Below are positions 1 to 47,518 of a stretch of DNA of 47,518 bases, piece after piece; within the stretch, counting starts at the first letter, position 1, and every line of letters begins with the position of its first letter. The translations under genes were made by a program, and so were the position numbers. The DNA is from an uncultured Lachnospiraceae bacterium. Its GTDB lineage: Bacteria; Bacillota; Clostridia; Lachnospirales; Lachnospiraceae. The DNA is taken from positions 1-47,518 of the forward strand of contig CANQRU010000028.1 in NCBI GenBank assembly GCA_947626395.1, given 5' to 3'. Under the pieces are notes generated by a model. The model worked only from the letters and a program-made list of their open reading frames with translations, did no database searches and had not been told where the DNA came from.

Positions 1-14
1 CGCGCATATACAAG

Positions 15-43
15 GAAATGGAGCCGAAAGAAGGCTCCATTTC
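15..43 (+). terminator. Hairpin, probable terminator of the gene left of the window
   Basis: An 11-base perfect inverted repeat (GAAATGGAGCC / GGCTCCATTTC) encloses a 7-base loop. The downstream arm ends in ATTTC without a long T run, so this is a terminator-like hairpin rather than a textbook one. It probably closes a gene that lies off the left edge. Confidence 0.5.
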
Positions 44-142
44 ACATTTACAAGTGGCAAACTCGGGTTTTAGCAGAGATGAATTGGATTGTCAATAGTT
101 TCTGGGAAATTTTTTAAAAATTATGCAGGAGAAATAAAGTAC

Positions 143-172
143 TTGTCTTTCTGCCTGTAACTCGAGTATAAT
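143..172 (+). promoter_or_regulatory. Sigma-A-type promoter for the MATE gene
   Basis: TTGTCT at 143-148 and a perfect TATAAT at 167-172 are separated by 18 bases. The predicted start site is about 60 bases before the MATE start codon. Confidence 0.5.
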
Positions 173-241
173 AAAAACTGAATTTCTGCGTCTATGGCGT
201 GTCGAAGATAAGTCTATGGAGGCAGCGGGGAGGATATTGTG

Positions 242-1600
242 ATGGATACAAAAGGAAAAACATCGGCAAAGGATATGACCACGGGGAATATCATTCTCCT
301 GCTGATCGAATTTTCCGTCCCGCTCATCATCGGCAATCTGTTCCAGATGATGTACAATACGGTGGATTCTCTGGTTGTGGGGAATTTCGTCGGCAAGGAG
401 GCGCTTGCGGCGGTCGGTTCGACGACGATGATCGTCAATATGCTGGTGTTTTTCTTCAACGGCGTGTCCGTCGGGGCCGGCGTGGTGATCAGCCGCTATT
501 ATGGGGCGAAGGATCAGAAAGGGCTTCACAAAGCGGTGGAGACCACGATCTTCGTGACCTTTGTCTGCGGCGTGCTGTTTACGGTGATCGGGATATTGCT
601 GGTGCGGCCCATGCTGGTATTCATGGCGACGCCGGACGATGTGATGGACGCGGCGACGGTCTATCTGCGGATCTATTTCGCCGGGATCATCGGACTTCTG
701 GTTTACAACATGGGCAGCGGTATCCTGCGGGCCGTGGGCGATACCCGCAGGCCGCTTCTGTTCCTGATCTTTACCAGCGTGGTGAACGCGATTCTGGATC
801 TGGTATTTGTGGTGGTATTTCACGCGGGGATCGCGGGCGTGGCCTACGCGACGATCATCGCGCAGTTTATCTCGGCGGTCATGATCCTGGCGCTTCTGTC
901 CAGAACGAGGGACGAATACCGGCTGACCTGGAAGGATCTGCGGTGCGACATGCCGATCCTCGGTCAGATCTTCATGATCGGCCTGCCGGCGGGCATCCAG
1001 TCGGTCATCACGGCATTTTCCAATGTGTTCGTGCAGTCCTATATCAACAGCTTCGGCTCGGCCTGTATAGCGGGGTGGAGCTGCTACAATAAGCTTGATA
1101 TGTTCATCATGCTGCCGATGCAGAGCATTGCCCAGGCGGCGACTACCTTCGTGGGCCAGAATATCGGCGCGGGGAAGGACGACCGGGTCAATAGGGGAAC
1201 CGTGGATTCGATGCTGCTGGCGGTGGGAGTGACCGCGGGGATCGCGGTATTTCTGTTCATCTTCGCGGCGCCGGCCACGAGGCTTTTCATCAGCGACGCG
1301 GATGTGATCCGGTACGGCGCCATGTTTCTGCAGACGAATGTGTTCTTCATGCTGTTCAACTGCGTGAACCACACGCTGGCCGGCGCCCTGCGCGGACGCG
1401 GGGATTCCACTGGTCCGATGGTCATCATGCTTCTGAATTTCGTGGCGGTACGGCAGGCATATCTGTTTGTGATGACGCGGTTTATCAGCAATACGGAGCG
1501 GATGGTTGGTTTCAGCTACCCGGTGGGCTGGACGGCGTGCTGCATCATGGAGGTGGCGTATTTCTATCTGCGGTGGGGGAAAAAGACGAACAGGGCGTGA
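242..1600 (+). CDS. MATE family multidrug/Na+ efflux transporter
   Basis: A 452-residue polytopic inner-membrane protein with the two-lobed MATE layout, the family's usual length. The N-terminal region reads GNIILLLIEFSVPLIIGNLF and continues with the family pattern MMYNTVDSLVVGNFVG. A second copy of the fold begins near residue 235 (GLPAGIQSVITAFSNVFVQS). Such proteins export cationic drugs or metabolites using a Na+ or H+ gradient; the substrate cannot be read from sequence. ATG 242 is preferred over the adjacent in-frame GTG at 239 because GGGGAGG lies about 8 bases upstream of it. The gene stands alone: its own promoter is upstream, and a 670-base intergenic region separates it from the ABC-F gene. 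Both could serve drug tolerance, but that is inference. Confidence 0.93.
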   Translation: MDTKGKTSAKDMTTGNIILLLIEFSVPLIIGNLFQMMYNTVDSLVVGNFVGKEALAAVGSTTMIVNMLVFFFNGVSVGAGVVISRYYGAKDQKGLHKAVETTIFVTFVCGVLFTVIGILLVRPMLVFMATPDDVMDAATVYLRIYFAGIIGLLVYNMGSGILRAVGDTRRPLLFLIFTSVVNAILDLVFVVVFHAGIAGVAYATIIAQFISAVMILALLSRTRDEYRLTWKDLRCDMPILGQIFMIGLPAGIQSVITAFSNVFVQSYINSFGSACIAGWSCYNKLDMFIMLPMQSIAQAATTFVGQNIGAGKDDRVNRGTVDSMLLAVGVTAGIAVFLFIFAAPATRLFISDADVIRYGAMFLQTNVFFMLFNCVNHTLAGALRGRGDSTGPMVIMLLNFVAVRQAYLFVMTRFISNTERMVGFSYPVGWTACCIMEVAYFYLRWGKKTNRA

Positions 1601-1683
1601 GAATGATTCCTGGAATGATCCGGCGGAAAAGAGCGGCAATGAACTAGGGATATGCCTGTTTCTCAATGCGAAACAGATTGAGA

Positions 1684-1817
1684 AATAACCAGCGGAATAG
1701 TCAGGTTATTGTGCAGAGGTCAATAGAGAAAACCGATGGAGTAGACTTATTTCGGTCATAGCCAGGTCACTGTTCAGGGGTCAACTTGAATTGAGAATAG
1801 CCAGCGAAATAAGCGGG
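1684..1817. repeat. Degenerate intergenic repeat elements
   Basis: A 26-base segment at 1699-1724 recurs at 1760-1785 with 20 matches; the shared core is GTCA-rich, ending CAG(A/G)GGTCAA. A second short motif, AATA(A/G)CCAGCG(G)AATA, occurs at 1684-1697 and again at 1796-1810. In the left copy the two motifs are contiguous and in the right copy they are split and reordered. No reading frame spans them. The pattern suggests remnants of a dispersed non-coding element rather than a gene. Confidence 0.45.
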
Positions 1818-1836
1818 AAAGAAATGTAAAAAAATA

Positions 1837-1866
1837 TTTACAAAGAGCGTCAGCGGATGATATACT
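1837..1866 (+). promoter_or_regulatory. Promoter for the ABC-F leader transcript
   Basis: TTTACA at 1837-1842 and TATACT at 1861-1866 are separated by 18 bases, in a locally AT-rich stretch. Transcription would begin near 1873, giving a leader of about 400 bases before the ABC-F start at 2273. Confidence 0.55.
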
Positions 1867-1984
1867 GAAAAAGACGATTCCGGCGCGGATGTGCGGTCGT
1901 TTGTTGTGGTACGGATACAGCGTGTTTCGGCCGGATCTGTCGCAAAATAAAACAGAAAGAGCACGTACAGTGTAAGGTGAGGAA

Positions 1985-1999
1985 ATGATCAGCAGATAG
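1985..1999 (+). CDS. Putative regulatory leader peptide MISR
   Basis: ATG ATC AGC AGA TAG encodes a four-residue peptide. It is preceded by AAGGTGAGGA, a near-ideal ribosome binding site at 1974-1983 that has no other reading frame to serve. The stop codon lies 3 bases before the first helix of a structured RNA and 274 bases before the ABC-F start. Very short upstream ORFs are known to sense ribosome-targeting antibiotics ahead of antibiotic-resistance ABC-F genes in Firmicutes (for example the Listeria lmo0919 leader). The assignment here rests on position and binding site only; such a short ORF can occur by chance. Confidence 0.4.
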   Translation: MISR

Positions 2000-2001
2000 T
2001 T

Positions 2002-2112
2002 TAATTTAGGTGCAGCACATTGTTTGCAAGACCTGTTCGGACAGGCCTTCGCCGCGTGGGGATCCGGCGGATGAGTTCCGGGGACGCACGTGGGACGTGT
2101 ACGCTTAAATTA
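2002..2112 (+). ncRNA. Predicted four-helix structured leader RNA upstream of ABC-F
   Basis: An 11-pair closing helix joins 2002-2012 to 2102-2112 (7 A-U pairs, then G-C and G-U pairs). Inside it are three hairpins: 2028-2049 (CCTGT, TCGG loop, ACAGG, extended by AAG/CTT across a mismatch), 2050-2069 (CGCCG/CGGCG), and 2086-2100 (CACGT, GGG loop, ACGTG). Together they form a plausible four-way junction. I do not recognise it as a known riboswitch family: T-box, cobalamin, guanidine and cyclic-di-GMP signatures are absent. Its position directly after the MISR ORF suggests attenuation, but no covariation evidence is available here. Confidence 0.45.
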
Positions 2113-2129
2113 GATAATCGCAGAGATCG

Positions 2130-2272
2130 TTTCCTCCTATAGTATGCAGGGAAGGGCGCCGGCGGCGCGCTTTCGGCATGATTTCTATGCGTGATGGAAT
2201 ATAGGGTCTCTTTAGCGGGTCTGTTTTGCGTATGCGGAGCGGGCCCGTTCCGGTATAAGGAAGGAGGAGACC
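2130..2272 (+). promoter_or_regulatory. Two alternative anti-Shine-Dalgarno elements before ABC-F
   Basis: The ABC-F ribosome binding site AAGGAGGAGA lies at 2261-2270. It can pair with TTTCCTCCT at 2130-2138 (9 pairs including one G-U). It can instead pair with GGTCTCTTT at 2205-2213 (9 pairs including two G-U, reaching to 2272). The second pairing encloses a further stem, 2215-2221 with 2242-2248. The two pairings exclude each other and both would block translation start. A small GC hairpin (GCGCC, GGC loop, GGCGC) sits at 2156-2168. This is sequence-visible complementarity; the switching role is inference. Confidence 0.45.
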
Positions 2273-4003
2273 ATGATACAGATAAACGAACTCACCGTCA
2301 CGCACAGGAAAGACCTGCGCGTGATACTGGAAAATTTCAATCTGGTACTGAACGACGGCGATAAAGCGGTGATCGTCGGCGAGGAGGGGAACGGCAAATC
2401 CACTCTGATGAAATGGATTTATGATCCGGCGCTTACGGAGGCATATGCGGAGACCGAAGGGGAGCGGATCCTTGGCGGAGAACGGACCGGCTATCTTCCT
2501 CAGGAGCTTCCCGCCGCGGACCAGGGAAAGACGCTGTATGATTATTTTGCGGAAGAGGAATGTTTCTGGAGCCAGACGCCTAAGGATCTGGCGGGTCTGG
2601 CTGCCCGATTCGGCGTGGAGAAGGATTTCTTTTACCGTGGACAGAGGATGGACAGTCTTTCCGGCGGGGAGAAGGTGAAGGCGCAGCTGATGCGGCTTCT
2701 GATGCGGGAGCCGACGGTGCTGCTTTTGGATGAGCCTTCCAATGATATCGATATCGCGACGCTTGAGCTTCTGGAGGAGCTGATAAACGGCTGGAAAAAG
2801 ATCGTACTATATATTTCCCATGATGAGACGCTGATCGAGAATACGGCGAATATGGTGATCCATCTGGAGCAGATCCGGCGGAAGTCGAAGTGTCGGTATA
2901 CCGTTGCGAAAATGCCTTACCGGGAGTATGTGCGGGAGCGCCTCCAGCGATTCGAGAAGCAGGAGCAGATGGCGTTTAATGACCGCAGGGAGAAGCGGCT
3001 GCGGGATGAGAAATACAGGCGGGTCTATCAGAGCGTCGAGCATGCCCAGGCGACGGTTTCGAGGCAGAGTCCGGGCGAAGCCAAGAACCTGAAGGATAAG
3101 ATGCATACAGTCAAAGCCATGGGAAAGCGGTTCGCGCGGCAGGACGAGGAAATGACGGAGATGCCCGAGCAGGAGGAGGCCATTTTCTTTAAACTCAGCG
3201 GGCAGGAAGCATGCATCCCGGCCGGGAAGACGGTGCTGGAATTTGAACTGGACGAGCTGCGGACGCCGGGGAGAGACGCGGGGACTCAAGGCGCGGGGAT
3301 GCCGAAAGAAAATGCGGAATCGGGAGGCGCGGGAGCACTGGCAGGGAAGACGGAAACGGAAGGAGCAAGGCTTCCTGTGGAAAATGCAGAAGCGGAAGGT
3401 GTGGGAGTTACAGTAGGAAACGCGGAATCGGAAAGCACGGAAGTTTCAGCGGAACCACGCGTCCTGGCGAGGAATATTTTTCTCAGGATTCGCGGCTCGG
3501 AGAAGATCTGCATCATCGGCGCGAATGGGGCCGGTAAGACCACGCTGCTTCGGCAGATCGCGGACAGCCTTTTGAAACGGACCGACCTGCGGGCCGAATA
3601 CATGCCGCAGAATTACGAGGATCTCCTGGATCTGTCAGTGATACCGGTGGAATATCTGGACCGATCCGGCGATAAGGTGGAACGGACGAGGATCCGGACA
3701 TATCTTGGCTCGCTGCGGTTTACGGAGGATGAGATGGCGCGCCCGATCCGGGAGCTGTCCGGCGGCCAGAAGGCGAAGGTGCTTCTTCTGAAAATGAGCC
3801 TGTCGGATGCGAATGTCCTGATCCTGGACGAGCCGACGAGGAATTTTTCGCCGCTTTCGGGTCCGGTGATCCGCAGAATGATCCGGGAATTTCCCGGCGC
3901 AGTGTTAAGCATTTCCCACGACAGGAAATACATTGACGAGGTCTGCGATACGGTTTACCGGCTTACGCCGGAGGGACTGGCAGTGCTCAGGACAGATAAC
4001 TGA
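2273..4003 (+). CDS. ABC-F ATPase, probable ribosomal protection (antibiotic resistance) protein
   Basis: A 576-residue soluble protein with two ABC domains and no membrane segment. Domain 1 has Walker A GEEGNGKST (36-44), signature LSGGE (129-133) and Walker B ending LLLDEPSND. Domain 2 has Walker A GANGAGKTT, signature LSGGQ and the Walker B form LDEPTRNFSPLSGP, a variant common in Lsa/Vga-like clostridial ABC-F proteins. The charged helical linker around residues 225-290 corresponds to the part that reaches the peptidyl-transferase centre in resistance ABC-Fs. The family binds the ribosomal E site and displaces drugs such as lincosamides, streptogramins A and pleuromutilins; the drug range here cannot be read. 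The start has an excellent RBS. An unusual 12-residue repeat sits just before domain 2. A housekeeping translation role is the alternative. Confidence 0.88.
   Translation: MIQINELTVTHRKDLRVILENFNLVLNDGDKAVIVGEEGNGKSTLMKWIYDPALTEAYAETEGERILGGERTGYLPQELPAADQGKTLYDYFAEEECFWSQTPKDLAGLAARFGVEKDFFYRGQRMDSLSGGEKVKAQLMRLLMREPTVLLLDEPSNDIDIATLELLEELINGWKKIVLYISHDETLIENTANMVIHLEQIRRKSKCRYTVAKMPYREYVRERLQRFEKQEQMAFNDRREKRLRDEKYRRVYQSVEHAQATVSRQSPGEAKNLKDKMHTVKAMGKRFARQDEEMTEMPEQEEAIFFKLSGQEACIPAGKTVLEFELDELRTPGRDAGTQGAGMPKENAESGGAGALAGKTETEGARLPVENAEAEGVGVTVGNAESESTEVSAEPRVLARNIFLRIRGSEKICIIGANGAGKTTLLRQIADSLLKRTDLRAEYMPQNYEDLLDLSVIPVEYLDRSGDKVERTRIRTYLGSLRFTEDEMARPIRELSGGQKAKVLLLKMSLSDANVLILDEPTRNFSPLSGPVIRRMIREFPGAVLSISHDRKYIDEVCDTVYRLTPEGLAVLRTDN
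3290..3433 (+). repeat. 36-base in-frame tandem repeat inside the ABC-F gene
   Basis: Four degenerate units of 12 residues (340-351, 352-363, 364-375, 376-387) follow the pattern G-A/V-G/R-x(4)-N/K-A/T-E-x-E/G, for example GARLPVENAEAE and GVGVTVGNAESE. A partial fifth unit follows. The segment is acidic, Gly/Ala/Glu-rich and probably disordered. It sits at the start of the second ABC domain, where ABC-F relatives normally have only a short turn. Confidence 0.75.
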
Positions 4004-4101
4004 CGGGCGGACGGAAAGATGGAAACAGCCGGAAATGGTGAAACATTTGAAAGAGAGACAATTGGAAGATTGTAAGGGCGATGAAATGGGGCGGAAGGCA
4101 T

Positions 4102-4587
4102 ATGGAATTTCTGGATACGGGATTTCTGCAGGATGATGAGATTGTGCTCAGGCTGGAGAAGACAGCGGCTGGCGATCTGGCGAAAGGCTGGCTTCCGGCG
4201 TATTATTTTACCATCTGCGACAGAAAGGGGCGGGAACTGGGCGTCTGCGATCTGCGGGTCGGCCACAATCGGAACGTGTATTACGGCGGAAATATCGGCT
4301 ACCGGGTCTATGAGCTATACCGGGGCCATCATTATGCGGGAAAGGCGTGCCGCCTGCTGTTTGAACTGGCCGGAAGGCATGGGATGGAATATCTGATCAT
4401 TACCTGCAATCCGGGTAATCTGGCGTCGAGAAAAACCTGCGAGTACGCGGGACTGCGCCTCATGGAGATTGTGGAATTGCCCAGGGATAATGATATGCGT
4501 ATCCAGTCCGGAGAGACGGAAAAATGTATTTACCGGATCGAGTTCGCAGATGGATGCGGGAACAGGAAAACAGCGGAACCGAGATGA
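4102..4587 (+). CDS. GNAT family N-acetyltransferase
   Basis: A 161-residue single-domain protein with the GNAT core. GGNIGYRVYELYRGHHYAGK matches the acetyl-CoA-binding strand, loop and helix (motif A), and CNPGNLASRKTCEYAG matches the later helix seen in RimJ/RimL-like acetyltransferases. It would transfer an acetyl group to an amine; the substrate is unknown. The start at 4102 (MEFLDTGF) fits relatives better than the in-frame ATG at 4081, though neither has a strong ribosome binding site (GGAAGG lies 3 bases upstream of 4102). It follows the ABC-F gene by about 100 bases and ends 9 bases before the SRAP start, so it may be co-transcribed with one or both. Confidence 0.85.
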   Translation: MEFLDTGFLQDDEIVLRLEKTAAGDLAKGWLPAYYFTICDRKGRELGVCDLRVGHNRNVYYGGNIGYRVYELYRGHHYAGKACRLLFELAGRHGMEYLIITCNPGNLASRKTCEYAGLRLMEIVELPRDNDMRIQSGETEKCIYRIEFADGCGNRKTAEPR

Positions 4588-4596
4588 GGTTTGCTT

Positions 4597-5343
4597 ATGT
4601 GCAGCAGGTATTATGTGGACATGGAAGTGGTGAAGGCGCTGCTGCGCCTTACCAGTGATGCGGATGACGTTTATATGGGAGATCTGACGCAGGCAGCGGA
4701 AGCAGGGACAGTTGACGTCTGCCCATCGCAGAATGCGGTGCTTGTACTGGGACAGAATGGAAGGATCCTTTTGAGACAGATGCGCTGGGGGTATCCGCAG
4801 TATGACGGTAAAACGGATCGCAGAGACGTGTATAGCCGGGAATCCGATAAGACGGAATTGACGGGAAGGAAAGCGCAGCATCTCCTTATTAACGCAAGGG
4901 CGGAAACCGCCGCGGAGAAACCGGCGTTTCGGGAGAGTCTGCGCATGCCGAAACCGGCACCGTTCGCAGAGAATTCGCGTGCGGCGAAGTCGGCAGCGGC
5001 TGGAATTCCCGTAAGCGGGCGCTGCGCGGTGCCCGCGGCCGGGTTCTACGAGTGGAACCGGAGTAAGGAAAAAGCGGTATTTACGCACCGGGAGTCCCCT
5101 GTTTTCTATATGGCAGGGCTGTACCGGAAGTTTGACGGCGAGGACCGCTTCGTTGTCCTGACGACGCAGGCCAACGCTTCCGTCGCGCCGGTTCACGAGC
5201 GGATGCCGCTGATCCTGGAAGCGGATGAGCTTGAGGCATGGCTGAACGACGACGCCGGGGCGGCAAAGCTTCTGGCGAAGACGCCGGAAATGCTTGCGCG
5301 GAGCCAGGAGTATGAGCAGCTGAGTCTGTTCGGGGTGATGTAA
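4597..5343 (+). CDS. SRAP domain protein (HMCES/YedK), abasic-site DNA-protein crosslink
   Basis: A 248-residue SOS-response-associated peptidase family protein. It binds abasic sites in single-stranded DNA and forms a thiazolidine crosslink through Cys2, which requires removal of the initiator Met. That fixes the start at ATG 4597 (Met-Cys-Ser-Arg) rather than the in-frame TTG at 4591. Other family residues are visible: NARAET at 99-104 (Asn and Glu of the active site), GRCAVPAAGFYEW, and the His of HERMPLIL. The stretch between the NARAET motif and GRCAVP is longer and more Ala/Pro-rich than in compact relatives. GAGG precedes the start. No LexA box is visible upstream, so SOS control is not supported here. 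Confidence 0.93.
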   Translation: MCSRYYVDMEVVKALLRLTSDADDVYMGDLTQAAEAGTVDVCPSQNAVLVLGQNGRILLRQMRWGYPQYDGKTDRRDVYSRESDKTELTGRKAQHLLINARAETAAEKPAFRESLRMPKPAPFAENSRAAKSAAAGIPVSGRCAVPAAGFYEWNRSKEKAVFTHRESPVFYMAGLYRKFDGEDRFVVLTTQANASVAPVHERMPLILEADELEAWLNDDAGAAKLLAKTPEMLARSQEYEQLSLFGVM

Positions 5344-5500
5344 TTCCTAAGGTTTTCGGGGGCCTGATCGCTCTGCATGCTTATTCAAGGCAAATCCTTT
5401 TTTTGCCGCTTTTTCTGCCTTTATTGCTATGGAAGAAAAAGAAATTTCACTATTGAAATACTTTGACAAGCATGATAAAATAATTAAGAAAACTAAAAAG

Positions 5501-5648
5501 GCATAGCACCTGCGGAAGTGTTGCTCCACTTCCGCAGGTGTGAAAAGTGTTTTGGCGAACACTTCTCACAATGGCGATGACCACTGCTATGCGCTCCTTT
5601 ATTATAAATCAAGCTTCAAATTTAAGCAAGATAAAAATAGGAGCGCAT
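5501..5648. other. Stacked inverted repeats (three-helix junction plus alternative stem)
   Basis: Four inverted repeats are packed together. P1 pairs GCATAGCA (5501-5508) with TGCTATGC (5585-5592), all 8 bases. P2 is a perfect 14-base stem, 5507-5520 with 5527-5540, and a 6-base loop. P3 pairs 5539-5551 with 5558-5570 around one mismatch. P4 pairs ATGCGCTCCT (5589-5598) with AGGAGCGCAT (5639-5648) and competes with P1. The whole stretch from 5344 to 5748 is AT-richer than its neighbours and holds no convincing gene. It could be a structured RNA, a DNA-level recombination site or a MITE-like remnant. TTGACA at 5463-5468 has no good -10 partner. Confidence 0.55.
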
Positions 5649-5674
5649 GGAGTTATTTTGTTATACATATGTAT

Positions 5675-5714
5675 GGCAAGGTGTGAAGTGCGAAACAGAA
5701 CACCTTGCCTTTTT
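5675..5714 (+). terminator. Intrinsic terminator
   Basis: A perfect 10-base stem GGCAAGGTGT / ACACCTTGCC with a 15-base loop is followed directly by TTTTT. It ends any transcript covering the hairpin stack at 5501-5648, and lies just 34 bases before the small orphan gene. It could therefore be an attenuator for that gene. Confidence 0.75.
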
Positions 5715-5747
5715 GGTTATTCAAACGTAAAAATGCAGGAGGAAGAG

Positions 5748-6074
5748 ATGAATATTTATGTTGAATCATTAACGAGTATTCTCAATACAATAGGAAGTAC
5801 AAAGAGTTGTATTCAGAATAGCAGCTCAATTGCCACAAGCGATTGTGGAATCCGCATTAATGTAACGAAACCGAATGGGACTAATGCTGAGATAGTTTTA
5901 GCGCGAGACGGAGATATAACAATGACAGTGAATTCAGCCGCAGTGCATGGCAGGCAGTTCGCTAAGCCGTTCAATCCTTACAGCACTAATAATAAGGCGA
6001 AAACAGGAATGTCACATGCGTATTATGGCTCTACGGAAACAAAGCTATTTGAACACGACTTTTTGCTGCTTTAG
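5748..6074 (+). CDS. Small orphan protein, function unknown
   Basis: 108 residues, beginning MNIYVESLTSILNT. ATG 5748 is chosen because AGGAGG at 5737-5742 lies 5 bases upstream; the frame is open further upstream only through the terminator. I do not recognise a family. It has two Cys near the N-terminal half, is rich in Asn/Ser/Thr, and has no signal peptide or membrane segment. Its base composition is visibly lower in GC than the genes on either side, which suggests foreign origin. It ends 49 bases before the secreted transglutaminase-like gene and may share its transcript. Confidence 0.6.
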   Translation: MNIYVESLTSILNTIGSTKSCIQNSSSIATSDCGIRINVTKPNGTNAEIVLARDGDITMTVNSAAVHGRQFAKPFNPYSTNNKAKTGMSHAYYGSTETKLFEHDFLLL

Positions 6075-6123
6075 AATAAGAAGATTTGAGTAAATATGAT
6101 TGGGGATAAGGAGAAAGCACGAT

Positions 6124-8088
6124 ATGAAGATCAATTCAATAAAAATGTCTGTAATAAGGAATATCGGAGCAGGTATTTGCCTGGGGATATTTGCCGCTAT
6201 TCTGCCATTGGCGGCAGAAGTCGAAACCGGAGTTTCCCTTCCGGGACTGGTCTGCGAAGCGCAGGCTGCAGAACCGACGTATTCCGCATATTGGTTTCAG
6301 GATGCATCGGGTAACTGGAAGATTCGGGACGGTTCAGGCAAAGTGATCACCAACGCGTGGGTCTGCGACGACGCGATTCCGGCAAATGGTAAGGATATCT
6401 GGTATCTGCTGGATGCCAACGGTCTGATGGTTTCGGCGGGGCTGGTACAGGATGGTACCGGGAACTATTATTCACTGGAAATGAACCATAACGGTTATTT
6501 CGGTATGCTCAGGTACAAAAGCGGCGTCTACGATGGAATCAATCTGACGCTGGATTCCAGCCATAATGGAGGATTCGCCCGGATTCTGAATCAGGATGGT
6601 CTGGCGGCCATGATCGCCAAATACGGTGTTACGAATGTGAGCATTGACAATTCAAATATTGTTTATACCAGCAGTTTTGGAGGCAGTTCTTCCGGCAAGA
6701 CGCCGGTCGTTAGGAGCAGCTCGTCGTCCGGCGGCCATAGTGGAGGCGGTTCATCCGGTGGAAGCAGCGGAGGCGGTTCGTCATCCGGCGGAAGCAGCGG
6801 AGGCGGTTCAGCGTCCGGCGGAAGCAGTAGTGAATCGTCATCCGGCGAAGATGATGGCGAAGATCATTCCGTGTCTTATGGTGACAACAGTTTTCTGAAT
6901 GGAAATATAAATCTGATGACCCAGGAGGAAAGAGACCAGGTAGCGGCTGCGATTGAGGATTTCAAAGTTACATATAACATTGATGGAATGAGCGATCTGG
7001 ACAAGGAGCTTATGATCATATGGTGGCTGGTAAGCAATTGTTCATATACTGGTGGCGAGCCTTCCACGGCGTCAGCGTATGGCTGCATTATCAATCATCA
7101 GGCAAAATGCGCCGGTTATGCGGATGCGTTCCTTCAGGTGGCGAAGGCCTGCGGATTAGAGGTACGATATGTTCATAGCGCAAGCCATGCGTGGAATCTC
7201 GTACAGTTGGATGGAGAATGGTATCATGTGGATGTTACATGGGAAGATGGGGCAGGTAATCCCTGGGAAAACTGGAGGACGCTATATAATTGGTTCATTA
7301 ATCTGACGGATGATGAGATACGGGTCCGCGGTGGAGATCATAGTGACTGGTACCCCAAAGAAATCCGGGCTGATGGAAAAACTTACTGCGGGACGGTGAT
7401 TGAGTACTACAAGCTAACGGGGCAGTTGGATACGCGGATCAGAGGCGATGAGTGGAGACGTTTTATTGCTAAAGGTGATTATGACGATTATGGATATTAT
7501 TCATCTGATTTGACAGGTTACGATTACCGTTTTGATGACGGCAGTAATTATTTTGAAGGTGATGGGATAGAGGATAATCTGGTACAGTACATAGATAAAT
7601 GGTTCAGTGATGAAAGTGATTTCCGATATGCGTATCTGGTGTTTCCGGCAGGAACAGACGTAAGCTGGCTGGACAAAGAATGGATTGACAATAATATAGG
7701 AGGCGGTTTCAGCAGCAGTATTTACATCTCTGATGTTAATACAGAAGATGCCTCTATCCTTGTTAAAGGCATTTCCAGATATGAGGGTTCGCCTGCATAT
7801 GTCAGTATCGCCGAACAGAAGGAGATATATGAAAAGGCTCTTCAGGAGGCGGAAGGTGTCTTGACAACTGCGGAGGATGGCAAGATCCTTGCGGAGCGGA
7901 AGATTGAAGAACGTGCAGCACGATACGTGGTTATCTATGAAGGAAAAGAGGAACTGTATCCAGAGTCTGAAATCTATAATTGGAATGCCAACACGATTGA
8001 TGAGATAAAATCAACACGCCGTCAGGTCGTCGTGGACAGGAAGCCATATTTAATTGTGGAATATGAGCTGACGTATTGGCAGAGATAA
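6124..8088 (+). CDS. Secreted transglutaminase-like (cysteine protease fold) protein
   Basis: A 654-residue exported protein. An N-terminal signal peptide (basic start, hydrophobic stretch, cleavage near SLPGLVCEAQA) is followed by a region rich in aromatic/Gly repeats that resembles glucan- or wall-binding repeats. A Ser/Gly linker (roughly residues 195-240) comes next, then a transglutaminase-like core. The triad is visible as Cys329 (KCAGYADAF), His355 (SHAWNLV) and Asp370 (HVDVTWED). The remaining ~280 residues are not recognised. Such proteins act on surface peptides or the cell wall; the substrate is unknown. The start at 6124 has AAGGAG at the right distance. The linker is built from short GGSS repeats in the DNA and may vary in length. 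Confidence 0.85.
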   Translation: MKINSIKMSVIRNIGAGICLGIFAAILPLAAEVETGVSLPGLVCEAQAAEPTYSAYWFQDASGNWKIRDGSGKVITNAWVCDDAIPANGKDIWYLLDANGLMVSAGLVQDGTGNYYSLEMNHNGYFGMLRYKSGVYDGINLTLDSSHNGGFARILNQDGLAAMIAKYGVTNVSIDNSNIVYTSSFGGSSSGKTPVVRSSSSSGGHSGGGSSGGSSGGGSSSGGSSGGGSASGGSSSESSSGEDDGEDHSVSYGDNSFLNGNINLMTQEERDQVAAAIEDFKVTYNIDGMSDLDKELMIIWWLVSNCSYTGGEPSTASAYGCIINHQAKCAGYADAFLQVAKACGLEVRYVHSASHAWNLVQLDGEWYHVDVTWEDGAGNPWENWRTLYNWFINLTDDEIRVRGGDHSDWYPKEIRADGKTYCGTVIEYYKLTGQLDTRIRGDEWRRFIAKGDYDDYGYYSSDLTGYDYRFDDGSNYFEGDGIEDNLVQYIDKWFSDESDFRYAYLVFPAGTDVSWLDKEWIDNNIGGGFSSSIYISDVNTEDASILVKGISRYEGSPAYVSIAEQKEIYEKALQEAEGVLTTAEDGKILAERKIEERAARYVVIYEGKEELYPESEIYNWNANTIDEIKSTRRQVVVDRKPYLIVEYELTYWQR

Positions 8089-8111
8089 GCATACAGAAAT
8101 CAGAAAAAAAT

Positions 8112-8165
8112 AAAGTGAGGGTGCCTCGGAAGTCAAAAAGACAGAAGGGGCGCCCTTCGCTTTAT
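8112..8165 (+). terminator. Terminator-like hairpin after the transglutaminase gene
   Basis: AAAGTGAGGGTGCC pairs, with one bulge and G-U pairs, with GGCGCCCTTCGCTTT across a 24-base loop, followed by a short T-rich tail. It separates the secreted-protein gene from the cob cluster. Confidence 0.55.
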
Positions 8166-8199
8166 TACGGTAGATTTCTGTTGGACAGGAGAAATCTTC

Positions 8200-8228
8200 T
8201 TGATTTGCAGGCAGGATTCTTATATTAT
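8200..8228 (+). promoter_or_regulatory. Candidate promoter of the cob cluster
   Basis: TTGATT at 8200-8205 and TATTAT at 8223-8228 are 17 bases apart. This leaves a leader of only about 75 bases before cobT, too short for a cobalamin riboswitch. None of the B12-box features are visible in 8088-8310. Confidence 0.45.
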
Positions 8229-8309
8229 AAAATATGAATGATATGTAGAAGTGTTCAGAAAAAGGATTACGAGTGATGCAATGAGGTGGAAAAGGACTGG
8301 AACGATATG

Positions 8310-9455
8310 GGTATAGAGACAAAGTGGCTACCTTCGCAACCATGGAAAGAGGCAGGCGCGAAAGAATGCAAGAGAGTAGAGCAGACAGGAAAGCCGCGGA
8401 GTGCGGATCTTGCGCAATATAAGATCGCTCCCCCTGATATGGAGGCGTACCTGGCCGCGAAAAGCCGCTGGGACAGCGTCGCAAAGCCTCTGGGCGGCCT
8501 GGGAGAGCTGGAGGAGGCCGTGCAGAAGATCGCGGCGGCGCAGCGGACGGATGACGTCGATCTCAGCCGCCGGTGTGTGGTGATCCTGTGCGCGGATAAC
8601 GGCGTCACGGCAGAGGGCGTGACCCAGTCGGACAGTTCGGTGACGGCCCTCTGCGCGGAAAGCATGGCGAATGGTACATCCAGCATCAGTCAGCTGGCGG
8701 ACGCCTACCGGGCGGAGGTGCTGGTCGTGGACGCGGGGATGTCGGCGGATGTGGAAAATAAAAATATTCTCCCGCGAAAAATTGCCCGCGGGACTGCCAA
8801 TATTGCCGCCGGCCCAGCGATGACGCGCGAGGAGGCGCAGCGTGCCGTTCAGCTTGGAATCGATATCATGGGCATCCTGAAGCAGAGAGGCGTACAGATC
8901 GCCGCTGCCGGCGAGATGGGTATCGGCAATACGACGACGGCCGCGGCCGTGGCATCGGTGCTTCTGGTGCTTCCGCCGCGGAAGGTGACCGGCCGCGGCG
9001 CTGGACTGGACAGCGAGGGACTTGAGCGGAAGATCGCAGTCATTGAAAAGGCGATCTGCATAAACAGGCCGTCCCCGGACGACCCGTTGGATATTCTTTC
9101 CAAGGTGGGCGGTTTTGATATCGGCGCCATGGCGGGGATGTTCCTGGGCGGTGGAATCTACGGGATTCCAGTGATCATCGACGGAATGATCTCGGCGGCG
9201 GCAGCGCTTCTGGCATACCGGCTGGCGCCGGCGGTGAAGGCCTATATGCTTGCAAGCCATCAGTCCGGGGAACCGGCCGGTCGTCTGCTGCTTGCGGAGA
9301 TTGGTCTGAAACCGGTCATCGAAGCGGGGATGCACCTTGGCGAGGGAACTGGCGCGGTCATGCTTTTGCCGCTTCTGGACGGCGCGCTGGCCGTTTACCG
9401 AAACGCGCACCGTTTCGAGGAGATCGGTCTGGAAAGGTATGTGAAGCTGACATGA
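8310..9455 (+). CDS. cobT: Nicotinate-nucleotide--dimethylbenzimidazole phosphoribosyltransferase
   Basis: 381 residues. The enzyme transfers phosphoribose from nicotinate mononucleotide to the lower-ligand base, giving alpha-ribazole phosphate for cobalamin. Family marks include SRWDSVAKPLGGLGELEE near the N-terminus, ILCADNGVTAEGV, the glycine-rich GEMGIGNTTTAAAV, GRGAGLD, and the C-terminal EGTGAVMLLPLLDGAL carrying the catalytic Glu. About 45 residues precede the conserved start, longer than usual; ATG 8310 is preferred (AAGGA about 12 bases upstream), but an in-frame GTG at 8286 is possible. The last codon overlaps the cobU start (ATGA). Confidence 0.95.
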   Translation, partial: GIETKWLPSQPWKEAGAKECKRVEQTGKPRSADLAQYKIAPPDMEAYLAAKSRWDSVAKPLGGLGELEEAVQKIAAAQRTDDVDLSRRCVVILCADNGVTAEGVTQSDSSVTALCAESMANGTSSISQLADAYRAEVLVVDAGMSADVENKNILPRKIARGTANIAAGPAMTREEAQRAVQLGIDIMGILKQRGVQIAAAGEMGIGNTTTAAAVASVLLVLPPRKVTGRGAGLDSEGLERKIAVIEKAICINRPSPDDPLDILSKVGGFDIGAMAGMFLGGGIYGIPVIIDGMISAAAALLAYRLAPAVKAYMLASHQSGEPAGRLLLAEIGLKPVIEAGMHLGEGTGAVMLLPLLDGALAVYRNAHRFEEIGLERYVKLT

Positions 9456-9982
9456 TGACACTGGTGACAGGCGGAGCAAAATGCGGAAAGTCCCATTACG
9501 CGGAGAAGCTTTTAGAGAACTTCGCGGGGAAGAAATATTATATCGCTACAATGGAGCCTTACGGCGAGGAGGCGCTGGCGGCGATCGTCCGGCACCGGAA
9601 ACTGCGGGCCGGGAAGGGATTTGAGACGATCGAACGGTATACAGATATCGACGGGCTTGTTACGATGGAGGAATTCCGGCTGACGCAGGGCTGCGGGATT
9701 CTCCTGGAATGCACGGCCAATCTCTGTGCCAACGAGATGTTTAAGGACGGCCGGATCTGTGATCCGACGGAGAAGATCCTGCGTGGCTTCCTGCGGCTTA
9801 AGGACATTTCCGCGGAGTTTGTGATCGTGACCAACGAGGTGGGAAGCGACGGCATTTCCTATGAGGAAGGCACGGCGGAGTATATCCGGGTGCTGGGTAC
9901 GGTCAACCGGATGACGGCGCAGATGGCCGACCGCGTCGTAGAGTGCGTCTATGGGATCCCGGTGGTGCGGAGGCAGGAATAG
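9452..9982 (+). CDS. cobU: Adenosylcobinamide kinase / adenosylcobinamide-phosphate guanylyltransferase
   Basis: 176 residues, the usual CobU length. It phosphorylates adenosylcobinamide and then adds GMP to give AdoCbi-GDP. The P-loop GGAKCGKS is intact at residues 7-14, RHRKLRAGKGFETIE carries the conserved His region of the guanylyl-transfer step, and LLECTANLCANEMF and VTNEVGSDGISY follow. The C-terminus is altered relative to typical CobU: the usual ...G-I-V-P... stretch is replaced by GISYEEGTAEYIRVLG. The start overlaps the cobT stop by 4 bases, indicating translational coupling; cobS follows 11 bases after the stop. Confidence 0.93.
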   Translation: MMTLVTGGAKCGKSHYAEKLLENFAGKKYYIATMEPYGEEALAAIVRHRKLRAGKGFETIERYTDIDGLVTMEEFRLTQGCGILLECTANLCANEMFKDGRICDPTEKILRGFLRLKDISAEFVIVTNEVGSDGISYEEGTAEYIRVLGTVNRMTAQMADRVVECVYGIPVVRRQE

Positions 9983-9993
9983 GAGAATTGCGC

Positions 9994-10791
9994 ATGAATA
10001 TACTTTACTCGTTGATCACCGCTTTTCAAATGTATTCCAGGATACCCATGCCGCAGGTTGCGTGGAAGCCGGAGAATCGCCGCTATGCGATGTGTTTTTT
10101 TCCTCTGGTGGGGATAGTTATCGGGGCGATATTCCTGCTTTGGAAAAAGATCGGCGTATGCCTGACAGTCAGCCCATACCTGGACGGAGTCGTGGCGGCG
10201 CTGATCCCGCTGGCGGTGACGGGCGGCATCCACATGGACGGATTCTGCGATACGGTGGACGCCAGGGCGTCGTGGGCGGATCGGGAGAAGAAGCTTTCAA
10301 TCTTAAAAGATCCGCATATCGGCTCCTTTGCAGTCATGTCCCTGTGTGCATATCTGCTTCTGCAGACGGCGCTTCTGGGCGAGATCGGAAATGGTCCCGC
10401 GGTGCCGGTCATAGCGGTGTCCTTCGTGCTCTCCCGGGCGCTCAGCGGTCTGGCAGCGGTTCTTTTCCGAAACGCGAGAGAAGACGGTATGCTTCACGAG
10501 AATACGGAACCGGCGCAGAAGAAAACGACGGTGGCGGTGCTTGTGCTCACGATAGCGGCCGCCTGCGCCGTCATGCTGCGGTGCAGTCCGGTCATTGGCG
10601 CGGCCGCGATCGTCGGCGCCGGTCTGTGTTTTGTCCATTACCGGATCACGGCGTACCGGGAATTCGGCGGCACTACTGGCGATATCGCCGGGTGGTTCCT
10701 GCAGCGGTGTGAGCTTGTGATGCTGGTGTGCGCCGTGGGAGCGGAGAAAATCGCAGCCTGGGCGGCAGGCGCGGGAGGATTGATGGGATAA
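9994..10791 (+). CDS. cobS: Adenosylcobinamide-GDP ribazoletransferase (cobalamin synthase)
   Basis: A 265-residue membrane protein that joins AdoCbi-GDP to alpha-ribazole (phosphate). The diagnostic motif TGGIHMDGFCDTVDARASWA and the following KLSILKDPHIGSFAV are present, along with about six hydrophobic segments. ATG 9994 is supported by AGGAGA 8 bases upstream; in-frame starts further upstream would run into cobU. It sits directly between cobU and the CobU-like gene in the cob operon. Confidence 0.95.
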   Translation: MNILYSLITAFQMYSRIPMPQVAWKPENRRYAMCFFPLVGIVIGAIFLLWKKIGVCLTVSPYLDGVVAALIPLAVTGGIHMDGFCDTVDARASWADREKKLSILKDPHIGSFAVMSLCAYLLLQTALLGEIGNGPAVPVIAVSFVLSRALSGLAAVLFRNAREDGMLHENTEPAQKKTTVAVLVLTIAAACAVMLRCSPVIGAAAIVGAGLCFVHYRITAYREFGGTTGDIAGWFLQRCELVMLVCAVGAEKIAAWAAGAGGLMG

Positions 10792-10823
10792 ATTCAAAAA
10801 AGATTTTTATGGGGAATTAGGAC

Positions 10824-11240
10824 ATGATCATGATAACAGGCGGCGCATTTGCGGGGAAACTGGAATTTGCGCGGGCGCATTTCGGACTGAACGAGGATGA
10901 GATTGCGGACGGGACGGACTGCGCCCCGGAAGATGTATTTGCTGCGAAATGTATCGTGCATTATGAACGGCTTATCCGGCGGCTGATGGAGACGGATGTG
11001 CAGGGCGCTTTATGTGAGACTGCGGATCCGCTCACATTTACTGACCGGGTGCTCTGCGGGAATCCGGACGCGATCGTGATTATGGATGAGATCGGAAGCG
11101 GGATCATACCACTGGAGAAAAATGAGCGTCTCTGGCGTGAGCAGACAGGCCGCGCGGGATGCAGAATCGCGGAGGGTTCGGATACGGTAATTCGTGTATG
11201 TTGCGGGATACCGGAGATTATTAAGGGAACGCTGCGATAA
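10824..11240 (+). CDS. CobU-like protein with a degenerate P-loop
   Basis: 138 residues, clearly related to CobU but shorter. The N-terminal GGAFAGKLEFA aligns with the CobU P-loop GGA.SGKS but replaces the Ser/Thr that coordinates Mg-nucleotide with Leu. The C-terminal half (MDEIGSGIIPLEKNERLWRE, then CGIPEIIKG) matches the canonical CobU C-terminus, which is the part missing from the upstream cobU. The His-containing middle region is much reduced. It follows cobS by 32 bases. It could be a regulatory or partner subunit that complements the first CobU, or a decaying duplicate. Confidence 0.75.
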   Translation: MIMITGGAFAGKLEFARAHFGLNEDEIADGTDCAPEDVFAAKCIVHYERLIRRLMETDVQGALCETADPLTFTDRVLCGNPDAIVIMDEIGSGIIPLEKNERLWREQTGRAGCRIAEGSDTVIRVCCGIPEIIKGTLR

Positions 11241-11315
11241 ACAGTATGAGGGAATGCTTTGCGGATGCGGGCAGGGCGCCAGATGACGCCACCGCTCGCA
11301 TTTGACAGGTTTCAT

Positions 11316-11816
11316 TTATTCCACAAAATAGCTGTAATCAAGTATCACGTTGCCATGTTCATCGGGAGTCGTGTAGCGCGGGCACAGACCGTTCTCGAAC
11401 GACCATACGCGGCCTCGCGCATCGTGCCATACGCGCATTCCCGCCCGCTCGAGTGCGGGACGGCAGCCGTCGGTCTGGTGTGTGTCGCCGCCTTCCTTGC
11501 CGTATATCCAGCAGGTGCCGATCGCGCGCGGGGGGATATCGATGTAGTCGAAACCGTCGGGAACTGCGGTGCCTGCGGGTGTGAACATGCCGATATAGTA
11601 TTCGAATTCATTTTCTCCGCGCATCTCGAGGCCAACGTAACCGCCGCCGCTTGCCCATATCGCGAGAATCGAATCGACGCCGCCCATCGCGCGCTCGATC
11701 TCGTCGAACCAGCCGTTGGCGAACCACTCGCCCCAGTTCCCGAAATCGGTGTATTTCTTCCCGATGAAGCGCATTTCGGGCACTTCTTCTCTGTAAGTTC
11801 TGATGATTTCCGCCAT
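11316..11816 (-). CDS. GyrI-like/AraC effector-binding domain protein
   Basis: A 166-residue stand-alone small-molecule binding domain of the GyrI-like/SOUL type, with aromatic-rich pattern FGNWGEWFANGWFDEIE and EFEYYIGMFTPAGT. It is encoded just downstream of an AraC regulator that carries the same class of domain at its C-terminus. Its Shine-Dalgarno (GGAGG, read on the minus strand) falls within about 5 bases of that regulator's stop codon, so the two form an operon. It probably binds the same or a related ligand; which one is unknown. It is convergent with the cob genes and not part of that pathway by any visible feature. Confidence 0.8.
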   Translation of the reverse strand: MAEIIRTYREEVPEMRFIGKKYTDFGNWGEWFANGWFDEIERAMGGVDSILAIWASGGGYVGLEMRGENEFEYYIGMFTPAGTAVPDGFDYIDIPPRAIGTCWIYGKEGGDTHQTDGCRPALERAGMRVWHDARGRVWSFENGLCPRYTTPDEHGNVILDYSYFVE

Positions 11817-11832
11817 GTTTTTGTCCTCCGGG

Positions 11833-12672
11833 TTATTCGTTTTTTATCTGTATCGGTATGAAGATCGTTTCAGAAAACAGTCTGCTCTCTTCGACATAGC
11901 GCTCGAATTCGTAGTCATGGCGCCGCTCATAGCGGCTCTGCGGCAGCCACACATCGCGGATGTAGTCCCACGTTTTTCCGATCGTGCCGACGAAGTCGAT
12001 GTGGGTCGCCGGGGACGTTTTGAATACTCCGTAGAGTCCTCCCGAAAGCGAGAGAGTGACGGTGCCTCTTGTGTCACCTGCCGCATCGTGTTCGTCGATG
12101 CCGATCCAGTAATCAAGGCGCTCCGTCGACGCATTCCATCGGCACACGCCGTAGTCGGTAACGGTTCGCCCGCCCGAAAGCCGCGAGGACAGTCCGTTTA
12201 CATTGTACCTGTTCCAGAAATTCGTCGGATCCTCCTCATCGCTCGGGAAAGCGACGACGCGGAACGCATCGAGTTCGACGATATCGCACAATGGACCCTC
12301 GCATTTCGGGACGAGCTCGAAGCGGCCGTATAGCTTCAGGCTGTTTCCATGCCTGCGGTACTCGGTCGGCAGGATATGATGTTCAGCCTTGAACGCGCGT
12401 ATGAAGTTTTCTTTCGAGTTGAAGCCGTACTCGAATGCGATATCGCTGATGGGCCGGCTGCCGCTTTCATTCTCCATGCTTCCGACGATCTCGGAGATCC
12501 GCCGCTTTCTTATATAGCTGGCGGGCGTGAGCCCGACGAAACGCTTGAAAATGCGCAGAAAATGATATTCCGAGTAGCCGATGGCGGCGGCAACCTGCCC
12601 GATGCTGATGTCGTTTTTAAGGTTTTCCTCGATATAGTCGATCGCTTTTTGTATCGTAGAAAGGCTTTCCAT
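11833..12672 (-). CDS. AraC family regulator with C-terminal GyrI-like ligand domain
   Basis: 279 residues. Residues 1-105 hold the two helix-turn-helices of the AraC fold (ISIGQVAAAIGYSEYHFLRI, and SDIAFEYGFNSKENFIRAFK). From about 120 to the end is a GyrI-like effector domain (CDIVELDAFRVVAF, RLDYWIGIDEHDA). Related proteins (BltR/SoxS-Rob-like layouts) sense hydrophobic drugs. Read on the minus strand, the start has AGGAG upstream. A 12-base palindrome lies just beyond the start codon region. It is transcribed away from the AAA/nuclease gene. Confidence 0.9.
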   Translation of the reverse strand: MESLSTIQKAIDYIEENLKNDISIGQVAAAIGYSEYHFLRIFKRFVGLTPASYIRKRRISEIVGSMENESGSRPISDIAFEYGFNSKENFIRAFKAEHHILPTEYRRHGNSLKLYGRFELVPKCEGPLCDIVELDAFRVVAFPSDEEDPTNFWNRYNVNGLSSRLSGGRTVTDYGVCRWNASTERLDYWIGIDEHDAAGDTRGTVTLSLSGGLYGVFKTSPATHIDFVGTIGKTWDYIRDVWLPQSRYERRHDYEFERYVEESRLFSETIFIPIQIKNE

Positions 12673-12684
12673 GCTGTCTCCTGT

Positions 12685-12706
12685 CTGTGATCACAGGTAC
12701 AGTATA
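12685..12706 (-). promoter_or_regulatory. Palindromic operator next to the AraC gene -10 element
   Basis: CTGTGATCACAG at 12685-12696 is a perfect 12-base palindrome. It lies 5 bases downstream of TATACT, read on the minus strand at 12701-12706. A convincing -35 partner is not visible. The position fits autorepression or autoactivation of the AraC/GyrI pair. Confidence 0.4.
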
Positions 12707-12878
12707 ACATAAATCGTGTGCGTGCGATTGATAAAAATTGCGATTATATAAGTGCAATAGGAAATTATTCTTCTCATTCCCTGAAAACTATGCTAGAATA
12801 TAAATGAATTTGTCTGCCAGGGCAGGGAAGGATAAGATGCGGCATGGTGCGCGGCGTTTCAGCAGGAGGTGATTGTTG

Positions 12879-14585
12879 ATGTCGATGGATTTCGAAAAGA
12901 AGCCGCTTGCAATTGGCATGGAGGACTTCGCAGAGGTGCGGCAGGCCGGATATTATTATGTAGATAAGACGAAACTGGTTACAGATCTGCTGCGCAGTCC
13001 GGCGAAAGTGACGCTTTTCACCCGGCCGCGGCGGTTTGGCAAGACGCTGAACATGAGTATGCTGAAATGCTTCTTTGAGATTGGCGGAGATCCGGCGATT
13101 TTCGATGGGCTGGCGGTTTCGAAGGAGACGGAACTGTGCGGGCGGTATATGGGGAAGTTTCCGGTGGTTTTTATTTCTCTCAAGGATGTGAGCGCGGACA
13201 GTTTTGAGATGGCGAAAGAGCAGATGGGAAGTGTCATAGCTGATACTGCGGACTCTTTTAAGTTTTTGCTGAACAGCGCCGCGCTGGATAATATAGATAG
13301 AGATAAGTTTCGGGGATTGACAAACCGGCATATGCGTGATCAGGACATTTGTAACAGTTTGAAAATGTTTACCATGCTTTTGTCAAAGCACTATGGGAAG
13401 AAAGTGATACTGCTGATTGACGAGTATGACGTGCCGCTGCAGAAGGCTTTTTATGGCGGATATTATGATAAAATGGTTCAACTGATACGAAGCATGTTCA
13501 GCCAGGTGCTGAAGACGAATTCCAGCCTGCAGTATGCGGTGCTGACCGGATGTCTGCGGATATCGAAGGAGAGTATCTTCACGGGAATGAATAATCTGCG
13601 TGTTCTGACAGTGGCGCATGAGGAATTTTCGGACTATTTCGGTTTTACGGACCGGGAGGTGCGGGAACTTCTGGAATACTATAGACTGGAAGACTGCTAT
13701 GAAACAATGAAGGAATGGTATGACGGATACCACTTTGGTGATTCCGAAGTTTATTGTCCCTGGGACGTTACGAATTATGTAAGCCGTCTGCTGACGAACC
13801 CGAAAGCGCGTCCGGAGAATTTCTGGGCGAATTCCAGCGGCAATGACGCGGTACGGGAGTTCGTACGACGGCTGGATACGGGGTCGACCCAGCGGGAACT
13901 GGAGTCTTTGATTGAAGGCGGGAGGATCCGCAAGGAGATTCATCCGGAGCTTACTTACCGGGATATGTACAGTTCTGTTGAGAACCTTTGGAGTCTTCTG
14001 TATATGACCGGTTATTTGACCGGCGGCCCGGACGAGGATGATGAGTCTGATATGCCGCTTTATGAGCTTTTTATCCCGAATACGGAGATTCGCGGGATTT
14101 TTACGGGCCAGATCATGGAACTGTTCCGCGAGGAGACGAAGAAGGACGGAGAGTCGCTGGAAAGGCTGTGCGGGGCTCTGGCGACCGGAGACGCGGCTGG
14201 AGTGGAGACGGCGTTTAACATCTATCTCCGGAAAGTGATCAGTGTCAGGGACACGGCGGCGCGAAGCGGGCGGAAGGAGAATTTCTACCATGGGATTTTG
14301 CTTGGGATCCTGTCATACAAGGCGGATTGGATCGTGAGCAGCAACCGGGAGACCGGGGACGGCTACGGGGATATCCTGGTGGAGACGGAAGATGGAAGTC
14401 TGGGAATCATCATCGAAGTGAAATATGCTCAGAACGGAGACCTGGATCAGGGTGTGGAACTGGCGCTTGAACAGATTGGAAAGCGTCGATATGATGAGAA
14501 GCTGCGTGACGATGGAATTGGTAAAGTGTTGAAGTACGGCATTGCGTGTTATAAAAAGAGGTGTAAGGCGGTGCTGGGAGAATGA
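12879..14585 (+). CDS. AAA-ATPase-like / PD-(D/E)XK nuclease superfamily protein
   Basis: 568 residues with the two-part layout common in Bacteroides and Lachnospiraceae. An N-terminal AAA-ATPase-like domain begins with FAEVRQAGYYYVDKTKLV and has P-loop TRPRRFGKT and Walker B VILLIDEYD. A C-terminal PD-(D/E)XK nuclease-like domain shows D...(E)VK in GYGDILVETEDG followed by IIIEVKYAQ. The function is unproven; defence or mobile-element roles have been suggested for the group. ATG 12879 is chosen because AGGAGG at 12864-12869 lies 9 bases upstream. The stop codon overlaps the cbiB start (ATGA), so it may be translated together with cbiB. Confidence 0.9.
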   Translation: MSMDFEKKPLAIGMEDFAEVRQAGYYYVDKTKLVTDLLRSPAKVTLFTRPRRFGKTLNMSMLKCFFEIGGDPAIFDGLAVSKETELCGRYMGKFPVVFISLKDVSADSFEMAKEQMGSVIADTADSFKFLLNSAALDNIDRDKFRGLTNRHMRDQDICNSLKMFTMLLSKHYGKKVILLIDEYDVPLQKAFYGGYYDKMVQLIRSMFSQVLKTNSSLQYAVLTGCLRISKESIFTGMNNLRVLTVAHEEFSDYFGFTDREVRELLEYYRLEDCYETMKEWYDGYHFGDSEVYCPWDVTNYVSRLLTNPKARPENFWANSSGNDAVREFVRRLDTGSTQRELESLIEGGRIRKEIHPELTYRDMYSSVENLWSLLYMTGYLTGGPDEDDESDMPLYELFIPNTEIRGIFTGQIMELFREETKKDGESLERLCGALATGDAAGVETAFNIYLRKVISVRDTAARSGRKENFYHGILLGILSYKADWIVSSNRETGDGYGDILVETEDGSLGIIIEVKYAQNGDLDQGVELALEQIGKRRYDEKLRDDGIGKVLKYGIACYKKRCKAVLGE

Positions 14586-15562
14586 CAGGCAGCGGCATCT
14601 GGATACCGGCCGTGCCGCTTCTGGTCGGATTCCTGATCGACCTGGTATTGGGTGATCCTTATTGCCTGCCGCACCCGGTCCGGGCCATCGGCAGCCTGAT
14701 CTCACAGCTGGAAAGGGCAGTGCGGAAGCATTTCGCGGGGAATCTGCGGTTTGGGGGCGTTGTTCTGGCGCTGGCTGTGCTGACGGTTACGTCCGGCGCT
14801 GCATGGATGGTTCTGTATGCTGCCTACCGGATCAGCGTATGGATTGGGATCGCGGCGGAGAGCGTGATGTGCTATTATCTGATCGCACCAAAATGTCTGT
14901 GGGACGAAAGCATGAAGGTCTGCCGGGCGCTTGAGGAGAAAGACACCGAGAAAGCCAGAAAGGCCGTGTCCATGATCGTGGGGCGCGATACCGAGAGGCT
15001 TGATGCAGCCGGGATCACGCGGGCTGCGGTGGAGACGGTGGCGGAGAATACCTCGGACGGTGTGACCGCGCCGATGCTGTTCATCGCCTTCGGCGGCGCA
15101 GCGCTGGGCTTTTTTTATAAAGCGGTCAACACGATGGATTCCATGATTGGCTACCGGAATGAGAAATACACCGACCTGGGGCGCTTTGCCGCAAGGCTTG
15201 ACGATGCGGTAAACTATCTGCCTTCCCGGATCACGGCAATTGTCATGATCCTTTCCGCGTATCTGCTGGGGTATGACGGCAGAAACGCGTATCGGATCTG
15301 GCGGCGGGACCGGCGAAAGCACGCCAGTCCCAATTCCGCCCAGACGGAGTCTGTGTGCGCGGGTGCGCTGGGTGTGAGACTGGCCGGGGATGCGTATTAT
15401 TTTGGGGAACTCCACAGAAAGGAATATATTGGCGACGATAAGCGGCCGGTGGAGGCGGAGGATATCCGCAGGGCGAACCGGCTTATGTATTGCACGTCGG
15501 TGATCGTGTTGGCACTTTCCGTGATCATAAGAATGGTGATCGGAGGCAGAATCCGGGTTTAA
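14582..15562 (+). CDS. cbiB: Adenosylcobinamide-phosphate synthase
   Basis: 326 residues, polytopic. It attaches (R)-1-aminopropan-2-ol phosphate to adenosylcobyric acid. The opening PLLVGFLIDLVLGDP and HPVRAIGSLI are diagnostic, followed by ARKAVSMIVGRDTERLD, VAENTSDGVTAPMLFIAFGG, NTMDSMIGYRNEKYTDLGRF and ASPNSAQTES. It is full length. The start ATG overlaps the preceding nuclease gene stop by 4 bases with GGGAG upstream. The cobD-like gene follows 25 bases later. It is named cobD in some schemes. Confidence 0.95.
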   Translation: MTGSGIWIPAVPLLVGFLIDLVLGDPYCLPHPVRAIGSLISQLERAVRKHFAGNLRFGGVVLALAVLTVTSGAAWMVLYAAYRISVWIGIAAESVMCYYLIAPKCLWDESMKVCRALEEKDTEKARKAVSMIVGRDTERLDAAGITRAAVETVAENTSDGVTAPMLFIAFGGAALGFFYKAVNTMDSMIGYRNEKYTDLGRFAARLDDAVNYLPSRITAIVMILSAYLLGYDGRNAYRIWRRDRRKHASPNSAQTESVCAGALGVRLAGDAYYFGELHRKEYIGDDKRPVEAEDIRRANRLMYCTSVIVLALSVIIRMVIGGRIRV

Positions 15563-15587
15563 TCAAAATTGAGGAGAGCAGAAGAAA

Positions 15588-16772
15588 ATGCCTGAAGGAG
15601 CGCAGAAGCCATTGGATGCGCAAAAGGAAACCAATATACAAAGTGAGTTCGCGCGTCCTCCCCATGGAGGCGATGTTTATGGCGACAATATTTATGGCGG
15701 CAGCTTTAACGGAGTCAGCGTTTGTGGCGGAAACACCAGCGGCTGCCGCATCCGTGGCGGAGGTATCCGCTATGATTTCTCTGCTAATATAGGTCCGCTT
15801 GGCATGCCGGAAGGTGTGAAAGAGGTGCTCAGACGGGATATTGATTGCTGGGATGTTTATCCGGATCCGTATTGCCGGGCGCTGACGGCGGAATTGTCCG
15901 CTCACACAGGGATAGACAGCGGCCGGATCGTATGCGGGAACGGAGCGGCGGATCTGATCTGGCGGATCATGCTGGCGCTGCGGCCGAAGAAAGCGGTGAT
16001 CTGCGCGCCCACATTTTCTGAATACGCGAAAGCACTTGCGGCGGTTGGGAGCGGGATCGTCGAATACAGACTGGCGGAGGAGAATGATTTTGTTCTGGAC
16101 GAAGGGATCCTTGCATATCTGGACGGAACGGTTCAGATGCTGATCCTGTGCTCGCCGAATAATCCGACAGGAAGCGTGATCGATGCGGCGCTTTTTGAGA
16201 AGATATGCGAGGTATGCCGGGAGAAGGGGATTCTTTTGCTGTGCGACGAGTGCTTCCTGGATTTTGTGCGGGATAGCAGAGATCGGAGCGCGGTGCGGTT
16301 TATAAAGTGTGCCGGCAGGCGGTCAGTGATCGTGCTTAAAGCATTTACAAAGATTTACGCGATGGCGGGGATGCGGCTGGGTTATGCGCTGTTTGGCAGC
16401 AGGCAGCTGGCGGAGACGGTTCGGAACACGGGGCAGTTCTGGAGCGTTAGTTCCCCGGCGCAGGCGGCGGGAATCGCGGCTCTGACGGAGCGGGACTACG
16501 TTCGCAGAACCGTAGAGATTGTGGAAACGGAGCGGGAATATCTTCGGAGAGAGCTTACGCGGCTCGGCCTGCGTGTGTATCCATCGGAAGCGAATTTCCT
16601 CTTGTTCCGCTGCGGGCTGCCGCTCGATGAAAGATTGTTGAAAGAAAGAATATTGATCCGGTCCTGCGAAAATTACAGCGGCCTGGACGCGTCTTATTTT
16701 CGGATCGCGGTGAGGACGCATGAGGAGAATGCGGCGCTTGTTGAAGCAGTGGAACGCTGTCTCGGGATATAG
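15588..16772 (+). CDS. cobD: CobD-like threonine-phosphate decarboxylase (PLP, aminotransferase fold)
   Basis: 394 residues. The family decarboxylates L-threonine-O-3-phosphate to the aminopropanol phosphate arm used by CbiB. HGGDVY and DFSANIGPLGMP, normally close together, are both present. CSPNNPTGSVI, LLCDECFLDF and the PLP lysine K255 (AFTKIYAMAGMRLGYALF) follow. Between HGGDVY and DFSANI sits an insertion of about 29 residues (32-60) made of Gly every 5-7 positions. The N-terminal 25 residues are also extra. A histidinol-phosphate aminotransferase role is the alternative, but the cob context argues against it. GAGGAG lies upstream of the start. Confidence 0.88.
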   Translation: MPEGAQKPLDAQKETNIQSEFARPPHGGDVYGDNIYGGSFNGVSVCGGNTSGCRIRGGGIRYDFSANIGPLGMPEGVKEVLRRDIDCWDVYPDPYCRALTAELSAHTGIDSGRIVCGNGAADLIWRIMLALRPKKAVICAPTFSEYAKALAAVGSGIVEYRLAEENDFVLDEGILAYLDGTVQMLILCSPNNPTGSVIDAALFEKICEVCREKGILLLCDECFLDFVRDSRDRSAVRFIKCAGRRSVIVLKAFTKIYAMAGMRLGYALFGSRQLAETVRNTGQFWSVSSPAQAAGIAALTERDYVRRTVEIVETEREYLRRELTRLGLRVYPSEANFLLFRCGLPLDERLLKERILIRSCENYSGLDASYFRIAVRTHEENAALVEAVERCLGI

Positions 16773-16832
16773 GGATGGCCGGCGGCAGCAGACATCTGCG
16801 GTCAGTAATCGGCCTTGAGCGGATGAACCACG

Positions 16833-17017
16833 GATGAACTGCAGTATAACGCACGAATATTTGAGATGTAAGGCTGTGCGAAGTACGGATATGGAGATTG
16901 TGAGGAAAGTCCAGACGAAGTGCGGCAATGAGGATTAAGATACAAGGCAGTGCTGGGCACGGATATTGAGATTAAGAGGAAAGGTTGTGCGAGGTACGGC
17001 TATGGAGAAAAAGAGAT
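16833..17017 (+). repeat. 37-base degenerate tandem repeats running into the tag gene
   Basis: Four head-to-tail copies occupy 16870-16906, 16907-16943, 16944-16980 and 16981-17017, with a weaker partial copy before 16870. The common core is TGCGAAGTACGGATATGGAG-like. The period of 37 is not a multiple of three and each copy has drifted, so the repeats do not encode a repeat protein. The last copy contains the ATG of the tag gene at 17002, so the gene's start signal arose from, or was captured by, the repeat. Confidence 0.7.
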
Positions 17018-17574
17018 GTGAATGGGTATCAGGCGACGGGCAGAGACATATTTCGGAGGAGTCCCTCCGTTATCACGATACCCGCTGGTGCAAACCGGAG
17101 CACCGCGATCAGGAACTTTTCGCGATGCTGGTTCTGGAAGGGATGCAGGCCGGCGTGAGTTGGGATATCATTCTGCGGAAAGAGTGTAATTTCCGAAAGG
17201 CGTTTGACGGATTTGATCCGCAGACCGTGGCAGATTATGACGAGGTGAAGATCGGGGAACTGCTGCAGGACGCCGGGATTATCCGGAACCGGCGGAAGAT
17301 CGAGGCGGCGGTCACAAACGCCCGGGCGTTTCTTAAGGTGCAGGAGGAATTCGGCAGTTTCGACCGGTATATCTGGGGGTTCACCGATGGAAAAATCATC
17401 GACCATCATCTGTCCGATATGAGGGATATGCCTGCGAAGGATGAGTTGTCCGAGCGCATCAGCGGGGATCTGAAAAAGAGAGGGTTCAAATTCGTGGGGC
17501 CGGTGATCATTTATTCTTATCTTCAGGGAATCGGAGTGATCAACGATCACTGGGAATATTGCGATTTCAGGTGA
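17002..17574 (+). CDS. tag: DNA-3-methyladenine glycosylase I
   Basis: 190 residues, full length. It removes 3-methyladenine from alkylated DNA. RCEWV at the start, RYHDTRW, LFAMLVLEGMQAGVSWDIIL, the family block DGFDPQTVADYD, IIRNRRKIEAAVTNARAF, GFKFVGPVIIYSYLQGIG and NDHWEYC match Tag. The zinc ligands of the family (Cys near the N-terminus, His of YHD, and His and Cys of DHxxxC) are in place. The ribosome binding site is weak (GAGG about 15 bases before ATG) and lies in the 37-base repeats. It sits between cobD and cobQ and is not a cobalamin gene. Confidence 0.93.
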   Translation: MEKKRCEWVSGDGQRHISEESLRYHDTRWCKPEHRDQELFAMLVLEGMQAGVSWDIILRKECNFRKAFDGFDPQTVADYDEVKIGELLQDAGIIRNRRKIEAAVTNARAFLKVQEEFGSFDRYIWGFTDGKIIDHHLSDMRDMPAKDELSERISGDLKKRGFKFVGPVIIYSYLQGIGVINDHWEYCDFR

Positions 17575-17691
17575 TCCAATCGGTTCGGGAATCATTATAC
17601 CCGCGCTGGCCTGATGTCTGATCGAAATGAGGGCAAAACACCGCGGCAAACTGTATACATCCCCGAAGAACATAGGGAGAGAGGCATTTTT

Positions 17692-19359
17692 ATGGCAAAA
17701 GCGATCATGATCCAGGGCACTATGTCCAGTGCCGGCAAGAGCTTTCTCGCAGCGGCGCTCTGCCGGATCTTTCGGCAGGACGGCTATTCCTGTGCGCCGT
17801 TTAAATCCCAGAACATGGCGCTGAATTCCTATGTGACCGCGGATGGCCTGGAAATAGGCCGGGCGCAGGCCATGCAGGCGGAGGCCGCGATGACAGAGCC
17901 GTCTGTGGATATGAATCCGATCCTTCTGAAGCCAACCAGTGATTCTGCATCGCAGGTCATTGTAAACGGCAAGGTGCGGGGAGATATGCGGGCGGCGGAA
18001 TATTTCCGGCACAAGAAGGAATTGGTTCCGGAGATCCTGGCCGCATACCGGCGGCTGGCGGATCGATACGATATTATCGTTGTGGAGGGCGCGGGAAGCC
18101 CGGTGGAACTGAATCTGAAGAAAGACGATATTGTCAACATGGGCCTTGCAAAAATGCTTCACGCGCCGGTGCTGCTGGCCGGGGACATCGACCGCGGCGG
18201 CGTATTTGCCCAGCTTCTGGGAACACTGGCGCTTCTGGAAGAGGACGAGAGAGCACTGGTAAAGGGCCTGATCGTGAATAAATTCCGCGGTGACCGGAGG
18301 TTGTTTGACGACGGCGTAAAGATCCTGGAAGCGCGCGGAGGCAAACCCGTGGCGGGAGTGATTCCGTACATCGACTGCGACCTGGAGGATGAGGACAGCC
18401 TGGCGGAGAGGCTTGAGCGGAAGACAGCAGACGGTGTGATTGATATTGCAGTGATCCGTCTGCCGCACATCTCGAATTTCACGGATTTCGATGTATTCGC
18501 GCGTTTCCCCGGCGTATCGGTCCGTTTCGCGGCGCGTGCGGAGCAGCTTGGGACGCCGGATATGGTCATTCTGCCAGGCACGAAGAGTACCATTGCTGAT
18601 CTTAAGCATATCCAGGAAAATGGACTGGAGGCTGCGGTGAAGCGGCTGGCAGCCGACGGCGTGCCGATCTTCGGGATCTGCGGCGGATACCAGATGCTGG
18701 GCGAAAGCATTTCCGATCCGGACGGAGCGGAGGGTGGCGGAAACATCGCGGCAATGGGGCTTCTTGGCGGCAGAACGGTATTTGCGAAGGAAAAGACCAG
18801 AAGGCGGACAGAAGGAAATTTCGCGGAAGTCGGAGGCGTGTTCGCCGGGCTTTCCGGAAAGCACTTTTCCGGGTACGAGATCCATATGGGAAGTACGGTT
18901 TCGGAGGAAAGGCCGCTTGTGTTCTGCAGAAAGGCAGTGCATGAGGGAGAGGCGGCTATGAATTGCATTGGGATACAGGAAAATGAACCGGCGGAATGTT
19001 TCCGGGATAACGTCGGCGCGGCGCGCGGAAATGTGTACGGTTGCTATATCCATGGGATCTTCGACAGCGGAGAGATCGCGGAAGAGATTGTGAAAGCGTT
19101 GTATGAACGGAAGGGACTTTCATATTCCGGAGGAGAACGCGGCGGTGGGCATGACAGCAAATACGAGCAGAGCGTCACTGACGATCTGCTCGCATGGAAA
19201 TACAAGCAAGGCATCGTCACTGACGACTTACCTGCATGGAAATACGACGGCGCAGCGTATAAGCAGCGGCAGTTCGATCTGCTGGCGGATGGTGTGCGGC
19301 AGAATCTGAATATGGAACTGGTTTATCAGATACTTGAGCGTGGGTGCGGTGAAAGATGA
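17692..19359 (+). CDS. cobQ: Cobyric acid synthase
   Basis: 555 residues; family members are usually near 500. It amidates four side chains of adenosylcobyrinate a,c-diamide using glutamine and ATP. The N-terminal domain shows [20 protein letters not shown] and [13 protein letters not shown], then [13 protein letters not shown] and [14 protein letters not shown]. The C-terminal amidotransferase domain has nucleophile Cys330 ([12 protein letters not shown]) and His454 ([11 protein letters not shown]). A 14-residue tandem duplication ([10 protein letters not shown], then [10 protein letters not shown]) lies near the C-terminus. ATG 17692 matches the conserved start, with AGAGAGG upstream. Also called cbiP. 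It follows tag by 117 bases. Confidence 0.95.
19174..19257 (+). repeat. 42-base tandem duplication within cobQ
   Basis: Segments at 19174-19215 and 19216-19257 are two in-frame copies encoding [14 protein letters not shown] and [14 protein letters not shown]. The first 30 bases match at most positions. It lies in the C-terminal extension after the amidotransferase His, where it should not disturb the active site. Confidence 0.65.
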
Positions 19360-19410
19360 CCGCTGTGCTGAATCAAATTGTTCCTGTGAAAAAAGGAGGA
19401 TTTTCTTAAT

Positions 19411-20319
19411 ATGGACGTCCGTGATTATGAGTATATCGTGGCTATCGCCGAGCAGGGCAGCATCACCCGGGCGGCGGCGCATCTCTTCATCACCCAGTCG
19501 GCGCTGACCAAATTCCTGCAGAGGACGGAGCGTGATCTGGGGCTGGCGCTGTTCGTGCGCGACGGCAGCCGGTTCCAGCTGACGGAGGCGGGGCGGCGCT
19601 ACGTGGAGACGGGCCGGGCGATCATTCATCTTGACCGGCAGCTGGAGGAGCAGCTGAACCAGGAGTTCGCGTCTCAGAAGGAGCGGATCCGTCTGGGATT
19701 CCCGGCGGGACAGACGGATGATATCCTGCGGAATGTTCTTCCGGCTCTTTATGAGCGGTTCCCGGACACGCGGGTATTTGCCAGAGGGGACAGCAGCCGG
19801 AGCCAGATGACGGCGCTGCACAGTGACGATCTGGATCTGGCGGTAGTAACGAATGCGGAGCGGGAGCCGGGGTACCGTTATCTGCCGCTGGAGAAGTCCC
19901 GTATGGTCCTGATGGTCCGCGAGGATTCGCCGCTGCTTTCCGAGGCGGAGAAGAAAAGCGGGTATCCCTGCCCGGCGGTGCCGAAGGAGAAGCTTAACGG
20001 CCTTCCCATGGTGACGATGCCCGCGTCCACCGATTCCGGCAGTCTGACGATGGATATGTGCCGCAAATACGGCCTGAAGCCGGATTTCGTGCTGGAAGTC
20101 AGCGATGTGCGCGCCCTGATCGACGCGGTGGAATGCGGTTACGGGGCCGCGGTCTTTCTGTCGGTTCCCATCGAGGGGAGAAAGGTGCGGTATCTCTCCA
20201 TAGAAGGCGTGGAATGCCCGGAGCAGATGAACATGCTGGTGTACCGGTCAGACCGGGAGCTGTCGCCGGCCATGTCCTATCTGATCCAGCTGCTGACGAA
20301 GGGCGAATCTTTTATGTGA
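19411..20319 (+). CDS. LysR family transcriptional regulator
   Basis: 302 residues, the family's usual length. The N-terminal winged helix-turn-helix reads MDVRDYEYIVAIAEQGSITR then AAAHLFITQSALTKFLQRTE. Residues about 90-295 form the periplasmic-binding-like effector domain (RIRLGFPAGQTDDI, then LDLAVVTNAE). AAGGAGG lies 11 bases before the start. Its usual divergent target is absent: the cobQ gene lies upstream on the same strand and a convergent sensor kinase lies downstream. The ligand is unknown. Confidence 0.93.
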   Translation: MDVRDYEYIVAIAEQGSITRAAAHLFITQSALTKFLQRTERDLGLALFVRDGSRFQLTEAGRRYVETGRAIIHLDRQLEEQLNQEFASQKERIRLGFPAGQTDDILRNVLPALYERFPDTRVFARGDSSRSQMTALHSDDLDLAVVTNAEREPGYRYLPLEKSRMVLMVREDSPLLSEAEKKSGYPCPAVPKEKLNGLPMVTMPASTDSGSLTMDMCRKYGLKPDFVLEVSDVRALIDAVECGYGAAVFLSVPIEGRKVRYLSIEGVECPEQMNMLVYRSDRELSPAMSYLIQLLTKGESFM

Positions 20320-20324
20320 AATAA

Positions 20325-20356
20325 GTTTGGCGGGAGGTTAAGACTTCCCGCCAAAC
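20325..20356. terminator. Bidirectional terminator between LysR and hybrid kinase genes
   Basis: A perfect 11-base inverted repeat, GTTTGGCGGGA / TCCCGCCAAAC, has a 10-base loop. It begins 5 bases after the LysR stop and overlaps the last codons and stop of the convergent kinase gene, so it may end transcripts from both sides. T runs are short. Confidence 0.65.
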
Positions 20357-23300
20357 AGTCCTTTCAGAAGTTCCATCATCTTATCCAGATCTATGGGCTT
20401 CGCCAGATGCCCGTTCATACCGGCTTCTATGGCCTTCTCCCTGTCTTCCTCAAACGCGTTGGCCGTCATTGCGAAGATCGGAATGCTTGACAGATGCGGA
20501 TCATCCGTAGCGCGGATAACGCGGGTAGCGGCGTAGCCGTCCATGATCGGCATCTGGATATCCATCAGGATCAGGTTGTAGTAGCCCGGCTCGGACTGCT
20601 CGACCATATCGCAGGCCTGCTGGCCGTTCTCGGCGCACTCAACCAGGAAGCCGGCTTCCTGAAGGATCTCCGTGGCGATCTCCCGGTTGAGATCATTGTC
20701 TTCGGCCAGAAGGATGCGCTTGCCTGAGAAGCTGGCTTCCTGCGGAAGCGCGCTTTCCCTCACAGGCACATCATCCGTGGCCCGGCCCAGGCTGCGCTCC
20801 AGCGTATGATGGAGATCGGAAGCGAAGAGGGGCTTGCTGATGAAGCCGGTGACGCCGGCACGGCGGGCTTCCTGCTCAATATCCGACCAGTCGTAGGCGG
20901 ACATCAGGATGATGGGCGAATCATTTCCCACGATCTGACGGATCTGGCGGACGGTCTCGATGCCGCTGAGTTCCGGCATGGACCAGTCTACGATATAGAC
21001 TTCAAACGGATCGGCCAGCTCCACGGCTTCCGTGGTGCGCGCGATGGCCTCGCGGCCGGACGGGGCCCATTCCGCCCGCATTCCGATCTGCCGCAGCATC
21101 TTGGATACGCTCTGGCAGCAGACCATATCGTCATCCACGACCAGTCCCCGGAAGCCCTTCAGCTCCGCGATGGGATCCATTTCCTGATGGGCGGCGGAGA
21201 AGCGCAGTTCCAGATTCACGATAAATGTGGTGCCTTTGTCCTGCTCGCTCTCCACGCTGATGGTGCCGCCCATCATGTCCACGATATTCTTGGTGATGGC
21301 CATGCCGAGGCCGGTGCCCTGGATGCCGCTGACCGTGGAAGTCTGTTCGCGGGTGAAAGGATCAAAGACGGTTCTGGCAAATTCCGGACTCATGCCGATG
21401 CCGGTGTCGCTGACCCGGAATTCATAGAGCCCGCGCTCTTTTGCGCGGGATGGCTTCTGTGTGACCCGGACGGCGATCGTGCCTCCGACGGGGGTAAATT
21501 TGATCGCGTTGGAGGTCAGGTTCAGAAGGATCTGGTTCAGCCGCAGCTTGTCGCAGTAGATCTCCTCGTCCGTCACATCCACCGTGTCGATGAACAGTTC
21601 CATCCGCTTGGCGTGAATGTCCGACTGGATGATATTGCGCAGGCCCTGCAGGATATCGGCCAGATTCTCCGGCCGCTCGTTGATGGAGACCTTGCCAGAC
21701 TCGATCCGGCTCATGTCCAGCACGTCGTTGATCAGGGACAGCAGGTGATTGGACGCCTGGGCAATCTTGGACAGGTAGTCCCTGGCCCGCTCCTGATTGT
21801 CCAGATGGGTGGTAGTCAGGGCCGTATAGCCGATGATCGCGTTCATCGGCGTGCGGATATCGTGGGACATATTATTGAGAAATGTGGTCTTGGCCCGGTT
21901 GGCGGCGTCCGCTGCCTGGAGGGCGTGGGTCAGTTCTTCGGTCTTGTTCTGAAGTTCGCGGGTGGCCTGGTCGACCTTTTCCTTAAGCTGTTTCTGGTTG
22001 CGTGTCCGCACCGCCAGCATGGCAAGGGCGAAGAGCAGCAGAAGCACAAGGAAGACGCCCAGCACGCTGTAGAGCGGGTTTCGGTAGAGAAAGGCGGTCA
22101 GACTGACATTGTCGTTTCGGCTGGCGTCGATCTCCCGCGACAGGATGGCGTCCAGTTCCGCGTCGGTAAAGCTGTCGGATCCTTTGTCCAGAAGGGAGAG
22201 CAGGTAGCGGCCGCCCTTCACATTATTTCCGACGGCGTAGGACAGGGAGGTATCCCCGAAAACGACCGAGGTCAGATGATTGCGGACGTCCTCGCGGACG
22301 TACTGTCCCGCAGTGTAGGAATAAAGAATGGTGGCGTCGGCCCTGCCGTCCAGCACCGCCCGGACGCAGTCTTCTGTGGATGCAAACCGTATGAGTTCGT
22401 CCTCCGGATAATGGTCCGCGATATATTTGTTGATGGCTTCGGCGCGTTCCATCACCGCCAGACATTTTATTTCCCCGGAGAAGCCGTCCAGGGTCAGCCG
22501 GGCGAAATTAGTCTGGAAATAGGGGACTGTGATCTTATAGCCTTCCTCTTCCGCCAGATAGTAATCGCCGGTAAAGTCCAGGACGATATCCGCCGTTCCG
22601 GCTTCCCGGAGGGCATAGTATTCGTTCCGGTCTTTCACCGGAACATATTCGTAGTTCAGACCGAGACGGCCGGCCAGAATCTCGAAGAGAGAGGGCAGGA
22701 TGCCCCGCGCCTCGCCGTCCTGGAAATAGCAGTAAGGGGGCCGGTCGGGATTAAAAAGCAGGCGCAGCGGCTCGCCCGACGCGCGGTGCTCCTCCAGAAA
22801 CGCCCGCTCGCTGGCGTTCATGATAATGGAGCCTTCCTGGTCGGTAGAGTAGTACATCTCGTGCAGGGTATCGCGCCAGTTGGGGTCATGCAGATCCATT
22901 TCGTTGATAGCCGCGTTGATCCGGGCCATCAGTTCGGTGCGGTCTATACGGGTACAGATGTAGAAGGGGCTGGCGTCGAAGGACTCTAAGAGCCACTCAT
23001 TTTCCAGAAGCCGCAGGCTTCCGGTGACGGCGGCGTCCACCTGTCCGCCCTGAAGGGCGGCGGTCAGTTCGTCCTGTTCGGCGAAATAGACCGGATGGAA
23101 GGTAAAGCCGTGCTCCTCGGCGAAGCGCTCGAAGTTGGCGTTCTTGGAGTTGCCTTCCAGCATCCCCACGTCGATGCCGTCGTAGGTGGCGTAGTCGCCC
23201 TCCACGATGTCCTGATTGCCGGCCTTCACCGTGAAAATGGTGGAGTTGACGCCGATGGACTGGTCGGAGAACAGGAATTCCTTTTCCCGTTCCGCAGTTT

Positions 23301-23607
23301 TGGAGACGGAGGTGACAATATCCACCCCGCCGCTGCGGAGCATATCCAGGGACTCGGCGTAGGAACCGTCGTAGCCCACATATTCGTAGGACCAGCCGCC
23401 GTGGATGGCCAGCCGCTGCAGAAATTCATAGCCGTAGCCGCTGCGGCGTCCGTCATCCTCGATGATGTGATAGCCGGAGAAGGCGAAAAAGCCTACCTTA
23501 AGTACTTCCGGCTGTTCCTCCGCCGGACTGGCGGCCTGTGCGGTCAGGCAGGTCGTAAAGAGCAGCAGCGCGGCCATCGTAAGGCACAGCAGGCGCTTTT
23601 TATTCAT
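20338..23607 (-). CDS. Hybrid sensor histidine kinase with two solute-binding sensor domains (BvgS-like)
   Basis: 1089 residues. After a signal peptide (MNKKRLLCLTMAALLLFTTC) come two tandem type-3 solute-binding domains (about 35-255 and 270-500), a transmembrane helix (about 512-532) and a coiled coil. The HisKA domain follows with phospho-acceptor His582 (NMSHDIRTPMNAIIGY), then the ATPase domain (LNQILLNLTSNAIKFTP, DTGIGMSPEF, GTGLGMAI). Two receiver domains end the protein: the first has VYIVDWSMPE, the second has Asp1016 in LMDIQMPIMDG. No HPt domain is present. It probably senses an amino acid or similar small ligand outside the cell. No separate response regulator is adjacent. The start has GAGGAGG upstream on the minus strand. 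Confidence 0.95.
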   Translation of the reverse strand: MNKKRLLCLTMAALLLFTTCLTAQAASPAEEQPEVLKVGFFAFSGYHIIEDDGRRSGYGYEFLQRLAIHGGWSYEYVGYDGSYAESLDMLRSGGVDIVTSVSKTAEREKEFLFSDQSIGVNSTIFTVKAGNQDIVEGDYATYDGIDVGMLEGNSKNANFERFAEEHGFTFHPVYFAEQDELTAALQGGQVDAAVTGSLRLLENEWLLESFDASPFYICTRIDRTELMARINAAINEMDLHDPNWRDTLHEMYYSTDQEGSIIMNASERAFLEEHRASGEPLRLLFNPDRPPYCYFQDGEARGILPSLFEILAGRLGLNYEYVPVKDRNEYYALREAGTADIVLDFTGDYYLAEEEGYKITVPYFQTNFARLTLDGFSGEIKCLAVMERAEAINKYIADHYPEDELIRFASTEDCVRAVLDGRADATILYSYTAGQYVREDVRNHLTSVVFGDTSLSYAVGNNVKGGRYLLSLLDKGSDSFTDAELDAILSREIDASRNDNVSLTAFLYRNPLYSVLGVFLVLLLLFALAMLAVRTRNQKQLKEKVDQATRELQNKTEELTHALQAADAANRAKTTFLNNMSHDIRTPMNAIIGYTALTTTHLDNQERARDYLSKIAQASNHLLSLINDVLDMSRIESGKVSINERPENLADILQGLRNIIQSDIHAKRMELFIDTVDVTDEEIYCDKLRLNQILLNLTSNAIKFTPVGGTIAVRVTQKPSRAKERGLYEFRVSDTGIGMSPEFARTVFDPFTREQTSTVSGIQGTGLGMAITKNIVDMMGGTISVESEQDKGTTFIVNLELRFSAAHQEMDPIAELKGFRGLVVDDDMVCCQSVSKMLRQIGMRAEWAPSGREAIARTTEAVELADPFEVYIVDWSMPELSGIETVRQIRQIVGNDSPIILMSAYDWSDIEQEARRAGVTGFISKPLFASDLHHTLERSLGRATDDVPVRESALPQEASFSGKRILLAEDNDLNREIATEILQEAGFLVECAENGQQACDMVEQSEPGYYNLILMDIQMPIMDGYAATRVIRATDDPHLSSIPIFAMTANAFEEDREKAIEAGMNGHLAKPIDLDKMMELLKGLFGGKS

Positions 23608-23774
23608 ATAGTTTCCTCCTCTAAAGTACTGAGCAAAAAACAGTGATTCAAGGTTGCTGAGTTTAAGATACTGAGATTAGAACAGTGTACCATTTTACGG
23701 CTTCTTTTTCAACCACCAGAATTGAATTTATCGGAAAAAATGGTTAGATTTTCGCGCTATTTGTATTCAATCGC

Positions 23775-23803
23775 TTTACATGCCGATCATGACGTGGTAA
23801 AAT
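23775..23803 (+). promoter_or_regulatory. Promoter for the malic enzyme gene
   Basis: TTTACA at 23775-23780 and TAAAAT at 23798-23803 are 17 bases apart. The transcript would begin just before the 32-base repeats, placing all of them in the 5' untranslated region. Confidence 0.6.
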
Positions 23804-23849
23804 GTCCACGCCTGCAGCGCATAAGCGTGAATGCGGCGATATCGTCGCG

Positions 23850-24009
23850 CTGGGAAAGCGGCAGCAGGAGATTCTGCAAGACTGGGAAAGCGGCAGCAGG
23901 AGATTCTGCAAGACTGGGAAAGCGGCAGCAGGAGATTCTGCAAGACTAGGGAAGCAGCAGCCGGAGATGCTGCAAGACTGGGAAAGCGGCAGCCGGAGGT
24001 TCCGTAACA
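23850..24009 (+). repeat. Five 32-base tandem repeats before the malic enzyme gene
   Basis: Units start at 23850, 23882, 23914, 23946 and 23978, exactly 32 bases apart. The first three are identical or nearly so; the fourth and fifth have drifted. Each contains CTGGGAAAGC, GGCAGCAGGAG and TTCTGCAAGA, the last two forming a small GCAG/CTGC stem. Because 32 is not a multiple of three the array is not a coding repeat. AGGAG in each unit resembles a Shine-Dalgarno, but no sensible reading frame follows each copy. Confidence 0.85.
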
Positions 24010-24070
24010 CATGAAAAGCGCCGGCCGCGAATCCCGCGGGCAGGAACAGCCAGAAAGGGGATCAAAGACC

Positions 24071-25246
24071 GTGAATTACTACGAGGAAGCATTGAAACTC
24101 CACAGTGAACATAAGGGCAAGATCGAGGTGGTCAGCAAGGTGAAGCTGGAGAACCGCGACGATTTAAGCACCGCTTACACGCCCGGCGTGGCCGAGCCGT
24201 GCAAGGAGATCGCCAAAGACCGGAAGAACGTATTCAAATACACCGCCAAGAGCAACTTAGTGGGCGTCGTCAGCGACGGCACGGCGGTCCTTGGCCTGGG
24301 CAATATCGGCGCGGAGGCGGCGATCCCGGTCATGGAGGGCAAGGCAATTCTTTTCAAGACATTCGGCGGCGTGGACGCGTTCCCGATCTGCCTGGACACG
24401 CAGGATACGGAGGAGATCATCAGGGCTGTGAAGCAGATCGCGCCCGTATTCGGCGGAATCAACCTGGAGGACATCGCTTCCCCCAAGTGCTTCGAGGTCG
24501 AAAGACGGCTGGAAGAGGAGCTTGATATCCCGGTCTTTCACGACGACCAGCACGGCACGGCCATTGTCGTGACGGCGGCTCTTTTGAACGCCCTTAAGGT
24601 GGTCGGAAAGAAGATCGGGGACATCCATGTCGTGTTAAACGGTCCCGGTTCCGCGGGAACCGCGATCATTAAGATGCTGCTTACCGCCGGCGTGAAGCAT
24701 ATCATCGCCTGCGATGAGAACGGTATTCTCTACAAGGACCGCGGCGTCGGCATCGCGGACCATAAGAAGATGCTCTGTGAGATCACGAATCCGGAAGACC
24801 GCCGGGGCGGTCTGGCTGAGGCGCTTTACGGCGCGGACGTTTTCATCGGCGTATCGGTGGGCGGCGCGTTAAAGCCGGAAATGATCGCGGCGATGAATCC
24901 GGATCCGATCGTATTCGCGATGGCGAACCCGGTGCCGGAGATCATGTACGACGAGGCCATGGCGGCGGGCGTGAAAGTCATGGGTACCGGCCGTTCGGAT
25001 TTCCCGAACCAGATCAACAATGTGCTGGCGTTCCCCGGAATCTTCCGCGGCGCGCTGGATGCGGGCGCCCGCGACATCAATTACGATATGAAGCTGGCGG
25101 CGGCGCAGGCCATCGCCGAGCTGGTGGAGCCGGGGAAGCTGTGCGCCGAGTACATCATTCCGTCGGCGTTAGATCCGCGGGTGGCGACCCATGTTGCGGA
25201 GCGGGTCGGCGAGGCCGCCAGAAGATCTGGTGCGGTCAGAAAGTGA
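24071..25246 (+). CDS. NAD(P)-dependent malic enzyme
   Basis: 391 residues, the length of the short bacterial malic enzymes. It oxidatively decarboxylates malate to pyruvate. LSTAYTPGVAEPCKEIAKD, VVSDGTAVLGLGNIGAEAAI, VMEGKAILFKTFGGVDAFPI, GGINLEDIASPKCFEVE and FHDDQHGTAIV carry the metal and substrate residues. VLNGPGSAGTAIIKML is the dinucleotide fold. GTG 24071 is chosen because homology starts there (VNYYEEALKLH) with AAAGGGG upstream; the ATG at 24011 would add 20 unrelated residues next to the repeats. Coenzyme preference is not determined. It converges with the desulfhydrase gene, 4 bases apart. Confidence 0.95.
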   Translation: MNYYEEALKLHSEHKGKIEVVSKVKLENRDDLSTAYTPGVAEPCKEIAKDRKNVFKYTAKSNLVGVVSDGTAVLGLGNIGAEAAIPVMEGKAILFKTFGGVDAFPICLDTQDTEEIIRAVKQIAPVFGGINLEDIASPKCFEVERRLEEELDIPVFHDDQHGTAIVVTAALLNALKVVGKKIGDIHVVLNGPGSAGTAIIKMLLTAGVKHIIACDENGILYKDRGVGIADHKKMLCEITNPEDRRGGLAEALYGADVFIGVSVGGALKPEMIAAMNPDPIVFAMANPVPEIMYDEAMAAGVKVMGTGRSDFPNQINNVLAFPGIFRGALDAGARDINYDMKLAAAQAIAELVEPGKLCAEYIIPSALDPRVATHVAERVGEAARRSGAVRK

Positions 25247-25250
25247 GGCA

Positions 25251-26375
25251 TCAAAGACTGAAAATATGGACATGGTCTTTCTTCTCATCGGACCAGTATC
25301 CCTCCTGCATATGGTCCAGATGCTCTTTTGTCCAGAGTCCCGGTGCGCCGCCGGTGTGCATGAAGATCGCTCCGTCTTCCGCGCGGATCACGCCGCGTTT
25401 CAGAAGATCGACGTATCCGTGCAGAACCTTGCCGGTGTAGCAGGGATCCACGAAAATGGCTTCGGTGCGGGCCAGAAGCTCGATATAGCTCTCAGTGACG
25501 GTGTCCGGCTCGTTGTAGCCGACGCCGCCGTAGCCGACAGGCGCCTGTCCCACAGCGCCGCCGGCTGAATCGAATCCAAACTCCAGATGCAGGTCTTCCT
25601 TCCTGCAGGTAAATCCCATTTCAAAGTATTCGCTTAATTCATTGATAAAATCCACGGTTTCTTCCACCGGCCGGCAGTCCGGCTCGATCGGGATACCGAT
25701 CACCTCAAACGGAGCGTGATAATATTTCGCGCCGGCCCATAGCCCGGCAAAGGTCCCGGTGGAGCCGTAGCCCACGACCAGGTGCTTCGCCCGGATATTC
25801 TGCGCTTTCATCTGCGCCATGATCTCCGGAACCGCCTGGATATAACCGGCGGAGCCGATGACGGTCTGGCCGCCGACCGGAACGGACAGGACTTTGTCTC
25901 CGCGCGCTTCGTATTCCGCGATGATCCGTGCGGCGCATTCGTCCACATACCGCTGCTTCGCCGCGGCCTGTTCGGCGGCCGGAAGCGCGTCGGCGGATGA
26001 GGTATCCACAAAATAGATATCCGCTCCCATCAGCCGGTCCAGCAGAAGATTGCCGGAGAGATAATCCGGCTTTCTGCCTTTCAGCACCAGGATCGGTTTC
26101 AGGCCGTAGCGGATCGCCGCGGCCACGGTGAGACGGCCGTGATTGGTCTGGACGCCGCCGAAGGTCATAAGGGCGGTATATCCATTTTCCAGGGCGTAGT
26201 TAACGATATAGTTCAGTTTCCGGGCTTTGTTGCCGCCGAGGGCCAGACCGGTCATATCGTCGCGCTTGATGTAGAGGCCGTCAGCCAGCCCCAGTGCAGC
26301 CGCCAGCCGCGGCATGGGCTCCAGGGGCGTATTGATATATCCGGCGGGAACGGATTCTAAGGATTCGATTTTCAT
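25251..26375 (-). CDS. D-cysteine desulfhydrase / ACC deaminase family PLP enzyme
   Basis: 374 residues, somewhat longer than the usual 330 or so. The PLP lysine lies in LALGGNKARKLNYIV, followed by TFGGVQTNHGRLTVAAA, and the phosphate-binding loop YGSTGTFAGLWAG. IFVDPCYTGKVLHGY and IFMHTGGAPGLW match the D-cysteine desulfhydrase branch. Members break down D-cysteine to pyruvate, sulfide and ammonia, or deaminate ACC or related D-amino acids. The exact substrate is not read from sequence. It has its own upstream region shared divergently with the lacZ promoter. Confidence 0.85.
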   Translation of the reverse strand: MKIESLESVPAGYINTPLEPMPRLAAALGLADGLYIKRDDMTGLALGGNKARKLNYIVNYALENGYTALMTFGGVQTNHGRLTVAAAIRYGLKPILVLKGRKPDYLSGNLLLDRLMGADIYFVDTSSADALPAAEQAAAKQRYVDECAARIIAEYEARGDKVLSVPVGGQTVIGSAGYIQAVPEIMAQMKAQNIRAKHLVVGYGSTGTFAGLWAGAKYYHAPFEVIGIPIEPDCRPVEETVDFINELSEYFEMGFTCRKEDLHLEFGFDSAGGAVGQAPVGYGGVGYNEPDTVTESYIELLARTEAIFVDPCYTGKVLHGYVDLLKRGVIRAEDGAIFMHTGGAPGLWTKEHLDHMQEGYWSDEKKDHVHIFSL

Positions 26376-26467
26376 GGATGTTCTCCTGTATAAAGTGATT
26401 TTATCTGATTATAACCGACATACGGCCCGGCTGTCAAAACTTTATTTCGAATTTGTCGTGGTTCTCC

Positions 26468-26496
26468 TTGCAATTTGGTATGTTCAATATTATACT
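26468..26496 (+). promoter_or_regulatory. Promoter for the beta-galactosidase gene
   Basis: TTGCAA at 26468-26473 and TATACT at 26491-26496 are 17 bases apart. The untranslated leader is about 175 bases, G-rich toward the start codon, and holds no gene. No lac-type operator palindrome was found in it. Confidence 0.6.
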
Positions 26497-26678
26497 GAAT
26501 GCAGGATAATCGGGCATGGATGAAGCGCCTCATCAGGGAATTGAGGAACGGCGACGGCCGGGATTATCCGGGTTAATCAGGCAGGTATAAGAATATTCGG
26601 AATTGTCCGGGAGCGGCGGCCCGGCGGCGGAAGGACAGCCGGGGAGCTGACAGGAGACAGGAAAATGGAGGTAGGGAA

Positions 26679-29600
26679 ATGATCGTACCAAGACACTATG
26701 AAGATCTCAGCGTACTGCATGAGAACACCATGCCGAATCGGGCGTACTATATTCCCGCGTCCGTGCGGCAGAAGGATATCGTTATGGAGCGGGAAAGCTC
26801 CGATCGATTCCAGAGTTTGGACGGCGTGTGGAAATTCAGGTATTATGACAGCATTTACGATCTGCAGGAGAAGTTTTACCAGGAAGGCTATGATACGTCG
26901 GATTATGACGAGATCCCGGTGCCGTCCTGCTGGCAGAACCACGGCTATGACATTCATCAGTACACGAACGTCCGCTATCCGTTCCCCATGGATCCGCCTT
27001 ATGTACCGCAGGAGAATCCCTGCGGCGCCTATGTGCGGCATTTTGACTATGCAAAGGACGCGGCGGCGCCGAGGGCGTATCTGAATTTCGAAGGAGTGGA
27101 TTCCTGCTTTTATGTGTGGATCAACGGCGCTTATGTGGGCTACAGCCAGGTGTCCCATTCCACCAGCGAGTTTGATGTGACGGACAGGCTGCGCGAGGGG
27201 GATAATGTGATTGCGGTCCTGGTACTGAAATGGTGCGACGGCAGCTATATGGAGGATCAGGATAAATTCCGCATGAGCGGCATTTTCCGGAGCGTCTATC
27301 TGCTGAAACGGCCGGAGAAAGGAATTTTCGATTACTTTGTGACGACGGAGATCGATTACGGCGCGCAGGCCGGGAAAGCGATCGAAGCGGGGCCTTTAAG
27401 CGGCGGATCGGCGAAGATCCGCGTCCGGATGAATTTCTTCGGCGGAAATGTTCCGGTGAAGGCGGCGCTTTACGACGCGGATGGGAATGTGGTGGCTGAA
27501 GGGAGTGGGTACGGGAAACCGGACGCCGCCGACGGGGCTGTCGAAGCGGGAAGAACAAGTAATGCAAGCCGGACGCTCGCCGTAACGAACGTGTCCGCTG
27601 CATGCGCGGATGAACTTTCCTATACCGCGGAGATCGTTCTTTCCGTGACGGACCCCATCCTGTGGAATCCGGAGACGCCGTATCTTTACCAGCTGGTTCT
27701 GGAGACGGAAGGCGAGACCATCGAGGACCAGGCAGGCATCCGCGAGATCGTGATCCGCGACGCGGTGGTTTATCTGAACGGACAGAAAGTCCTGTTCCAC
27801 GGAACCAACCGGCACGATTCGGATCCGGTGACCGGATTTTCCGTCACGCTGGAGCAGATCCTGACGGACCTGCGGCTGATGAAGGAGCACAACATGAACT
27901 GTATCCGCACCAGCCATTATCCCAACCGCCCCCAGTTCTATCAGCTCTGCGACCGTTACGGCTTCCTGCTGATCGATGAGGCGGACAATGAGAGCCACGG
28001 CACCAATAATATTTTCATGGATACGACTGAATGGCTGGAGCGGTGCCGCCGCTGGAGCGCGCCCATCGCCAACAATCCGGCCTTTACGGACGCGACGGTG
28101 GACCGCACGCAGAGATGCGTCCATCGGGACAAGAACCGTCCCAGCGTGGTCATCTGGTCCATGGGAAATGAGTGCGGTTTCGGCTGCACCTTCGAGGAAG
28201 CCCTGCGGTGGACGAAGGCATTCGATCCGACGAGGCTGACCCATTTCGAGAGCGCCCGCTATGCGGATGGAGACCGGAAGAACGATTATTCGAACCTGGA
28301 TCTGTTCAGCCGGATGTACGCCAGCATCGACGAGATGCACGCGTATTTCGCGAAGAACCCGGACAAGCCGTTTGTCCAGTGTGAGTATAGCCACGCCATG
28401 GGCAACGGCCCCGGCGATCTGGAGGATTATTTCCAGGTGTTCCATCAGTACGACGGCGCCTGCGGCGGATTCGTCTGGGAGTGGTGCGACCACGCCATCG
28501 ACATGGGAGAGTGGGAGGACGAGCGTTACGCGAACTGTTCGGGCGGCGCGTCTTATCTGCACCGCCGCACGAAATACGCTTACGGCGGCGACCATGGCGA
28601 ATATCCTCACGACGGCAATTTCTGCATGGATGGACTGGTCTATCCGTACCGGAAGCCGCACACGGGGCTTTTGGAGTATAAGAATGTGTACCGGCCGGCC
28701 CGGGTCGTAAGCTTCGATCAGGCAGGCCGGACCGCAGTGCTGCATAATTATATGGATTATGTAAATCTGGCGGATTACGCGAAGCTGGTCTATGAGTTGG
28801 ACTGCGACGGAAAGATCCTGGCGGAGGGCAGCCTGCTTCTGCCGCGTATCGCGCCGCACGGCGAGGGTTCGGTGACGCTGAGCCTTCTGAACGTTCCGGA
28901 GAAAGGGAAATGCTATTTGCGGCTGTACTATAAGCTGCGGAAAGATACGGGGCTTCTGAAGGCCGGGGCGGAGCTGGGCTTTGACGAGATCCTGCTTGAG
29001 AATGCGGACGGGCGGAACCAGACGGCTGCGGAACTGCTGGAAGGCGGCGCAGGAGGAGAAACGGCTGCGACCGGGATCGGTTCTGCAGCCGCTGCAGGGC
29101 CTGCGGCAGCGGCGGATGGAATGGCAGCCGGAGGGAAAGCCGCTGTCTCCGTCGCTGAAGACGACCGGTATCTCCGCGTCTCCGCCGCAGACTTTACATA
29201 CACCTATAATAAGCTGACCGGCGTCTGGGCTGCGATGGAATATCAGGGCAGAAATCTCCTTGATCGGCCCATGGAATACAATATCTGGCGCGCGCCCACC
29301 GATAACGACCGGAATATCAAGCGCAGATGGTACGAAGCCTGCTATGACAGGGCGCTGTCCCGGGCTTATGAGACAACCTGCTCCATGGAAGACGGAGCGG
29401 CAGTGATCCGCACGAAGCTGTCCATTTCCGCCGTCTATATCCAGCGGATGATCAATGTGGACGCGATGTGGACGGTTCGTCCGGACGGCCGGATCGACAT
29501 TCATCTGCACGGCATGCGGGATGAGGAATTCCCGATGCTGCCCCGGTTCGGCCTTCGCATGTTCCTGCCGAAGGGAATGCGCTGGATCACGTACTACGGT

Positions 29601-29999
29601 CTCGGTCCGATGGAAAGCTATATCGACAAACGCCGCGCCGGCCGCCACAGCCGTTTCATGGGCGCGGTGGAGACGATGCATGAAGACTATATCCGTCCCC
29701 AGGAGAACGGAAGCCATTACGACTGCGACTATGTGCAGGCTGCGGGAGACGGCGTGGAGATGACGTTCGCGGGAGAGAAGACATTTTCCTTTAACGCTTC
29801 CGTCTATACGCAGGAGGAACTGGCGGCGAAGGCCCATAACTATGAGCTGGAGCCCTGCGGCAGTACGGTGCTCTGCATCGACTACCGGCAGAACGGCATC
29901 GGCTCCAACAGCTGCGGTCCGGCGCTGCTTGAGCAGTACCGGCTTGATGAGGCGGAGATCGACTTCGCGGTCAGCATGATCGTGAAGCCGGGAAGATAA
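26679..29999 (+). CDS. lacZ: Glycoside hydrolase family 2 beta-galactosidase
   Basis: 1106 residues, longer than the usual 1020-1040. It hydrolyses beta-galactosides such as lactose. No signal peptide, so it acts in the cytoplasm. The sugar-binding domain begins near VWKFRYYDSIYDLQEKF. The catalytic acid/base is Glu498 (WSMGNECGFG) and the nucleophile is Glu569 (CEYSHAMGNGPGDL). FHGTNRHDSDPVTG and YNIWRAPTDNDRN (small domain) are also present. Two Ala/Gly-rich insertions, near residues 270-305 and 785-825, account for the extra length. GGAGG precedes the start. No transporter or regulator gene is adjacent, so the control of uptake is elsewhere. Confidence 0.93.
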   Translation: MIVPRHYEDLSVLHENTMPNRAYYIPASVRQKDIVMERESSDRFQSLDGVWKFRYYDSIYDLQEKFYQEGYDTSDYDEIPVPSCWQNHGYDIHQYTNVRYPFPMDPPYVPQENPCGAYVRHFDYAKDAAAPRAYLNFEGVDSCFYVWINGAYVGYSQVSHSTSEFDVTDRLREGDNVIAVLVLKWCDGSYMEDQDKFRMSGIFRSVYLLKRPEKGIFDYFVTTEIDYGAQAGKAIEAGPLSGGSAKIRVRMNFFGGNVPVKAALYDADGNVVAEGSGYGKPDAADGAVEAGRTSNASRTLAVTNVSAACADELSYTAEIVLSVTDPILWNPETPYLYQLVLETEGETIEDQAGIREIVIRDAVVYLNGQKVLFHGTNRHDSDPVTGFSVTLEQILTDLRLMKEHNMNCIRTSHYPNRPQFYQLCDRYGFLLIDEADNESHGTNNIFMDTTEWLERCRRWSAPIANNPAFTDATVDRTQRCVHRDKNRPSVVIWSMGNECGFGCTFEEALRWTKAFDPTRLTHFESARYADGDRKNDYSNLDLFSRMYASIDEMHAYFAKNPDKPFVQCEYSHAMGNGPGDLEDYFQVFHQYDGACGGFVWEWCDHAIDMGEWEDERYANCSGGASYLHRRTKYAYGGDHGEYPHDGNFCMDGLVYPYRKPHTGLLEYKNVYRPARVVSFDQAGRTAVLHNYMDYVNLADYAKLVYELDCDGKILAEGSLLLPRIAPHGEGSVTLSLLNVPEKGKCYLRLYYKLRKDTGLLKAGAELGFDEILLENADGRNQTAAELLEGGAGGETAATGIGSAAAAGPAAAADGMAAGGKAAVSVAEDDRYLRVSAADFTYTYNKLTGVWAAMEYQGRNLLDRPMEYNIWRAPTDNDRNIKRRWYEACYDRALSRAYETTCSMEDGAAVIRTKLSISAVYIQRMINVDAMWTVRPDGRIDIHLHGMRDEEFPMLPRFGLRMFLPKGMRWITYYGLGPMESYIDKRRAGRHSRFMGAVETMHEDYIRPQENGSHYDCDYVQAAGDGVEMTFAGEKTFSFNASVYTQEELAAKAHNYELEPCGSTVLCIDYRQNGIGSNSCGPALLEQYRLDEAEIDFAVSMIVKPGR

Positions 30000-30068
30000 C
30001 CATAGGAGACCGCAGTTGTCGGTATCGTGTATCGGACCTGTGACATGGTCGTGAAGCATGGCAGATAA
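29975..30068 (+). repeat. Duplicated 3' end of the lacZ gene
   Basis: The last 25 bases of lacZ (29975-29999, including the TAA) reappear at 30044-30068 with 21 matches, again ending in TAA. The intervening 44 bases are not similar. It looks like an old short duplication; the downstream copy is outside any gene. Confidence 0.5.
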
Positions 30069-30081
30069 TGATGAGAAATTC

Positions 30082-30119
30082 AGGGACCGGAAGACGAATA
30101 TCTGCGTTTTCCGGTCTCT
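30082..30119 (+). terminator. Hairpin downstream of lacZ
   Basis: An 11-pair stem AGGGACCGGAA / TTCCGGTCTCT (one G-U pair) with a 16-base loop. No T run follows, so termination is uncertain. Nothing else is recognised from 30120 to 30270. Confidence 0.45.
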
Positions 30120-30270
30120 GATGTTCCAGATTTCATTGGGCCATATGATTTGACCGGCTGATATATCCGGCCCGGCGATCCGCAAGAGCGGCCTGAAAGG
30201 TGTACTGCCCGGAATCTTCCGAAGGATCAGGAGCATAGGGCCGGAAAATCGGAGAAACGGATTTTGGTGC

Positions 30271-30298
30271 TTGCAATATCCGAAAAGTGTGGTATAAT
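30271..30298 (+). promoter_or_regulatory. Promoter of the tRNA-Gly gene
   Basis: TTGCAA at 30271-30276 and a perfect TATAAT at 30293-30298 are 16 bases apart, 22 bases before the mature tRNA 5' end. Confidence 0.65.
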
Positions 30299-30319
30299 GA
30301 GTAGTGTCTCGATGAGAGT

Positions 30320-30390
30320 GCGTGTGTAGTTCATTGGTAGAATGTCAGCTTCCCAAGCTGAAGAGGCGGGTTCGATTCCCGTCACGCGCT
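30320..30390 (+). tRNA. tRNA-Gly, anticodon CCC
   Basis: A 71-base cloverleaf. The acceptor stem GCGTGTG pairs with CACGCGC (one G-U pair), followed by discriminator T. The D arm is GTTC...GAAT, the anticodon stem TCAGC/GCTGA encloses loop TTCCCAA, and the T arm holds GTTCGATTC. Anticodon CCC reads GGG glycine codons. The CCA end is not encoded. It has its own promoter and a terminator starting 4 bases later, so it is a single-tRNA transcript. Confidence 0.95.
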
Positions 30391-30393
30391 TGT

Positions 30394-30422
30394 GAAAAGC
30401 CTAGAAAATACTAGGCTTTTTC
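30394..30422 (+). terminator. Intrinsic terminator of the tRNA-Gly transcript
   Basis: GAAAAGCCTAG pairs with CTAGGCTTTTTC around a 6-base loop, with the T run inside the 3' arm. Confidence 0.8.
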
Positions 30423-30526
30423 ATTTTCGTGCTGTATCTCGCGGCGCATGGACCGCGCGGAGAAGAGGATCACCGGCTGGGGTATTTAGTGAGGACAGTC
30501 AGATACTAAACGAGGAGGTATGCAGG

Positions 30527-31093
30527 ATGAATACAGTAACGTGTACGGCCGCCGAGGCGCTTGAGAGACTGAAGAAAGGGAACGGACGCTATCTGGAAGC
30601 CGTCACCGGCGGAGGGGACATTTCACGCGAGCGGCGCGAAAAGACGCTTAGGGAGGGGCAGTCTCCTTATGCGATCGTTATCACATGCTCGGATTCGCGG
30701 GTGATCCCGGAGAGCATCTTCGACGCGGGCATCGGGGATCTGTTCGTGATCCGTGTGGCCGGCAATGTGATGGATAACCACCAGCTGGGCAGCGTCGAAT
30801 ACGCGGCGGAGCATCTGGGGAGCCGTCTGGTGGTCGTGCTGGGGCACAATCACTGCGGGGCTGTGGACGCGGCCATCAACCATGATCCGGAAGGCTACAT
30901 AAAGTTCATCACCGATGAGATCCGCAAGGCGATCGGCGATGAGACCGATGATTATAAGGCGTGCTGCCTGAATGTGCGGCACAGTCTGCAGATCATAGAG
31001 GAGAGTCTGGAGATCCGGCATGAGGAGGAGCACGGACTGAAGGTCTGCGGAGCTCTGTATCATCTGGAGGACGGGAGCGTGGAGTTCCTGTGA
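30527..31093 (+). CDS. Beta-class carbonic anhydrase
   Basis: 188 residues, full length for a beta carbonic anhydrase. It interconverts CO2 and bicarbonate. Zinc ligands and the active dyad are visible: Cys, Asp and Arg in VITCSDSRVIPESIFD, then His and Cys in VVLGHNHCGAVDAA. FVIRVAGNVMDNHQLGSVEY is typical. ATG 30527 is chosen because GAGGAGG lies 8 bases upstream; the frame is open further upstream through the tRNA terminator. It may use readthrough or an unseen promoter in 30423-30510. Confidence 0.93.
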   Translation: MNTVTCTAAEALERLKKGNGRYLEAVTGGGDISRERREKTLREGQSPYAIVITCSDSRVIPESIFDAGIGDLFVIRVAGNVMDNHQLGSVEYAAEHLGSRLVVVLGHNHCGAVDAAINHDPEGYIKFITDEIRKAIGDETDDYKACCLNVRHSLQIIEESLEIRHEEEHGLKVCGALYHLEDGSVEFL

Positions 31094-31185
31094 AATTAAA
31101 GAACCGGCGTTGGCGTGCTTTTAACATACTGGTGTAACTTGCCGCAGGCAGAGAATATGGCGAAACAGTTTTTTATATGCTAACG

Positions 31186-31231
31186 AAAAAGGAAGTCTTC
31201 TGATGAGATTTACGTGGGAAGACTTCCTTTT
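31186..31231 (+). terminator. Intrinsic terminator after the carbonic anhydrase gene
   Basis: AAAAAGGAAGTCTTC pairs with GAAGACTTCCTTTTC around a 17-base loop, with A and T runs flanking the 10-base GC core. It may also act for the convergent HIT gene. Confidence 0.75.
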
Positions 31232-31369
31232 CTATGCAGACAGGCTGTCAGTGACGTTCTGTTATTATTTCCATGCGATCAGGGTGTCGTAAAATTTTTC
31301 AGCGGGACTCCCGTGAAACCGGTCTTAACAATGAAGATATACCGCGTCATGTTTTCCGGGCAGGATATG

Positions 31370-31789
31370 TCACAGATTCGCTTTGATCTTCGCGATCATT
31401 TCCTCGTATTCGGCGTCGGTCAGGAACTTCTCGCCGGGGTTCATGGCGAAGACGCCGCCCCATTCATAACCGTCCTTGTACTTAGGGACCAGGTGCATGT
31501 GGAGGTGGCAGCCGGTGTCGCCGTAAGCGCCATAGTTGACCTTATCGGGATGGAAGGCGGCGTGGATCGCCTTCGCGGCTCGGCAGACGTCGGCGAAGAA
31601 AGCGTCCCGCTCCGCGTCGGAAATATTGACGATCTCGCTGACGTGGTCCTTATAGGCCACGATGCAGCGGCCGGGATGGGACTGCTCCTTGAAGAGGATA
31701 AGCTGGGAAACGGTGAGGTCGCAGATCTTGATACCGAAGGCCGCCAGGGGCGCGCCTCCCACACAGTAGCCGCAGTTTGGATCTTTCAT
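31370..31789 (-). CDS. HIT family nucleotide hydrolase
   Basis: 139 residues, typical for a Hint/HIT protein. The histidine triad HLHMHLVPK has its His at 95, 97 and 99, and hydrolyses or transfers nucleoside phosphates. Cys6 and Cys9 (NCGYC) form a metal-binding-like pair seen in some bacterial HIT proteins. HPGRCIVAYKDHVSEI is the conserved strand before the triad. Read on the minus strand, AAAGGAG lies 8 bases before the start. The natural substrate is unknown. Confidence 0.9.
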   Translation of the reverse strand: MKDPNCGYCVGGAPLAAFGIKICDLTVSQLILFKEQSHPGRCIVAYKDHVSEIVNISDAERDAFFADVCRAAKAIHAAFHPDKVNYGAYGDTGCHLHMHLVPKYKDGYEWGGVFAMNPGEKFLTDAEYEEMIAKIKANL

Positions 31790-32018
31790 GTGATTCGCTC
31801 CTTTCTTTTATGGTTCTGCCGCATTTTCGTCAGAAAATATAGTTTATGCTATCAATTTTAGCGGTATATTGCCGCAAAGTCAATGGAATCGTTCTTAAAT
31901 CGGTAAGTTTCTGCAGGATCAGAAAATATGCAGTGTTCATTAAGAGAAATTTCTCTGCAAAACAGACCGGCCGCGGCGTTTGTGATCTTCCCTGAGACAG
32001 GAAAACGAATGGTTTTGC

Positions 32019-32048
32019 TTGCCAAATCCCACAATTTGTGTGTATAAT
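32019..32048 (+). promoter_or_regulatory. Promoter for the parE-parC operon
   Basis: TTGCCA at 32019-32024 and TATAAT at 32043-32048 are 18 bases apart, with a leader of about 35 bases to the parE start. The remaining stretch from 31790 to 32018 shows no gene. Confidence 0.6.
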
Positions 32049-32086
32049 AGTCTGAGACTAACAAGATATGGAGGAATTGCATTTTT

Positions 32087-34006
32087 ATGGCTAAGGCGCA
32101 GTATAATGCGGACAGTATCACGGTACTGGAAGGGCTGGAGGCTGTCCGCAAAAGACCGGGCATGTATATCGGCGGCGTGGGAGCGAAGGGCCTGAACCAT
32201 CTGATCTATGAAGTGCTGGATAACGCGGTGGACGAGCATCTGGCCGGTGTCTGTACACAGATTAAAGTGACGCTGGAGGCGGACGGCTCCTGTACGGTGC
32301 GGGACAACGGCCGCGGGATCCCGGTGCAGATGCACAAGAAAGGAGTGTCGGCAGTCCGCGTAGTCCTGACTACGCTGCATGCCGGCGGCAAATTTGATAA
32401 TCAGGCGTATAAGACCAGCGGCGGCCTGCACGGCGTGGGCTCGTCGGTGGTCAATGCGCTGTCGGAACGGATGGACGTGAAGGTCTACCAGGGAGGATTC
32501 ATCCACCATGACGCGTACAAGCGGGGCAAGCCCACGGAGAAGCTGGAAAACGGACTCCTGCCGGTGCTTGGCAAGACGAAGGAGACCGGGACGGAGATCA
32601 ATTTCCTGCCGGATCCGGAGATCTTCGAGAAGACCCGCTTCAAGGCCGACTGGCTGAAGAGCCGCATCCACGAGACCGCGTACCTGAACCCGGGACTGAC
32701 GATCACCTATGAGAATAAACGGGCCGGCGAGGAGGAGACGGTGGTCTATTCCGAGCCGGAGGGGATCGTGGCCTATGTGAAAGAACTGAACATGGGCAAG
32801 ACGCCGATCCACGACCCGGTTTACTATAAAGGCACGGTGGACAATATCGAGGTGGAAGTGGCGTTCCAGTTTGTCGATACGTTTGAGGAGAATATCCTGG
32901 GCTTCTGCAATAACATTTTCACGCAGGAGGGCGGCACGCATCTGGTTGGCTTTAAGACCAAGTTCACGATGCTGATCAACAGCTACGCCCGCGAACTGGG
33001 AATCCTAAAGGAGAAGGACGCTAATTTCACCGGCGCGGACACCCGCAACGGCATGACCGCGGTGGTGGCGATCAAGCATCCGGACCCGATGTTCGAGGGC
33101 CAGACGAAGACGAAGATGGCCAGCGCCGACGCGACGAAGGCGGTCTTTACGATCAGCGGCGACGAGCTTTCCATGTATTTCGACCGGAATCTGGAGACGC
33201 TGAAAGGCATCATCGGCTGCGCGGAGAAGTCGGCCAAGATCCGGCGGGCGGAGGAGAAGGCGAAGACGAATCTCCTGACCAAGTCCAAATTCTCCTTCGA
33301 CAGCAACGGCAAGCTTGCCAACTGCGAGAGCCGGGACGCGGAGAAATGCGAGATCTTCATCGTCGAGGGAGATTCCGCCGGCGGCTCCGCCAAGACGGCC
33401 CGCAACCGGATGTACCAGGCGATCCTGCCGATCCGCGGCAAGATTCTGAATGTGGAGAAGGCGTCCATCGACAAGGTGCTGGCCAACGCGGAGATCAAGA
33501 CCATGATTAACGCTTTCGGCTGCGGCTTCTCCGAGGGCTACGGCAATGATTTCGATATCAGCAAGCTGCGCTACCACAAGATTATCCTGATGACGGACGC
33601 GGATGTGGACGGCAGCCATATTGATACGCTTCTGCTTACATTTTTGTATCGGTTCATGCCGGAACTGATCTACAACGGCCACGTCTACATCGCGATGCCG
33701 CCGCTTTTCAAGGTGATCCCGAAGAAGGGCGACGAGCAGTATCTTTACGACGAACATGAGCTGGAGCGGTACCGGAAGACCCACACCGGGGAGTTCACCC
33801 TGCAGCGCTATAAGGGCCTCGGGGAAATGGACGCGGAGCAGCTGTGGGAGACCACGCTGGATCCGGAGCACCGGGTGTTAAAGCGGGTAGAGATCGAGGA
33901 CGCGAGGCTGGCGTCGGAGATCACGGAGCTTCTGATGGGCAGCGACGTGCCGCCCAGGAGGCAGTTTATCTATGATCATGCCAATGAGGCGGAGATTGAT
34001 GCGTAG
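32087..34006 (+). CDS. parE: Type IIA topoisomerase subunit B (ParE/GyrB family)
   Basis: 639 residues. It is the ATPase subunit that pairs with the adjacent A subunit to pass one DNA duplex through another. The GHKL ATPase domain has EVLDNAVDEHLAG and the ATP-lid GGKFDNQAYKTSGGLHGVGSS. The transducer follows, then the TOPRIM domain with EGDSAGGSAK and DADVDGSHID. It ends with the C-terminal PPRRQFIYDHA. The choice of parE over gyrB rests on the partner lacking a GyrA box; it is not fully certain because Clostridia carry both pairs. It is followed by parC after 50 bases, with a GC palindrome at 34021-34034 between them. Confidence 0.9.
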   Translation: MAKAQYNADSITVLEGLEAVRKRPGMYIGGVGAKGLNHLIYEVLDNAVDEHLAGVCTQIKVTLEADGSCTVRDNGRGIPVQMHKKGVSAVRVVLTTLHAGGKFDNQAYKTSGGLHGVGSSVVNALSERMDVKVYQGGFIHHDAYKRGKPTEKLENGLLPVLGKTKETGTEINFLPDPEIFEKTRFKADWLKSRIHETAYLNPGLTITYENKRAGEEETVVYSEPEGIVAYVKELNMGKTPIHDPVYYKGTVDNIEVEVAFQFVDTFEENILGFCNNIFTQEGGTHLVGFKTKFTMLINSYARELGILKEKDANFTGADTRNGMTAVVAIKHPDPMFEGQTKTKMASADATKAVFTISGDELSMYFDRNLETLKGIIGCAEKSAKIRRAEEKAKTNLLTKSKFSFDSNGKLANCESRDAEKCEIFIVEGDSAGGSAKTARNRMYQAILPIRGKILNVEKASIDKVLANAEIKTMINAFGCGFSEGYGNDFDISKLRYHKIILMTDADVDGSHIDTLLLTFLYRFMPELIYNGHVYIAMPPLFKVIPKKGDEQYLYDEHELERYRKTHTGEFTLQRYKGLGEMDAEQLWETTLDPEHRVLKRVEIEDARLASEITELLMGSDVPPRRQFIYDHANEAEIDA

Positions 34007-34055
34007 AATGGCAGAATGAACCGGCCGCGGCCGGCAGGAGAGGATAGAGCAGTAA

Positions 34056-36287
34056 ATGGCAGAGAAGATCTTAACGACAGAATATTCCGAGGAAATGCAG
34101 CGCAGCTTCGTGGATTACTCCATGAGCGTCATCACGGCCCGCGCCATCCCTGACGCCAGGGACGGCTTAAAGCCGGTGCAGCGCCGCGTCCTCTACGACA
34201 TGAGCGAGCTGCATCTGGGCCACGACAAGCCCCACCGCAAGTCGGCGCGTATCGTGGGCGATACCATGGGTAAATATCATCCCCACGGCGACAGCTCCAT
34301 CTACGATACGCTGGTGGTCATGTCCCAGGCGTTCAAGAAGGGAATGGCGCTGGTAGACGGCCACGGCAATTTCGGCTCCATCGAGGGCGACGGGGCCGCC
34401 GCCATGCGTTATACCGAGGCGAGGCTTGAGAAATTCACGGAGGAGGTCTATTTAAAGGACCTGGACAAGACCGTGGATTTCGTGCCTAATTATGACGAGA
34501 CGGAGAAGGAACCGGAGGTGCTCCCGGTCCGGGTGCCGAACCTTCTGATCAACGGCGCGGAGGGCATCGCGGTCGGCATGAGCACCAGCATCCCGCCCCA
34601 CAATCTGGGCGAGGTCATCGACGCGGTGCGGGCCTATATCGCGGATCCGGAGATCACGACGGAGGAGTTGATGCGGTATCTGCCGGGACCCGATTTCCCG
34701 ACGGGCGGCATCATTTCCAATAAGAAGGAACTTCTGGAGATCTACGAGACCGGCGTGGGCAAGATCAAGCTGCGCGGGCGTCTTGAGGTGGAACTGGGCC
34801 GCAGAAAGAGCGATAAGGACAAGCTGATCATCCGGGAGATCCCCTACACAATGATCGGCGCCGGCATCAACAAATTCCTGATGGATGTGGCGGATCTGGT
34901 GGAGTCAAAGAAGCTTCCGGACGTGACCGACATCTCCAACCAGTCTAACAAGGAAGGCATCCGCATCGTCCTGGAACTTAGGAAGGACGCGGATGTGGAG
35001 AAGATCAAGAACATTCTCTACAAGAAGACCAAGTTAGAGGACACCTTCGGCGTCAATATGCTGGCCATCGTGGACGGCCGTCCGGAGACGCTGAACCTGC
35101 GGGGGATCCTGAAAAACTATCTGGATTTCCAGTACAAAAATAATACCCGCAAGTACCAGGTTCTTCTGGAGAAGGAGCTGGGCCGCAAGGAGGTCCAGGA
35201 GGGCCTGATTGCCGCCTGCGACGCCATCGACCTGATCATCGCGGTACTGCGCGGCGCGCGGAATCTGAAGGACGCTAAGGCATGTCTGACCACCGGCGAC
35301 ACCAGCAAGATCAAGTTCCGTACGCCGGGATTTGAGGAAGACGCGAAGCAGCTTCATTTCACAGACAGGCAGGCGACGGCGATCCTGGAGATGCGGCTCT
35401 ACAAGCTGATCGGTCTGGAGATCCTGGCGCTTAAGAAGGAGTACGAGGAGACGCTGGCGAAGATCAAGGAATATGAGAAGATCCTTGGCAGCAAGGACGC
35501 CATGGACCGGGTGATCCTGGACGACCTGGCGGCGATCCAGCAGGAGTTCGCGATGATTCGCATGACGGACATCGAGGACAGCAAGGAGGCCGTCTATGAG
35601 GAAGCACCCATGGAGGTCCAGGAGGTAGTCTTTGTCATGGACCGCTTCGGCTACTGCAAGCTTCTGGACCGGGGGACCTACGACCGGAATAAGGAGACGG
35701 CGGATGGCGAGAACGCCTATGTGGCCGTCTGTATGAACACGGATAAGCTGTGCATTTTCACGGACAGCGGTTTCATGCATCAGTTAAAGGTGGCGGACAT
35801 TCCGTTCGGGAAGCTGCGGGACAAGGGCACGCCGATCGAGAATATCAGCAAGTACGACGGCCGGAAAGAGCGAATATTGTATCTGGGCGGTTTGGAGGAA
35901 CTGATGGGGAAGAAGCTGATCTTCGCCACGGAGCAGGGACTCGTCAAGCAGGTGCCCATGGAAGAATTTATCACCAACAACCGGACCGTGGCGTCCACGA
36001 AGCTGACCGACGGCGACAAACTGGCGACGGTGCGCCCGGCGTCGGACGGCGACGCGGTGCTGCAGACCGTGAACGGATATTTCCTGCGCTTCGCCGTGGA
36101 GGAGATCACGGAGATGAAGAAGAATTCCCGCGGCGTGCGCGGCATGAAGCTGGAGAAGAACGACTTGGTGGAGCATCTGTATCTGGTGGGCGAGGATCAG
36201 GTGATCACGTATAAAAAGAAGGAGATCCAGCTGAACCGGCTGCGCGTGGCGAAGCGCGACGGGAAGGGCGTGAAGGCGAGAGTGTAG
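34056..36287 (+). CDS. parC: Type IIA topoisomerase subunit A (ParC/GyrA family)
   Basis: 743 residues. It is the DNA-cutting subunit. The catalytic Tyr119 lies in [11 protein letters not shown]. The quinolone-resistance region [15 protein letters not shown] (about 72-86) keeps the drug-sensitive Ser and acidic residue positions. The C-terminal beta-pinwheel ([21 protein letters not shown]) lacks the QRRGGKG-type GyrA box needed for supercoiling, so topoisomerase IV activity (decatenation) is favoured. The start has AGGAGAGG upstream. The DUF262 gene follows 12 bases after the stop. Confidence 0.9.
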
Positions 36288-36299
36288 GGGGCGGAAAAT

Positions 36300-38111
36300 A
36301 TGGTCGGTGAAAAGTTTACATTGATGCAGTATTCGGTCAGCGCTGTATTGGGATTGATCGAGGCGGGACAGTTCGTGATTCCAGAAATTCAGCGTCCGTT
36401 TGTGTGGAAAAGAAGCCAGGTGAGAGATCTGATCGATTCTCTTTATAATGGTTACCCGACCGGGTATATCATTACCTGGAAGAATCCGGACGTCCGGACG
36501 AAGGATGGAGTTATGGCCAACGGTAAGCACGTACTCATAGATGGTCAGCAGAGGATTACCGCGCTGATGGCGGCGATCTCCGGCCTGGAAGTGCTGGACG
36601 AAGACTTTAATAAAGGCCGGATCCGGATTGCCTTCAATCCGGTCGCGGAGGATCCGACGAAGCGATTCGCGGTTCAGGACGCCTCTCATCTTAAGGACAA
36701 GCGTTGGATCCCGGACATCTCGGAACTGTTTAAGCCGGATTTTCGCCAGCTCCAATTTGTAAACGAGTATGCCCGCTGCAATGAAGGAGTGGACATGGAC
36801 GAGTTGTACGAGACCATACTCCGACTGAAGGGCATCGCTAACCGTCAAATCGGCGTCATCGATCTGGATCATTCGCTGGATATCGACGAGGTCACAGAGA
36901 TATTTATCCGTATCAATTCCAAGGGAACGCCGCTAAGCCAGTCCGACTTTGTTATGTCAAAGATGGCTTCCGATACGGAGCATGGCGGAAACCTGCTCCG
37001 CAAGGTGGTGGACTATTTCTGCCATCTTGCCGTGAAGCCTGACTTCTATCCGCAGATGATTAAGGATAAAGATTTTGCTGATACGGAGTTCGCTACGAAG
37101 ATTGGCTGGCTTGCGAAGGATTATGAGGACATCTATGACCCGGATTACGGTGATATGCTGCGTGTCGCGTTTATGTACAGCTTTAACCGCGGCAGACTTT
37201 CGGAGTTGGTAAGTCTTTTGTCAGGAAGGGATTTCCTGACGCGGGAGTATAAGGATGAAATTGTTGAAGATTCTTATGAGAAACTGAAGGGCGGAATCCA
37301 GAAATTTATTAATGAGTATAGTTTTCAGCAGTTTGTGCTCGCGATAAAAGGGGCCGGTTTCAAGTCCAGCAAACTTCTGAATTCCCAGATGACCCTGGAT
37401 TTTGCCTACACGCTGTATCTGAAGCTTCAGGATGATCCGAATATTCATAAAGGGCAGGTAAAGCGGCTGGTTCAGAAATGGTTTGTGCTCTCGACTCTTA
37501 CAGGCAGGTATGTGGCATCTCCGGAATCTGCCATGAGCAGGGATATCAGAAATATTGAGGAGAAGGGCTTTTTGCAGTTCATGCAGGAGGCGGAGGCGTC
37601 CGAGCTTTCTGATACATTCTGGGAGATTACGCTTCCTCAGAATCTGGAGACCACATCCGTGAACAGTCCGGCGTTTAATACGTTTCTCGCGGCGCAGGAT
37701 TATATGAAGAGCAGTTCCATGCTTATGAAGGGAACCATGATTTCGGATCTGATCACTATATCCGGAGATGTGCACCATATTTTTCCAAAGGCGTATCTCA
37801 AGAAGAATGGAGTGGATTCCAAAGGAAGGTATAATCAGGTGGCCAACTATACGTATCTGGATACGCAGGTGAACAAAGCGATCAGGGACGACGCTCCCTG
37901 CAAGTATTTTGGCGTGATTCTTGAGCAATGCCGGACGAAGGATGTTCAGATCGGCAATATCTCTGAGGAGAAGGAACTGCTTGCCAATCTTTCGGAGAAT
38001 GCTATTCCGGAAACGGTGGTGCATATGACGGTGGATGATTACGACGGTTTTCTGGTGGAGAGGCGAAAACGGATGGCTGCGATGATTGAGAACTATTATA
38101 AATCATTATAA
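36300..38111 (+). CDS. DUF262/HNH (GmrSD-like) protein
   Basis: 603 residues. The N-terminal DUF262 (GmrS-like) half has VIPEIQRPFVWKRSQVRDLI and the nucleotide-binding motif IDGQQRITAL (DGQQR at 81-85). The C-terminal part carries an HNH-like motif VHHIFPKAYLKK (His492-His493) as in the DUF1524/GmrD nuclease half. So both halves of the two-part type IV restriction system seem fused in one chain. Such proteins cut modified DNA; here activity is inferred from motifs only. The start is 12 bases after parC with GGGGGCGG upstream, suggesting transcription from the parE promoter. The gene is less GC-rich than parC, in keeping with a foreign origin. Confidence 0.88.
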   Translation: MVGEKFTLMQYSVSAVLGLIEAGQFVIPEIQRPFVWKRSQVRDLIDSLYNGYPTGYIITWKNPDVRTKDGVMANGKHVLIDGQQRITALMAAISGLEVLDEDFNKGRIRIAFNPVAEDPTKRFAVQDASHLKDKRWIPDISELFKPDFRQLQFVNEYARCNEGVDMDELYETILRLKGIANRQIGVIDLDHSLDIDEVTEIFIRINSKGTPLSQSDFVMSKMASDTEHGGNLLRKVVDYFCHLAVKPDFYPQMIKDKDFADTEFATKIGWLAKDYEDIYDPDYGDMLRVAFMYSFNRGRLSELVSLLSGRDFLTREYKDEIVEDSYEKLKGGIQKFINEYSFQQFVLAIKGAGFKSSKLLNSQMTLDFAYTLYLKLQDDPNIHKGQVKRLVQKWFVLSTLTGRYVASPESAMSRDIRNIEEKGFLQFMQEAEASELSDTFWEITLPQNLETTSVNSPAFNTFLAAQDYMKSSSMLMKGTMISDLITISGDVHHIFPKAYLKKNGVDSKGRYNQVANYTYLDTQVNKAIRDDAPCKYFGVILEQCRTKDVQIGNISEEKELLANLSENAIPETVVHMTVDDYDGFLVERRKRMAAMIENYYKSL

Positions 38112-38147
38112 AATTCTAAATTATGCGAAATGAAGGAGGGCACTATC

Positions 38148-38870
38148 ATGGCAAACACAAATGTACCGACACCGCACATCGAGGCTCTGGAAGGCAAGAT
38201 CGCCGAGACCATACTTCTTCCGGGTGACCCGCTGCGGGCGAAATTCATTGCGGACAATTTCCTGACCGATGTAAAGCAGTTCAACAGCACCCGCAATATG
38301 CTCGGCTTTACCGGTTTCTATAACGGAAAGAGGGTCTCCGTCATGGGAACCGGCATGGGCTGTCCGTCCATCGGGATCTATTCCTATGAGCTGATCCATT
38401 TCTACGGGGTGAAGAACCTGATCCGCGTGGGCACCGCGGGCGCGTTAAGCCCCAGGTGCAAGGTCCGCGACATGGTCATCGGCATGGGCGCCTGCACCAC
38501 GTCCAACTATGTGCGGCTCTTTGGCCTGCCAGGGGATTATTCCTGTATCGCCAGTTTCGAGCTTCTGGAGAAGGCGGTAGCGGCGGCGAAGGAGCTGGGG
38601 ATCACGTATCATGTGGGCAACGTCCTGAGCTCTGATATGTTCTACGCTCCGGACAAGCAGGTGACCGGCGGTATGACCTGGTCGGATATGGGAGTTCTGG
38701 CCGTGGAAATGGAAGCGGCGGCTCTTTACAGCAACGCGGCGGCGGCGGGTGCCAATGCGCTGTGCATCTGCACGATTTCGGATTCCGCGATCACCGGCGA
38801 GGTGACGACGGCGGAGGAGCGGCAGAAGACATTTACGAATATGATGAAAGTAGCGCTGGCGCTGGCATAA
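38148..38870 (+). CDS. deoD: Purine-nucleoside phosphorylase (DeoD type)
   Basis: 240 residues, the expected hexameric-type length. It splits purine (deoxy)nucleosides with phosphate for salvage. [27 protein letters not shown], in family order, then [17 protein letters not shown] and [12 protein letters not shown] are diagnostic, with the catalytic Asp in [13 protein letters not shown] 38148 has AAGGAGG 8 bases upstream; an ATG at 38130 falls before that signal. It follows the DUF262 gene by 36 bases. Confidence 0.95.
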
Positions 38871-39017
38871 TGCGGCGCTGGCACTGCGGCGCAGTCGTTA
38901 GATAGAGGAACTGGCACAGGAGCATGTTGTTAAAGCTGTGTTATAGGAGAGAATGAAAAGACTCTGGTTTCGGAAACCTGCAGCGCATCAACGGCGTATT
39001 TCAGGGCGGCTTCTGGA

Positions 39018-39803
39018 TTATCGGATGTCTTTTCTAATATAGTGCCGGAAGGCCGTTATAATACCGATGATGGCGAGGGTCATTCCCACAGCAATCCGAC
39101 TGCCGTCCAGTTTCCCACCGGTGATGATATCCGCGCCTTCGCAGTAGGCGAAGGGCGTCAGCCAGTGAAGAAACCGGGCGCTTTCGGAGATATTGGCGAC
39201 CAGATTCAGAAAATACGCCGCGGCGGCGAGTCCCATACCGATTCCGGCGCCTCCGCGGCGCAGGAACGCGGAGATGCCAAAGCAGATGCACGCCAGTTCC
39301 AATTGGAGCAGAAAGTAGGCCCCGTGTATCAGCAGAAGTTCCCTGGAGGGAATATCCTCGCCGATCAGCGCGACGGACAGCAGGGACAGGATGAGAATCA
39401 GCAGGTTCATAACGGTGATCTGCAGAAGAACCGCGGCCAGCTTCTCCGTAATGACACGTTTTCTTGAGACCGGGTGGGTCAGAAGAAATTCTGCCGTCCG
39501 GTCTTTTTCTTCTTTTGCGAGAGCAGAGATGCCGAGAAGGGAGGCAAAAAGCGCGCCTCCGAGCCCCAGGATATTGCCGCATTCGATGGAATAGTACCCG
39601 ATCAGCGTCCCGATATTCAGCCGGTCCATTCCAAAAGCGGCGGTAAAGCTGCCCATGGACGCGAACAGATTCCCCACAGAGTCCATTTCGCCTTTCACAT
39701 CCGGGAAGAGGAATACACAGACGATGAGGAGGAAGGCGATGGATGCCGTCCAGACGGCGAAGGCGGTTCTGTTCTGGCGGAGTTCATGTTTTATGATGGT
39801 CAT
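39018..39803 (-). CDS. ABC-2 type transporter permease
   Basis: 261 residues with about six hydrophobic segments. TIIKHELRQNRTAFAVWTAS at the N-terminus is typical of ABC-2 permeases in clostridial exporters, as is AKEEKDRTAEFLLTHPVSRK in the first cytoplasmic loop. It pairs with the ATPase encoded just upstream. The substrate is unknown; a peptide or drug is likely given the TetR gene at the head of the operon. The start has AAGGAAG upstream on the minus strand. Confidence 0.88.
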   Translation of the reverse strand: MTIIKHELRQNRTAFAVWTASIAFLLIVCVFLFPDVKGEMDSVGNLFASMGSFTAAFGMDRLNIGTLIGYYSIECGNILGLGGALFASLLGISALAKEEKDRTAEFLLTHPVSRKRVITEKLAAVLLQITVMNLLILILSLLSVALIGEDIPSRELLLIHGAYFLLQLELACICFGISAFLRRGGAGIGMGLAAAAYFLNLVANISESARFLHWLTPFAYCEGADIITGGKLDGSRIAVGMTLAIIGIITAFRHYIRKDIR

Positions 39804-39871
39804 TTCGCTGTACTTCCTTTTGTGATTTTATGGTGGTTATTCTTTTTTGGCAGAGTTCATTTGATTTTCAT

Positions 39872-39896
39872 AGCGGATAATTTGCAGCGGATAATT
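39872..39896. repeat. Two 11-base direct repeats between ATPase and permease genes
   Basis: AGCGGATAATT occurs at 39872-39882 and 39886-39896, 14 bases apart, in a 224-base gap in the exporter operon. The gap is otherwise AT-rich and without a gene. It might be a binding site; no regulator is implied by sequence. Confidence 0.3.
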
Positions 39897-40027
39897 CCGG
39901 GGGGTGATTTCGGGAGTCTTATTTCATTCCCGCTTTTTCGCATTACGCCTTTCTGCAGTTCAAATATCGGCTTTTTTCAGAAACGAGGTTGTTTTCGGCT
40001 GCGGATACTTTTTGCAGACCTCGGGTA

Positions 40028-41014
40028 TTATTCCGGTCGTCCGTCATAATAATGCAAAAATACTTCTTCCAGATCCGGTTCGGTGATCGAGACGTCCTGG
40101 ATCGTCCCATTCGCCATGACCGCAAGCAATACCTGCATATCTCCGCTATACAGGAAATCCGCGCCGTCCGGAGAAACGTGCAGATTTTTCACACCGGAGA
40201 GCGCGCCGTAATCCATCTGTCCGCGGATATTGACGCGCCTGGCGCCGGTTCGAGAGAGGTCTTCCACACTTCCGGACGCGATGATCCGGCCATCCCGAAT
40301 CATGGCCGCATGGGCGCAGTTGTGCTGGATCTCCGAGAGAATATGGCTGGACAGGAAAATGGTCGCGCCGTTCGCGCTGCGTTCCCTGAGTATCTCGAAG
40401 AATTCTCTCTGCATCAGCGGATCCAGGCCGCTGGTGGGTTCGTCCAGAATCAGCAGGTCCGGATCATGCTGCAGGGCGCAGACGATGGAGACCTTCTTTT
40501 TGTTGCCGAGAGAAAGCTCGTCCACCTTCCGGGCCGGATCGAGCTGCAGGCGTTCGCAGAGAATATGCGCTGCCTCAGCGCAGTCGTGCTCGTGTGGGTG
40601 CAGTGTCTCGCGGCGATCATTTCTGTATGGAGGTGGTGCAGTCACATCATGGCTGCTTCTGGGCTGCTGCTGCCTGCCTCTGCGAAAACTGCGCCCGCGC
40701 AGTTCGGCGGACAGTTTCAGCACGTCCCGCACCCGCATGCCGGGGTAGAATGATGTCTCGGAAGGCAGATAACCTACCCGTGACAGGATCCGTTCCCGGT
40801 CATTGATAATATCAAGTCCGAAGATTTTCGCCTCTCCGCCGGTGGGGCGGATCAGACCCAGAAGCGTGCGGATCGTCGTGGATTTCCCGGCCCCGTTGGG
40901 GCCGATGAAGCCGAAGAAATCGCCCCAAGGGACGGTCAGATCAATCTGGTCGATCCCACGCGTTTTGCCATAGTATTTCGTTAAATTTCTGGTTTGGATC
41001 GCTTTTTCATTCAT
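40028..41014 (-). CDS. ABC transporter ATP-binding protein
   Basis: 328 residues. Walker A GPNGAGKS (38-45), signature LSLGN (167-171), Walker B LLILDE (187-192) and the DEPTSGLDP loop are intact, as is the switch His of LSSHILSEI. Residues about 107-146 are an insertion absent from close relatives, rich in Arg, Pro, Gln and His (SFRRGRQQQPRSS, then PPPYRNDRRETLHPHEH), in the helical subdomain. The true start is 41014 (MNEKAIQ), overlapping the TetR stop by 8 bases; AAAGGAA precedes it on the minus strand. It works with the permease downstream. Confidence 0.92.
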   Translation of the reverse strand: MNEKAIQTRNLTKYYGKTRGIDQIDLTVPWGDFFGFIGPNGAGKSTTIRTLLGLIRPTGGEAKIFGLDIINDRERILSRVGYLPSETSFYPGMRVRDVLKLSAELRGRSFRRGRQQQPRSSHDVTAPPPYRNDRRETLHPHEHDCAEAAHILCERLQLDPARKVDELSLGNKKKVSIVCALQHDPDLLILDEPTSGLDPLMQREFFEILRERSANGATIFLSSHILSEIQHNCAHAAMIRDGRIIASGSVEDLSRTGARRVNIRGQMDYGALSGVKNLHVSPDGADFLYSGDMQVLLAVMANGTIQDVSITEPDLEEVFLHYYDGRPE

Positions 41015-41630
41015 ATGCTGGTTCCTTTCGCAGATAAATACTCTTCCAGAATTCGATAAGCTGCGTAAAATCCTTCTCCATCCGTTCCATATCCACATCC
41101 CCGCGCTGCACCATTTCCCAGAGATAGCCTTCCGAAGCCCAGTACATGTCCCGGTACATCATCGGAATATCCAGGCCGGGAATAAACTGGGACGGGTCGA
41201 GATTGACGCGCATCTGGTCCGCCTTGAAATTGAAATGCCGGTGGTAGCTTTCCTGGACGGCGGCGCAGATCTCGGCGTCCTTCTCATAGAACGCCCGGAT
41301 CGTGAAGTTGGTCATATCCGGATGGCGGCGGATGATCTCCATTTTCGCCCGCATTCCGCGTTCGATGCTTTCAAAGAGCCCCGCCTGCTCATAGCAGCCG
41401 TACTCAGTCAGAACCTCGATGGTCATTTCGGCGCACTTTTCCCACAGGAACAGGTACAGTTCCTTCTTGTTGCGGAAGTAGTGGAAGAGCAGGGATTTGC
41501 TGATGCCGGCCTCGGCGGCGATCTGGCTCATGGGGCTGTTCTTATAGGAATTCCGGGAGAACACGCGGTAGCCGGAGTTCAGGACCGCCTGCTGCTTTTC
41601 CTCTGGAAGCGAGAAGAATTTCGGGTTCAT
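41007..41630 (-). CDS. TetR family transcriptional regulator
   Basis: 207 residues. The N-terminal helix-turn-helix is MSQIAAEAGISKSLLFHYF followed by RNKKELYLFLWEK. The C-terminal ligand domain is of the kind found ahead of ABC-2 exporters. It is first in the operon TetR-ATPase-permease, overlapping the ATPase gene, so it probably represses its own transporter until the exported compound binds. GGAGGTG lies 8 bases before the start on the minus strand. It is divergent from proB. Confidence 0.92.
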   Translation of the reverse strand: MNPKFFSLPEEKQQAVLNSGYRVFSRNSYKNSPMSQIAAEAGISKSLLFHYFRNKKELYLFLWEKCAEMTIEVLTEYGCYEQAGLFESIERGMRAKMEIIRRHPDMTNFTIRAFYEKDAEICAAVQESYHRHFNFKADQMRVNLDPSQFIPGLDIPMMYRDMYWASEGYLWEMVQRGDVDMERMEKDFTQLIEFWKSIYLRKEPAYE

Positions 41631-41726
41631 ATTGCCGCACCTCCGTGGATACTGATACCAATATCATAAATCCGTTGACCGATTTTGAGAAGACCCCGCA
41701 AACAGAAAATACGGGGCGATATGCTC

Positions 41727-41755
41727 TTGAATATTGGAATCTGATTCGTTATAAT
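41727..41755 (+). promoter_or_regulatory. Promoter for proB
   Basis: TTGAAT at 41727-41732 and TATAAT at 41750-41755 are 17 bases apart, about 65 bases before the proB start. It lies in the 195-base divergent region shared with the TetR gene. Confidence 0.6.
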
Positions 41756-41825
41756 AGAAAAGCTTTTATATGTGCTTGTATAAATGGCGCGAAAGATCAG
41801 AATGAAATCAAGCGAGGAATTAGAA

Positions 41826-42593
41826 ATGCGAATCGTCGTGAAAGTGGGATCGTCCACATTATCATACGCCACGGGCCGGATGAACATCCGCCGTGTGGAA
41901 AGTCTTGTCCGCGTACTGAGCGATCTGAAGAACGCGGGACATGAGGTGATCTTCGTCTCATCGGGAGCCATCGCCATGGGCGTGGGGAAACTGGGCCTTT
42001 CGGAGAGACCGGAGGACATCCCCGGCAAGCAGGCCGCGGCCGCGGTGGGACAGTGCGAACTGATGTATACTTACGACAAGCTATTTTCCGAGTACTCCCA
42101 CACCGTAGCGCAGATCCTTCTGACGGCGGCGGATATCGAGGACGGGCGGCGGCACGAGAATTTCCGCAACACGATCCTGCGGCTGCTCAAGATCGGCGCG
42201 GTGCCGGTGGTCAATGAAAATGATACCGTGGCCACGGATGAGATCGTCATCGGCGATAACGACACGCTGGCGGCCGTGGTGGCGGTGTCCGTGGAGGCGG
42301 ATCTTCTGGTGCTTCTGACGGACATCGACGGACTCTACACCGCGGATCCCCGAAAGGATGAGAGCGCGGGGCGGATCGAGGTCGTGCGCGAGATCACGCC
42401 TCAGATCCTGGAAGCGGCCCAGGGGGCCGGGAGTTCCCTGGGAACCGGAGGCATGAAGACGAAGCTTCACGCCGCGAAGATATCCACGGACGCCGGGATC
42501 GACATGGTCATTACGAGCGGCGCGAAGCCGGAAAGCCTGTATGATATCGTGGACGGGAAGGGCGTCGGGACGCGGTTTATCGGGAGAAGATGA
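41826..42593 (+). CDS. proB: Glutamate 5-kinase
   Basis: 255 residues, the length of the kinase domain alone; the C-terminal PUA domain found in many ProB is absent. It phosphorylates glutamate at the first step of proline synthesis. RIVVKVGSSTLS, VSSGAIAMGVGKLGL, KQAAAAVGQCELM, VVNENDTVATDEI, LTDIDGLYTADPR and GTGGMKTKLHAAK are family motifs. ATG 41826 has GAGGAA upstream; the in-frame ATG at 41784 adds 14 unrelated residues. The usual partner proA is not next to it: the next 300 bases hold remnants. Confidence 0.94.
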   Translation: MRIVVKVGSSTLSYATGRMNIRRVESLVRVLSDLKNAGHEVIFVSSGAIAMGVGKLGLSERPEDIPGKQAAAAVGQCELMYTYDKLFSEYSHTVAQILLTAADIEDGRRHENFRNTILRLLKIGAVPVVNENDTVATDEIVIGDNDTLAAVVAVSVEADLLVLLTDIDGLYTADPRKDESAGRIEVVREITPQILEAAQGAGSSLGTGGMKTKLHAAKISTDAGIDMVITSGAKPESLYDIVDGKGVGTRFIGRR

Positions 42594-42745
42594 CGCTCAT
42601 AAGACCCAGCCAGAAATGGTCTCGCCAGGTGCGGGACTGGTCACAGCGATAGAAACGGTCAAATACATAGGACTTGTCTTTTTCTCTGATAGTGGTGCCG
42701 TGATTGGTTACGGTGATGAGACTTTGCCTGCGTATGGAGTTGTCT
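42594..42745 (-). pseudogene. Decayed fragment of a sensor histidine kinase catalytic domain
   Basis: Read on the minus strand, 42717 to 42601 encodes ITVTNHGTTIREKDKSYVFD followed by RFYRCDQSRT and then RDHFWLGLMSV. This matches the kinase ATPase-domain block VxNxGxxIxxxDxxxIFDRFYRxDxSRT...GxGLGL, with the second glycine-rich box damaged (HFWLGL for HFGLGL). No upstream His-box or start lies nearby; a terminator on the other strand begins at 42766. It is a remnant, not a gene. The reading ends in-frame within proB's 3' end. Confidence 0.7.
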
Positions 42746-42765
42746 GAAATGATCTTGTCGGGCTT

Positions 42766-42795
42766 ACGGAGAGACGGTTGTTCTCTCCGTTTTTG
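42766..42795 (+). terminator. Intrinsic terminator
   Basis: ACGGAGAG and CTCTCCGT form an 8-base stem with a 9-base loop followed by TTTTTG. It would end proB transcription, 173 bases after the gene. Confidence 0.8.
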
Positions 42796-42848
42796 ATTAT
42801 GTCAGTATATGACGTGTGGTCGGCGATTACAAAGAAATGAAAAAGCAC

Positions 42849-42877
42849 TTTACAAGAACATATGTTCGCATTATAAT
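42849..42877 (+). promoter_or_regulatory. LexA-box promoter
   Basis: TTTACA at 42849-42854 and TATAAT at 42872-42877 are 17 bases apart. The spacer holds AGAACATATGTTCG at 42855-42868, matching the Firmicutes SOS consensus CGAACATATGTTCG at 13 of 14 positions. A repressor there would block RNA polymerase directly. It drives the degraded gene at 42922, so it is now an SOS promoter without an intact product. Confidence 0.75.
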
Positions 42878-42921
42878 AGAGACAGATGGCAAAATGGCTA
42901 AGTACTATTGGGGGTGGCAGT

Positions 42922-43330
42922 ATGGATGATAATAACAATTCAGGGAGAAATGTTGAAATTGTAACAGATGGGAATGGAAAGAAATTAGTAAGGATAAATG
43001 AGATCCTTTTCAAAGGCAAACGAAGCATAGACTGGAATGACTGCGAAGGCAAAAGCGAATGCGGCTCAGGGAATACCGGAATTGATAGAAATAGCGCAGG
43101 ATAAACATTTTAAGGAGAATCAGGGAAATAAACATAAATGGAATGCCAGATATGGCTGGTATCGCTATAATTCAAGGTTTGCCTTACCGGTATATGCGGC
43201 TGATGGAAGTTTGGAAAGATATAATGTGTTCCATGCTTCTTTACTCATCAGACATGATAATGACGAAAAGATGTATTTGTATGATATTATAGATATTAAA
43301 AAAGAAACGAGCAACCCGTTGGAGTCATAG
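42922..43330 (+). pseudogene. Internally deleted, frameshifted orphan of a Lachnospiraceae domain family
   Basis: GGGGGTGG precedes ATG 42922 and the frame encodes MDDNNNSGRNVEIVTDGNGK to about SIDWND. The sequence then continues in the +1 frame from about 43037: TAKAKANAAQGIPELIEIAQ, then KWNARYGWYRYNSRFALPVY and YLYDIIDIKKETSNPLES. From memory, the domain family's full-length members run from an IxW-type motif through about 50 more residues to AKAKANAAQ, so the middle seems to have been lost, shifting the frame. The domain's biochemical role is not known to me. AT-richer than neighbours. Confidence 0.7.
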
Positions 43331-43395
43331 ACTTTACTTGGCAAAAACCCATTTCTTTTCTTTAATAGAATATCAAAAAAAACTTACAGTGTCAA

Positions 43396-43413
43396 GTCAT
43401 TTTGCAAAATGAC
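43396..43413. promoter_or_regulatory. 18-base perfect palindrome
   Basis: GTCATTTTGCAAAATGAC lies 33 bases before the thioesterase start. It could be a regulator binding site for that gene or a weak hairpin. No matching second copy was noticed in the window. Confidence 0.35.
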
Positions 43414-43446
43414 GGGAAATAAACAGAATGCAAAGGAGCAGGCAAT

Positions 43447-43866
43447 ATGTATCGTCATGTGGTACAGTACTATGAAACCGACCGGATGGGCATTACCCAT
43501 CATTCCAATTATGTAAGGTGGATGGAGGAGGCGCGGATCCATTTCCTGGATCAGATCGGATGGAACTACGCGAAGCTTGAGGAGATGGGCCTTGTTTCGC
43601 CGGTGGTGTCGGTGAGCTGCCGGTACAGGCGGCCGTCCACGTTCGCGGATGTGATCGATATTCAGGTCTCGGTGGCGGAGTTTAAGGGCGTCAAGCTGAA
43701 GCTGGACTATCGGATGACGAACGCGGAAGGACAGGAGGTCTGCGAGGCGCATTCAGAGCACTGTTTTCTGGATCGGAACGGAATGCCTGTACGGCTCGCG
43801 AAGGAATATCCGGAGTTCTATCGGACGCTCACGGAACTGGCGGCAGGAAAAAGAACTGAAAGCTGA
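43447..43866 (+). CDS. Acyl-CoA thioesterase, 4-hydroxybenzoyl-CoA (hotdog) family
   Basis: 139 residues, the typical single-hotdog length. The active-site block YYETDRMGITHHSNYVRWME carries the Asp nucleophile region, and PVVSVSCRYRRPSTFADVID is the central strand. YbgC/FadM-like enzymes hydrolyse acyl-CoAs; the chain preference is unknown. AAAGGAG lies 8 bases before the start. It is followed by the permease gene with its own promoter. Confidence 0.9.
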   Translation: MYRHVVQYYETDRMGITHHSNYVRWMEEARIHFLDQIGWNYAKLEEMGLVSPVVSVSCRYRRPSTFADVIDIQVSVAEFKGVKLKLDYRMTNAEGQEVCEAHSEHCFLDRNGMPVRLAKEYPEFYRTLTELAAGKRTES

Positions 43867-43885
43867 CGGAAATTCCGGCATTTTA

Positions 43886-43914
43886 TTGACATCCCCCTGT
43901 ATAGATGGTATATT
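43886..43914 (+). promoter_or_regulatory. Strong promoter for the nucleobase permease gene
   Basis: A perfect TTGACA at 43886-43891 and TATATT at 43909-43914 are 17 bases apart. The leader of about 35 bases leaves no room for a purine riboswitch or PyrR attenuator. Confidence 0.75.
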
Positions 43915-43957
43915 TTCTCATTGAGAATACAAGCGGAAAGAAAAGGGGGAATTAGAG

Positions 43958-45376
43958 ATGAATCTGATCTACGACATCAACGACAGGCCGAAGCCGGGAG
44001 AAATACTCCTCTTCGCCATCCAGCAGCTTCTGGCCATCATGGCCGCGACCATCGCGGTTCCCGCGGTGATCAACAGTTCCGAGGACATTGCAGCTATATT
44101 CGGCAGCGGGACGCAGCTTTCATCGGCGGCGGCTATTTTCGGCGCGGGCGTGGGCACGTTTGTGTATCTGCTGTTTACGCGCAGCAAGAGCCCGGTATTC
44201 CTGGGAAGTTCCTTCGCGTTCATCGGTTCCATGATCAGCGCGTTCACCGGAGCGGCTTCCATGGCCGTCGGGTACTGGGGTCTCATCATCGGCGCGGTGA
44301 TGGCGGGACTCGTCTATGTGGTGCTGGCGCTTGTGGTAAAGATCGCGGGCGTAAAATGGATCGACAGGCTGATGCCGCCGGTCATCATCGGGCCTACGGT
44401 GGCGATCATCGGTCTTTCCCTGGCGGGCAACGCCGTAGGGGATCTGACCAGATCCAGCGTGGAGGGCGGAAGCGTCTATGTGGCGCTGATCTGCGGTCTG
44501 GTGACGCTGGCCGTGACCATCCTCTGTTCCACCTACGGAAAGAAGATGGCGAAGCTGATCCCGTTTATCCTGGGGATCCTGGCCGGTTACGCCTGCGCGT
44601 CGGTATTTGCCCTGATCAGGAAGGCGACCGGGAACCCGGCCTTCACGGTGATCGATTATTCGGCGTTTCAAGGCGTGAAGCTGTTCGCGGTACCGGATTT
44701 CACATTCTTGAAGGGTTCTGCCCTTAAAGATATCTCCGGGTCCTATCTGATCACGCTGTTCTCGGCCTATGTGCCGGTGGCCTTCGTGGTCTTCGCGGAG
44801 CATCTGGCCGACCATAAGAACCTTTCCAATATCATCGGCACGGACCTTCTGAAGGAGCCGGGACTTACGCGGACTCTTCTGGGCGACGGCGTGGGCTCCA
44901 TGGCGGGCGCGTTCTTCGGCGGCTGCCCGAACACGACCTACGGCGAGTCCATCGGCTGTGTCGCGATCACGCGCAACGCTTCGGTGGTCTCCATCTGGGG
45001 CGCGGCGTGCCTGTGTATCCTGGTCAGCTTCATCGGGCCGCTGATGGCTTTCCTGCAGACCATCCCCAACTGCGTCATGGGCGGCGTCTGCGTGACGCTG
45101 TACGGCTTTATCGCGATGAGCGGTTTTAAGATGCTGCAGAGCGTGGACCTAAACAAGAACCGCAACCTGTTCGTGGCGTCGATCATTTTCATCACCGGCG
45201 TAGGCGGCCTGTCCGTCAGCTTCGGGCCGGTGGAGATCCGCACCGTGGCCTGCTCCCTGATCCTGGGCATCCTGGCGAACGTCCTGCTTTCGAAGGAGAA
45301 GGACGAGCCGGTAAAAGAAGTGAAGAGCCAGGAAAATGTGCGCACGGGGAATAAAAGCGCGCGTAAAAGAAGATAA
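43958..45376 (+). CDS. NCS2 family uracil/xanthine permease
   Basis: 472 residues with about 14 membrane segments. It imports nucleobases with protons. The NCS2 signature region (DRLMPPVIIGPTVAIIGLSL) and the later SVAFVVFAEHLADHKNLS-like block (here VAFVVFAEHLADHKNL) are clear, as is GGCPNTTYGESIGCVAITRN. UraA-like uracil uptake is most likely, but xanthine or another base is possible. GGGGGAA lies upstream of the start. A terminator follows 30 bases after the stop. Confidence 0.92.
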   Translation: MNLIYDINDRPKPGEILLFAIQQLLAIMAATIAVPAVINSSEDIAAIFGSGTQLSSAAAIFGAGVGTFVYLLFTRSKSPVFLGSSFAFIGSMISAFTGAASMAVGYWGLIIGAVMAGLVYVVLALVVKIAGVKWIDRLMPPVIIGPTVAIIGLSLAGNAVGDLTRSSVEGGSVYVALICGLVTLAVTILCSTYGKKMAKLIPFILGILAGYACASVFALIRKATGNPAFTVIDYSAFQGVKLFAVPDFTFLKGSALKDISGSYLITLFSAYVPVAFVVFAEHLADHKNLSNIIGTDLLKEPGLTRTLLGDGVGSMAGAFFGGCPNTTYGESIGCVAITRNASVVSIWGAACLCILVSFIGPLMAFLQTIPNCVMGGVCVTLYGFIAMSGFKMLQSVDLNKNRNLFVASIIFITGVGGLSVSFGPVEIRTVACSLILGILANVLLSKEKDEPVKEVKSQENVRTGNKSARKRR

Positions 45377-45406
45377 AGAAGTGAGTAAGTGAATTTAATG
45401 GTTCCG

Positions 45407-45445
45407 GCTGCCGTGATGAATGTCTCATTTCACGGCAGCTTTTTT
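45407..45445 (+). terminator. Intrinsic terminator of the permease gene
   Basis: GCTGCCGTGA / TCACGGCAGC, a perfect 10-base stem with a 13-base loop, followed by TTTTTT. Confidence 0.9.
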
Positions 45446-45594
45446 GGTTAGGAATGCGGTAAAGTACGGCTCGAAAAAGATATGGTTGTTATAAAAAAGG
45501 CACCATGGTAAACTGGACATAGCATCGTATTGCCGAATTGCCTGTCTTTGATGGCGGGATCGGTGCATTTGCAAAGAAAAGGAAGGTATTTTTT

Positions 45595-47456
45595 GTGCGT
45601 CCTGATAAGAAGAGAGACCCCGTAGACCCGGAAAACAGGAATCGATGGTATGCCGCGGGAATTGCCCTGATCGTGGCCGGCATGGTCTTTATGATGTTCG
45701 TATTTTCTCTGCTGAGCCGCACGGATAAAACGGATATCTACCTTGCGGACAGCATTTACGAGCGTTTCGGCTGGGATTATGAACTGCTCGTAAACGGAGA
45801 GACACAGGCATATGAGCCTGTATTCGCGGACGACGGCTATACGCTGATGCTGCCGGAGGGACGACGGCTGTGCGCATTACGCGGACAATGACAGAGGATA
45901 TCATGGGCGCCGAACTGCAGTGGATGAGCTATCAGGACGGCGTGGAAGTGTTCCTGGATGACGAACTGCTCCATTCGGATTTCCCGCAGACGGAAAGAGA
46001 GACCGATGGTTTCCTGCGTCCGACCGGCGTGGACTGGAACCGGATCTTAAAGAATCAGAGAAGCGGAAGAATAACGGTGCGAATGAATCTTCCCGCGGAT
46101 TATCAGGGCAGGCGGCTGTCCGTGACGACCTATTTCCCGGAAGACCGGGAATTTCAGCGCGTGCCTGAGTATCCTTCCTTCGGTACAGAATACTCGGGCA
46201 TGGCAGAATATGTTGTGTCGGCGTTTAAGGAAGATGTGGCTATGGTGGTCTACGCGCTTCTGACGATCCTGACGGCCGGTATCTTTCTGCTGGATATCCA
46301 TAATAATGACGCGGACGGCAAAACGCTGCTTCTGTGCCTGTACTTTGCGCTTCAGTTCCTGAACTGGCTTTACGATTCTCCCGTCGGGTACTACAGCGAA
46401 CTGCGGTCGCGGCTGGATCTGAGCTTCCTGTATGGGATCTATATAGCGCCTCTGTACCTTTATCTGGTGCTGCGGCTGAAGAAATGGTGGAAATATCCGC
46501 TGTGCGCCGGTATCGGGATCTGGGTCATATATGAATGTGTGCGCAGATTCTTAAATGTCCGGCAGGGCCTTATCGTGAACTATGGTTATACCGGCAGGGC
46601 AATGTTCGTTCTGCTTCTTGCGCTGGCCGCTGCGTATGCCGCCGAGTGGCTTACCCGGGACAGAAGGAACAGCGTGGACAGGAAAAATGCGATCTTCTAT
46701 GGACTTACTGTGGCGGCGGTTACGTTTATTTATCTCTTCAGCAAGATCCGCGCAGCCGGCAGTGTGAGCAGATATTTTCTCGACGGGATACTGGCGTCTG
46801 TCAGCATGGGATACTATGAATCGTTTGTAAATGTGGTTACCAGCATTGTCTCCTATGTGACCCTGATCGCGGTGGTGGCGGAGGTGATCCGAAGAACGGT
46901 GCAGACACGGCGGACGATGGATATCCTGCGTGAGCGAGAGCGGCAGTCGGTGGAGAATTACCATCATCTGCTGGCCGCGCAGGAGGCGACCGGCGCGCTG
47001 CGCCATGAGATGCGGCATCATTTCAACGCCCTGGCGGGTATTCTGGACAGCGGCGATGTGAAGCGGGCATCCGACTATGTAGCCGCTGTCGCCGGAGAAT
47101 TCGAGCAGCTTCCGGCCGGCTATTACAGCCGGAATATGCTGGTAAATGTGATCGCGGGGACCTATCTGGATCAGGCGCGGGCTTTGGGCATACGGACGGA
47201 TTACCGGCTGAATGTGCCGGCGGATCTGAATATCGCGGATGAGGATCTGAGTGTGTTTTTGAGTAATATGCTTCAGAACGCGCTGGAAGCGTGCCAGAAG
47301 ATGAATCCGGACGAAGAGCGGTATATCCGCACGGAAATGCACCTGCAGGGGAACTTCCTGTTCGTCAAATGCGTCAACAGCGCATCGGAGAAGTTCCCCG
47401 GCAGCGTGCAGGAAAAAAAGGCGGGCCATGGCTATGGTCTTACGGCTCTTCTCTAA
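45595..47456 (+). pseudogene. GHKL sensor histidine kinase, frameshifted and truncated
   Basis: The N-terminal part starts at GTG 45595 (AAAGGAAGG upstream) with one transmembrane helix (WYAAGIALIVAGMVFMMFVF). It runs off frame at about 45858 within GAGGGACG. The rest of the protein continues in another frame from about 45864 (TTAVRITRTMTEDIMG): an extracellular region, several membrane helices, the His motif LRHEMRHHFNALAGIL, and the GHKL N box SNMLQNALEACQ. One added base in the G run would restore a single chain. The C-terminus stops at GHGYGLTALL, before the last strands of the ATPase fold, with related-looking residues after the stop. It could also be a sequencing error at the G run. Confidence 0.75.
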
Positions 47457-47518
47457 AAGTTGGTGACAGACATCGAGAAAACCACGTAAAATCATTGATT
47501 TGAAGGGATCTGATATCG

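Follow-up and report, generated by a model that had tools for sequence, protein, structure and literature searches.

A covarying leader RNA with a four-codon open reading frame ahead of an ABC-F gene in Lachnospiraceae, probably a ribosome-mediated attenuator

The window, i.e., the whole stretch of 47,518 nucleotides analysed here (contig CANQRU010000028.1 of an uncultured Lachnospiraceae bacterium), contains near its 5' end a gene for an ABC-F ATPase, preceded by a structured leader on the same strand. The best NCBIfam model for the protein, ribo_prot_ABC_F (NF000355), scores 321.3 bits, under its cut-off of 380, and 25 distinct sequences of solved structures match at E 1e-20 or better, including ABCF1, ribosomal-protection ABC-Fs, PoxtA, and Lmo0919. 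The protein presumably confers antibiotic resistance. A low-complexity insert rich in Gly, Ala, and Glu (3260–3475) is situated directly before the second ABC domain. The leader and the gene comprise the following features.

1837..1866, + strand, promoter-like site TTTACA-18-TATACT with TG before the -10 element (consensus scan, 10/12 matches; weak evidence)
1961..1973, + strand, P0 hairpin (GCAC / GTGT), directly 5' of the mini-ORF Shine-Dalgarno sequence (covarying helix)
1974..1982, + strand, Shine-Dalgarno sequence AAGGTGAGG of the mini-ORF (sequence; conserved across relatives)
1985..1999, + strand, mini-ORF M-I-S-R-stop (sequence; conserved across leaders)
1995..2012, + strand, strand A, the 5' arm of P1 (anti-antiterminator), which takes in the end of the mini-ORF (fold, covariation)
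2015..2100, + strand, apical part: helix 2015–2018/2097–2100 and two hairpins with cores 2032–2045 and 2052–2093 (fold)
2096..2104, + strand, antiterminator 5' strand, partner 2228–2236 (covariation, cognate-pair test, masked folding)
2102..2119, + strand, strand B, the 3' arm of P1, whose 5' end doubles as antiterminator strand (fold, covariation)
2205..2272, + strand, helix of 2205–2213 with 2264–2272 (9 pairs), hiding part of the ABC-F Shine-Dalgarno sequence AAGGAGG (2261–2267) (fold; cognate-pair test in relatives)
2215..2248, + strand, terminator-type hairpin of 15 pairs with loop GTAT and a degenerate U tract, TTCC (fold, covariation)
2228..2236, + strand, antiterminator 3' strand, within the apical part and loop of the terminator-type hairpin (covariation, cognate-pair test, masked folding)
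2273..4003, + strand, ABC-F ATPase of 576 amino acids (two ABC_tran stretches)

The consensus scan of 1600–2350 on both strands yields two promoter-like sites, compared with 1.1 expected in shuffles. The Shine-Dalgarno sequence AAGGTGAGG and the mini-ORF ATG ATC AGC AGA TAG of the initial annotation are both read directly from the letters, and its 11-pair helix (2002–2012 with 2102–2112) reappears on folding as a part of the longer P1. P1 spans 18 positions, 1995–2012 with 2102–2119, of which 17 pair by reading of the letters, the mismatch being A1998/A2116. The antiterminator (2096–2104/2228–2236) has strands in common with both P1 and the terminator-type hairpin. In the minimum-energy fold of 1974–2112, the 11-pair helix is followed by the 4-pair helix 2015–2018/2097–2100 and then by two hairpins, the core 2032–2045 sitting in a longer arm, so that the three hairpins of a four-way junction described previously become a three-way junction. 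Most aligned relatives, as read by eye, enclose a short stretch with a single hairpin; the four-way junction was rejected as a conserved feature. Folded alone, 1974–2112 reaches a z of -1.46, and 19 of 200 shuffles are equally good; hence, it would not stand out by itself. The longer leader 1950–2290 reaches -6.16, with none of 100 shuffles equally good. The idea that a junction is used rather than a simple terminator hairpin finds no support: the junction lacks conservation, and a terminator-type hairpin and an antiterminator are found downstream.

A scan with the ABC-F protein of the window returns 126 relatives, of which the best 80 were kept, mostly labelled Lachnospiraceae and mostly from metagenome bins; within the genus, five of 26 genomes, one of them the window's own, contain such relatives at E up to 1e-100. 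A regular expression for a short ORF followed by TTTRATTTARGT matches 51 of 84 upstream regions and finds no match in 33, three of which (L014, L035, and L038) hold fewer than 150 bases upstream. The covariance model R1, built from a MAFFT alignment of 36 regex-matched leaders including that of the window, detects the leader on the gene strand at E < 1e-5 in 65 of 84 sources (the window, L009–L013, and L015–L092, with L014 left out; L010/L018 and L012/L067 are duplicate places). Removal of near-identical leaders reduces 94 to 75. In whole genomes, the leader is present in 51 of 397 in the family sample at E up to 0.01 (46 at 0.001 or better), in 45 of 392 in the order sample at E up to 0.001 (seven of the 45 in other families), and, with model R2, in 14 of 391 in the class sample (five of the 14 in other families, including a strong one at 4.5e-28); the window's genome is part of all three samples, which overlap and whose strict filters lose weak matches.

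Rfam 15 at the gathering score gives no match to the leader, a tRNA being the sole match in the window, and at E up to 5 a single chance-level match appears in 1600–2350, on the other strand. The literature search, which covered main texts of mostly open-access papers, returned no report of the present leader. The uORF4u paper (PMC10219788) contains neither 'Clostrid' nor 'Lachnospir' in its main text; 'ABC-F', 'Lachnospir', 'Roseburia', and 'Blautia' are missing from that of a 2024 RNA-discovery paper (PMC11109978). A spread by plasmids or phages was rejected at the level of DNA similarity: no match at E 0.001 came from blastn searches of plasmids with the window leader or of phages and plasmids with the L021 leader.

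The mini-ORF is kept in the relatives. A putative mini-ORF with a Shine-Dalgarno sequence is read in all 75 distinct leaders, with four codons in 70, three in four, and two in one; the script favoured ATG and frames of 3–4 codons near a Shine-Dalgarno sequence, the covariance model was itself built from such leaders, which makes this conservation partly one of construction, and related leaders are not independent. The last sense codon encodes Arg in 69 of the 75 (AGA 57, CGA 11, and AGG 1), the seventieth four-codon mini-ORF ending in Lys, while codons 2 and 3 are variable. The GA of the AGA or CGA codon lies inside P1 and the first base lies outside it. This base is A, C, or T, the last of which generates TGA and ends the ORF, and is never G, which would encode Gly. 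Since the avoidance of G occurs at a position outside P1, it hints that the terminal Arg codon may be under selection. With Arg almost invariant at codon 4 and codons 2 and 3 variable, the position of the ribosome stall becomes a testable question.

The covariation that the initial annotation proposed to seek in homologous leaders is present in the helices; neither of the two computational outcomes named as refuting it, absent covariation and a non-conserved mini-ORF, was observed. Neither the shuffle tests here nor the permutation tests below take account of kinship among leaders. In the MAFFT alignment of 36 leaders, the structure scored comprises 31 pairs, namely P0, P1 with its inner helix, and an apical hairpin, and 83.7% of the cells are paired, compared with 79.6% in shuffles and 25–44% when the structure is slid by one to three columns. 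The 46 double-change cells exceed the 16.8 of the shuffles (0/500 as high), but slides of -1 to -3 give 36–41 and slides of +1 to +3 give 15–21; this measure alone is weak in the 36-leader alignment because the negative slides nearly match it. In the alignment of all 75 leaders, which is fitted to the covariance model and hence leans towards it, 85.7% of the cells are paired against 76.2% in shuffles, with 223 double-change cells against 68.7 shuffled and 35–78 slid, and 20 pairs showing a double change against 16.5 (9/500 shuffles as high). P0 changes on both sides in all four of its pairs, with 81.3% of cells paired in the model-fitted alignment and 68.5% in the MAFFT alignment.

The terminator hairpin in a MAFFT alignment of 37 leaders is paired in 91.5% of cells against 88.7% shuffled, with 25 double-change cells against 10.6 (0/500); on further pair types, 77/500 shuffles are as high. 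In the same alignment, the antiterminator core is paired in 96.5% of cells against 95.2% shuffled and contains six double-change cells against 0.7 (0/500) and four pairs with double changes (1/500 as high). However, the antiterminator slid by +2 also yields six double-change cells, with five such pairs instead of four, at 75.2% paired and with a covariation score of 0.159 compared with 0.200 in the true register; its register therefore rests mainly on pairing and the covariation score. The helix evidence of the relatives puts the leader structure beyond chance. A conserved mini-ORF connected with a covarying helix, placed before ABC-F genes in the geometry expected of a ribosome-stalling sensor, is likewise supported.

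The partnership between strand B and the terminator was assessed by hybridising B in silico with the 24 bases around the loop of the leader's own or another leader's terminator hairpin in 72 leaders; L039, L071, and L113, with unrecognised terminators, were left out here and in the masked folding. A finder blind to B picks the terminator hairpin in 69 of 75 leaders and chooses another hairpin in six, the window among them; the terminators of the window, L037, L051, and L069 were placed by conserved sequence. Cognate duplexes have a mean of -15.4 kcal/mol, compared with -13.0 kcal/mol after permutation (lowest of 5000: -13.9). Permuted within sequence class, the mean is -14.0 kcal/mol, and 0/5000 permutations are as low as the cognate value. 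The cognate duplex is better than the median non-cognate one in 59/72 leaders overall, in 62/72 between classes, and in 50/72 within class, where L116 was entered as GCG and actually belongs to CGG. The two sequence classes have GCGTAT and CGG loops, and A, B, and the terminator differ jointly between them. The change from GCG to CGG, the largest such co-change, traces to a single event in the 51-protein tree of window-type ABC-Fs and so counts once there; both classes are also present among Lsa-type genes, and smaller changes of both strands are seen in the single leaders L019, L036, and L074.

The helix that hides the ABC-F Shine-Dalgarno sequence also prefers its own partners. In 45 leaders, a set without misplaced hairpins and without two rows lacking a start codon, own partners reach -9.1 kcal/mol against -7.9 kcal/mol permuted, with 2/5000 permutations as low and 1/5000 within class, although not every leader shows this preference. 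In the window, it amounts to -14.3 kcal/mol as a duplex.

The effect of a ribosome was predicted by masked folding with a 30-base footprint and a transcript cut before the 3' arm of the terminator is complete, an equilibrium calculation that leaves out transcription speed. The mean of the expected antiterminator pairs over 72 leaders is 0.19 in the free RNA, 9.0 with the footprint at the start codon, and 13.4 with the footprint at codon 4, and at least six pairs are expected in 0/72, 48/72 (start codon in the P site), and 70/72 leaders, respectively. The window changes from 0.0 expected pairs to 16.1 in both stalled states. Of the 72 leaders, control masks switch 13 when placed 5' of the mini-ORF, one when over the apical region, and six when between the terminator and B. 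With codon 4 masked, 54/72 leaders still form at least six pairs with another leader's terminator piece and 27/72 with a shuffled one; thus, part of the predicted switch is the mere release of B. In this model, the switch is specific to the position of the ribosome and less so to the exact partner. The suggestion that a stalled ribosome would cover the 5' arm of the helix holds at codon 4, where nearly all of the arm would be covered, but fails at the start codon, where a toeprint of +16, as in PMC9226507, implies that 7 of the 18 positions are covered and 11 pairs are left free. At the start codon, the stall site of drugs that block early peptide bonds, 24/72 leaders do not switch by the same measure of at least six pairs.

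Several features of the ABC-F attenuator kind are present. An anti-antiterminator helix involving the uORF is indicated by the covariation of P1, and the antiterminator shares strands with P1 and the terminator, against which the +2 slide and the foreign-piece controls weigh. Dar et al. 2016 is reportedly a Term-seq study cited beside ABC-F attenuators. The vmlR leader of Bacillus subtilis, with a MIN mini-ORF, is described as regulated by ribosome-mediated attenuation (Takada et al. 2022, PMC9226507); as far as that description extends, it likewise combines a tiny mini-ORF in an anti-antiterminator stem-loop, an antiterminator, an intrinsic terminator, and a stem hiding the ABC-F Shine-Dalgarno sequence. 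The TTNTTT pause motif described there (PMC9226507) resembles the TTTATTT-like runs seen by eye before the terminator in many present leaders. By description, the present RNA differs from vmlR in its four codons, which usually end in Arg, and in the covarying P0 hairpin before the Shine-Dalgarno sequence. In Clostridioides difficile and other Clostridia, the cplR leader carries, in the account of Obana et al. 2023 (PMC10201436), an MR[I/M] mini-ORF in a 5' hairpin, and its terminator hairpin also hides the Shine-Dalgarno sequence, giving combined attenuation of transcription and translation. In contrast, the mini-ORF of the window is MISR, and M-x-x-R is found in 69/75 of the present leaders. 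The lsaA leader, per a passage of the same paper (PMC10201436), has the four-codon mini-ORF MAGN before an Lsa-type ABC-F gene; the present RNA also precedes Lsa-type genes and is set apart from lsaA by the peptide. Likened by description are also vgaL/lmo0919, vgaA, msrD, and lmrC, named as ribosome-mediated attenuators of ABC-F genes in the portions consulted of PMC12421871 (2025) and PMC10201436.

Clear homology to the CplR leaders is not detected: R2 matches 0/15 CplR-like loci at E below 0.001, these loci being the best 15 of 19 found and all under the NCBIfam CplR cut-off. Two of them (L174 3196–3307, - strand, and L177 3343–3454, - strand), which come from other Clostridia and carry the mini-ORFs MRIG and MRID ahead of the CplR-like genes, give weak matches of 18.5 and 16.5 bits in the right place and on the right strand, which makes a distant kinship with the CplR leaders possible. 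The initial annotation saw a leader of a kind it did not recognise, whereas the layout matches published accounts of the vmlR and cplR leaders. The principle of the mechanism is already familiar from other bacteria, and the RNA family appears uncatalogued; a leader that works like those of vmlR and cplR would represent an uncatalogued RNA family of known mechanism.

Taken together, the leader is probably (about 0.85) a ribosome-mediated attenuator of the ABC-F gene, in which a drug-stalled ribosome on the mini-ORF opens the switch. The helices, the shared strands, the mini-ORF, and the association with the gene, all supported computationally, would act as follows. Without drug, ribosomes would translate the four-codon mini-ORF and leave; strand A would pair with strand B, the terminator-type hairpin would form, and the adjoining helix would hide the ABC-F ribosome-binding site. 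A drug blocking early peptide bonds, most likely a lincosamide, a pleuromutilin, or a streptogramin A, would hold the ribosome on the mini-ORF and thereby presumably induce the gene: the stalled ribosome would cover A, and the freed B would pair with the apical part of the terminator hairpin, so that the terminator could not form. Once the antiterminator is formed, 2205–2213 lies inside its loop, and pairing with 2264–2272 would be a pseudoknot; by this topology, the ribosome-binding site is expected to open, as the hiding helix would be disfavoured, and the ABC-F protein would be made and protect the ribosomes. The balance between transcriptional and translational control may vary; given the degenerate U tract, hiding of the ribosome-binding site may matter more in the window, where the sequence points to the translational side of control over the transcriptional one. 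Against the attenuator reading stand the poor U tract of the window, a terminator scan of 1600–2350 that found no terminator, and the ABC-F score under the NCBIfam cut-off. In the relatives, about 62/69 hairpins have at least four T in the next six bases. If this reading is true, an uncatalogued covarying RNA family lies ahead of probable ribosome-protection genes in a major gut bacterial family, and resistance there, being inducible, would be easily missed by drug-free tests.

Among the alternatives, decay of the window copy as a terminator, leaving the ABC-F gene constitutive or mainly translationally controlled, is rather unlikely. It draws on the tail of the hairpin: the TTCC of the window recurs in its closest relative L009, and the tails of L017 and L021 are also poor. 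However, P1, the antiterminator, and the Shine-Dalgarno-hiding helix, at the -14.3 kcal/mol given above, are all intact in the window. A sensor of amino-acid shortage, in which a lack of charged tRNA-Arg or general starvation slows decoding of codon 4 as in classical amino-acid attenuators, would account for the terminal Arg in 69/75 leaders and for the codon-4 footprint switching 70/72 leaders in silico against 48/72 at the start codon. It is nevertheless quite improbable, as one Arg codon in four makes a weak sensor, 5/75 mini-ORFs stop short of codon 4, and the genes identified downstream comprise chiefly ABC-F ATPases, plus individual transporters and others, with no amino-acid gene among them.

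A ligand-binding riboswitch or protein-binding leader, with the closed P1 and the apical hairpins binding drug or protein and the mini-ORF being incidental, has the general riboswitch layout of a structured element ahead of a terminator-type hairpin. Against it, the apical region is the least conserved in sequence and size, a poor fit to a binding pocket, while the conserved parts are the Shine-Dalgarno sequence, the mini-ORF, and the switching strands, and the leader strand has no Rfam match; such a leader is very improbable indeed.

Returning to the attenuator reading, the RNA precedes genes of three ABC-F subfamilies. Among 30 family-scan loci including the window, 19 lie ahead of window-type and nine ahead of Lsa-type ABC-F genes; at L107 an ABC-F-like gene follows with an ambiguous frame, and at L113 nothing follows within the 835 bases to the contig end. 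NCBIfam scores two of the Lsa-type genes, as cut proteins, at 526 and 532 bits (cut-off 750); the rest were judged by eye. In 20 further places, picked as second copies or as weak or outlying matches, the RNA precedes seven window-type and six Lsa-type ABC-F genes (L145 judged from its first codons only), two Vga/Msr-like ABC-F genes, two MFS transporters, one GNAT, one DUF1062, and one locus (L141) without ABC-F. Of the Vga/Msr-like genes under the same RNA, L137 1540–2994 (- strand) scores 455.1 bits to ribo_prot_ABC_F, over the cut-off, and L139 470–1939 (+ strand) is assigned by likeness.

At L138, the RNA (3155–3290, - strand; E 2.0e-7) precedes an MFS transporter gene (PF07690; 1872–3029, - strand). 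Its mini-ORF, MRR, starts with GTG, and by eye its terminator is complementary to B; the placement of this transporter under the present RNA is fairly well supported. Because one RNA stands ahead of different gene families, the genes behind it are candidate resistance genes, and the L138 transporter is a candidate inducible efflux gene. Two genomes carry three matches each, the third matches being those ahead of the MFS genes. It is a tentative, on balance doubtful, extension that one mobile or repeatedly recruited attenuator RNA serves as a general drug-sensing module of gut Lachnospiraceae for unrelated resistance functions (three ABC-F subfamilies, MFS transporters, and perhaps GNAT), in up to three copies per genome, and that a selected terminal Arg would mark sensing by a stall at codon 4 or the stop codon, not at initiation.

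Some further places are leads only. At L148, a weak model match (150–280, + strand) with an MTI mini-ORF lies ahead of a GNAT acetyltransferase gene (395–889, + strand), and a perfect 9-base complement, GTGTTGGAA / TTCCAACAC, is seen by eye between the B strand and the terminator. The weak match at L149 precedes a DUF1062 gene, with no B/terminator complement spotted by eye, and that at L140 precedes an MFS gene, without a short mini-ORF or an obvious terminator. At L024, the leader (1758–1893, + strand) and the ABC-F gene (2867–4405, + strand) are separated by approximately 1 kb with no clear gene between. At L141, a strong leader match (155–288, + strand) with an intact-looking terminator is followed by an inverted-repeat stretch and lacks a downstream ABC-F gene, which suggests loss or separation of the gene.
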